Shown one piece after another: positions 1 through 38,183 of a DNA stretch of 38,183 nucleotides. Origin of the DNA: Deltaproteobacteria bacterium. Lineage in GTDB: Bacteria; Desulfobacterota; Desulfarculia; Desulfarculales; Desulfarculaceae. The DNA lies in NCBI GenBank assembly GCA_021811275.1, contig JAJZPI010000015.1:1-38183 (forward strand), written 5' to 3'. The notes below the pieces were generated by a model. That model did no database searches and was not told where the DNA came from. It was given only the letters and a program-made list of their open reading frames with translations. Made by a program: the position numbers and the translations under genes. Within the stretch, counting starts at the first letter, position 1; every line of letters starts with the position of its first letter.

Positions 1-1
1 T

Positions 2-433
2 CTACCTATGCCCCTGGGGAGTGAAACGCGAGCCGTGCCCCTGTCCCGCCCCCGCCGCCCGCCTGTTCCGGCCCCGGCCGGCCCGAGCAAGCCCGGACCG
101 ACTCGCCTGGGCTTGGCCGGCCTGCCCCTCTTGGGCGGTTGCTCCCTGGTACAGGCCACCCCCCCCTCCCCCGAAGGCGTCTTCAGCCTGGCCGCGCCTC
201 CCTTGGAAACCGCCCACGGCGCGGGGGCCTGGTGGCTGCTGGCCGGGCTGGGCCTGGGAGCGGCGGCCTGGGCCTGGGCGGCCTGGTGGCAACGGCGCTC
301 TCTGGCCCGGGCCTCGCGCCGGCCAGCCGGCGGCACCCTGCCCGCCGACCTTTGCCGGCTGCGGGACGCCCTGGCCCTGCTGGAGGACCTGCTGCGGGAG
401 TGGGGCGGGCGTGGGAAGGGGGTTGGCAGCTAG
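2..433 (+). CDS. Hypothetical membrane protein, probably 5'-truncated by the window edge
   Basis: The frame is open to the left edge, and the first visible ATG is at 8 with only two codons before it, so the true start may lie outside the window. Codons end almost always in G or C, as in the neighbouring real genes. The visible part is Pro/Arg-rich, then has one clear hydrophobic segment (from WWLLAGLGLG to about AAWW, visible residues 75-95) followed by basic residues. It ends in a short predicted helix rich in Leu, Arg, Asp and Glu. This layout resembles the C-terminal end of membrane-anchored proteins of the BatD/DUF4381 kind, but no diagnostic motif is visible. Function is unknown. Confidence 0.5.
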   Translation, partial: LPMPLGSETRAVPLSRPRRPPVPAPAGPSKPGPTRLGLAGLPLLGGCSLVQATPPSPEGVFSLAAPPLETAHGAGAWWLLAGLGLGAAAWAWAAWWQRRSLARASRRPAGGTLPADLCRLRDALALLEDLLREWGGRGKGVGS

Positions 434-461
434 CGCGGCGCGCCCGCCCTTGTCGTCCCGG

Positions 462-484
462 GTTGCATTCAAAGCCATCCATAG
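462..484 (+). repeat. Short fragment of the 104-bp interspersed repeat
   Basis: The segment matches 20 of 21 bases of the repeat copy at 22837-22940 (that copy read on its minus strand), around the words TTCAAAGCCATCCAT. It lies in the 206-bp gap after the first gene. The rest of that gap shows no gene. Confidence 0.45.
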
Positions 485-639
485 GTTTTGATCGTATATT
501 GGTATTAGTTGGCATCAAACAGCCCGGAACGGGAGCGCGAGGGGACGGCCGCCCACGCCGGCCCCCTCGGCCGGCTTCGCCCGCCGGGGCATAGTTTTTG
601 GTATGAATGGAGCCCTGGGGACAGCCTATGTCGCCGCGG

Positions 640-1182
640 TTACTGGTCCCACCTGGCCCCGGGGCAGGACCAGCCCAGGTCCCCGAACTGCTGGCGGCAT
701 TGCAGCAGGTACTCGTCGCGCTTATTGTAAAGCTCGGCCTGCAGATCGTTGATCTCCCTGGAAAGGGCCTTGACCCGCGCCTGGTCAACCTCCGGCATCA
801 TCCAGAGGACGGTAAGCTCCATGCGCTTGGCCACCAAGTTCTGCCTGAGGTTCAAGGTCTCGCTTTGATACTTCCGCCAAAGGGCTCGCCAAGCCTTCTG
901 CTGCTGGGGGGTGAGGTTGGGCTGGGCCTGCCCCTGCCCGCCGCCCGGCCCGTAGACATAGCCGCCCATCATGCCGTGCCCGTAGCCTCCCATCACGCCC
1001 GGCCCGTAGCCGTCGTAGCCTTCCATCATACCCGGCCCGTAGCCGTAGCCGCCCATCATGCCGTAGGCGTAGACATTGCCCTGATCCTGGTCGGAAGCGG
1101 CTTGCTCATCCTCGGCCGCCCAGGCCAGTACGGGGACGAGCGCCACGGCCAGCAGTAGCGTCAATGCGGATTTCTTGACCAT
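640..1182 (-). CDS. Spy/CpxP/ZraP-like periplasmic protein, Gly-Tyr-Met-rich
   Basis: The 180-residue product starts with a typical Sec signal peptide (MVKKSALTLLLAVALV, predicted cut after AWA). A low-complexity stretch of Tyr-Gly-Met-Met-Gly-Gly repeats (about residues 37-80) follows, then a helical LTPQQQKAWRALW region. The LTPxQ start and long amphipathic helices are typical of Spy/CpxP/ZraP metal-sensing or chaperone-like periplasmic proteins. The Met- and Tyr-rich segment could bind metal; this is inference. Two ATGs lie six bases apart. The one at 1182 is preferred because the AAAGGAG at 1189-1195 sits at proper distance from it and touches the other. The gene is divergent from the RACo-like gene. 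No paired sensor kinase lies next to it. Confidence 0.75.
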   Translation of the reverse strand: MVKKSALTLLLAVALVPVLAWAAEDEQAASDQDQGNVYAYGMMGGYGYGPGMMEGYDGYGPGVMGGYGHGMMGGYVYGPGGGQGQAQPNLTPQQQKAWRALWRKYQSETLNLRQNLVAKRMELTVLWMMPEVDQARVKALSREINDLQAELYNKRDEYLLQCRQQFGDLGWSCPGARWDQ

Positions 1183-1388
1183 CGGCATCTCCTTTGCGGT
1201 GATCCGCCGCCGCCGGGCGGGCGGCGCCGGGTTGAAGAAGATATTCCCATTGTGAAACCTCGCCGCCGGCCCAGTCAACACTTGCCGCCGGGTCCGGCCC
1301 CGCCTGGTTTGACTTTTTTCCCCGCCGCTGCCATGATCGGACCAAGCCCGCGCCTTCTTTTGCGTCCCTTCCCAGCCAGGGCGATGCC

Positions 1389-2999
1389 ATGACAGGTTGC
1401 AGCAAGCGCTTCGTTCAACTGAGCCCGCCCAGCCTCCAGGACAACACCGCCAGCCTGGACCGTCTGGCCAAGGCCCTCAGGCGGTCGGCCGGAGTTTGGC
1501 CCCTGGCCCCCCTGGGGCGCCTGGGGCGCTTCGCCCAGACCTTGAAGGAGAGCGGCTGGCAGGTGACCGCCACCCTGGCCGAGGGCCCGGCGGGGGCGGT
1601 GCTGGTGGAGGTGGAGACCGGCGACTCGAGCGCCCAGGCCCCCGACCCCTCCCTGGCGGCGCGCGTGGGCGAGTTGCCGGCCGGGCTCTGGCCCCAGGAG
1701 GGCCTGGGCGTGGCCCTGGACATCGGCTCCACCCACCTTCAGGCCAGCCTGCACGACTTGGCCGACGGCCGCGAACTGGCCCAGGGCACCTGCTTGAACC
1801 CCCAGACCCAAGTGGGGGCCGACATCCTCACCCGCATCCACGCCGCCGCCGCCCCCGGCGGGCTCAAGCGCCTGCAGGAGATGCTGATCAAGGCCTCCGC
1901 CGGCTTGGTGGACGGCATGTGCGCGCGCGCCGGGCGGCCGACCGCCGAGGTGGCGGGCATGGCCGCGGCCGGCAACACCACCATGACCCACTTCTTCCTG
2001 GGCCTGGACGTGCAACCGCTCTGCCGCGAGCCCTACATTCCCCTGGTCAACCGCCCCGCGCCCTTCTTCGCCGCCGACCTGGGACTGGCCTGGGCGCCGG
2101 GGGCGGTGGGATGGCTCATGCCCAACGTTGGCTCCTACTTCGGCGGCGATCTCGTCGCCGGCATCGTGGCCGCCGGCCTGCATCAACGGCCGGACCTGGC
2201 CGTCCTGGTGGACGTGGGCACCAACGCCGAGGTGGTGCTGGGCAACCGCGACTGGCTGGTGGCCTGCGCCGGAGCGGCCGGCCCGGCCCTGGAGGGCGGG
2301 GTGGCGGCCACGGGCATGTTGGCCCAGCCCGGGGCCATCGAGGGGGTGAGCATCGACCCCGACACCCGCGAGGTCGCGCTCAAGATCATCCCCAACCCCG
2401 ACGGAGGCGTTCCCAAGCCCCTGGGCCTGTGCGGTTCGGGACTCTTGCAGCTCCTGGCCCAGCTCTACCTGCGCCGGATCATGGACATGCGCGGCCGACT
2501 CGTCCCCGACCACCCCCGCATCGTGCCCACCGACGAGGGCGCGGGCTTCATGGTGGCCAGCGCCGCCGAAAGCGGCACCGGCAAGCCCATAATCGTCACC
2601 GAGGTGGAGATCGACGTGCTGCTCAGGTCCAAGGCGGCCATGTACACCATCCTGCGCACCGTGACCCTGTCCGTGGGAGTGGAGTTTACGGACCTGAGCG
2701 CCTTCTACGTGGCCGGGGCCTTCGGCAACGTCATCGACCCAGAAACCGCCATCACCCTGGGCATGCTGCCGGACCTGCCCCGGGAGCGCTTCGTGGCCCT
2801 GGGCAACTCCTCCTTGAAGGGCTGCCAGCGCCTGCTCCTGGACCCGGCCAGCCGCCCTCAGGTGGAGGCCATCGCCGAGCGGCTCACCTACCTGGAACTC
2901 AACGTCAACCAGGCCCTCATGAACCGTTTCAGCGCCGCCCGCTTCATCCCCCACACCGACCACGGCCGCTTTCCCAGCGTGCCGATTTTCCATCGCTAG
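1389..2999 (+). CDS. RACo-like ASKHA ATPase (corrinoid activation/regeneration family) lacking the N-terminal ferredoxin
   Basis: Members of this family use ATP to reactivate Co(II) corrinoid proteins to Co(I) in methyltransferase systems. The product (536 residues) has the linker motif of the family near the N terminus (SPPSLQDN) and ASKHA signatures: phosphate-1 LDIGSTHLQ, a second phosphate loop VDVGTNAEV, the CAGAAGPALEGG and CGSGLLQLL segments, and an adenosine motif AGAFGN near the C terminus. Usual RACo proteins begin with about 90 residues holding a [2Fe-2S] ferredoxin with four Cys. Here the protein starts at the linker, and no such Cys pattern occurs in the frame upstream. It would need an external reductant or act differently. 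The ATG has only a weak ribosome site. Ten bases separate it from the kinase-like gene, so the two are probably co-transcribed. No corrinoid protein or methyltransferase is in the window. Confidence 0.8.
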   Translation: MTGCSKRFVQLSPPSLQDNTASLDRLAKALRRSAGVWPLAPLGRLGRFAQTLKESGWQVTATLAEGPAGAVLVEVETGDSSAQAPDPSLAARVGELPAGLWPQEGLGVALDIGSTHLQASLHDLADGRELAQGTCLNPQTQVGADILTRIHAAAAPGGLKRLQEMLIKASAGLVDGMCARAGRPTAEVAGMAAAGNTTMTHFFLGLDVQPLCREPYIPLVNRPAPFFAADLGLAWAPGAVGWLMPNVGSYFGGDLVAGIVAAGLHQRPDLAVLVDVGTNAEVVLGNRDWLVACAGAAGPALEGGVAATGMLAQPGAIEGVSIDPDTREVALKIIPNPDGGVPKPLGLCGSGLLQLLAQLYLRRIMDMRGRLVPDHPRIVPTDEGAGFMVASAAESGTGKPIIVTEVEIDVLLRSKAAMYTILRTVTLSVGVEFTDLSAFYVAGAFGNVIDPETAITLGMLPDLPRERFVALGNSSLKGCQRLLLDPASRPQVEAIAERLTYLELNVNQALMNRFSAARFIPHTDHGRFPSVPIFHR

Positions 3000-3009
3000 G
3001 GGGCCGGGC

Positions 3010-3957
3010 GTGGACTTGAAGGCCCGCGCCGAGGAGCTTCTGGGACGGCCTATCGCCAAGCTGCGCCGCTTCACCGACACCAGCGAGTTCATGTCCTTGG
3101 AACCAGGTGACATCCTGGAACTGGGCAACGGCCTCTACCTGCTCAAGGGCGTGGAGTACGAGGGCCGCTTCGGCCTGGATGACGAGCCCAAGCACTGGGT
3201 GAAGCGGGGCGTCGACATGGCCACCGGCGAGCCCAAGATCATCAAGCTGGTATTCCACGAGGAGTTCGACCTGCCCATCGGGGCCATCAAGGTGCGCTGC
3301 TACCGCTCGCCGGCCAAGGAGAGCCGCATCCTGGAGCTGGTCAAGGACCGGCCCCAGTTCATGCACGGCCTGGCGGTCGTAGACAGCGCCGGCAACCAGG
3401 TGCGCATCCTGGAGCGCATCCAGGGCCACCCCCTGAACCAGGAGCTGGACCCTCTAAAGATGACCCACCAGGCATACTTCGAGACCATGCTCAAGGGGCT
3501 CCTGGTAAAGCTGGTGGAGGCCTTCCAGGCCATCGCCTTCCTGCACGCCCACCAGGAGCGCCACGGCGACATCCGCCGCGACCACCTCTTCGTGGAGACC
3601 GGGAGCGGCCAGTTTCGCTGGATAGACTTCGACTACAACTTTGAGTTCCGCGAAAGCCCCTACGGCCTGGATCTATTCGGCCTGGGCAACGTGCTCTGCT
3701 ACGTGGTGGGCCGGGGCATCCCCGACCTGCACGACCTGAAGAGAAACAGGCCAGAGGTTCTGGAGCGCCTGGACACCGGAGACCTCTCCCTGGTCATTCC
3801 CAACCGGGTCTTCAACCTCAGGAAGGTCTATCCCCACCTGCCCGAGCGGCTCAACCTGGTGCTCATGCACTTCGCCGCCGCCTCGGAGGTGTTCTATGAG
3901 AGCGTGGAGGAGATCCTGGCCGATCTGCTGCCGGCCCTGGACGATCTGCCGGGCTGA
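3010..3957 (+). CDS. Protein-kinase/phosphotransferase-fold protein
   Basis: The 315-residue product begins at GTG, 10 bases after the RACo-like gene. A catalytic-loop motif HGDIRRDHLF (His185-Asp187) and a metal-binding IDFDYN motif (Asp206-Phe-Asp) sit at the spacing seen in Ser/Thr kinases and aminoglycoside/choline phosphotransferases. Lys80 in IIKLVF is a candidate ATP-binding lysine. The usual Asn after the catalytic Asp is His, and DFG is DFD, so activity could be unusual or reduced. No membrane segment is visible. Position between a RACo-like ATPase and a universal stress protein suggests a cytoplasmic signalling role; its substrate is unknown. Confidence 0.65.
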   Translation: MDLKARAEELLGRPIAKLRRFTDTSEFMSLEPGDILELGNGLYLLKGVEYEGRFGLDDEPKHWVKRGVDMATGEPKIIKLVFHEEFDLPIGAIKVRCYRSPAKESRILELVKDRPQFMHGLAVVDSAGNQVRILERIQGHPLNQELDPLKMTHQAYFETMLKGLLVKLVEAFQAIAFLHAHQERHGDIRRDHLFVETGSGQFRWIDFDYNFEFRESPYGLDLFGLGNVLCYVVGRGIPDLHDLKRNRPEVLERLDTGDLSLVIPNRVFNLRKVYPHLPERLNLVLMHFAAASEVFYESVEEILADLLPALDDLPG

Positions 3958-4015
3958 GGGCCCGGCGCGCGGGGGGCCTAGCGCATTTGAAGCGTCCGAA
4001 GCCGAGAGGTGATTC

Positions 4016-4474
4016 ATGATCCTTTGGAACCGCATCCTGGTGGGACTGGACGACCGGCCACGCAGCCTGAACGCCGTCCGCTACCTGGCCGGGGTGCTGG
4101 GCGGCTCCAACACCTGCAAGGTCTGCCTGCTGGCGGTCTACGTTCCGCCCAGCGCGGACATGCACCCCGATCCCGAGCGCCTGGAAGCCCATGACAGCGA
4201 CCGCCGGGTGGCCCTGGAGATGTGCCTGGCCGACGCCCACCGCCTGCTGGTGGAGGCCCGCCTGCCCGCCGAGAACGTCAGCACCGAACTGTTGGAGATT
4301 CTGCCGGGCAAGAACGTGGGCTCCACCATCATGGAATACCAGCGCAACAATGGCTACGGCACCGTGGTGGTGGGCCGGCGCAACCAGAGCAAGGCCGAAG
4401 AGTTCCTCTTCGGCTCGGTTTCCAACACCGTGGTTCACCAGGCAGACGACTGCTGCGTCTGGGTGGTCAGCTAG
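4016..4474 (+). CDS. Universal stress protein, UspA family
   Basis: The 152-residue, single-domain protein opens with the typical first strand (WNRILVGLDDRPRS). It ends with the nucleotide-binding loop region VVVGRRNQSKAEEF followed by FGSVSNTVVHQADDCCVWVV, the normal UspA C-terminal pattern. Length fits the family. It lies 58 bases after the kinase-like gene with a good ribosome site (GAGGTGA), so it probably belongs to the same transcript. UspA proteins are cytoplasmic and often bind ATP; the exact role cannot be read from sequence. Confidence 0.85.
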   Translation: MILWNRILVGLDDRPRSLNAVRYLAGVLGGSNTCKVCLLAVYVPPSADMHPDPERLEAHDSDRRVALEMCLADAHRLLVEARLPAENVSTELLEILPGKNVGSTIMEYQRNNGYGTVVVGRRNQSKAEEFLFGSVSNTVVHQADDCCVWVVS

Positions 4475-4849
4475 GGCGCGCCGCGTGCCGCGCCGGCCAT
4501 GGCGGGTCGGGGCGCGTGCCGCGCCGGCCATGGCGGGTCGGGGGCGCTCTTGTCTGCCCATGGGTTGCGCGCTCCCGTTCAAGGCCATTTGCAAACACCA
4601 AAAAGGCCAGAGGGCGCGCCGGGCCGGTTCCCTTGTCTTGTGCGATAACTAAGCGACAAAACGCCATATCATCGTTTTTGACTTCTGCCGGGTTACACAA
4701 TTCCTCCAATTTAGGGTTTTCACCCCAACCGCATTATGAGGCCATTTGCCCAAACGAATGAGGGCCTGCCTCTATTCCCACCCGCCAGCCTGCTGATTAC
4801 ACTTGGCATCAAGGATATCCGGGCTTCTTCACCAACTGGGCGAAACGAT
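4475..4849. other. Intergenic region without a visible gene
   Basis: This 375-bp gap holds a two-copy tandem repeat at its left end, a 16-bp word at 4562-4577 (GGGTTGCGCGCTCCCG) that recurs inverted at 12962-12977, and a less GC-rich part from about 4630 to 4740. A promoter for the receiver-domain gene is expected here, but I could not identify a convincing one. Confidence 0.5.
4482..4543 (+). repeat. Tandem 31-bp direct repeat, two copies
   Basis: Two copies of a 31-bp unit starting CGCGTGCCGCGCCGG and containing CCATGGCGGGTCGG lie head to tail, directly after the UspA stop codon. Confidence 0.8.
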
Positions 4850-5254
4850 ATGAACGGTGCCCGACGGCCGGTGCGCGTGATGCTCATGGAACAGGAGGAG
4901 GACCTCCGGCATTGGCTGGGGCGTCTCCTGAGTCGTACCGAGGGCTATGAGTACGTAGGGCAGTGCCAGGGGGCGGCCGAGCTTCGGGCGGAGGCCCTGC
5001 GCCTGCGGCCGGACCTTTTGCTCCTGGACTCCCACAGCGCCTCGGCCCTGCCCGCCGGGCTCCTGGCCGAGCTGCGCCGGCAGCTGCCAGGGCTTTACGT
5101 GGCTCTCATGGATATCGAGGAGGGCCCCGGCTACGAGCGACTGGCGCGGCGGGCCGGCGCCGACGGCTTTTTGAGCAAGGCCAGGGTGCCCGAGGCCCTG
5201 GCGGGCTTGCTGGACAGGCTGGCGTGCGGCGCCCCCGCCAGCCGAACCTCCTGA
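4850..5254 (+). CDS. Stand-alone response-regulator receiver-like domain
   Basis: The 134-residue product has a receiver fold: first strand RVMLMEQEEDL, phospho-acceptor candidate Asp60 in LLLLDSHS, and a conserved Lys in GFLSKARVPEAL near the end. The acidic pair usually written DD is Glu-Glu (residues 15-16), so Mg binding and phosphorylation may differ from standard receivers. There is no output domain. The ATG at 4850 was chosen because conserved sequence begins just after it; the residues upstream in frame look non-coding. The histidine kinase starts 57 bases downstream, so it may be part of the same signalling set. Confidence 0.7.
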   Translation: MNGARRPVRVMLMEQEEDLRHWLGRLLSRTEGYEYVGQCQGAAELRAEALRLRPDLLLLDSHSASALPAGLLAELRRQLPGLYVALMDIEEGPGYERLARRAGADGFLSKARVPEALAGLLDRLACGAPASRTS

Positions 5255-5311
5255 AGTGGCGGGGCGAAGTTTCGGGGCGGCATTGACGAGGACTCGGCGC
5301 GGGAGGCGGGA

Positions 5312-7078
5312 GTGAGGGAAGCCGATCAGCTCATGGCCCCCTACTACCGGATGTTGGCGCGCAAGATCGCGCTGGCCATCGTCCTGGTGGCCTTCGTCCC
5401 CTACGCCCTCACCTTCATTTTATTCTACTCCTCCTACAACGAGTCCATCCGCTCCCAGGTCATCAGCGCCCTCACCGGGGTGGTGGAAGGCCACAAGCGG
5501 GCCATCGATGACTTCCTGGACGAGCGGGTGGCCAACTTGAAGAACGCCAGCAACCTGCTATTTCCAGGCCGCCTGGCCAACCCCGAGGAGATAAGGCAGA
5601 CCCTGGCCTCCCTGCGCGAGGCCTACGGGGCCTTCGTGGACCTGGGCTTTATCAACGGCCAAGGCCGGCACGAGGCCTACGCCGGACCCTACGGCCTGGA
5701 GAAGGCCGACTATTCACAGAGCGTCTGGTTCAAGGAGGTCATGGCCCAGGGCACCTACGTCTCGGACGTCTTTCACGGCTATCGCGAGGTCCCCCACTTC
5801 GTGGCCGCGGTGAAGCTAGGGGAAGGCCGCCGGGACTACGTGCTCCGGGCGACCATCGACTCGGCGCGCTTCAGCTCGCTGGTGGAGGGCGTGCGCCTGG
5901 GGCTCACCGGCGAGGCCTTCATCGTCAACCGCCAGGGGCTCTATCAGACCCAGGCCCGGCGCGGAGGCCAGCTGCTGGGCTTCTCCGGCCTGGATCTGCC
6001 CCAGGCCTTCAGCGGGGTGCGGGTCCTGGAGGGGGTTCAGCGCCAGGGCCGCGAGGTGGTTTTGGCCGAAACTTGGCTCAAGGGCGGCGACTGGCTGCTG
6101 GTCTGCCAGCAGGACATGGCCGACGCCTTCAGCCCCCTCTATTCGGCGCGCAAGCTGGCGGTGCTCATCAGTCTGATCGCCTTCCTGCTCCTGGTCTTCA
6201 TCACCGCCGTGCTCACCCGCCACATGGTGGGGCGCATCGCGGTGACCGACCGCGAAAAGGAGCTGTTGAACGAGCAGATCATCCAATCGGGCAAGCTGGC
6301 CTCCCTGGGCGAGCTGGCCGCGGGGGTGGCGCACGAAATCAACAACCCCGTGGCCATCATGGTGGAGGAGGCGGGCTGGCTGCTAGATTTGATGCAGGAG
6401 GAGTCCCAGCTCTTCGCCGCCTCGGGCAACCGCGACGAGTATCTGCGGGCGCTGGGCCAGATCGAGACCCAGGGCCGGCGCTGCAAGGAGATCACCACCA
6501 AACTCCTGGGCTTCGCCCGCCGCACCGACGCGCCCCGCCAGCCCACCCAGATCAACGACGTCGTGGCCGAGGTGGCCGGGTTGGTGGAACGGCCGGCCCG
6601 CTATGTCAACGTTTTGATGACCCTGGACCTGCAGACCGACCTGCCCCTGGTCGAGGCCTCGCCCTCCGAGTTGCAGCAGGTGTTGATGAACCTGGTTAAC
6701 AACGCCGTGGACGCCCTGGAGAAGACCGGCGGCGAGGTGGTGGTGGCCACCCGCCGACTCCCCGAGGGCCAGGTGGAGATAAGCGTCTCCGACAACGGCC
6801 CCGGCATTACCGAATCGGTGCTGCCGCGCGTTTTCGATCCCTTCTTCACCACTAAGCCGGTGGGCAAGGGCACGGGCCTGGGTCTTAGCATCTGTTACGG
6901 AATAGTGGACAAGCTGGGCGGGCGCATCGAGGTCAGGAGCGCTCCCAACCAGGGGGCGACCTTCCTGGTGCGCCTGCCGGCCGCCTCGGGGCAGACGTCG
7001 CGGGCCGCCTCCGCCGGCGCGGCCCCAACAAGCGGGGAAGGTGGAAATGAACCCGGTAAGCGTGTTGTTGGTCGATGA
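5312..7078 (+). CDS. Membrane sensor histidine kinase with extracytoplasmic Cache-like domain
   Basis: The 588-residue protein has an N-terminal membrane helix (about residues 17-42), a periplasmic region of about 240 residues that looks Cache-like, and a second membrane helix (about 284-306). The kinase core follows: an H-box GVAHEINNP with His341, an N-box LMNLVNNAVDAL, DNGPGI, and GKGTGLGLS. The start is GTG at 5312 with GGAGG at good distance. The last 32 bases overlap the response regulator, so the two are translationally coupled and form a two-component pair. The ligand is unknown. Confidence 0.9.
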   Translation: MREADQLMAPYYRMLARKIALAIVLVAFVPYALTFILFYSSYNESIRSQVISALTGVVEGHKRAIDDFLDERVANLKNASNLLFPGRLANPEEIRQTLASLREAYGAFVDLGFINGQGRHEAYAGPYGLEKADYSQSVWFKEVMAQGTYVSDVFHGYREVPHFVAAVKLGEGRRDYVLRATIDSARFSSLVEGVRLGLTGEAFIVNRQGLYQTQARRGGQLLGFSGLDLPQAFSGVRVLEGVQRQGREVVLAETWLKGGDWLLVCQQDMADAFSPLYSARKLAVLISLIAFLLLVFITAVLTRHMVGRIAVTDREKELLNEQIIQSGKLASLGELAAGVAHEINNPVAIMVEEAGWLLDLMQEESQLFAASGNRDEYLRALGQIETQGRRCKEITTKLLGFARRTDAPRQPTQINDVVAEVAGLVERPARYVNVLMTLDLQTDLPLVEASPSELQQVLMNLVNNAVDALEKTGGEVVVATRRLPEGQVEISVSDNGPGITESVLPRVFDPFFTTKPVGKGTGLGLSICYGIVDKLGGRIEVRSAPNQGATFLVRLPAASGQTSRAASAGAAPTSGEGGNEPGKRVVGR

Positions 7079-7415
7079 CGAACAGGGCTTTCTGGACGCC
7101 ATGAGCAAGCGTCTGGGCAAGCGCGGGCTCAAGGTTCGCATGGCCCCCAGCGGCCGTCAGGCCCTGGCCATGCTCGACCAGGAGCCGGCCGACGTGGTGG
7201 TGCTGGACCAGAAGATGCCGGATCTGGACGGCCTGGCCACCCTGACCCTGATCAAGGAGAGGCACCCCGCGGTGCGGGTGATCATGCTCACCGGCCACGC
7301 CACGGTGGACTCGGCCATCTCGGGCATTGCCATGGGGGCCTTTGACTACCTGGTCAAGCCCTGCGATCTGGACACCCTTTTGGACCAGATCTACGCCTCG
7401 TTGGGCAGGAAATGA
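7047..7415 (+). CDS. Single-domain response regulator, CheY-like
   Basis: The 122-residue receiver has the acidic pair in LLVDDEQG, phospho-acceptor Asp54 in VVLDQKMPDLDG, the Thr in MLTGHAT, and the Lys in YLVKPCD. There is no DNA-binding or enzymatic output domain. The ATG at 7047 is favoured over the in-frame GTG six bases upstream because GGGGAAGG sits just ahead of it. It overlaps the end of the histidine kinase and is its likely partner. Regulators of this length act through protein contacts. Confidence 0.88.
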   Translation: MNPVSVLLVDDEQGFLDAMSKRLGKRGLKVRMAPSGRQALAMLDQEPADVVVLDQKMPDLDGLATLTLIKERHPAVRVIMLTGHATVDSAISGIAMGAFDYLVKPCDLDTLLDQIYASLGRK

Positions 7416-7685
7416 GGCGGGCTCCAGGGGTGGAAGGGAGGCAGACCCGACCTGGCCCGCAGAGCGGAACTATGCGACAAGACAGTGAAAACCAGGAGGT
7501 GACATAATCAATTTTTCCTAGACGGCACCCCAGGCGCCTGCTAGGGTGTGCCGGCTTGGAGCCCCCCGCCCGAGGCGGCGGGGCGCCAAGAACGCGGCCA
7601 AGGCCACAGGGCCGGGAGCGCCCATCTGCGAGAAGGGCCCCACGGCAAAAGCAGCGAGCCAGCGAACGAGACCGGAGGGAATCAA
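7416..7685 (+). other. Long leader or promoter region ahead of the TauE/SafE gene
   Basis: The 270-bp gap contains a perfect Shine-Dalgarno word (AGGAGGTGA at about 7495-7503) not followed by a usable start codon, and a GC-rich hairpin region at about 7561-7590. I recognise no known riboswitch class. Confidence 0.4.
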
Positions 7686-8987
7686 ATGGGTTTTTTTAGG
7701 CAGTTCGGCCAGTTCCTGGTGGAGGCCTCCCGCGCCCACGCAAGGTGGGAGCTGGAAACGGCCCGAACCATAATGAGCGACAAGAAACGCCTGGCCATTT
7801 TGGGACTCATGCTCCTGCCCATAATCCTGGGCGGGATAGCCTTCGCCGACCAGGTGGGCGAGGCCCTGCCCCATTTCCTGGGCGGGAAAAAGGCTTACAG
7901 CCCGGCATTTTACAGCACGGGCATCTTCCTGGCCTCCATCGCCATCGGCATCGGGGCCGGGCTTATCACCGGCTGCATCGGCGCCGGCGGCGGCTTCATC
8001 ATCGCCCCGGCCCTCATGAGCGCGGGCATCAAGGGCATCCTGGCGGTGGGCACCGACCTGTTCCACATCTTCGCCAAGGCCATCATGGGCAGCGTCATCC
8101 ACCGCAAGCTGGGCAACGTCTCGGTCTCCCTGGCCTTGATTTTTCTCATAGGCGCCATAGGCGGGGCCACCAGCGGCGGCGTGATCAACCGCTTCCTGTA
8201 TGAAAAGAACCCCGTGCTCTCCGACGCCTTCATCACCACCATCTACGTGCTGATGCTGGGCTTCCTGGGCCTCTACTCCATGATCGACTTCCTGCGCGCG
8301 CGCAAGGCCGGCAAGGAAGAGTTCCACGGTGGCGGCGGGGGCGACGCCCACGGCGGCAAGAGCGAGGGCGCGGAGCTGGGCAACCTGCCCAAGAAGCTCC
8401 AGGCCATCAAGGTGCCCCCCATGATCACCTTCGACCAGGGCCTGGTGCCGGGCGGCCGGCAGATTTCCTGGCTCTTCCTGGTGCTCTCGGGCTTCATCGT
8501 GGGCCTGGCCGCGGCCATCATGGGCGTGGGCGGCGGCTTCCTCACCTTCCCCATCTTCGTCTACGTGCTGGGCGTCAGCTCGCTGACCACGGTGGGCACC
8601 GACATCTTCCAGATCGTCTTCACCGCCGGCTACGCCGGCATCACCCAATACGCCATCTACGGCTTCATCTTCTACACCCTGGCCATGGGCATGCTCCTGG
8701 GCTCGCTCCTGGGCATCCAGATCGGGGCAATGGCCACCAAGGTGGTGCCGGGCATCACCATCCGCGGCTTCTACGCCATGGCGGTGCTCTCCGGCTTCAT
8801 CAACCGGGTATTCGCCCTGCCCGGCAAGATGGGCGAGATGGAGGTGATCGACATCAGCAAAGACACCGCCGCGATACTCGACAGCATAGGCGTCTGGGCC
8901 TTCTTCATCGTCATCGGCGTCTTCGCGGTTTGGGTCATAGGCACCTTTATTTTGAACATCAAGGTGCTCAGAGGGGAGGCTCACTAA
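7686..8987 (+). CDS. TauE/SafE (TSUP) family permease
   Basis: The 433-residue integral membrane protein has about eight or nine hydrophobic segments in two halves. Each half carries the family glycine-rich signature: GCIGAGGGFIIAPAL in the first and AAIMGVGGGFLTFPIF in the second, each followed by a GTDLF/GTDIF motif. A loop rich in Gly, His and Lys separates the halves. TSUP proteins move sulfur compounds such as sulfite or sulfonates. In a sulfur-metabolising anaerobe this is likely a sulfite, thiosulfate or sulfide-type exporter or importer, but the substrate cannot be told. The ATG at 7686 follows GGAGGG at proper distance. Its stop overlaps the next gene by one base. Confidence 0.9.
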   Translation: MGFFRQFGQFLVEASRAHARWELETARTIMSDKKRLAILGLMLLPIILGGIAFADQVGEALPHFLGGKKAYSPAFYSTGIFLASIAIGIGAGLITGCIGAGGGFIIAPALMSAGIKGILAVGTDLFHIFAKAIMGSVIHRKLGNVSVSLALIFLIGAIGGATSGGVINRFLYEKNPVLSDAFITTIYVLMLGFLGLYSMIDFLRARKAGKEEFHGGGGGDAHGGKSEGAELGNLPKKLQAIKVPPMITFDQGLVPGGRQISWLFLVLSGFIVGLAAAIMGVGGGFLTFPIFVYVLGVSSLTTVGTDIFQIVFTAGYAGITQYAIYGFIFYTLAMGMLLGSLLGIQIGAMATKVVPGITIRGFYAMAVLSGFINRVFALPGKMGEMEVIDISKDTAAILDSIGVWAFFIVIGVFAVWVIGTFILNIKVLRGEAH

Positions 8988-9691
8988 TGGCCAACAACGG
9001 CAAGAAACTGAGCATGGGTTTGATCCTGATCGCCCTTTTCACGGGCATCCTGGTGGTCATCTTCCTGCCCATCTTCCCCGGCGTCGGCGCACAGAAGGCC
9101 AACGGGCTGGATTACCTTGATAACCTCTACAACACCATCTCCAAGGGCAGCGCGTATTACATCCCCAAGGTGCAGAAGGAGGCCAAGGCCTTCGAAGGCA
9201 AGACCATCAGCATCAGTCTGACCTTACCCAACGAGACGGTCGCCCGGCAGGTAATCGCGGTGCTTGGCGCCGCCGGGGCCACAACCGCGGCCAGCGGCAG
9301 GGAGGTCAAGGTCTCCGGCGATTGGGGCAAGATCGTGGACGCCGCCCTGGCCGACAGCGACCTGATGTACCACAACAAGGGCGAGGAGGTTAAGGCCAAG
9401 TACCAAGGCATGGAGGAAAAGGCAGCCCTGCACGCTTGGTGGCAGGTGTTCAAAACGGCCGAGAAGGACCTGAACCGGCAGAAGCTTTTCGCCGAGGCCA
9501 AGATTGGCGCCACCGCCCAGCAAAAGGCCGTGGAATGCGCCTACAACTATTACGGCGTCAACCCTCAGAACATCGGCGACAAGTGGGGTCTGGTCTCCTT
9601 TTCCCTAGTCTTCTACGTAGTCTACACCATTTGGTACGGCTTCGGCATCATGTTCCTCTTCGAGGGCGCGGGCTTCAGGCTGGAGCACTAG
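8987..9691 (+). CDS. Two-helix membrane protein paired with the TSUP permease
   Basis: The 234-residue product has an N-terminal membrane helix (about residues 12-32) and a C-terminal one (about 198-222, FSLVFYVVYTIWYGFG). A soluble, mostly helical region of about 165 residues lies between them and probably outside the membrane. Its ATG overlaps the permease stop codon by one base and has a strong GGGGAGG site, so translation is coupled. I do not recognise a named domain. The tight pairing suggests an accessory subunit or substrate-binding partner of the permease; this is inference. Confidence 0.7.
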   Translation: MANNGKKLSMGLILIALFTGILVVIFLPIFPGVGAQKANGLDYLDNLYNTISKGSAYYIPKVQKEAKAFEGKTISISLTLPNETVARQVIAVLGAAGATTAASGREVKVSGDWGKIVDAALADSDLMYHNKGEEVKAKYQGMEEKAALHAWWQVFKTAEKDLNRQKLFAEAKIGATAQQKAVECAYNYYGVNPQNIGDKWGLVSFSLVFYVVYTIWYGFGIMFLFEGAGFRLEH

Positions 9692-9725
9692 TTCCGGCCG
9701 GCCAGGCGGCCCACGGATCGTCTCG

Positions 9726-9755
9726 GGGGGCGGGGTTAATCCCCGCCCCCTTTTT
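9726..9755 (+). terminator. Rho-independent terminator of the TSUP operon
   Basis: Perfect 10-bp arms (GGGGGCGGGG and CCCCGCCCCC) around a TTAAT loop are followed by TTTTT. The same GC-rich motif recurs at 22648-22719 and at the right edge of the window. Confidence 0.9.
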
Positions 9756-9913
9756 GGGGAGGCTGCGGAAGGACGCTCAACGCGGGTTGCGCTTGGCCAA
9801 ACCGCCCTGCGCCCGAATTTCCGCGGTTGCCTTGGCGAACCCACAACGACGACGGACGAGGCCGGCTCCAAGGCCAACCTCGCCCGCCACATTTCATGCG
9901 GGGCGGCGCGCCC

Positions 9914-11644
9914 CTAGAAAATGAAGGTCTTGTCCAGTTCGCTGTCGGGCACGTCGAAGACCACTCCGTGGGGCGGCAGCTTCTCGAACTTGAAGAAGTC
10001 GGGCAGGCGGTCGTCGGCGTTGTTCAAGCCGGCCCGGACGTTGAAATCCTTCTCCATGCCAAGGATCTGTCCCCCCAACTTGCCAACGTCGTCGCCGGTG
10101 AGCTTCAGCCCGTACTTGGCGTTTAGCATGTCGACGATGGCGGCGAAGGCGTCAGGGATGTCGAGCACCGCGAAGGCCACGAACAGGCAGAGCCCGGCGG
10201 TGTCGATGGCGGCGGTGGCCGCCTGCAGGCCCCTGGAGAGTTCGACCTGCCCCGCGGCCTTCAGGGGGTCGACCTTGCCGCCCACGCTCAGGATGTTGGC
10301 GGTGACCGAGTAGCCGGCGGTGTGGTCGGCGCCCATGGGGGAGGTGGCATAGGTGACGCCGATGCCCTTGACCGCCCGGGGATCATAGGCGGGCAGCGAC
10401 TGGTTCTTGACCACGGGTACGCGCCTGACGCCGAAGACGTGGCCCATGGCGCCGGTGCCGCTGCCCAGGATGCGGCCCAGGGGGGTGCCCTTGCCCACCT
10501 CGGTCAGGATTTTTTCCGCTCCGGCGACGTCGCCGAACTTCAGCAGGCCGCCTTCCATGGCCACGGCCATGGCGCAGCCGATCTCGATGGTGTCGACGCC
10601 GAAGTCGTCGCACAGGCGGTCGATGCGGGCGATGGCGTCCAGGTCGTCGATGCCGCAGTTGGGGCCCCAGGCCCAGACCGTCTCGTACTCCGGCCACTTG
10701 CTGACGTATTCGCCCTTGGCGTCATGGTAGATGCCGGAGCAGCGGATCACGCAGCCGCCCATGCAGCCGTGGGTTGGGTTGCCGCCGCGCTTGATCGTCA
10801 CTTCGTTCAAGGTCTCGCCGGACACCTTCTCCGCGCCCTCGAAACGGCCGGAGGAGAAGTTGCGGGTGGGCAGCCCGCCGGCCTCGTTCAGGATGTTGAT
10901 GAGGATGTCGGTGCCGTAGGCGGGCAGACCGCCGCTGGTGACCGGGTGTTCGGCCAGGGCCTTGGCGAAGCGCTTGGCCGCCTTTTTGAAGGCCTCGGGG
11001 TCGGCCAGGGGGGCGGCGGAGCCGTGGGTAGGATCAATGACGATGGCCTTCAGGCCCTTGCTGCCCATGACCGCGCCCAGGCCGCCGCGCCCGGCGTGGC
11101 GGGTGGGACGGAGTTCCTGGTCGGTGAAGGCCACGCTGGCCCCGGTGAGCTTGTACTCGCCGGCCTGGCCGATGGAGCAGTAGCCCACCTTGGAGCCGTA
11201 GGTTTCGGCGAGCTTCTCGACCGTGGCGTAGTTGCCCAGGCCCTTGAGGTGGTCGGCGGCCTTGATCTCGGCCTTGTCCTTGCCCAAAACCAGCTTGAAG
11301 AGCTTGTCCGCCGGGGCCTGTCCCTCCACCACGATGGCCGCCACGCCCAGTTTGGCCAGGTATTGTCCGGCTTGGCCGCCGCTGTTGGCCTCCTTGATGC
11401 CGCCGGTCAAGGGACTCTTGGCCCCCACGGAGACGCGGCCGCTGTTGGCGCAGTTGGTCCCGCCCAAAAGGCCGGGGGCGATCACCAGCTTGTTAAGAGG
11501 GCCGATGGGACTGCAGGTGGGGTCCACCTCCTTGGCCACGATGGCGCTGGTGAGCCCGCGGCCGCCCAGGCCCTGATACTCGGCGGGTACGTCCTGCCAG
11601 GCGACCGTTTGACTGGTCATGTCCACGCGCAGGATTTTAAACAT
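9914..11644 (-). CDS. aor: Aldehyde:ferredoxin oxidoreductase (tungsten-pterin family)
   Basis: The 576-residue protein matches the AOR family in length. It has the N-terminal strand region (MFKILRVDM), the GLGGRGLTSA and GPLTGG-like cofactor segments, and the CxxxCxxxC motif (Cys294, Cys298, Cys302) plus a late Cys486 in DTAGLC that together bind the [4Fe-4S] cluster. AORs oxidise aldehydes to acids, or reduce acids, with ferredoxin at a tungsten-bis-pterin centre in the cytoplasm. The start at 11644 has GGAG five bases upstream; an open stretch of 21 codons before it looks like leader. It stands alone on the minus strand, divergent from the S58-type peptidase gene. The specific aldehyde cannot be inferred. 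Confidence 0.92.
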   Translation of the reverse strand: MFKILRVDMTSQTVAWQDVPAEYQGLGGRGLTSAIVAKEVDPTCSPIGPLNKLVIAPGLLGGTNCANSGRVSVGAKSPLTGGIKEANSGGQAGQYLAKLGVAAIVVEGQAPADKLFKLVLGKDKAEIKAADHLKGLGNYATVEKLAETYGSKVGYCSIGQAGEYKLTGASVAFTDQELRPTRHAGRGGLGAVMGSKGLKAIVIDPTHGSAAPLADPEAFKKAAKRFAKALAEHPVTSGGLPAYGTDILINILNEAGGLPTRNFSSGRFEGAEKVSGETLNEVTIKRGGNPTHGCMGGCVIRCSGIYHDAKGEYVSKWPEYETVWAWGPNCGIDDLDAIARIDRLCDDFGVDTIEIGCAMAVAMEGGLLKFGDVAGAEKILTEVGKGTPLGRILGSGTGAMGHVFGVRRVPVVKNQSLPAYDPRAVKGIGVTYATSPMGADHTAGYSVTANILSVGGKVDPLKAAGQVELSRGLQAATAAIDTAGLCLFVAFAVLDIPDAFAAIVDMLNAKYGLKLTGDDVGKLGGQILGMEKDFNVRAGLNNADDRLPDFFKFEKLPPHGVVFDVPDSELDKTFIF

Positions 11645-11747
11645 GGCAACTCCTCCATGTGTGGTTTGGCGGGGCCTTGATTCTCCGGTAATTATGGCTG
11701 CCGCCACCGGCGGGCGTCAAGGCGATAAGGCAATAATTTTAATATGT

Positions 11748-11765
11748 TATGTCATTTTTGACATA
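11748..11765. promoter_or_regulatory. Perfect 18-bp palindrome between the AOR and peptidase genes
   Basis: Arms TATGTCA and TGACATA are separated by TTTT, inside an AT-rich patch. The site is about 100 bp from both divergent start codons, where an operator would sit. The cognate regulator is unknown. Confidence 0.55.
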
Positions 11766-11863
11766 GCTTTCCCCTAAGGCGCTCCCCGGTATTGGCCGGG
11801 CGCGGCGGATGTGCCATAGTGGGCGGCAAGTGGCCGAAAACCAGACTCTTCAAGGAGGAGATC

Positions 11864-12862
11864 ATGCCCAAGCCGGGACCCTGCAATGCCATCACCGACG
11901 TAGAGGGACTGCTTTTGGGCCATTGCACCATGCCCGAGGCCGCCTGCGGGGTAACGGCGATCATCTGCCCGGAGGGTGCGGTGGCCGGGGTGGACGTGCG
12001 GGGCTCGGCCCCGGGCACCCGCGAAACCGACCTGACCGACCCGGTGAACCTGGTGGAGAAGGTGCAGGCGGTGGCCTTGTGCGGGGGCTCGGTCTATGGC
12101 TTGGCCGCCGCCGACGGGGTGGTGCGATGGCTGGCGGCGCGGGGCTGGGGTTTTCCCCTGGAGCAGGGCCGGGTGGCGCCCATAGTGCCTGCCGCCGCCC
12201 TTTTCGACCTGGGACGGGGGCGGGATTACGTGCCGCCCACCGGTCCGGCCTGGGGCGAGCATGCCTGCGCGGCGGGCGCGGCGGGGCCGGTGCAGATGGG
12301 CAACGCGGGCGCGGGCACCGGGGCGGTGTCCGGGGGCATCAAGGGCGGTTTCGGCAGCGCCAGCCTGGTCATGGCGGGCGGCCTGACCGTGGCGGCGGCG
12401 GTGGCGGTCAACTCCCTGGGCTCGGTGATAGACCCGGCCAGCGGCCTGCCCTGGGAGGCCAGGACCGAGGTGGACGGCGAGTTCGCGGCCCTGGGGCTCC
12501 GGCCGGTCAAGCTGCCCGCGCCGCCCGCGCCCCAGGCCGGGCAAAACACCACCATCGGGGTGGTGGCCACCGACGCCGTCCTGACCAAGGCCCAGGCCAA
12601 GAAGGTGGCCCAGATGGCCCAGGACGGCCTGGGCCGGGCCATCCGGCCGGCCCACACCATGTTCGACGGCGACACCATTTTCTGCCTGGCCACGGGGAAA
12701 AAGCCCCTGCCCGAGGTCCAGGGTTTCTTCGCCGCGCCCCAGGCCCTGGCCCTGACCGAGCTGGGCGCGGCGGCGGCCGATTGCTTCGCCCGGGCGGTGA
12801 TCAAGGCGGTGCTGGCGGCCGAGAGTCTGGGCGCCATGAAGGCCTGGCGGGACCTGGATTAG
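11864..12862 (+). CDS. P1/S58 (DmpA-like) family peptidase
   Basis: The 332-residue protein has the hallmark GNAGAGTGAVSGG and KGGFGSAS segments. In DmpA/BapA proteins the chain self-cleaves at the Gly-Ser bond and the new N-terminal Ser is the nucleophile; here the bond would be Gly164-Ser165. Activity on short peptides with N-terminal D- or beta-amino acids is known in the family, but the substrate here is open. The ATG at 11864 follows a clean AAGGAGG. No signal peptide is visible. Confidence 0.85.
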   Translation: MPKPGPCNAITDVEGLLLGHCTMPEAACGVTAIICPEGAVAGVDVRGSAPGTRETDLTDPVNLVEKVQAVALCGGSVYGLAAADGVVRWLAARGWGFPLEQGRVAPIVPAAALFDLGRGRDYVPPTGPAWGEHACAAGAAGPVQMGNAGAGTGAVSGGIKGGFGSASLVMAGGLTVAAAVAVNSLGSVIDPASGLPWEARTEVDGEFAALGLRPVKLPAPPAPQAGQNTTIGVVATDAVLTKAQAKKVAQMAQDGLGRAIRPAHTMFDGDTIFCLATGKKPLPEVQGFFAAPQALALTELGAAAADCFARAVIKAVLAAESLGAMKAWRDLD

Positions 12863-13107
12863 ACGGGGCGGGGGATACCAGGTCGGGGGCTTTCCAAGCC
12901 TTGGGAGACGGGTAACGCATTCGCTGGCCCGCCCGCATTTTTCTTCGGCGCGTCCCCCCAGCGGGAGCGCGCAACCCTTGAGCTAAGGAAGCGTCTGCTC
13001 GACGCGCTCAGGCAGCCGAGGCGCTCGGCGCGCCCGGGGGTTGCATGGCGGGCCGGGGTAACTATAATACGTACAACACTGTTTATTTTCGGCCCAGGGG
13101 GCGTTTC

Positions 13108-13620
13108 ATGGCCATCATGAAGATACTTACCTATCCCGAACCGATCCTCAGCCGGCCCTGCCGGGAGATCGTGAGCGTCGAGCGCCCCCTCATCGAACTG
13201 GCCGAGAGCATGGCCGAGACCATGTACGCCGCCCCGGGCATCGGCCTGGCCGCGCCCCAGGTGGGGGTGGACCAGCGGCTGGTGGTCATCGACGTCAAGC
13301 GCGACGAGGAGCGGGGCAACCCCATATTTTTGTTCAACCCCCGCATCGTGGCCATGAGCGGCGAGACGGTCTACGAGGAGGGCTGCCTATCGGTGCCAGA
13401 CCTGGTGGCCGACGTCACCCGGGCGGCGCGGGTGGTGGTCGAGGCTTGGGACCGCGAGGGCAACCCCTTGACCATCGACGCCGACGGGCTCCTGGCCATC
13501 TGCCTTCAGCACGAGCTGGACCATCTGGAGGGCCGGCTCTTCCTGGACAAGGTCAGCCCCCTGAAGCGGGCTCTCTACAAGAAGCGCCGCCTCAAGCAGC
13601 TCAAAAAAGACGAGGCCTGA
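13108..13620 (+). CDS. def: Peptide deformylase
   Basis: The three family motifs are intact in a 170-residue protein: GIGLAAPQVG, EGCLSVP (metal-binding Cys) and QHELDHLEG (two metal-binding His and the catalytic Glu). The enzyme removes the formyl group from new polypeptides. The ATG at 13108 has AGGGGG upstream; an ATG nine bases later is possible. fmt lies 51 bases downstream on the same strand, the common pairing of the enzymes that remove and add the formyl group. Confidence 0.96.
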   Translation: MAIMKILTYPEPILSRPCREIVSVERPLIELAESMAETMYAAPGIGLAAPQVGVDQRLVVIDVKRDEERGNPIFLFNPRIVAMSGETVYEEGCLSVPDLVADVTRAARVVVEAWDREGNPLTIDADGLLAICLQHELDHLEGRLFLDKVSPLKRALYKKRRLKQLKKDEA

Positions 13621-13671
13621 CCGTCAGGCCGCGCGCGTCCCCCTGCCTGACCACACCCTAAGGACGCCCCC

Positions 13672-14610
13672 ATGCGCATAGTCTTCCTGGGAACCCCGGA
13701 GATAGCCCGACCCTCCCTGGCCGCCCTGGCCCGGCGGGGGCACGAGCTGGCGGCCGTGGTCACTCAGCCCGACCGCCCGGCCGGGCGCGGGCGCAGGCTG
13801 CTGCGCTGCCCGGTGGCGCTGTTGGCCGACGAGCTGGGGCTCATGGTGTTGCAGCCGGCGCACGTGCGGGAACTGGCCGGGGAACTGGCCGAGCTGAGGC
13901 CGGAACTCTTGGCGGTGGTGGCCTTCGGCCAGATCCTGCCGCCGGCCATTCTTGAAATCGCGCCGCTGGGGGCGGTGAACCTGCACACCTCGCTGCTGCC
14001 CGCCCTGCGCGGGGCCGCGCCCATCCAGCGCGCCATCATGCAGGGCCTGGCCGTCACCGGGGTGAGCACCATGCACCTGGACCGGGGCATGGACACCGGC
14101 GACGTGATCTTGCAGGAGCCGGTGGCGATAGGGCCCCAGGACACGGCGGCCAGCCTGGGCGAGAGGCTGGGCCTGGCCGGGGCGGAGCTTTTGGCGCGCA
14201 CGGTGGAGCTGCTGGCCTTGGGCAGGGCCCCGCGCGCGCCGCAGGACCAGGCGCGGGCCACCTACGCCCCGCCCTTGGCCAAGGAGGAGGGCAGGGTGGA
14301 TTGGGCGCGGCCGGCCCGGGAGCTGGACCGGCTGGTGCGCGGGGCCGACCCTTGGCCGGGGGCCTTCACCATGTCGGGAGGCCAACCCTTGAAACTCTTC
14401 GGCCCCACCCTGGTTCTGCCCCATGCCGGCGCGGCTGCGCCTGGGACCATCATCGTCAGCCCTGATGAACACAAGGATTATATCTGCGTGGCCTGCGGCG
14501 AGGGCGCCCTGGGCCTGGCCGAGGCGCAGGCGGCGGGCAAACGCCGCATGAGCGCCGGAGACTTCCTGCGCGGGGCGCGGCTCGCGCCGGGCATGAGGTT
14601 GGGGGAGTGA
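13672..14610 (+). CDS. fmt: Methionyl-tRNA formyltransferase
   Basis: The 312-residue protein begins MRIVFLGTPEIARPSL. It has the folate-binding/catalytic region with the SLLPALRGAAPIQ motif and the STMHLDRGMDTGDV segment, then the C-terminal tRNA-binding domain. It formylates initiator Met-tRNA using 10-formyltetrahydrofolate. It forms an operon with def. The gene is convergent with the sigma-54 activator 131 bp away; a TGCCCG/CGGGCA hairpin lies between them without a T-tract. Confidence 0.96.
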   Translation: MRIVFLGTPEIARPSLAALARRGHELAAVVTQPDRPAGRGRRLLRCPVALLADELGLMVLQPAHVRELAGELAELRPELLAVVAFGQILPPAILEIAPLGAVNLHTSLLPALRGAAPIQRAIMQGLAVTGVSTMHLDRGMDTGDVILQEPVAIGPQDTAASLGERLGLAGAELLARTVELLALGRAPRAPQDQARATYAPPLAKEEGRVDWARPARELDRLVRGADPWPGAFTMSGGQPLKLFGPTLVLPHAGAAAPGTIIVSPDEHKDYICVACGEGALGLAEAQAAGKRRMSAGDFLRGARLAPGMRLGE

Positions 14611-14741
14611 CGGACTCGGCGTAGCCGCCGGCAATTGCCAGGCTGGCTCCGGGGTCGAGGGCGATGATTTCCCCCAGGCGCCGCCGCCCGGGCCGCCCTT
14701 GCCTCCAAAGATGCCCGGGAGATGGTCGGGCATGATTGGGG

Positions 14742-16124
14742 CTACTCAGCGAAGTAGTTGGCGGAAATGCCCAGCTGCCGCATCCGCTTCCAGAGTGTGA
14801 CCCGGCTGATGCCCAGCAATTTGGCAGCCTCCACGCGCTTGCCCCCCGCTTGCCGCAAGGCGGCCAGGATGTCTTGACGGGGGTCCTGGCCGCTAGGCGG
14901 GGCAGCGATCGGGCCCTCCCAGCGGCGGGAATCGGACCGGTCCAGCAAATGGGCCGGCAGGTGGGCGGGGGAAATCGGCTTCCCCCGGGCCAGGACGAGG
15001 GCATATTCCAGGGCGTTGATCAATTCGCGCACGTTGCCTGGCCAATGGTAGTCGACCAGGCGGTTCATGGCCTCCCGGCCTACCTCGGGTTCAGGCTTGC
15101 CGCTCAGCTTGCAGATGCGAGCCGACAAGGCCTCCACCAACAGCGGGATGTCCTCCCGGCGCTCCCGCAAGGGGGGCACCCTGATGGGCACCACCGCCAC
15201 GCGGTAGTAGAGGTCCTCCCGGAACCTGCCCTCCCTCACCAGCGCGGAAAGGTCATGGTTGGTTGCTGAGATTAAACGGATGTCCACGGGCAGGGGCCGG
15301 TGGTCGCCAACCCTTTCCACCACCTTCTCCTGTAGCACCCTCAAGAGCTTGACCTGGGTGGTCGCGGGCAGATCACCGACCTCGTCCAAAAAGAAGTCTC
15401 CGCCCTGAGCGGCCTGGAACCGCCCCATGCGCTCCCGCTCCGCGCCGGTGAAGGCCCCCTTCACATGGCCGAACAGCTCGCTTTCCAAAAGCGACTGGTT
15501 CAGGGCCGCGCAGTTCACCTTGACCAGGGGACCCTTGGCCCTGGGGCCCAGGCTGTGGATGGCGCCCGCCACCAACTCCTTGCCCGTGCCACTCTCCCCC
15601 AGGATAAGCACCGGGGCCAGGGAGTCGGCGGCGCTTTCGATGAGCTGAAACATTTCGCGCATGGGGCGGGATTTGCCCAGGATGCCCTCGAAGGAATCGC
15701 GCAGGCCCAACTCCGCCCGGATGCCGTCGATCACCCGGTCCTTCTCCACCACCTCGCTCAGGTCGGTCAAGGTCTCCACCCCGCCGACCACCTGGCCGGA
15801 GCCGTCCTTGAGCAGGGCCGCGCTCTTGAGCACGTGCAGCTCGCTGCCGTCCTTGCGCAGCAGGGTGCAGCGGCAACGGCGCAGCCCCCCCTGGCTGAAC
15901 AGGGAGCAGTGCTGATCCTGGCTGGCCTCCCGGCGCACCTGGCTGCACATGTCGCAGTGCAGGATGGCGCAGGACTGGCCGATTAGCTCCCTCGCCTGGT
16001 AGCCCGTGATGCTCTCCACCACCGGATTGACCGAAACAATCACCCCGGCGGGGTCGACCACCATCAGGCCGTCCTGCATGGTCTCGATGATGGTGCCCCA
16101 ATAGTTGCTCAACTCCTCGTTCAT
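14742..16124 (-). CDS. Sigma-54-dependent activator with Cys-rich PAS domain, likely regulator of the Hdr/TusA operon
   Basis: The 460-residue protein has an N-terminal PAS domain (about 8-125), an AAA+ domain with Walker A GESGTGKE and the sigma-54 contact loop GAFTGAE, and a C-terminal Fis-type helix-turn-helix ([16 protein letters not shown]). Within PAS, Cys52, 57, 60, 73, 84 and 86 form a dense group that could hold an Fe-S cluster or metal, or act as a thiol switch; this is inference. The ATG at 16124 follows GGGGTGG. The gene is divergent from the TusA/Hdr operon, which has a -24/-12 promoter. TTAAC/GTTAA dyads lie between them, the standard layout of a local activator and its target. 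Confidence 0.9.
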
Positions 16125-16144
16125 GATCCACCCCGGTGCTGGCG

Positions 16145-16200
16145 TTATTAACAATCGTTAATAAATTCTACCTGCTCTTAACAAAACTAACAAAAGTTAA
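16145..16200. promoter_or_regulatory. Candidate activator binding sites upstream of the Hdr/TusA operon
   Basis: A perfect dyad (TTATTAAC, four bases, GTTAATAA) lies at 16145-16164. A second pair of inverted half-sites TTAAC (16178-16182) and GTTAA (16196-16200) follows. They are 97-153 bp upstream of the -24/-12 promoter, a usual place for enhancer-binding proteins, and next to the activator gene, so autoregulation is possible. Confidence 0.65.
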
Positions 16201-16296
16201 AAGACGGCTGGGCCGTCCTCGCGCCGACGTGCTGGCCCCATTCTAAAAAGACTTTGATAATAAGCTAGTTATGCGACCAGCCCCGATCGGGTTTCT

Positions 16297-16312
16297 TGGC
16301 ATCGGGCTTGCT
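16297..16312 (+). promoter_or_regulatory. Sigma-54 (-24/-12) promoter of the TusA/Hdr operon
   Basis: TGGCAT, five bases and TTGCT match the TGGCAC-N5-TTGCA consensus closely, with exactly ten bases between the invariant GG and GC. Transcription would begin near 16323, leaving only about 14 bases before the first ATG at 16337. Confidence 0.85.
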
Positions 16313-16336
16313 TTAGGGGAAGGCAGGAGATCGCCG

Positions 16337-16648
16337 ATGCCCAAGAGCAGCCAGCCATTGTCGATGAATTCCGGCCCAAGGCCCGCCAAGCCCATAGACG
16401 GCAGGGGGGACGGCGCGGCCTGGCTGATTCTTAAGGTGGCCAGCGCCGTCGCCGCCCTGGAGCCGGGCCAGGTTCTGGAGGTGTGGGGCAGCGATCCCAA
16501 GTTGAAGAGCGATCTGCCCCTGGTGCTGGCCCGCCACGGCTGCCGCCTCTTGGAGGCCCGGCAGGTGCAACGGGGGTACCGCTTTTTGCTCGTCAAGCCG
16601 GGACGGCCCCGGACCGGCGGTGAACCTTTCCAGACCATAGGAGGATGA
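16337..16648 (+). CDS. TusA-fold protein without the catalytic Cys-Pro motif
   Basis: The 103-residue protein aligns along the TusA/SirA fold: PIDGRGDG, then a helix, LEPGQVLEVWGSDPKLKSDLP, and the last strand YRFLLVK. In active TusA the segment after DxRG is CPxP; here it is Ala27-Ala28-Trp29-Leu30, so the sulfur-carrying Cys is missing. One other Cys sits in ARHGCRLLE. The true start is at 16337, set by AGGAG just upstream and by the promoter position. It is the first gene of the operon and precedes a normal TusA. A scaffold or docking role is possible; this is inference. Confidence 0.75.
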   Translation: MPKSSQPLSMNSGPRPAKPIDGRGDGAAWLILKVASAVAALEPGQVLEVWGSDPKLKSDLPLVLARHGCRLLEARQVQRGYRFLLVKPGRPRTGGEPFQTIGG

Positions 16649-16650
16649 AA

Positions 16651-16905
16651 ATGTCGAACCCGCTTTCCTCGGCGCCAGCCGCCGCTTCCTGCGTGGACGC
16701 CCGCGGCAGCGCCTGCCCCGGCCCCCTCTTGGAAGCCAAAAAGGCCATAGGCTCGGTAAAGGTGGGCGAGGTGCTGGAGGTGCTCTCCGGCGATCCCGGC
16801 ACCAAAGAGGATATCCCCGCCTGGGCCGGCAAGGTGGGCCATGAATACCTGGGGCATCAGGACGCCGACGGCTACTCCCGCCTTTTTGTGCGGCGCAAGA
16901 AGTAG
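16651..16905 (+). CDS. tusA: TusA-family sulfur carrier
   Basis: The 84-residue protein holds the sulfur-carrier motif CPGP (Cys22-Pro25) in DARGSACPGPLLEAKK, followed by the family strand-helix pattern. TusA proteins carry persulfide sulfur between rhodanese- or DsrE-type partners and downstream enzymes in the cytoplasm. The AGGAGG at 16639-16644 fits the ATG at 16651 better than the one at 16645 it touches. The gene follows the Cys-less paralog directly and leads into Hdr-like redox genes, as in sHdr and related sulfur-oxidation clusters. Confidence 0.9.
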   Translation: MSNPLSSAPAAASCVDARGSACPGPLLEAKKAIGSVKVGEVLEVLSGDPGTKEDIPAWAGKVGHEYLGHQDADGYSRLFVRRKK

Positions 16906-16916
16906 GGCCGGCGGCC

Positions 16917-17336
16917 ATGTCCAGCCGTGACCTTCCCCCCATCCTCATCCTGGCCACCGAGGCCTGCGCCTACCCCGGCGCTAACTCGGTGGGCCAGGCC
17001 CACCTCGGCTATCCGGACAACACCTGCATCATGCGGGTACCCTCGCCGGCCATGTTCCCGGAGCGCTTTTATCTGGAGTGCTTTGATCGGGGGGTTGGCG
17101 GAATCATCATCATGTCCTGCGGGGTGGAGTGCCCTTACGAAGGGGCCTACGAGGTTCTGGCCAAGCGTATCGACCGGGTCTACCAGCTCATGAAGCAGCG
17201 TGGCCTGAGCGCCGACCGCCTGCGTCTGACCGCCATCTGCACGGTGTGCAACCGGGCTTTCATCAAGGAGGTCAACCAAATGGCGCGGGTGGTGGCCGAG
17301 TTGGGCCCTCCGGGCGGGGAGCGGGCGGCGGCTTAA
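16917..17336 (+). CDS. MvhD/FlpD-like hydrogenase-type iron-sulfur subunit
   Basis: The 139-residue protein matches the FlpD/MvhD family, whose [2Fe-2S] subunits pass electrons between HdrA and a dehydrogenase or hydrogenase. It has the first-strand region ILATEACAYPGANSVG, the GVGGIIIMSCGVECPYEG segment, and a final pair in ICTVC. The first family motif usually reads CxxCxY; here only one Cys remains (CAYPGA), so cluster ligation may differ. It lies just after tusA and just before the HdrA-like gene. Confidence 0.8.
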   Translation: MSSRDLPPILILATEACAYPGANSVGQAHLGYPDNTCIMRVPSPAMFPERFYLECFDRGVGGIIIMSCGVECPYEGAYEVLAKRIDRVYQLMKQRGLSADRLRLTAICTVCNRAFIKEVNQMARVVAELGPPGGERAAA

Positions 17337-17368
17337 GCGCGGGACGCCATCAAGGAAAGCGGGCAAGC

Positions 17369-18679
17369 ATGAGCATGAACAAACCCACGCAATTCGACGT
17401 CTTGGTGCTGGGCGGCGGCATCGGGGGCCTGCAAGCGGCCCTGGAGTTGGCCGAGCAGGGATTTTCCGTGGCGGTGGTGGAGCGCGACGCCTCCATCGGC
17501 GGCAAGATGATTCGGCTATCCAAGGTGTTCCCCACCCTGGACTGCGCCAGCTGCATCACCACGCCCAAGATGGCAGCCGCCAGCCACCATCCGGGCATCA
17601 CGCTTTTCACCCTGTGCGAGTTGGGCAAGGTGGAGCGGAAAGAGGGGCTGTTGAGCGCGCGGCTGGTCCAGTTGCCGCGCCACGTCGATGAAGACAAGTG
17701 CATCGGCTGCCGGCAGTGCGAGTACGGCTGCCCGGTCTATGTGCCGGACCAGGAGCAGGCCGGGCTCACGGCGCGCAAGGCCATCTACATCCCCTTCAGC
17801 AACGCCATCCCCCAACTGGCGGTTCTGGACCCGGACAATTGCAGTCTCTGCGGACGCTGCGCCAAGGTCTGCCCCACCGGGGCGGTGGACTATGCCCAGC
17901 CGGCGCGGGAGTTCACCATCACCGGCCGCGCCCTGATCCTGGCCACCGGCTTCAAGCTCATGACCGACTATCCGGAGCGGGCCTATGGTCCGGCCAGCCG
18001 CCAGCCCAACTTGATCACCAGCCTGGAGATGGAGCGGCTCTTGGCCCCCCACGGCCCATATATGCGGGTGCTCAGACCCGGCGACGGCAAGGAGCCGGAC
18101 TCGGTGGCCTTCATCCAGTGCGCGGGCAGCCGCGACATCAACAAGGGGGTGTCCTACTGCTCGCGGGTTTGCTGCATGTACGCCATCAAGCAGGCCATGC
18201 TGCTCTCCGGCTCCCTGCCCCTGGCCGACATAACCATCTACTACATCGACATCCGCGCCTTCGGCAAAAACTACGAGCAGTTCTTCCAGAACGCCAAGGC
18301 CATGGGCATCGAGTTCGTCAAGGCCAAGGCCATGGTCGTAGGCCAAAACGCCGAGGGCGGGGTGGATCTGGTCTACGACGACATGGAGAGCGGCGAGGGC
18401 GCCAAGCGGCGCTCCCACGACCTGGTGGTCATGTCCCTGGCCATGCTGCCGGGTTGCGATTCCCCGCCAATGGCCGAGGTCCTGGCGGGCCCCGACGGTT
18501 TCATCAAGAGTGTCAGTCCCAAGCTGGCCCCCGGTCTGACCAGCCAGGAAGGGGTCTTCACCTGCGGCGCGGCGGCTGGACCCAAGGATATCGTGGACAC
18601 CATCGTGGAGGCGGGCCATGCCGCCCAGGAAGCCTCGATTTACCTGGCTTTCCAGGGCAAGGGCCGGGCCGCGGCATGA
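17369..18679 (+). CDS. HdrA/QmoA-like flavoprotein with Fe-S clusters
   Basis: The 436-residue protein starts with a FAD-binding GGGIGG (residues 15-20) and has Cys59-Cys62 in CASCITTP. Two [4Fe-4S] ferredoxin motifs follow: CIGCRQCEYGCP (111-121) and CSLCGRCAKVCP (158-168). The HdrA-typical CAGSRD and YCSRVCCMYAIKQA segments come later. Length is close to QmoA. HdrA-type proteins transfer or bifurcate electrons in the cytoplasm. No aprAB genes or membrane QmoC are nearby, so a classical Qmo role is not supported by context; the neighbouring sulfur carriers point to a sulfur-linked Hdr complex. The ribosome site is moderate. Confidence 0.88.
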   Translation: MSMNKPTQFDVLVLGGGIGGLQAALELAEQGFSVAVVERDASIGGKMIRLSKVFPTLDCASCITTPKMAAASHHPGITLFTLCELGKVERKEGLLSARLVQLPRHVDEDKCIGCRQCEYGCPVYVPDQEQAGLTARKAIYIPFSNAIPQLAVLDPDNCSLCGRCAKVCPTGAVDYAQPAREFTITGRALILATGFKLMTDYPERAYGPASRQPNLITSLEMERLLAPHGPYMRVLRPGDGKEPDSVAFIQCAGSRDINKGVSYCSRVCCMYAIKQAMLLSGSLPLADITIYYIDIRAFGKNYEQFFQNAKAMGIEFVKAKAMVVGQNAEGGVDLVYDDMESGEGAKRRSHDLVVMSLAMLPGCDSPPMAEVLAGPDGFIKSVSPKLAPGLTSQEGVFTCGAAAGPKDIVDTIVEAGHAAQEASIYLAFQGKGRAAA

Positions 18680-18689
18680 GGAGGCGAGC

Positions 18690-20597
18690 ATGAGCGGCGG
18701 CGGCGGGCAAACGGATCCGGCCAAGGTGGGAGTGTACATCTGTCACTGCGGCGGCAACATCTCCGACCACGTGGACGTGCGGAAGGTGGAGGACCTGGCG
18801 GGGAGCCTGCCGGCAGTGGCGGTGGCCAGACGAAACAGTTTCATGTGCTCCGACCCCGGCCAGGAGATGATCGTCAAGGACATCGCCGAAGGCCGGGTCA
18901 ACCGGGTGGTGGTGGCTTCCTGCGCCCCCGCCCTGCATGAAACCACCTTCCGGGGGGCCCTGGCCCGGGCCGGCTTGAACCCCTACCTGTACGAGCACGC
19001 CAACATCCGCGAGCAGGTGAGCTGGGTGCACCACGGCCCCGGCGCCACGGGCAAGGCCGCCAGGCTGGTGGCGGCCGCCGTGGCCAAGGCCGCCCTCTTG
19101 GAGCCCCTGGAGCCCATCCGGGTGGAGGCCACGGCCCACGCCACCGTGGTGGGCGCGGGGCCGGCCGGCCTGAAGGCCGCCCTGGACCTGGCCCGGCGCG
19201 GAATACAGGTCGTCCTGGTGGAGCAAAGCCCCTTCCTGGGCGGCAACTTGGCCCGTCTGGACCGGCTTTTCCCCACCGGCGAAAAGGCATCGGAGATGGT
19301 GGAGGACCTGGCTCGGCGGGCCTTGAGCCATGAACTCATCCAAGTGTTCACCTGCGCCGGGATTGCGGCGGCGGGTGGCTATGTGGGCAACTTCAGCCTG
19401 ACCGTCGTCCGCCGGCCGCCCCAGACCCAGCGCGACCTGGAGCTGCTGGCCAAGGCCCGGTCCAGCGGGCTCCCGCCGGGCTTCATTCCCTTCGCCGGCT
19501 ACTTGCCCCTGGAGCCGCCGTCCGCCCAGGAGCAAATCGATCTCCGCACCGGCGCGGTGATACTGGCCACCGGCTTTGAGCACTACCAGCCCCATGCCGG
19601 CCAGTACGGCTACGGCCAACTGCCCCAGGTCGTCACCCTGCCGGAGCTGATCCAGATCATGGCCGGCCAGGAGCCGGGCGGGCCGCTTACGGTCAACGGT
19701 CGCCCCGTCAAAAGCCTGGCCCTGATCCATTGCGTGGGCAGCCGCGAAATCCCCGGCCTGCACGAGCCGCCCGGCGGCAGGCCCTTGAACGAATATTGCT
19801 CACGGGTCTGCTGCACCGCCACCTTGCAGGCCGCGCTGGAAATCAAGGAGCGCTTCCCGGAGACGCTGATCTACGACCTCCACCGCGACATCCGCGCCTA
19901 TGGCCGCGGCCACGAGGACTACTACCTGGAGGCCTCGCGGCGCGGGGTGCTTTTCCTGCGCTTCGCCGCCGAGAATCCGCCCCAGATCAGGGCCCAGGCC
20001 GGCGGACATGGCGAAGGGCTGGTCATCGAGATGGCCGACACCCTCCTGGGCGGCGAAGAGCTGGAATTGGAAACGGACCTTGTGGTCTTGGCCGTGGGCA
20101 TGCGGCCCGGCCCGGCCGCCGGCCTGGCCGAGATGCTCAAGCTGTCCAGGGGGGCGGATGGCTTCCTGCTGGAGGTGCATCCCAAGCTGCGGCCCGTGGA
20201 GCCGGCCGTGGTCGGGGTTTATCTGGCGGGAGCCTGCCAGGCCCCCATGGACGTGGGCGAGGCCTGCGCCGCCGCCTCGGCCGCCACGGTCAAGGCCGGC
20301 GGCCTCCTGAGCCGGGGCTACGTGGAGCTGGCTCCTTTCGTGGCTCGGGTGGACGCCCAGGCCTGCACGGGATGCGGAGCCTGCGTCGAGGCCTGCCTGC
20401 GCGAGGGGGCCCTAGAACTTGCCCGGCCCCCCGCCGTGGCCAAGGCCTTGGTCAACCCGGCCCTATGCCTGGGCTGCGGGGCGTGCGCGGCGGTCTGTGA
20501 ACCGGGGGCCATCGCGGTGGCGGGCTGGACCCTGCCCCAGTACGAGGCCATGGTGCGGGCCATGATCGCCGGCGAGGCGGGAGGGGAACAGGCATGA
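18690..20597 (+). CDS. HdrA-like flavoprotein with N-terminal HdrA domain and C-terminal double ferredoxin
   Basis: The 635-residue protein has the N-terminal HdrA domain (VGVYICHCGGNISD, Cys18 and Cys20), an FAD motif (VVGAGPAGLKAALDL, near residue 155), and the HCVGSRE and YCSRVCC segments. C-terminally it has two [4Fe-4S] motifs, CTGCGACVEAC and CLGCGACAAVC. This is the HdrA/QmoB-like layout. With the preceding smaller HdrA-like protein it likely makes a flavin heteromer. The start at 18690 has GAGGAGG six bases ahead. Its stop overlaps the next ATG by four bases. Confidence 0.9.
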   Translation: MSGGGGQTDPAKVGVYICHCGGNISDHVDVRKVEDLAGSLPAVAVARRNSFMCSDPGQEMIVKDIAEGRVNRVVVASCAPALHETTFRGALARAGLNPYLYEHANIREQVSWVHHGPGATGKAARLVAAAVAKAALLEPLEPIRVEATAHATVVGAGPAGLKAALDLARRGIQVVLVEQSPFLGGNLARLDRLFPTGEKASEMVEDLARRALSHELIQVFTCAGIAAAGGYVGNFSLTVVRRPPQTQRDLELLAKARSSGLPPGFIPFAGYLPLEPPSAQEQIDLRTGAVILATGFEHYQPHAGQYGYGQLPQVVTLPELIQIMAGQEPGGPLTVNGRPVKSLALIHCVGSREIPGLHEPPGGRPLNEYCSRVCCTATLQAALEIKERFPETLIYDLHRDIRAYGRGHEDYYLEASRRGVLFLRFAAENPPQIRAQAGGHGEGLVIEMADTLLGGEELELETDLVVLAVGMRPGPAAGLAEMLKLSRGADGFLLEVHPKLRPVEPAVVGVYLAGACQAPMDVGEACAAASAATVKAGGLLSRGYVELAPFVARVDAQACTGCGACVEACLREGALELARPPAVAKALVNPALCLGCGACAAVCEPGAIAVAGWTLPQYEAMVRAMIAGEAGGEQA

Positions 20598-20902
20598 GCA
20601 ACATGGACAAGGATATCCTGGCCCGCCTGCGCGGGGAACGCCAGGCCCAGGTCGCGGCGGCCAGGGAGCGGATCAGGGAACAGGGGCGGGTCCTGAGGCT
20701 GATAAGACGCCACCTGGAGAAGGGACCGGACACGGTCCCGGGAATCGCCCGCGCCACCGGTCTGAGCCCCCGCGAGGCGCTTTGGTTCCTTACGGCCATG
20801 CGCAAATACGGCCTGGCCAGCGAGGGAGACAAGCAGGGCGGCTATTTCCAGTACGCCTTGTCGTCAAGCGAGCCGCCCGCGGGTGAAGAGGCGGCGCAGT
20901 AA
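20594..20902 (+). CDS. Small winged-helix-like protein of the Hdr operon
   Basis: The 102-residue protein has a charged helix (LARLRGERQAQVAAARERI) and then a helix-turn-helix-like segment (VPGIARATGLSPREALWFL) with a following basic turn. ATGA overlap with the HdrA-like gene indicates coupled translation. It could be a DNA-binding regulator, or a structural subunit using a winged-helix fold; sequence alone does not decide. It has no Cys, so it carries no Fe-S cluster. Confidence 0.6.
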   Translation: MSNMDKDILARLRGERQAQVAAARERIREQGRVLRLIRRHLEKGPDTVPGIARATGLSPREALWFLTAMRKYGLASEGDKQGGYFQYALSSSEPPAGEEAAQ

Positions 20903-20940
20903 CCATCCGAAACCGGAACAAGAGGAAAGGAAAACGCGTC

Positions 20941-21312
20941 ATGAGCGAAAAACCCGAAAAGATAGTCTACGTCTGCACCCACGCCGGCGAGGACCCCGAG
21001 CGGGCCAGCCTGCCCTTTGTCCTGGCCAACGCCGCCCTGACCATGGACGTGCAGGCGGTGGTGGTCCTCCAGAGCACCGGAGTCTATTTGGCCAAGAAAG
21101 GCTACTTGGATAACGTCTTCGCCGCTGGGCTGCCCCCGCTGAAGGAGCTGATGGACAACTATTTTGAGCAGGGCGGCAAGCTCCTGGTCTGCGTCCCCTG
21201 CATCAAGGAGCGCAAGATCGCCGAATCGGACCTGATCCAGGGAGCGGAGCCCACCGCCGCGGCCAAGCTGACCATGGAACTGCTCTCCGCCACCGCCACC
21301 CTGGTCTACTAG
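20941..21312 (+). CDS. DsrE-family sulfur-relay protein
   Basis: The 123-residue protein has the DsrE fold pattern: a first strand KIVYVCTHAGEDPERA, a middle VQAVVVLQSTGVYLAKKG, and the functional Cys region LLVCVPCIKERKI (Cys84, Cys87). DsrE-type proteins bind persulfide and pass sulfur to TusA or DsrC-like carriers. Its place in one operon with TusA and Hdr genes matches known sulfur-trafficking sets. A good GGAAAGG site lies ahead of the ATG. Confidence 0.85.
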   Translation: MSEKPEKIVYVCTHAGEDPERASLPFVLANAALTMDVQAVVVLQSTGVYLAKKGYLDNVFAAGLPPLKELMDNYFEQGGKLLVCVPCIKERKIAESDLIQGAEPTAAAKLTMELLSATATLVY

Positions 21313-21335
21313 GGCCCGGCAGGAAGGAGCCCGCC

Positions 21336-22478
21336 ATGGCCCAGACGCCGTTCATGGAGGTCAACCAAGCCATCGCCCAGGGCGGGGGCGGCGACCTGAA
21401 CGCCTGCGTGCAGTGCGGCCTGTGTTCCGCGGTCTGCCCCTGGCGGGAGGTCGAGGGCGAGTTCCTGTCCAGGCTGATGATCCGCCAAGGCCAACTGGGC
21501 CTGGAGGGCTACGAGTCCGACGAGGTCCTTTTCGGCTGCACCACCTGCAAAAAGTGCGTCCTGAACTGCCCCCGGGGCGTGGACATCATCGGGGTCATGC
21601 GGGCCATGCGCTCGCTCAGCGTGGAGGCCGGCGGCGTGCCCGAGACCTTGAAGGCCGTCTTGGGCTCGGCCCACGCCAACGGCAACCCCTGGTCCGAGCC
21701 GCGCGAGAAGCGCATGGAGTGGGCCCGGGGGCTGGAGGTTCCCGCCTTCGGGCCGGACAAGGAGTATTTGCTCTTCCTCTGCTGCACCTCCTGCTACGAC
21801 CAGCGCAGCCAGGGGATCGCCCGCTCCCTGGTCAAGCTGCTCAACCGGGCCGGGGTTTCCTACGGGGTGCTGGGCCCGGAGCAGAACTGCTGCGGCGAGA
21901 GCGTGCGCAAGATCGGCGACGAGGCCCTTTTCCAGAAGCTGGCCGGCGGCAACGTGAAGCTGTTCAACGCCCATGACGTCAGGAAGATTATCGTGACCTC
22001 CCCCCATTGCCTCGAGACCTTCAGCGCCGAGTATTCCGAATTGGGCGGGGAATACGAAGTGGTTCATGCCAGCCAGCTCCTGGCCGGGCTGTACCGGGAA
22101 GGACGCCTGCCCCTCCTGGGCAGGACGCGGGGCAAGGTGGCCTATCACGACCCCTGTTACCTGGGACGGCACGGCGGGGTTTTCGAGCAGCCCCGGCAGG
22201 CCCTGGCCGCCTGCGGGGCCCAGGTGCTGGAGATGAACCGCTCTCGGGAGTTCTCGCTCTGCTGCGGCGGCGGCGGCGGGCGGCTGTGGATGGAAACTCC
22301 GGCGGAGAAGCGCTTCAGTCTGCTGCGGGTGCGAGAGGCGGCCGAGGTCGGAGCCGAGGTGCTGGCCACCGCCTGCCCCTACTGCGTATCGCTGCTGGAA
22401 GACAGCCGCAAGACCGCCGGGCTGGAAGATCTCAAGGTCATGGACATCTGCGAGCTGTTGGCCCAAGACTTGAGCTGA
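21336..22478 (+). CDS. HdrD-like (HdrC-HdrB fused) iron-sulfur protein
   Basis: The 380-residue protein starts with two [4Fe-4S] ferredoxin motifs, CVQCGLCSAVCP (Cys24-Cys34) and CTTCKKCVLNCP (Cys68-Cys78), the HdrC part. Two CCG domains follow (HdrB part): FLCCTSC with NCCGES and PHC, then DPCYLGRH with CCGGGGGR and CPYC. CCG domains bind the non-cubane clusters that perform disulfide or persulfide chemistry in heterodisulfide reductase. It is the last gene of the sigma-54 operon and the probable site where a sulfur substrate meets the electron chain; that last step is inference. Confidence 0.9.
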   Translation: MAQTPFMEVNQAIAQGGGGDLNACVQCGLCSAVCPWREVEGEFLSRLMIRQGQLGLEGYESDEVLFGCTTCKKCVLNCPRGVDIIGVMRAMRSLSVEAGGVPETLKAVLGSAHANGNPWSEPREKRMEWARGLEVPAFGPDKEYLLFLCCTSCYDQRSQGIARSLVKLLNRAGVSYGVLGPEQNCCGESVRKIGDEALFQKLAGGNVKLFNAHDVRKIIVTSPHCLETFSAEYSELGGEYEVVHASQLLAGLYREGRLPLLGRTRGKVAYHDPCYLGRHGGVFEQPRQALAACGAQVLEMNRSREFSLCCGGGGGRLWMETPAEKRFSLLRVREAAEVGAEVLATACPYCVSLLEDSRKTAGLEDLKVMDICELLAQDLS

Positions 22479-22548
22479 CAGCCCGCCGGCATGCCTTGCC
22501 CGCTCGGCTGGCCGGGACTTGCGAATTTGGAGGCTATCCGATTCAGGA

Positions 22549-22589
22549 GCATCGCGCGGGGCGGGACGCCCCGCGCGATGCCCTTTTTT
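22549..22589 (+). terminator. Strong Rho-independent terminator of the TusA/Hdr operon
   Basis: A near-perfect stem of about 14 bp (CATCGCGCGGGGC and its complement) around GGGAC is followed by CCC and six T. A close copy of the hairpin, without T-tract, lies at 27844-27874. Confidence 0.92.
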
Positions 22590-22647
22590 ATTCAGGTCAT
22601 ATAGTAATCAGTGAATCCAGAAAAAATTGTCCGTTGGTCTTTTCTTC

Positions 22648-22719
22648 GTAGGGGCGGGGTTTATCCCCGCCCTCTTTTCATTCCGGAAAGACACGGGCGG
22701 GGATAAGCCCCGCCCCTAC
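22648..22719. repeat. Large GC-rich inverted repeat (REP-like or bidirectional terminator)
   Basis: Arms of 25 bp (left from GTAGGGGCGGGG, right ending CCCCGCCCCTAC) differ at one base around a 22-bp loop. Each arm is itself a small hairpin (GGGCGGGG, TTTAT, CCCCGCCC type). It lies between the Hdr operon terminator and the selenoprotein island, where convergent transcripts end. Confidence 0.85.
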
Positions 22720-22740
22720 GAAAACAAGATAAAAATATAT

Positions 22741-22832
22741 GAGGCCATTGCATGGTGAAACACAAATATAGCCTGTAAAACCAGACAATAATCCCGTGAA
22801 TCATAATTTGACCATGCAATCGCCGATGCGGG
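22741..22832 (+). repeat. TIR-bearing interspersed element, copy 1
   Basis: Inverted ends ATTGCATGGT (22747-22756) and ACCATGCAAT (22811-22820) enclose an AT-rich core, and flanking bases are also shared with copy 2 at 27634. Total length between outer ends is 74 bp. No coding capacity is visible. Confidence 0.75.
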
Positions 22833-22836
22833 ACAT

Positions 22837-22940
22837 GGATGGCCCGCCGGATGTCCGGGCATCCGGGAGATCGGGCCAAACCACGCTTTGGCCAAACCGG
22901 CAAGCCTTCAAAGCCATGGATGGCTTTGAAGGCAACTTGG
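22837..22940 (-). repeat. 104-bp interspersed repeat, copy A
   Basis: Read on the minus strand, it aligns without gaps over 104 bases to 37249-37352, at about 80% identity by hand count. It contains a 14-bp-arm palindrome (GCCTTCAAAGCCAT, GG, ATGGCTTTGAAGGC). It begins directly after the TVP38 stop codon and abuts the TIR element. Confidence 0.75.
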
Positions 22941-22942
22941 TA

Positions 22943-23662
22943 TCACTTGACTATCAACTCCGAGTCGTTGGACGAGACCCTCTTTTTGATCCAACCCGGG
23001 ATCAAGGAGACCAATACCAGGAACACGGCTCCCACCGCCAGATAAAGCAGGGTCTTCTTGATGTCCCCCTGCCCGCTGACCAGCGCGCCGCCGGCGAAGC
23101 AGTAGGCGGCCGTGCCCGGCAGCATGCAGAGCAGGCTGACCAGGACATAGGTGGGCAGGCCGATGCCGGTGAGGCCGTAGGCGAAGTTTTGCAGGTTGAA
23201 GGGAAACAGGGGAACCAGGCGGGTGATCATCACCATGCGCCAGCCGTGACGGCCCACCCCCTGGTCGATGCGGCGAAACAAGGGGTTGCCGGCCGCCCAT
23301 GATTCCACCAGCGGCCTGACCGCATAGCGGGCGGCCAGGAAGGACAGCGTCGCCCCCAGGTTGGAGCCGATCACCACCCAGAGCATGCCCCACCAGGCCC
23401 CGAAAACCACCGCCCCCAAAAGGGTGATGGGCAACCCCGGCAGGAAGAAAAGGCAGGCCGCCACCCACAGGGCCACGTAGGCCGCGGGGGCGATCCAGCC
23501 CAGGCCGCGCACCTTTTGTGCCAGCTCCTGGAGGTTGTCCAGGGTCAGGTGGCTGGAAAGCCCGCTGGCGCGCAGCGCGGCGAAGCCGGCCGCCAACAGC
23601 CCCAAGAGAAGGACGAGCCTCAACCAGGGCCGCTTTGGCTTGGCGCCGTTTCCCTCGGGCAT
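22943..23662 (-). CDS. TVP38/TMEM64 (DedA-like) membrane protein
   Basis: The 239-residue protein has about six hydrophobic segments and the SNARE-associated-domain pattern: LPGLPITLLGAVVFG, SFLAARYAV, and RLVPLFPFNLQNFAYGLTG. Proteins of this family sit in the inner membrane. In bacteria they are often found with mercuric-reductase-like or thiol-redox genes; some family members move phospholipid head groups. The ATG follows AAGGAGA. It is the last gene of the selenoprotein island, 66 bases after the thioredoxin-like gene. No TGA codon interrupts it. Confidence 0.85.
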   Translation of the reverse strand: MPEGNGAKPKRPWLRLVLLLGLLAAGFAALRASGLSSHLTLDNLQELAQKVRGLGWIAPAAYVALWVAACLFFLPGLPITLLGAVVFGAWWGMLWVVIGSNLGATLSFLAARYAVRPLVESWAAGNPLFRRIDQGVGRHGWRMVMITRLVPLFPFNLQNFAYGLTGIGLPTYVLVSLLCMLPGTAAYCFAGGALVSGQGDIKKTLLYLAVGAVFLVLVSLIPGWIKKRVSSNDSELIVK

Positions 23663-23728
23663 GGGTCTTCTCCTTCTCGTGCGCGTGGCCGGCGAGCCAT
23701 CAGGCCCCGGCCGCCGCGAACCGGGCCA

Positions 23729-24049
23729 TCAACTCTTGAACATCCGGCCCAGCAGACCCTTCCTGGCCGGCGGCTCGGGCGCGGGCAAGCCCAGGTGCCG
23801 GCAAATGGCCCCCTCCAGCTTGTCCTCCGGGCAATCCGAACCCTCCACCAGAATCTCATCTCCCACCATGATGGCCGGGGCGGTCGGAAGGTCAAGCTCA
23901 AAGTACTCGTCGGTCTGGTAATCGGCCCGGGGCTTGGAGGTGTACTCAGTCTCGATCTGATACTTGGCGGCCAACCTGGGCGCCATCTCCTGGAAGTGCT
24001 TTCACGGCTTGCCGTTGGGCTCATTCAGGAAATACCTAACCTTCAACAT
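23729..24049 (-). CDS. Thioredoxin-fold selenoprotein candidate (in-frame TGA at codon 16)
   Basis: A frame starting at ATG 24049, eight bases after AAAGGAG, reads 15 codons (MLKVRYFLNEPNGKP), then TGA at 24004-24002, then continues open for 90 residues to a normal stop. The product is 106 residues if the TGA is selenocysteine. The TGA falls after the first strand, where thioredoxin-like proteins keep their reactive Cys. A cis-Pro-like segment (PTAPAIMVGDEILV) and a final helix fit the fold. Two further Cys are present (GSDCPED, AICRHLG). A SECIS-like hairpin follows the TGA. The frame after the TGA has no good start of its own. It lies 16 bases after the rhodanese-DsbD gene. Confidence 0.8.
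23965..24004 (-). promoter_or_regulatory. SECIS-like hairpin after the TGA of the thioredoxin-like gene
   Basis: After TGA and 16 bases comes a stem TGGCG/CGCCA, a C-C mismatch, two more C-G pairs and the loop AGGTT. The loop begins 24 bases after the TGA and has G in its first two positions, within known limits for bacterial SECIS elements. Confidence 0.6.
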
Positions 24050-24065
24050 GGCGTCACTCCTTTGT

Positions 24066-25823
24066 TCAGTTGCCCTTGCTCTCGGCCTGTGCGCCGCTCT
24101 TCAACTTGCCCATGCGTTCCAGGAATTGAGGCGGCGGCAGGAAATCCACCAAACGCATATCCAGTCTCTCCTGGCCTTGTACGTCCAGAAAGACCACGGT
24201 GGGCACCCCCTTGACCTCGTATTGCGCCAATAGGCGTTCATGCACGGGATTGCCCTTTTGGGTCAGGTCCACCTTGACCATCACGAAGCCACGCTCGGCC
24301 TCCCCCACCACCTGCGAGTCGTGGAAGGTGATATCATCCAGCTCCCGGCAGGGAGCGCACCAGTCGGCATAGAAGTCAATGATGACCGGCTTACCGGCCT
24401 GCCGGGCCTCGGCCAGGGCCTGCTCGGAATAATCCCGCCAGGACACCCCCGGCCCCATGAGCAGCCAGGAGCCGGCCAGGTAGGTTGCGATGACGAGGCC
24501 GGCCAACGCCGCGCTCACACGAAGCCACGCGAAGGCTCGGAAGGCGGCGGGGGTGCGGTCCAGCCAGCCCATATGCAGGGCTCCGGCCAGGGCCACGGCG
24601 GCCAGCAACAGGTAGCGGGTGCCGTGGGGCAAGAGCGGCCCCAGGAAGTAGGCCGCCATGCCCAAGAGCACCCAGCCCATGAGCTTGCGCACCCAGACCA
24701 TCCACTCACCCGAGCGGGGCAGAGCCTCCAGCCGGCCGGAGAACATGGCCAGGACGAATAGCGGCAGACCCAGGCCCAGGCTCAGGGTGAAGAAGATGAT
24801 GAACCCCAGCCAGGGACTGCCCAGGCTGGCCACCCAGGTCAAGAGCCCCAGTACAAAAGGCCCCAGGCAGGGCGCGGCCACCACCCCCATAGTCGCCCCC
24901 ATGAAAAGGCTGCCGAAGTAACCGGCGTGGCTCTGGGAGGCGGCGCTGGTGAGCCAATTGGGCGGACGCAGTTCCCAAAGACCGAACATGGACAAGGCGA
25001 AGGCCAGGAGCACCCCGGCCACAGCCACCAAGACTAGGGGGCTTTGCAGGGCCGCTCCCATAAGGCCGCCGGTTAGGGCGGCGAAGACACCCAGCAGGGA
25101 GTTGGTGAGCGCCAAGCCCAGCAGATAGCAAAGGCCATGGGCCAACAGGCCGCCTTGCCCTTGTCCGCTGCGCCCGCCGAAGTAGCTCACGGTGATGGGG
25201 ATCATGGGATAGACGCAAGGCGTAAGGTTCAGGGCCAAGCCCCCCACGAACACCCCAAGCAATGTCCAGAGCATGGCCCAGCCGTAGAGGGGCCGCTCCG
25301 GGGGCGGGGCAGCGCTGGTCGCCAGGCCAGCCGGCGCCGATGCCACAGGCAGACCGGCGGCCTGCCAATCAGGATAACCCTTGGGGTCGCGATATATCTG
25401 TTTGTAGCCCAGAGAGACGGCCACCCGGGCCGCCGAGTCGCTGCGGACTCAGGTAAGGCCCGCTCAGTAGAAGACTATAAATCGGTCCTTGTCCGGCCCC
25501 AGCAGGGCCTCCAGGCTGGCCTTCTTGCGCCAGCGCGACCAGGCCGTGGGCTCCATGGGGAAATTGATCGCGTCCCGGATGTATCCGCTGCGGTATTCCC
25601 AGTCCTGGCGGGTGTCCACCAGGAGCGTTTTTTCCGGCTCGTCGCGTAGGCGCGCGTAAACTTCGTCGGTGGTGATGATCCGGTAGCCGCCGGCCTTGGC
25701 CTCGGCCTGCACGTCATCCCAGGTGGCTTCCTTGGGGGTCACCGCCCGGTTGGTGAACCACAGCGCCCCGGCGGTCACCGTCACCGCCAGCATGGCCAGG
25801 AGTATCCTTTTCCATCCGCTCAT
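24066..25823 (-). CDS. Rhodanese-DsbD fusion selenoprotein candidate with two in-frame TGA codons
   Basis: One continuous frame of 585 residues runs from ATG 25823 (GGAGG upstream) to 24066, interrupted only by TGA at codons 120 and 125. Layout: a membrane anchor (about 5-23); a rhodanese domain (about 35-160) with LLVDTRQDWEYRSGYIRDA and the active-site strand RFIVFY followed by TGA-AGLT-TGA, then SLGYKQIYRDPKGYPDW, the normal rhodanese end; a DsbD/CcdA membrane domain of about eight helices with Cys203 (NLTPCVYP) and Cys319 (AAPCLGP); and a C-terminal thioredoxin domain with WCAPC (488-492). Related rhodaneses carry Cys at the first TGA position. It probably moves electrons across the membrane toward an extracytoplasmic persulfide/selenol site; this is inference. 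Confidence 0.82.
25416..25466 (-). promoter_or_regulatory. SECIS-like hairpin serving one or both TGA codons of the rhodanese-DsbD gene
   Basis: Stem GGCC/GGCC with loop CGGGT and an outer GAC/GTC pair lies downstream of both TGA codons. The loop starts 21 bases after the second TGA and 36 after the first, both inside the spacing known for bacterial SECIS elements. Confidence 0.5.
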
Positions 25824-25900
25824 GGCGCTTCCTCCGTCAGATTGCCGGGCCAGAATCGGCATTGGCTATGAGAAAGCCGAAATTGATGTCTTATATCAGC

Positions 25901-25920
25901 ATATCAACATTGATTGATAT
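25901..25920. promoter_or_regulatory. Candidate ArsR-type operator upstream of the rhodanese-DsbD gene
   Basis: Inverted arms ATATCAA and TTGATAT are separated by six bases, in an AT-rich 139-bp gap, about 78 bp from the ATG. More half-sites of the same kind lie just to its left (25883-25897). The pattern is like known ArsR-family sites. Confidence 0.55.
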
Positions 25921-25962
25921 TGGGCCCAGGACGATTCCCCCGCTCGATGACGAGACAGCCTC

Positions 25963-26448
25963 CTAGGGCTTCCCGGCCTTCTTGAGTTTGGTTAGCAGAA
26001 ATTGCGCACCGGCCGAGGAAATCCCCAAGGCTTGGGCCAAGCGGTCCGCGCCGGCGTCAGGCAGGCCCCGCAGCAAATCGACCGCCTCCCGTTCCAGTTC
26101 TTCCATCCAATCCTCGAAAAGGATCAGGACATCCGGCTCGGCGACCGCTTGCAGTTGCTCCGAGCGGGCCACCCGCTCCACCAGGGTCTGACACATCTTG
26201 GTAGGGTCGACGCCTTCGCCCAGGCACTCGGCCAGTCAGAGATGCACCAGGCTCGAAACCTTGTCCTCGCCCGGCTCCCCGGCCAGACCCATGATTATCT
26301 CGGCCTTTTCGGTCTCATCCAGGTCGGTCAAGACTTCGGCCAAGACACGCTGCAGGGTGCGGGCGGAGGCCAGGGGCCCCAGGCCGGCCAGGGCCTCCAA
26401 AACCCGGGAGCGCGTCCTGGGGTTGGGCGCTTCGCTCACCCCGCTCAC
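25963..26448 (-). CDS. Unknown helical selenoprotein candidate (in-frame TGA at codon 71) coupled to ArsR
   Basis: GTG at 26448 overlaps the arsR stop (GTGA), so translation is coupled. The frame reads 70 codons, a TGA at 26238-26236, then 90 more codons to a normal stop: 161 residues in total. Around the TGA the protein reads SSLVHL-Sec-LAEC, so the selenocysteine would be four residues before Cys75, with Cys86 further on; such a group suggests a redox or metal site. The product is mostly helical, and its end (RLAQALGISSAGAQFLLTKL) resembles a helix-turn-helix. I do not recognise the family. The alternative is two short genes, but the second has no ribosome site. Confidence 0.65.
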
Positions 26449-26798
26449 CGGGCGCTCCTCTTGGCCAGGCCGGCCAGGGCCCGCAACGCCTCAAGCACCT
26501 GGGGGCCGGCCATTTCGTAGAACACGAAGGGGCCCTCGCGTTGCACCTTGAGCAGACCGGCTTGACGCAGTTCCTTGAGGTGGTGGGAAACCAGGGGCTG
26601 GGACAGGCGGAGTTCCTCCACCACCCTGCCCACCGGCTTGCGGCCCTGGGCCAAGGCCAGCAGAATGCGCAGGCGGTTGGGATCGGATAGACCCTTGCCC
26701 ATGGCCGCCAGTCTGGGGAGCAGCCCGCGCAGGTCCTCAAGGGGGCCGTTGGCGTTCAGGCGCGCGCTGCCGGCCGGTATGAAATCGGCTTCCTTCAT
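26445..26798 (-). CDS. ArsR/SmtB-family transcriptional regulator
   Basis: The 117-residue protein has the ArsR winged helix (GLSDPNRLRILLALAQG, then LRLSQPLVSHHLKELRQAGLL and the wing VQREGPFVFYEM). It contains no Cys at all, so it cannot bind arsenite or mercury by the classic Cys pairs; a different ligand, or sensing through the coupled Sec protein, is possible. A palindrome covers the start codon and the bases before it, implying autoregulation. No Shine-Dalgarno precedes the ATG, so the mRNA may be leaderless or the true start slightly later. Tag is divergent. Confidence 0.85.
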   Translation of the reverse strand: MKEADFIPAGSARLNANGPLEDLRGLLPRLAAMGKGLSDPNRLRILLALAQGRKPVGRVVEELRLSQPLVSHHLKELRQAGLLKVQREGPFVFYEMAGPQVLEALRALAGLAKRSAR

Positions 26799-26818
26799 AT
26801 AAATTATTATTTATATGA
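26795..26818. promoter_or_regulatory. Palindromic operator at the arsR start
   Basis: Perfect 10-bp arms TCATATAAAT and ATTTATATGA are separated by TATT. The left arm includes the arsR start codon. It stands out as AT-only DNA in a GC-rich region. Confidence 0.75.
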
Positions 26819-26948
26819 TTGTCCCGTGGTTGTCAACAGGCGGCCGTATGCTGATCCGCGCCGGCGGGCAGGCGCTTGCGATGCCCCTTGTGGTAGCATG
26901 ACCGCGGGAGAGGTCATGGTTAATCGCTGCTGAATAGCGGAGGCGTTT

Positions 26949-27557
26949 ATGGAACCCGACGTGCCAACGGGCCAGGATGTCAAGCGCTGTGCCTGGTCCG
27001 GCAGCGAACCCCTATATCGGCAATACCACGACCGGGAATGGGGGGTGCCGGTCCATGACGACCGCCTGCTGTTCGAGTTCCTGGTTCTGGAGGGCGCCCA
27101 GGCCGGGCTTTCCTGGCTGACCATTCTGCGCAAGCGAACGGCTTACCGAGAGGCCTTCGCCGGCTTTAGGCCAGAGAAGGTCGCCCGTTTCGATTCCGCC
27201 AGAATCGAGAAGCTTCTCGCCAACCCCGGCATAGTCCGGAACCGCCTGAAGATTCAATCGGCCATCACCAACGCCCGCGCCTTCTTGAGGGTCCAGGATG
27301 AGTTCGGTTCTTTCGCATCCTATCAGTGGTCTTTCGTGCGAGGCCGCACCAGGCAGAACGCCTGGCCCAGCATGGGCGCCGTTCCCTCCAGCAGTCCCGA
27401 GGCGGAAGCCCTTAGCCGGGACTTGAAAAAGTGCGGCTTCACCTTCGTAGGCCCCACCATCTGCTATGCCCACATGCAGGCTGTAGGCATGGTCAACGAC
27501 CATACCGTGGACTGCTTTCGCTGGCGCGAATTGGGAGGAGGGCAGGCCTCATCATAA
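26949..27557 (+). CDS. tag: DNA-3-methyladenine glycosylase I
   Basis: The 202-residue protein shows the TagI pattern: RCAWSGSEPLYRQYHDREWG near the start, then LEGAQAGLSWLTILRKR and the zinc-ligand segments near the end (CGFTFVGPTICYAHMQAVGMVNDH). The enzyme removes 3-methyladenine from DNA. The ATG follows CGGAGG. It is divergent from arsR and probably unrelated to the selenoprotein island, though its promoter lies near the arsR operator. Confidence 0.93.
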   Translation: MEPDVPTGQDVKRCAWSGSEPLYRQYHDREWGVPVHDDRLLFEFLVLEGAQAGLSWLTILRKRTAYREAFAGFRPEKVARFDSARIEKLLANPGIVRNRLKIQSAITNARAFLRVQDEFGSFASYQWSFVRGRTRQNAWPSMGAVPSSSPEAEALSRDLKKCGFTFVGPTICYAHMQAVGMVNDHTVDCFRWRELGGGQASS

Positions 27558-27633
27558 ACCACGTCTTCTTCAGCCTGCCTGATATCCATCTTTCGGCAGG
27601 GGACCCGCCGACACTTAGCTTCACGTAAAGTTG

Positions 27634-27726
27634 GAGACCATTGCATGGTGAAACACAAATATAGTCAGTAAAAATTAAACAATAACTCCGGGAGACACGA
27701 TTTGACCATGCAATGGCCGATACGGG
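27634..27726 (+). repeat. TIR-bearing interspersed element, copy 2
   Basis: ATTGCATGGT (27640-27649) and ACCATGCAAT (27705-27714) bound a core that matches copy 1 at 22741 over most positions, for example GAAACACAAATATAG. It lies in the 442-bp gap between tag and the AT-rich gene, which has no other visible gene. Confidence 0.75.
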
Positions 27727-27811
27727 CCAGGGCTCCCCTCTGCCAACAAGTTAGCTTGGGACCCCGGGGATGGCGCGCCAAACTGAGAGTTAACAAGGCG
27801 AGCAATTTTGA

Positions 27812-27874
27812 GGCTTGGCAAAAGTGTGGTTTTGCCAAGCCGACATTGCGCGAGGCAGGACGCCCCGCGCAATG
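27812..27874. repeat. Two adjacent hairpins related to other repeats in the window
   Basis: The first has perfect 12-bp arms (GGCTTGGCAAAA, TTTTGCCAAGCC) with a GTGTGG loop; the 104-bp repeat copies have a similar GCCAAAGCG..GGTTT hairpin. The second has 9-bp arms CATTGCGCG/CGCGCAATG and resembles the terminator stem at 22549. No T-tract follows. Confidence 0.65.
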
Positions 27875-27999
27875 GCCTCAGGCGGTATGGCAGTGCCGAT
27901 CGTTTCGGCGTTAGTTTCAGGCATAATTGACGATAACGCGCACCGGGAGCACGGGGTTAACGGAGCGGAAGGCGCCGGCAAGGCAACCTTGGGGAAAAA

Positions 28000-28908
28000 C
28001 TATTTCTTTCTGATGCCTTTGATTTTGTCCAGGCAATAGAACGATAGCTTCAACGCGCTCGACCCAACCAAATTAACCAACAATAAAACATTCTTGGCAA
28101 GCATCTTTATTAATGGAGAAAAATATTTGCTGGTGTTTTCATTTATGCTTGGCCGCCAATAGGCGATTATTTCAGCAAGCCGGGTCCAAATGATTATTTT
28201 TTGGCCCGTTTGCCTGCCGTCCTGCAAGGCTATCGCGCCGCTAGGGCCGGCATCTGGTATATACTCAATTAGATCGGTGCCATAGGAATAGTAGCTTGTG
28301 CGATTCCAGTTGGGTAGGGTTTCTATTTTCACCAAACGCCGCTTCTTCGCGCCAGGCAGCATTTTTTTGCCGCGGATTGGTCCGATAAATAATATGTCTT
28401 CCAATATTGAGCAGTTGCCTTCACCGATGGTATCCTGCCCCAAAGGAAGCGACCATGAAATCGAACCATCTTTGCCCGTAAATATTTCATAGTTCCCAAG
28501 CTTGAACGAACCACCACCAGAGCCGTGGCCATACCCACCGCCGGTAGAATTGTTTGCGTTTGTCATTGAATTATTGTCAGCAATATTTTTGTTGCCGGCG
28601 CTTGTTGTCCATAACTGCATTTCCTTGGCGGACACCTTGTCCCCGGTATCGCATCTAAAAATATTTGCATGATGGCAATAGTATTTTGTTCTGTTCCATT
28701 GCGGCAGCCTTTGTAGGTTGTCAATAAATTCTCCTATCAAGAAGCCAATGTCTCGATTATCTGCCGGCGCGAAAAACAAAATGCTTCCCTTGATATAACA
28801 TCTGCCTTCCCTGAAAGATCCAAACCCATAGTGGGACTGCCAGAACAAATCACCACTGCTGATTTCGGTTATCATATATTCGTTATGTCTGAAGCCGGTG
28901 GTTTTCAT
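28000..28908 (-). CDS. Hypothetical protein, AT-rich, with internal duplication
   Basis: This 302-residue product is encoded by DNA clearly poorer in GC than the rest, with many A/T third positions, so it was probably acquired. Two similar units occur: one ends LPQWNRTKYYCHHANIF and the other LPNWNRTSYYSYGTDLI, each preceded by a G-x-C-x-I-x-x-x-I-L-F-type stretch. A low-complexity spacer of Asn, Ser and Gly joins them. The C terminus has a hydrophobic, then basic, segment. The start is uncertain: the frame extends to a GTG at 28980 and includes a CPGC pair. No family is recognised. Confidence 0.6.
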   Translation of the reverse strand: MKTTGFRHNEYMITEISSGDLFWQSHYGFGSFREGRCYIKGSILFFAPADNRDIGFLIGEFIDNLQRLPQWNRTKYYCHHANIFRCDTGDKVSAKEMQLWTTSAGNKNIADNNSMTNANNSTGGGYGHGSGGGSFKLGNYEIFTGKDGSISWSLPLGQDTIGEGNCSILEDILFIGPIRGKKMLPGAKKRRLVKIETLPNWNRTSYYSYGTDLIEYIPDAGPSGAIALQDGRQTGQKIIIWTRLAEIIAYWRPSINENTSKYFSPLIKMLAKNVLLLVNLVGSSALKLSFYCLDKIKGIRKK

Positions 28909-29141
28909 GAGGCTCGCAGCCTGGGTTGAACGCGGGTAAGTCCGGCATCCAGGGCACTCGTTGGGTATCGGTGAACCCACTCAATCCAACATAGGCCAAA
29001 AACGCAAGGCGGGTTGGCAAAGCGTAGCCCGGCTTCCAAGTCCCATCCGCCAACCAGTCTTCGCCGGGAGCCCGCGGGGCTCTTTCAAGTGACCAGGCCC
29101 GCGACCCGCTTGGGCTGGCGCGGCATTACCTCTTTTCGGCG

Positions 29142-31616
29142 CTATTTTCTGTCGAGCGCGCTTCTGACCGTGGCCAGCAGGTCCAGGCGCCGGAAGGGTT
29201 TGGCCACGAAACCGGCGGCGCCCGATTCCAGCGAGGCCTTTACCTGGCCGTTGGCCGAATAGCCGCTGGCGATGACCACCTTGGCTTGGGGGTTGTGCGC
29301 CAGGATCTCCTGGAGGCACTTGTGGCCGCCCATGCCCGGCATGCCCAAATCCATCACCACCAAATCTATTTCGCCCTCCTGGGATCGATAAATCTCCAAT
29401 GCCTCTTCGCCGTTGGTGGCGGTGAGCACCCGGTAGCCCATGATCTCCAGGGCGCGGGCGCCCAAATCACGCAGGGCCTGCTCGTCATCGACTAAAAGGA
29501 TGGTTTCCGAGCCCTGGAGCATATGCTCGGGAGGGGCGAAGTCCGAGGGGTGGGCGGGCGTGTCGGCTTCGTACACCGGCAGGTACACCTTGAAGGTGGT
29601 TCCTGAGCCGGGCTCGCTGTAGCAGGCCACATGGCCGCCGTGCGCCTTGACGATACCGTAGACCGTGGAGAGCCCCAGGCCGGTGCCCTTTCCCACGCCC
29701 TTGGTCGTGAAGAAAGGATCGAAAATGTGCTCCAGTATGAGAGGGTCTATGCCCTTGCCCGTATCCGACACCATCAGCAGCACGTAGCGGCCCGTCCGCG
29801 TCTCAAGATGCTCGCGGCCATATTCATCGCCCAAGGCGATGCCCTGGGTTTCGATGACCAGCCGCCCGCCCTCCGGCATGGCGTCGGCGGCATTGGTGGC
29901 CAAGTTCATGAGGACCTGTTCCATCTGGTTGGGATCGGCGTTGACCAGCGCCAGGTCCGGGGCCAGATGGGTCTCTATGGCGATCATCTTGGGCAGGGAG
30001 TGACTTAGCAACTGCAGGGCCTGGCGGATAGACTTGTTGAGGCTTAACGGCCTCATGTCGGGGTCCGCCTTGCGGCTGAAGGTGAGAATCTGCCGGACCA
30101 GCTTGCGGGCCCTGTCGGCCGCCTCGAGCACCTGGGTCAATTCCTCGAAGTTGGGGCTCCCTTCCCGGGCCAATTCCTGGGCCAACTCCGCATAGCCCAT
30201 GATCGCGCCCAGGATGTTGTTGAAGTCGTGGGCGATCCCCCCCGCCAGGGTGCCGATGGCCTCCATCTTCTGGGCCTGGCGGAGTTGGGATTCCAGCTTG
30301 GCCTTTTCCTCCTCGCCACGCTTGCGCTCGGTGACGTCGCGGGCGGAAGCAAAGAGCAGCGTTTGGTCAACGGCCGGGGTGGCCCGCCATTCCAGCCACT
30401 TGTAGCTGCCGTCCTTGCAGCGATAACGGTTGGTGAAGGAAAGAGTGGCTTCGCCGGAGAGCTGCCGCCCCACCTCCTTCTGGGTTGACTCGCGGTCATC
30501 GGGGTGGATCAGATCAAAAAAAGGGGTGGAGAGCATTTCCTGCTCGGAGTAACCAAGCACCTCCCGCCAGGCGGGATTGATTTTTTTGAAATAGCCGTCA
30601 GTCGCGGCGATGCAGGCCAAGTCCGGAATAAGATTGAAAAAGCGTTGCAGATCCTGCTCGGCCTTCTTGCTCGCGGTGATATCGGTGACCATGCCGAACG
30701 ATCCCAAGAAAATTCCCCGCTCATCAAGAAGAGGGGCGGCGCTCACCAGGCCCCAGATTGCCGTCCCGTCCTTGCGCACATAGCGGATCTCGTAAATTTC
30801 GCCATGGCCCTGTCTGCGCTTTTGCATCTGGAGGCCGTAGGCTTCGCGGTCTTCGGGATGAATGAAGTCATCCAGTTTTCGGCCGGTCAGTTCTTGGGGC
30901 GCGTAGCCGAGCATGTCAGCCAGTTTCTGGTTGACGAAGGTCAGGAGGCGGGAATCGTTAATTGCCAGAATTCCTTCATTGGCGGTGTCCACGATGCGGC
31001 GGTATCTCTCCTCGCTCTCCTTCAGCATCCGGTCAGCGGAGATCCGGGCTTCCCGGTCTGATATCAAGAGGCACAGCAACAAGGTGGCCAAGGGGTAGAT
31101 GATGATTACCGGCAAGGCGATGTCCGCCAGCACCCTCCCGGTCATGGCTCCGGGCAAGGCCAAGGTGCACACCAGCATGACCAAGTGCACCAACACCCCG
31201 AAGCCATATAGGTATGGCACTCGCATGGCCTTGGGGTTGTCTCTTTTCCAGAAATAATAGGCCGTGCCCAAGGCGGCGGAAAAGAAGCTGACCAAAACGC
31301 CCATCAAGGCGCCGGCGCCGCCCTGCCAGACGCGGAAAAGGCTGGCCATGAGAAAGGTGATGGCCGCCACCAGGGGCCCGCCGAAGAGAGCGCCCACGCT
31401 TATCACCACCGAGCGGGTGTCAAAAATCACCCCGGGCAGCCAGGTCATGGGGTTGAGCATGACCGTCACGGCCACCGCGCCGAAGAGAATTCCGTTCAGG
31501 ATTTGGCCGATGAGCTTCTTGTCTTCCCAGCGCCGAACCACCTGGATGTAGAGAAAGCTCAAAACGAGCAGCAAAGCCGCGTTGCTTGCCAGTTCGTGTA
31601 AGATTTTCCCGGCCAT
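29142..31616 (-). CDS. Hybrid sensor histidine kinase with 5-TM, two PAS and receiver domains
   Basis: The 824-residue protein has about five or six N-terminal membrane helices of the 5TM-5TMR_LYT kind (about residues 1-185) and two PAS domains (about 200-320 and 325-445, both with the HPxDR motif). A kinase core follows with H-box [12 protein letters not shown] (His463), N-box [19 protein letters not shown] and GKGTGLGLS, then a C-terminal receiver with Asp756 in [12 protein letters not shown]. It senses at or in the membrane and passes phosphate internally. No response regulator gene is adjacent. An unassigned small frame ends 14 bases upstream. Confidence 0.92.
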
Positions 31617-31629
31617 ACGCGTTTCATCC

Positions 31630-31884
31630 TCAAAGGTTGTGGTCCCAGGGTCGCCAATGATGGCCCTTGATGGGCGTCAGCCGATCCCGGTTGCCAGGTT
31701 GGAACCCCCGGCAGGCCCAAGGCGGCTCTTCGGCCAGCCCCCCCAAGGGCACCGCGCAGCAGGCGGCGATGGCCAAGGCGGGCCGGGATGGCTCGTGGAA
31801 ACACCTGTGGCCATTTTCGCGCCATTGGCTTGGCGGGGTAAAGCTTATTTCACGGAACGGCCAGGAGCGGCGAAGGATTGGCAA
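31630..31884 (-). CDS. Possible small protein upstream of the hybrid kinase
   Basis: An 84-codon frame ends 13 bases before the kinase start, in good position for coupled expression. Its middle is hydrophobic and signal-like (ALAIAACCAVPLGGLAEE), and its end is rich in Trp, His, Arg and Pro. No ribosome site is clear, and the first 30 residues look unlike a signal peptide, so the start is probably wrong or the frame is not a gene. The remaining bases to 32075 show no other gene. Confidence 0.25.
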   Translation of the reverse strand: MPILRRSWPFREISFTPPSQWRENGHRCFHEPSRPALAIAACCAVPLGGLAEEPPWACRGFQPGNRDRLTPIKGHHWRPWDHNL

Positions 31885-32075
31885 GCAGCAAACCCGGTCG
31901 CCAGGCCCGAAGTCAAAGCCGCGCCCCTGTTGGCGCGAGGCGGGGTTGCCGACCTTGGCCCCTGGCGAGGGTTCCCGACCTTCCTTGGGCTAGCCGCCGA
32001 CGGGAGCGCGCCTGGTCGGAGGCCGGCCCAGACTCCCCGACCCGTTTTGGCGGCGGCAGACGGGTGGTGCGCCGC

Positions 32076-34004
32076 CTAAAAATCTTTGAAGTCTTCCTCC
32101 TCCAGGGAAATAAGGCCCTCGGGGGGCGTTTTCGCGGGCAGGGTCTTGGGGGCCGGCATGGACTGTCGCTTGTCGTCTCTGGTCTCGGGTTCGGCCTGGG
32201 CGGCGGCCTGGGGGGGGCGTTTGGACTGGCGGCCATTGCCGTTGGCGAGGTGTCCGCGCACCAGGGTTGTGAGGTCGCCCACCATGTTTTGCAGGGTGAT
32301 GGCCTGGCTGGAAAGCTGCTCGCTGGCGGCGGCGGACTGCTCGGCGCTGGCGGCGGTCTGCTGGGTCACCCGGTCCATTTCGCCGACGGCCTTGGAAATC
32401 TGGTCCAGGCCCTGGGTCTGTTCGGAGGAGGCGGCGGTGATTTCCCCCACCAGCTCGCCGATGCGCTTGGCCGACTGGCCGACCTGGCGGAAGGCGGTGT
32501 TGGTGCGTCCGGCCAACTCGGCGCCCTCGGTAATCTTGACCACCGCGTCCTCGATGAGACCGGCGGTGTTGCGGGCGGCCGCGCCGGCGCGCATGGCCAG
32601 GTTGCGCACCTCCTCTGCCACCACGGAGAAGCCGGCCCCCGCCTCGCCGGCGCGTGCCGCCTCCACGGCTGCGTTTAAGGCCAGCAGGTTGGTCTGGAAG
32701 GCTATCTCATCTATGGTCTTGATGATTTTGCCTATTTCCTGGCTGGCGGCGGTGATCTCGCCCATGTGGGTGGTGAGTTCGCGCATGAACTGGTTGGCCG
32801 AGCGCATGGTTTCACCGGCCTCCAGGGTGACGCTGTTGGCCTGGACGGCGTTTTCGGAGTTGGACCGGGTCATGGAGACCAGCTCCTCCACCGAGGCGGC
32901 GGTTTGCTCCAGACTGGCTGCCTGCTCGCTGGCTCCCTGGGCCAGGGCCTGGGCGCTGGCGGCCACCTCCTGGGCGGCGGTGGCCACATAGTCCGCGCCT
33001 TGGCGCAACCCCTTGGCGATTCGGGCCACCGGCCCGGCCACCTCGCGGGTCAGCAGCCAGCTCAGCAAGGCCCCCAGGGCCAGGGCGATGGCGGCCACGG
33101 TCAGCATGAGCCAGGTGGAGCGGGAGGAGGCATCGAGCTGCTTTCGGCGCTGGAGGGCCGCCACCGCCTCCGCCTGCTCCAGGGCGAGGCGGGCCCCGGC
33201 CACCAAGGACTCCTCGGCGTCGAGCTCTTTTTGATAGGCGGCGCGGAAGGTCTCACCGACCTCATTGAACTTGTCCAGGAAATCGGCCAGGCTGGCCGCG
33301 GCCTGCGCGAGGTTGCCGTGCTCCCGGGTCAGCTTACCGAAATCGGCCAAGCGGGCGCGCACCCGGTCGCGCTGCCGCTGAAAGTCGCTCCACTGCTGCT
33401 CGCCCTTCTTGACCATCACGTAGACCGCGTTCACCCGGAGTTTGAGGAAGGGGTTTATCAGATTGTCATTGAAGGCCGAATCAACTTTGCTCCAGAACTC
33501 CAGCGCCTCGTGGTCCTTGGACGAATGGGCGGAGTCCAGGGCGGGGTCGATGACCGTCGCCATGGTCTTCTCGGCCAGTTGGAGGAAGCCTTCGGCGTTT
33601 TCCTTCCAGGCCGCGGCCAATTTTAGCTGCTGGTCGTGGGCCTGGGCGTAAAGCTCGAAGGCCCGGGCGTATTGCTCGTGACCCTGGGCCAGCTTGGCCA
33701 GGGCCTGGGCCATCTCAGGGTCCTGGCGGGGTCCGGCCAGGGACTCCAGCCGGGCCTTGGCCCGGGCCAGGAGCGAGCGTACCTCCCCGGCGATCTTGAC
33801 GTCTTGGCGAAGGATGAAGTTTTTCTCCTGCCGGCGCGCCTCCAGCATGAATTTGCTGATCTCGTTTATCGCCTGGACCTCGTCGCCGACCTCCACCACC
33901 GTGCGCAGTCCCCACCAGCCAGCCAAGCCTACCAGGACCAGCAGCGTCAGTACCATGGCGAAGCCGCCCAAGATTTTGGACCCGATTCTAATCTGTTGGA
34001 ACAT
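32076..34004 (-). CDS. Methyl-accepting chemotaxis protein with helical extracytoplasmic sensor
   Basis: The 642-residue receptor has an N-terminal membrane helix (about 12-32), a long helical periplasmic region (about 33-295) beginning with the [12 protein letters not shown] motif seen in HBM-type sensors, and a second membrane helix (about 300-320). The cytoplasmic coiled-coil has the invariant tip [21 protein letters not shown] Pro/Ala-rich linker leads to an acidic tail (LEEEDFKDF). It should signal through CheA/CheW; the ligand is unknown. GGAGG precedes the ATG. Confidence 0.93.
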
Positions 34005-34394
34005 GGCGGGGCCTCCGGAGAATAGCTATGGGACGACGGGTTTCCCCTCGGCGGCAATCATAGCAAAAAAGAAAAACCGACGTGACAGATATCCCCAGGG
34101 TGTGGATGAGAAGCCTGTGGGATTATCCGCAAACGCGTTTCGAATTTTGTGTTATTCCGATTTGGTAATTACAGTCACGTAATCCGGAGCCGGTCCGAGG
34201 CCACCGGCGTTCCCGGTCCCCAGGTGGGCGACAACGATTTTATCTCACCGATTTAAAATAATAAAAAGCATTGATGGCGGTGAAAGGCCCGGCCGTTCGA
34301 CCCCTTGGCATCCTTCTTGCCACCTAAGTGGCCAAACGCGGGGAACAACAGCTTTCCAAATTAAAAAATATACGAACCAAGTGGGAGGATTGAA
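34005..34394. other. Intergenic region with pilin promoter elements
   Basis: This 390-bp gap between the divergent chemoreceptor and pilin genes has no visible gene. It holds the sigma-54 promoter at 34306 and a small dyad (ATTAC, six bases, GTAAT near 34171-34186) about 120-135 bp upstream of it, a possible activator site. Confidence 0.5.
34306..34321 (+). promoter_or_regulatory. Sigma-54 (-24/-12) promoter of the flp pilin genes
   Basis: TGGCAT, five bases, TTGCC, with exactly ten bases between GG and GC. Expected start of transcription is near 34332, giving a leader of about 60 bases before the first pilin gene. Confidence 0.8.
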
Positions 34395-34565
34395 ATGAAG
34401 GCATTGGACAGCATCCGCAAGCTGGTGAAGGACGACAGTGGTATCAGCGCCGTGGAGTACGCCCTGCTGCTGGCCCTGATCGGGGCGGGCATCGCCACCG
34501 CCGCCACCCTGCTGGGCACCAACGTGCAGACCAGCATCAACACCGCCGCCGGCAACCTGGGCTAG
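34395..34565 (+). CDS. flp: Flp/Fap-type pilin, copy 1
   Basis: The 56-residue prepilin has a short basic leader (MKALDSIRKLVKDDSG) and the Flp processing motif: Gly followed by ISAVEYALLLALIGAG, with Glu5 and Tyr6 of the mature protein. A hydrophobic helix and a short polar tail follow. Flp pilins are cut by TadV-type peptidases and built into thin adhesive pili by the Tad system. GGAGGATTGAA precedes the ATG. A hairpin (CCGGAAG/CTTCCGG) follows the stop. No tad/rcp assembly genes are in the window. Confidence 0.9.
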   Translation: MKALDSIRKLVKDDSGISAVEYALLLALIGAGIATAATLLGTNVQTSINTAAGNLG

Positions 34566-34664
34566 GCGCTCCGCCGGAAGCAGCGCCTTCCGGGGCGAAA
34601 GCGGGCCAGGCGCGAACAGTAAGACACTTGAGAACAAATTTGCAAATAAGGGTGGAGGATTGAA

Positions 34665-34835
34665 ATGAAGGTCATGGATAGCATCCGCAAGCTGGTGAAG
34701 GACGACAGCGGTATCAGCGCCGTGGAGTACGCCCTGCTGCTGGCCCTGATCGGGGCGGGCATCGCCACCGCGGCCACCTTGCTGGGCACCAACGTGCAGA
34801 CCAGCATCAACACCGCCGCCGGCAACCTGGGCTAG
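34665..34835 (+). CDS. flp: Flp/Fap-type pilin, copy 2
   Basis: The 56-residue product differs from copy 1 only near its start (MKVMDSIRK instead of MKALDSIRK); the mature pilin is identical. The upstream bases (GGTGGAGGATTGAA) are also copied. A weaker copy of the CCGGAG/CTTCCGG hairpin follows. It is probably a recent tandem duplicate. Confidence 0.9.
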   Translation: MKVMDSIRKLVKDDSGISAVEYALLLALIGAGIATAATLLGTNVQTSINTAAGNLG

Positions 34836-34933
34836 AAGCCCTGCCGGAGCGGAGCCTTCCGGGAGCGGAAACAAGCCGGCCGTGAAAAACGGCACCTTGA
34901 TAAGGCGTGGGCTAACAAGTTTGGAGGGTTCAA

Positions 34934-35104
34934 ATGAAGGTCATGGATAGCATCCGCAAGCTGGTGAAGGACGACAGCGGCATCAGCGCCGTGGAGTACG
35001 CCCTGCTGCTGGCCCTGATCGGGGCGGGCATCGCCACCGCGGCCACCTTGCTGGGCACCAACGTGCAGACCAGCATCAACACCGCCGCTGGCAACCTGGG
35101 TTAG
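34934..35104 (+). CDS. flp: Flp/Fap-type pilin, copy 3
   Basis: The product has the same 56 residues as copy 2. The ribosome site is TTGGAGGGTTCAA. DNA differs from copy 2 at only a few third positions. The 201 bases after it, up to the HDOD gene, are GC-rich with no gene seen. Confidence 0.9.
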   Translation: MKVMDSIRKLVKDDSGISAVEYALLLALIGAGIATAATLLGTNVQTSINTAAGNLG

Positions 35105-35305
35105 CCGCGTACGAGGATCGGTGGCGGGCCGCCGGCCCGGTGAGGGGGCTGGCGGCCACGCCGTTGGCGGCGCGGCGGAGGTCAGCGGAGGGCGCCCTTC
35201 CCCGGATCGCCCCGACCTCTTCCAAAACGGAACCGGGCGCACGGCCGGGGGGAGTGATTCCCTTCCCGCAAAAGGTGAAAAAAGCTGGCTAGCGGGGGTG
35301 AGGTC

Positions 35306-36217
35306 ATGTTAGGCTCCGATCAAGTCCGCCACTATCAGCTAGGCCCCATGCTGACCCAAGATTTACTCAGCGGCATAAACGCCCTGCCGACGCTGCCCGG
35401 GGTGCTTACCAAGATTCTCCAAACCTTGGAAGATCAGTGGTCGTCGGCTCAGGATCTGGAATCCATCATCAGAAACGACCAGTCGCTCAGCTCCAAGATG
35501 CTGGCGGCCTCCAACTCGGCCTATTACGGGTTCCCCCAGCAGATCACCACAGTGCACCGGGCGGCCCTGGTCCTGGGCTACGACGAGGTGCGCAAGATTT
35601 GCATGGGCGCGGGCTTGGTGGGCTTCATGCAAAAGGCCCCGGCCCACGACCGCGCCCTCTCGGAGGAACTCTGGCGCCACTCCCTGAGCGTGGCCGAGGC
35701 CTCCCGGCTTTTGGCCCAGCGCCAGGAGGCCGGCAGGGGCCCGGACACCGAGAGCGCCTTCACCGCCGGGCTGTTGCATGACCTGGGCAAGGTGGTGCTG
35801 GTGGCCTTCTTCCCGGAGGCGGCCAAGGCCCTCATGGACCTGACGGCCCGCGAGGACCTGACCTGGCGGCAGGCCGAGGAGGTCCTGGAGCTGGACCATC
35901 AGGACATCGGGCTCTACCTGGCCGAGCACTGGAACCTGCCGCCCATGCTGGGCGAGGTCATGGGCCGCCACCACGAGCCCGACCCTTCGCTGAAGTTCCT
36001 GCCCATGGTGCTCACCGTGCACTTGGCCGACTGGCTGACCCACGACCTCAAGTGCGAGCAGCAAGACCTGGACCCCATCCGGCACACCCCGGAGATCATG
36101 CCCGAGGCCAGCGAAAGGCTGGGGCTGACGGTCGCCGACCTCCAGGCCTGCCGGGCGCGCCTGGCCGCCCGCGCCGACTCCCTGGAAGAACTCTGGCAGG
36201 CCATGCAGGCCGGCTGA
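35306..36217 (+). CDS. HDOD-domain signalling protein
   Basis: The 303-residue protein matches the HDOD family: LPTLPGVLTKIL at the start of the domain, NDQSLSSKMLAASNSAYYG, then GLLHDLGKVVL and the late GRHHEPD. HDOD proteins are HD-fold, mostly non-catalytic regulators linked to motility, pili and second messengers. It follows the pilin genes on the same strand and may be read with them, but a 201-bp gap separates them. No receiver or GGDEF domain is attached. Confidence 0.88.
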   Translation: MLGSDQVRHYQLGPMLTQDLLSGINALPTLPGVLTKILQTLEDQWSSAQDLESIIRNDQSLSSKMLAASNSAYYGFPQQITTVHRAALVLGYDEVRKICMGAGLVGFMQKAPAHDRALSEELWRHSLSVAEASRLLAQRQEAGRGPDTESAFTAGLLHDLGKVVLVAFFPEAAKALMDLTAREDLTWRQAEEVLELDHQDIGLYLAEHWNLPPMLGEVMGRHHEPDPSLKFLPMVLTVHLADWLTHDLKCEQQDLDPIRHTPEIMPEASERLGLTVADLQACRARLAARADSLEELWQAMQAG

Positions 36218-36337
36218 GAGTTTTCGTCAGTAATCACGCAAGCCATCCTAAATCACGCCCAGATTGTGGATAGGGGCGGGTATAAAATATTGAAATAGGC
36301 ACAATTTCACATTCAGCAAATACAAGTAGTTAGCCTT

Positions 36338-36353
36338 TGGCGCATATTTTGCA
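36338..36353 (+). promoter_or_regulatory. Sigma-54 (-24/-12) promoter of the secreted-protein gene
   Basis: TGGCGC, five bases and TTGCA match the consensus, with exactly ten bases between GG and GC, in an AT-rich stretch. Expected transcription start is near 36364, about 110 bases before the ATG. Confidence 0.8.
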
Positions 36354-36473
36354 GCAGTATTGTCAAGCATCAGGGTTAATCTTTTCTAAGGATCGGGAGG
36401 GCTGCTCAACTCAAGTCTGACTGGCCGAGGCCTATCCCTTCCTGAATTGGCTAGACACCCAAGGAGGGAACCA

Positions 36474-37100
36474 ATGCAGTTAAAAAAAAGGCTAATATTG
36501 GCTGGACTGGCCTTGGCGGCCGCGGCCCTGTTCCTGGTGAGCCCGGGCCCGGCGGCGGCCGGCGGCTCTGGCGATTCGGGCAATTCCAACACCGGCCATC
36601 TTTACCTCTACGAGATGACCGCATACCCCGGCGGCGCCGTCGTCGATGGAGGCGCCTGGGCCAAACTCACCTACCAATACATGGACGTCGCCTACCAATC
36701 CCCGGACAACGGTTCGGCCTCGGCCCTTTACTCCGCCGGCAAGGGCAAGGGCAACCAGCCCGACGACACCGGGGATTCCGTGGTCTACAGCGGGGCCCAG
36801 CTTACCAACTTAGTCTTCAACGCCCACGGGCTGGACGCAGGCCAGACCTACTACCTGATCTACTCGGTGGGGGCCGCCCCGGCCGGTCCGCAAGGCGCCT
36901 GGATGGAATTGGGTTCGGGACAGGCCAACGGCGGAGGCAACCTGAATATCAACAACTCTTCCCTGCCGACCAATGCGCTCTATGACCTTTTGGTCTGGCT
37001 GGTGCCCGCCTCAGACTGGAACCAGGGCGCCCTGAGCAACGTCAACGCCAAGGACTACCTCTACGCCCAGCAGCTGCTGTTCACCGACTACGGCCAATAG
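36474..37100 (+). CDS. Secreted protein of unknown function
   Basis: The 208-residue product has a clear signal peptide (MQLKKRLILAGLALAAAALF, predicted cut near PAAAG). The mature protein is rich in Gly, Ser, Asn and Tyr with an alternating pattern that suggests beta strands, for example HLYLYEMTAYPGGAVV and TYYLIYSVGAAP. It has no Cys and no recognisable domain. The AAGGAGG site is strong, a sigma-54 promoter lies upstream, and a strong terminator follows, so it is a single-gene, tightly controlled unit. A surface or extracellular role is plausible. Confidence 0.8.
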   Translation: MQLKKRLILAGLALAAAALFLVSPGPAAAGGSGDSGNSNTGHLYLYEMTAYPGGAVVDGGAWAKLTYQYMDVAYQSPDNGSASALYSAGKGKGNQPDDTGDSVVYSGAQLTNLVFNAHGLDAGQTYYLIYSVGAAPAGPQGAWMELGSGQANGGGNLNINNSSLPTNALYDLLVWLVPASDWNQGALSNVNAKDYLYAQQLLFTDYGQ

Positions 37101-37144
37101 GTTGGGCGACTTTCGCCGCCGCCCCTTGACCACGCGTCTTTTCT

Positions 37145-37176
37145 CTCCCCGGGCCAAAAGGCCCGGGGAGCTTTTT
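37145..37176 (+). terminator. Rho-independent terminator of the secreted-protein gene
   Basis: Perfect 11-bp arms (CTCCCCGGGCC and its complement) around AAAA are followed by C and five T. Confidence 0.92.
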
Positions 37177-37248
37177 CCGGCCTTTCAATGTACGCTTGAC
37201 AGAAAGGCATGGGCCCGGGGTGGAGGCGTGTCCCGGCTCGGCGCCCTG

Positions 37249-37352
37249 CCAAGTTGCCTTCAGCGCCATCCATGACCTTGCATTCTTGTCGGTCGGGCCA
37301 AAGCGCGGTTTTGCCGGACCGCCCGGATGGTTGCCCATTCGGCGGGCCATCC
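37249..37352 (+). repeat. 104-bp interspersed repeat, copy B
   Basis: It aligns without gaps to copy A (22837-22940, opposite orientation) at about 80% by hand count. It lies in the 366-bp gap between the secreted-protein and HAD genes; the gap otherwise holds the terminator and the hairpin at 37404. Confidence 0.75.
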
Positions 37353-37403
37353 CCGGGATCCCCAGCCAACTGTTGCCGGGGGTGAGTTTTGGCCCGCACG
37401 CCA

Positions 37404-37438
37404 AATCAGCGTTCAAAGGATAACTTTGAACGCTGATT
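37404..37438. promoter_or_regulatory. Perfect 15-bp inverted repeat just ahead of the HAD gene
   Basis: Arms AATCAGCGTTCAAAG and CTTTGAACGCTGATT have a 5-base loop. The sequence after it (TTGGTATCA) also follows the palindrome of repeat copy A, so it may be the end of the same element. There is no T-tract, and it ends 28 bases before the chosen start codon. Confidence 0.65.
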
Positions 37439-37466
37439 GGTATCAAAAACCTTGGAGAGCACGTCC

Positions 37467-38117
37467 GTGACCAGCCCAGACATACGTGGTCTTTTCCTGG
37501 ACCTCGACGGCACCCTGGCCGACAGCATGCCGGTGATGCGCGAGACCTATTTCCGCTTCCTGGCCCTGCGCGGGGCACAGGGCAGCCAGGAGGAGTTAGA
37601 CTCCCTGGCCGGGCGGCCCCTCTCCGACATAGCGGTGATAATCAAAAACACCTACGGCCTCAGCGAGCCGCCGGCTGAGATATTGCGCGACTACCTTGAC
37701 ACCGTGGAAGAAATCTACGCCCGGGAGGCCAAGCCCATGCCCGGCGCGCCGGAGCTATTGGCCGCCGCCCACGGGAGGGGGGTCTTCACCGCCGTGGTGA
37801 CCTCGGCCACCCGCGAGCAGGCTAGGGGTTTTCTGCGCAACCACGGCCTGGACAAGTACGTCAAGGCCCTGGTGGGGGCCGAGGAGGTGCGCCGGGGCAA
37901 GCCCGATCCAGAACCATATCGCCTGGCGCTTAAGCTGGCGGGGCTGGAGCCCGCCCAAGGCCTGGCCGCCGAGGACTCGGCGATAGGGGCGGCCTCGGCC
38001 CTGGGGGCGGGGCTGAAGACCTTCATCGTCCGCCAAGAGGGCGGGCTGGAGGGCTTGGTGCCCGGAGCGGCGGGTTATATCCGCCGTCTGGACGAGCTCG
38101 TAACTCTGCTGGGTTGA
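37467..38117 (+). CDS. HAD-superfamily phosphatase (phosphoglycolate phosphatase-like)
   Basis: The 216-residue enzyme has motif I LFLDLDGTLADS, motif II VVTSATRE (Thr/Ser), the Lys region GKPDPEPYRLAL, and motif IV in AAEDSAIGAASA. A helical cap sits between motifs I and II. This is the PGP/beta-phosphoglucomutase-like subgroup; the substrate cannot be told. The GTG at 37467 was chosen because GGAGAG lies eight bases ahead and the conserved sequence begins soon after; an upstream TTG at 37437 overlaps the hairpin. Confidence 0.85.
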   Translation: MTSPDIRGLFLDLDGTLADSMPVMRETYFRFLALRGAQGSQEELDSLAGRPLSDIAVIIKNTYGLSEPPAEILRDYLDTVEEIYAREAKPMPGAPELLAAAHGRGVFTAVVTSATREQARGFLRNHGLDKYVKALVGAEEVRRGKPDPEPYRLALKLAGLEPAQGLAAEDSAIGAASALGAGLKTFIVRQEGGLEGLVPGAAGYIRRLDELVTLLG

Positions 38118-38146
38118 TCCCTGGCCGGGGGCGCCCGTTTTCGTGG

Positions 38147-38174
38147 GGCGGGTTTTGTCCCCGCCTTTTTTTTT
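38147..38174 (+). terminator. Rho-independent terminator of the HAD gene
   Basis: GGCGGG/CCCGCC stem followed by nine T. The region (GGGGCGGG, then CCCCGCC, then CCGGAAA) repeats the GC-rich palindrome motif of 22648-22719. Confidence 0.8.
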
Positions 38175-38183
38175 GCCGGAAAA

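Follow-up and report, generated by a model that had tools for sequence, protein, structure and literature searches.

A TsoB rhodanese/DsbD fusion selenoprotein with two close selenocysteine codons and a candidate bSECIS element in a Desulfarculaceae genome

In the 2026 review PMC13188914, Tso is the “three selenoprotein operon,” with Haft & Gwadz 2023 and Haft & Tolstoy 2025 given as sources for such operons, and its member TsoB is described as a protein with two selenocysteine (Sec) residues and the motif UxxxxU. TsoB itself is credited there to Haft & Tolstoy 2025 (mSystems 10:e0141724). The same review gives a bSECIS model that consists of a loop of 3 to 9 nt with G within its first two positions and a stem of 4 to 16 bp, located 16 to 37 nt from the UGA and with an energy of at most -7.5 kcal/mol. 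Here, we compare with these systems a gene in the window (i.e., the whole stretch of 38,183 nucleotides analyzed) from a Desulfarculaceae genome.

The gene at 24066..25823 is an ordinary TsoB member. The NCBIfam model for this family, NF045694 (“rhodanese/DsbD fusion-like selenoprotein TsoB”), matches residues 6 to 574 of the encoded protein with 989.3 bits, over the cut-off of 805. A first-pass annotation, made from the sequence alone, knew of no described example of such a double-Sec rhodanese-DsbD fusion, but the kind was already known and named, and the find in this window is ordinary because the family has already been catalogued. The fresh points that remain beyond the known family are an RNA element that may be common to two close Sec codons and a Cys/Cys homologue.

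Read on the minus strand with TGA as Sec, the gene translates as MSGWKRILL...FIVFYUAGLTUVRSDSAARV...ESKGN-stop, and the frame stops at a terminal TGA (codon 586, nucleotides 24066 to 24068). The first-pass annotation had placed the gene at 24066-25823, and this interval stands, with the gene assigned to the minus strand; the plus-strand reading of the interval yields no such protein. Its description of a single frame joining a membrane anchor, a rhodanese domain, a DsbD membrane domain, and a thioredoxin domain is borne out by the translation and by three Pfam domains over cut-off (Table 1). As it also stated, TGA codons 120 and 125 are the sole interruptions of this frame, at which a standard-code ORF finder cuts the gene, and the first of them falls at the rhodanese catalytic Cys: in an alignment with solved rhodaneses, codon 120 aligns with the active-site Cys, and codon 125 lies in a loop that is two residues longer.

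Table 1. Features of the tsoB locus and its neighbors in the window
Feature	Position	Strand	Evidence
tsoB, rhodanese/DsbD fusion selenoprotein, 585 aa, Sec120 and Sec125	24066..25823	minus	Translation; NF045694 score
UGA codon 120, Sec, on the rhodanese catalytic Cys in alignment	25464..25466	minus	Translation, homologues, alignment
UGA codon 125, Sec	25449..25451	minus	Translation, homologues
N-terminal membrane anchor helix, residues 4-27	25743..25814	minus	AlphaFold2 helix H4-27 and hydrophobic sequence
Rhodanese domain, residues 51-156	25356..25673	minus	Pfam PF00581, 48.3 bits (cut-off, 22.2)
DsbD transmembrane domain, residues 185-397	24633..25271	minus	Pfam PF02683 (DsbD_TM), 143.5 bits, over cut-off
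C-terminal thioredoxin domain, residues 462-547	24183..24440	minus	PF13899 (Thioredoxin_7), 57.4 bits, over cut-off
Hairpin 1, weak, GAGUC-CGCAGC-GACUC	25435..25450	minus	99.2% of cells paired; synonymous constraint; -4.8 kcal/mol in the window
Hairpin 2, GCGGCC-CGGGU-GGCCGU, best bSECIS candidate	25417..25433	minus	Covariation, loop, energy, spacing
tsoC, NEPxGxxU selenoprotein, Sec16 at 24002-24004	23729..24049	minus	NF045708, 140.5 bits (cut-off, 45)
tsoA, LULAxC motif selenoprotein, Sec71 at 26236-26238	25963..26448	minus	NF045695, 184.9 bits (cut-off, 170)
tsoR-like ArsR/SmtB regulator	26445..26798	minus	NF045707, 113 bits (cut-off, 115; 2 bits short)
VTT-domain membrane protein, downstream	22943..23662	minus	PF09335, 83.5 bits

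Because TsoC, TsoA, and a TsoR-like ArsR regulator adjoin tsoB, we assign the locus to the Tso operon. The regulator is over cut-off with the generic ArsR model NF033788, the U position of TsoA stays TGA across homologues, and the TsoC model has a thioredoxin/SelW-like fold (pLDDT 92; Z of ~9 against thioredoxins and SelW-like proteins). TsoR, TsoA, and TsoC were found again near TsoB in most other loci, and neighborhood counts place the VTT protein downstream in only some of them; a VTT protein, a thioredoxin reductase, a methyltransferase, or a VTT protein fused to an arsenate-reductase-like domain lies nearby in some Tso loci. An apparent fusion of this last type, with a VTT membrane domain and an arsenate-reductase-like (ArsC) domain, is located downstream of TsoC at L058:10673-11848. 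In some loci (L058:9639-9902, L065:8171-8437, L067:8175-8441, and L114:8188-8448), TsoC is immediately followed by another TsoC-like selenoprotein, a diverged one with NEPxGKTU or NDPKGKTU.

One genome-contig scan yielded 80 loci, stand-alone DsbD proteins included, and a TsoB motif search of these loci, five loci from related genomes, and the window gave 53 TsoB loci. Both codons are TGA in 53/53. One of these loci (L096) departs from the common sequence shortly past the motif and was omitted from later counts, leaving 52. Cultured carriers of TsoB include Desulfoprunum benzoelyticum and Desulforhopalus sp. IMCC35007. Among 395 scanned genomes of the phylum, 21 had matches over the family cut-off, and all matches over it but one had TGA at both codons; UxxxxU was also present in 19 further fetched loci, some of which represent genomes already counted. 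The lone exception (L195 in genome G327, motif at nucleotide 4386) is a full-length protein, FYCAGPDCVRSD, in which TGC and TGT take the place of the two TGAs. Genome G327 also has a TGA/TGA copy (L196) beside TsoA and TsoC, while none of TsoA, TsoC, and TsoR turned up near the Cys/Cys copy. C-x4-C, with the spacing seen in TsoB, occurs in stand-alone rhodaneses from related genomes, four of which (L160 to L163) have C-x4-U instead. As TsoB loci, L195, and the related rhodaneses show nothing else, positions 120 and 125 hold only Cys or Sec in this sample, which is the outcome that the first-pass annotation had proposed to look for among homologues.

The four C-x4-U proteins (L160:1283-2329, L161:422-1492, L162, and L163) combine a rhodanese domain with a ResA/thioredoxin-like domain; their Sec corresponds to TsoB Sec125, and Cys-Cys versions of this protein occur in L150 to L152. 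C-x4-U is absent from the rhodanese forms of PMC13188914, and neither of two such proteins scanned was over an NCBIfam cut-off.

The first-pass annotation had also named selA, selB, selC, and selD as genes to look for, and three of them were present in the genome: selA, selB (C116), and selD (L012/L061, G000:C175), the last with its own in-frame TGA, so that SelD in this genome is probably itself a selenoprotein. For tRNA-Sec (selC), no match over cut-off was obtained in the draft (98% complete, 245 contigs), no selC lies beside selB, and the sub-threshold matches that were fetched are ordinary tRNAs. Congeners G002 and G003 each have a tRNA-Sec at 70 bits, which was confirmed by ARAGORN in G002. 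DNA flanking the G002 selC has scattered matches in the draft, mostly of ~65 to 75% identity and largely to a repeated gene family, one of which reaches a contig edge. Since the genome is a draft of 245 contigs, an assembly gap is the likely cause of the missing selC.

Codons 126 to 135 of tsoB are under synonymous constraint and contain a covarying bSECIS-type hairpin in reach of both UGAs, a feature that is seemingly undescribed. Past UGA125, the codons are nearly fixed for Val126 (GTC, 49/51), Asp129 (GAC, 51/52), Ala132 (GCC, 47/52), and Val134 (GTG, 47/51), and codon entropy is 0.14 to 0.76 bits at V126, D129, A131, A132, V134, and A135, compared with a mean of 1.50 bits at conserved codons elsewhere. 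Two hairpins can be drawn over this stretch (Table 1); together, they have 99.3% of cells paired, with far fewer paired when they are slid along the alignment. Two-sided changes were observed in 9 cells, versus 0.7 in shuffles, and every one is in hairpin 2. The apical loop of hairpin 2 lies 21 nt past UGA125 and 36 nt past UGA120, both within the bSECIS spacing; the loop agrees with the bSECIS rule in 52/52 sequences (G, then G or U), Arg133 is encoded by CGG, CGT, or AGG, with CGC and CGA absent, and the energy is at most -7.5 kcal/mol in 48/52. Hairpin 1, whose first stem bases are inside UGA125, has no pair changed on both sides, so its support is the synonymous constraint; its mean energy is -4.6 kcal/mol, and on its own it falls short of the bSECIS energy rule in 52/52. 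It is possible that hairpin 1 represents an accessory element or a first SECIS. A single long hairpin directly past UGA120 was rejected as a SECIS, with 79.6% of cells paired versus 79.2% in shuffles, and an Rfam search over the window returned nothing at gathering scores.

These patterns suggest that the RNA structure of codons 126 to 136 directs Sec insertion at both in-frame UGAs. We lean slightly toward a scheme in which the two Sec codons, 15 nt apart, are decoded via one compact RNA element, either with hairpin 2 serving both or with tandem hairpins serving one each; the shared version appears somewhat likelier. No bacterial precedent for such a two-Sec RNA arrangement was found in the literature covered, which did not extend to the original Tso paper.

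Could the two TGAs be ordinary stops, so that the gene is either broken or in fact a pair of neighboring ORFs of ~119 and ~450 aa? The division made by the standard-code ORF finder and the failure to find selC in the draft would fit, but both TGAs are kept in every Sec-type homologue, the Cys/Cys homologue L195 reads through uninterrupted, synonymous constraint begins immediately 3' of the TGAs, and the genome has selA, selB, and selD, all of which make this explanation very improbable. We consider it just as improbable that the UGAs specify some other residue through near-cognate suppression or an altered code. Nothing specific favors that possibility, and it is at odds with the Cys of homologues at both positions, with the use of TGA as the terminator of both tsoB and tsoC, and with the existence of a SECIS-like element. 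Reading both TGAs as Sec is strongly supported, and the identification of the gene as tsoB of a Tso operon with both UGAs read as Sec is, in our judgment, very likely.

What TsoB does with its two Sec residues can be approached through its predicted structure. In an AlphaFold2 model built from 45 homologues (mean pLDDT 78, pTM 0.59), the C-terminal domain resembles cDsbD (2fwf; Z 18.6, rmsd 1.9, 118 aligned), and the rhodanese domain resembles 3tp9 (Z 15.5, rmsd 1.8, 111 aligned) and the sulfurtransferase GlpE (1gmx; Z 13.8, rmsd 2.5, 106 aligned). Cys203 and Cys319 in the DsbD membrane domain and Cys489 and Cys492 in the thioredoxin domain (WCAPC) are invariant in 45 sequences; since all DsbD-type cysteines are invariant, the classical DsbD electron route should be intact. 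From sequence, we infer an N-terminal anchor and a periplasmic rhodanese domain. In Escherichia coli DsbD, the C-terminal thioredoxin domain passes electrons on to the N-terminal domain. By analogy, electrons from cytoplasmic thioredoxin would pass to C203/C319 of TsoB, then to the periplasmic pair C489/C492, and from there to the rhodanese-like domain, where they would reach a diselenide of Sec120 and Sec125. This domain is sited as the N-terminal domain of classical DsbD, and the Sec pair would then reduce some periplasmic sulfur, selenium, or metalloid species. We regard this electron path to the Sec pair as reasonably probable, and TsoB may thus be a periplasmic reductase acting via a diselenide. 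A loose hint at metalloid or selenium chemistry comes from the ArsR-type regulator, together with the VTT, thioredoxin reductase, methyltransferase, and arsenate-reductase-like neighbors that some loci have.

The rhodanese domain may instead be a sulfurtransferase, with Sec120 holding a selenenyl-sulfide or persulfide derived from thiosulfate or polysulfide and with the DsbD part and Sec125 reductively freeing sulfide. The location of Sec120 at the rhodanese catalytic position and the fit of the fold to true sulfurtransferases such as GlpE are consistent with this function. However, the second Sec or Cys, five residues on, is conserved alike, a pattern that resembles a dithiol redox pair rather than a one-cysteine enzyme, and neighborhood counts over the loci revealed no sulfur-donor gene recurring beside TsoB. 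We consider sulfurtransferase activity less likely. The “double-selenol persulfide site” proposed in the first-pass annotation is a guess at the chemistry. The diselenide reductase is the reading that we prefer.

Overall, this locus provides independent confirmation of the double-Sec reading of TsoB and a testable case of two close Sec codons that may share a single short RNA element. The natural full-length Cys/Cys homologue, together with C/C, C/U, and U/U forms of one rhodanese loop, offers material for experiments.

Compared with described TsoB (NF045694), the protein matches in its domains, UxxxxU motif, two Sec residues, and TsoA/TsoC/TsoR-like company, and no difference was found. Rhodanese selenoproteins of forms 1 to 4 (PMC13188914) likewise have Sec within a rhodanese domain, but with UxxS, UxxG, or CxU and one Sec, and they are not listed as DsbD fusions. 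The stand-alone C-x4-C and C-x4-U rhodaneses (L150 to L167, L036, and L038) share the loop spacing of TsoB, with ~32 to 41% identity over the best-matching rhodanese stretch, but they are without a DsbD domain and have zero or one Sec. Classical DsbD (NF001419) is similar in its membrane domain with a Cys pair and its C-terminal thioredoxin domain, whereas the tsoB protein scores 249.9 bits against that model, below the cut-off of 330 and over residues 184 to 574 only, and carries a Sec/Sec rhodanese domain in place of the DsbD N-terminal domain.
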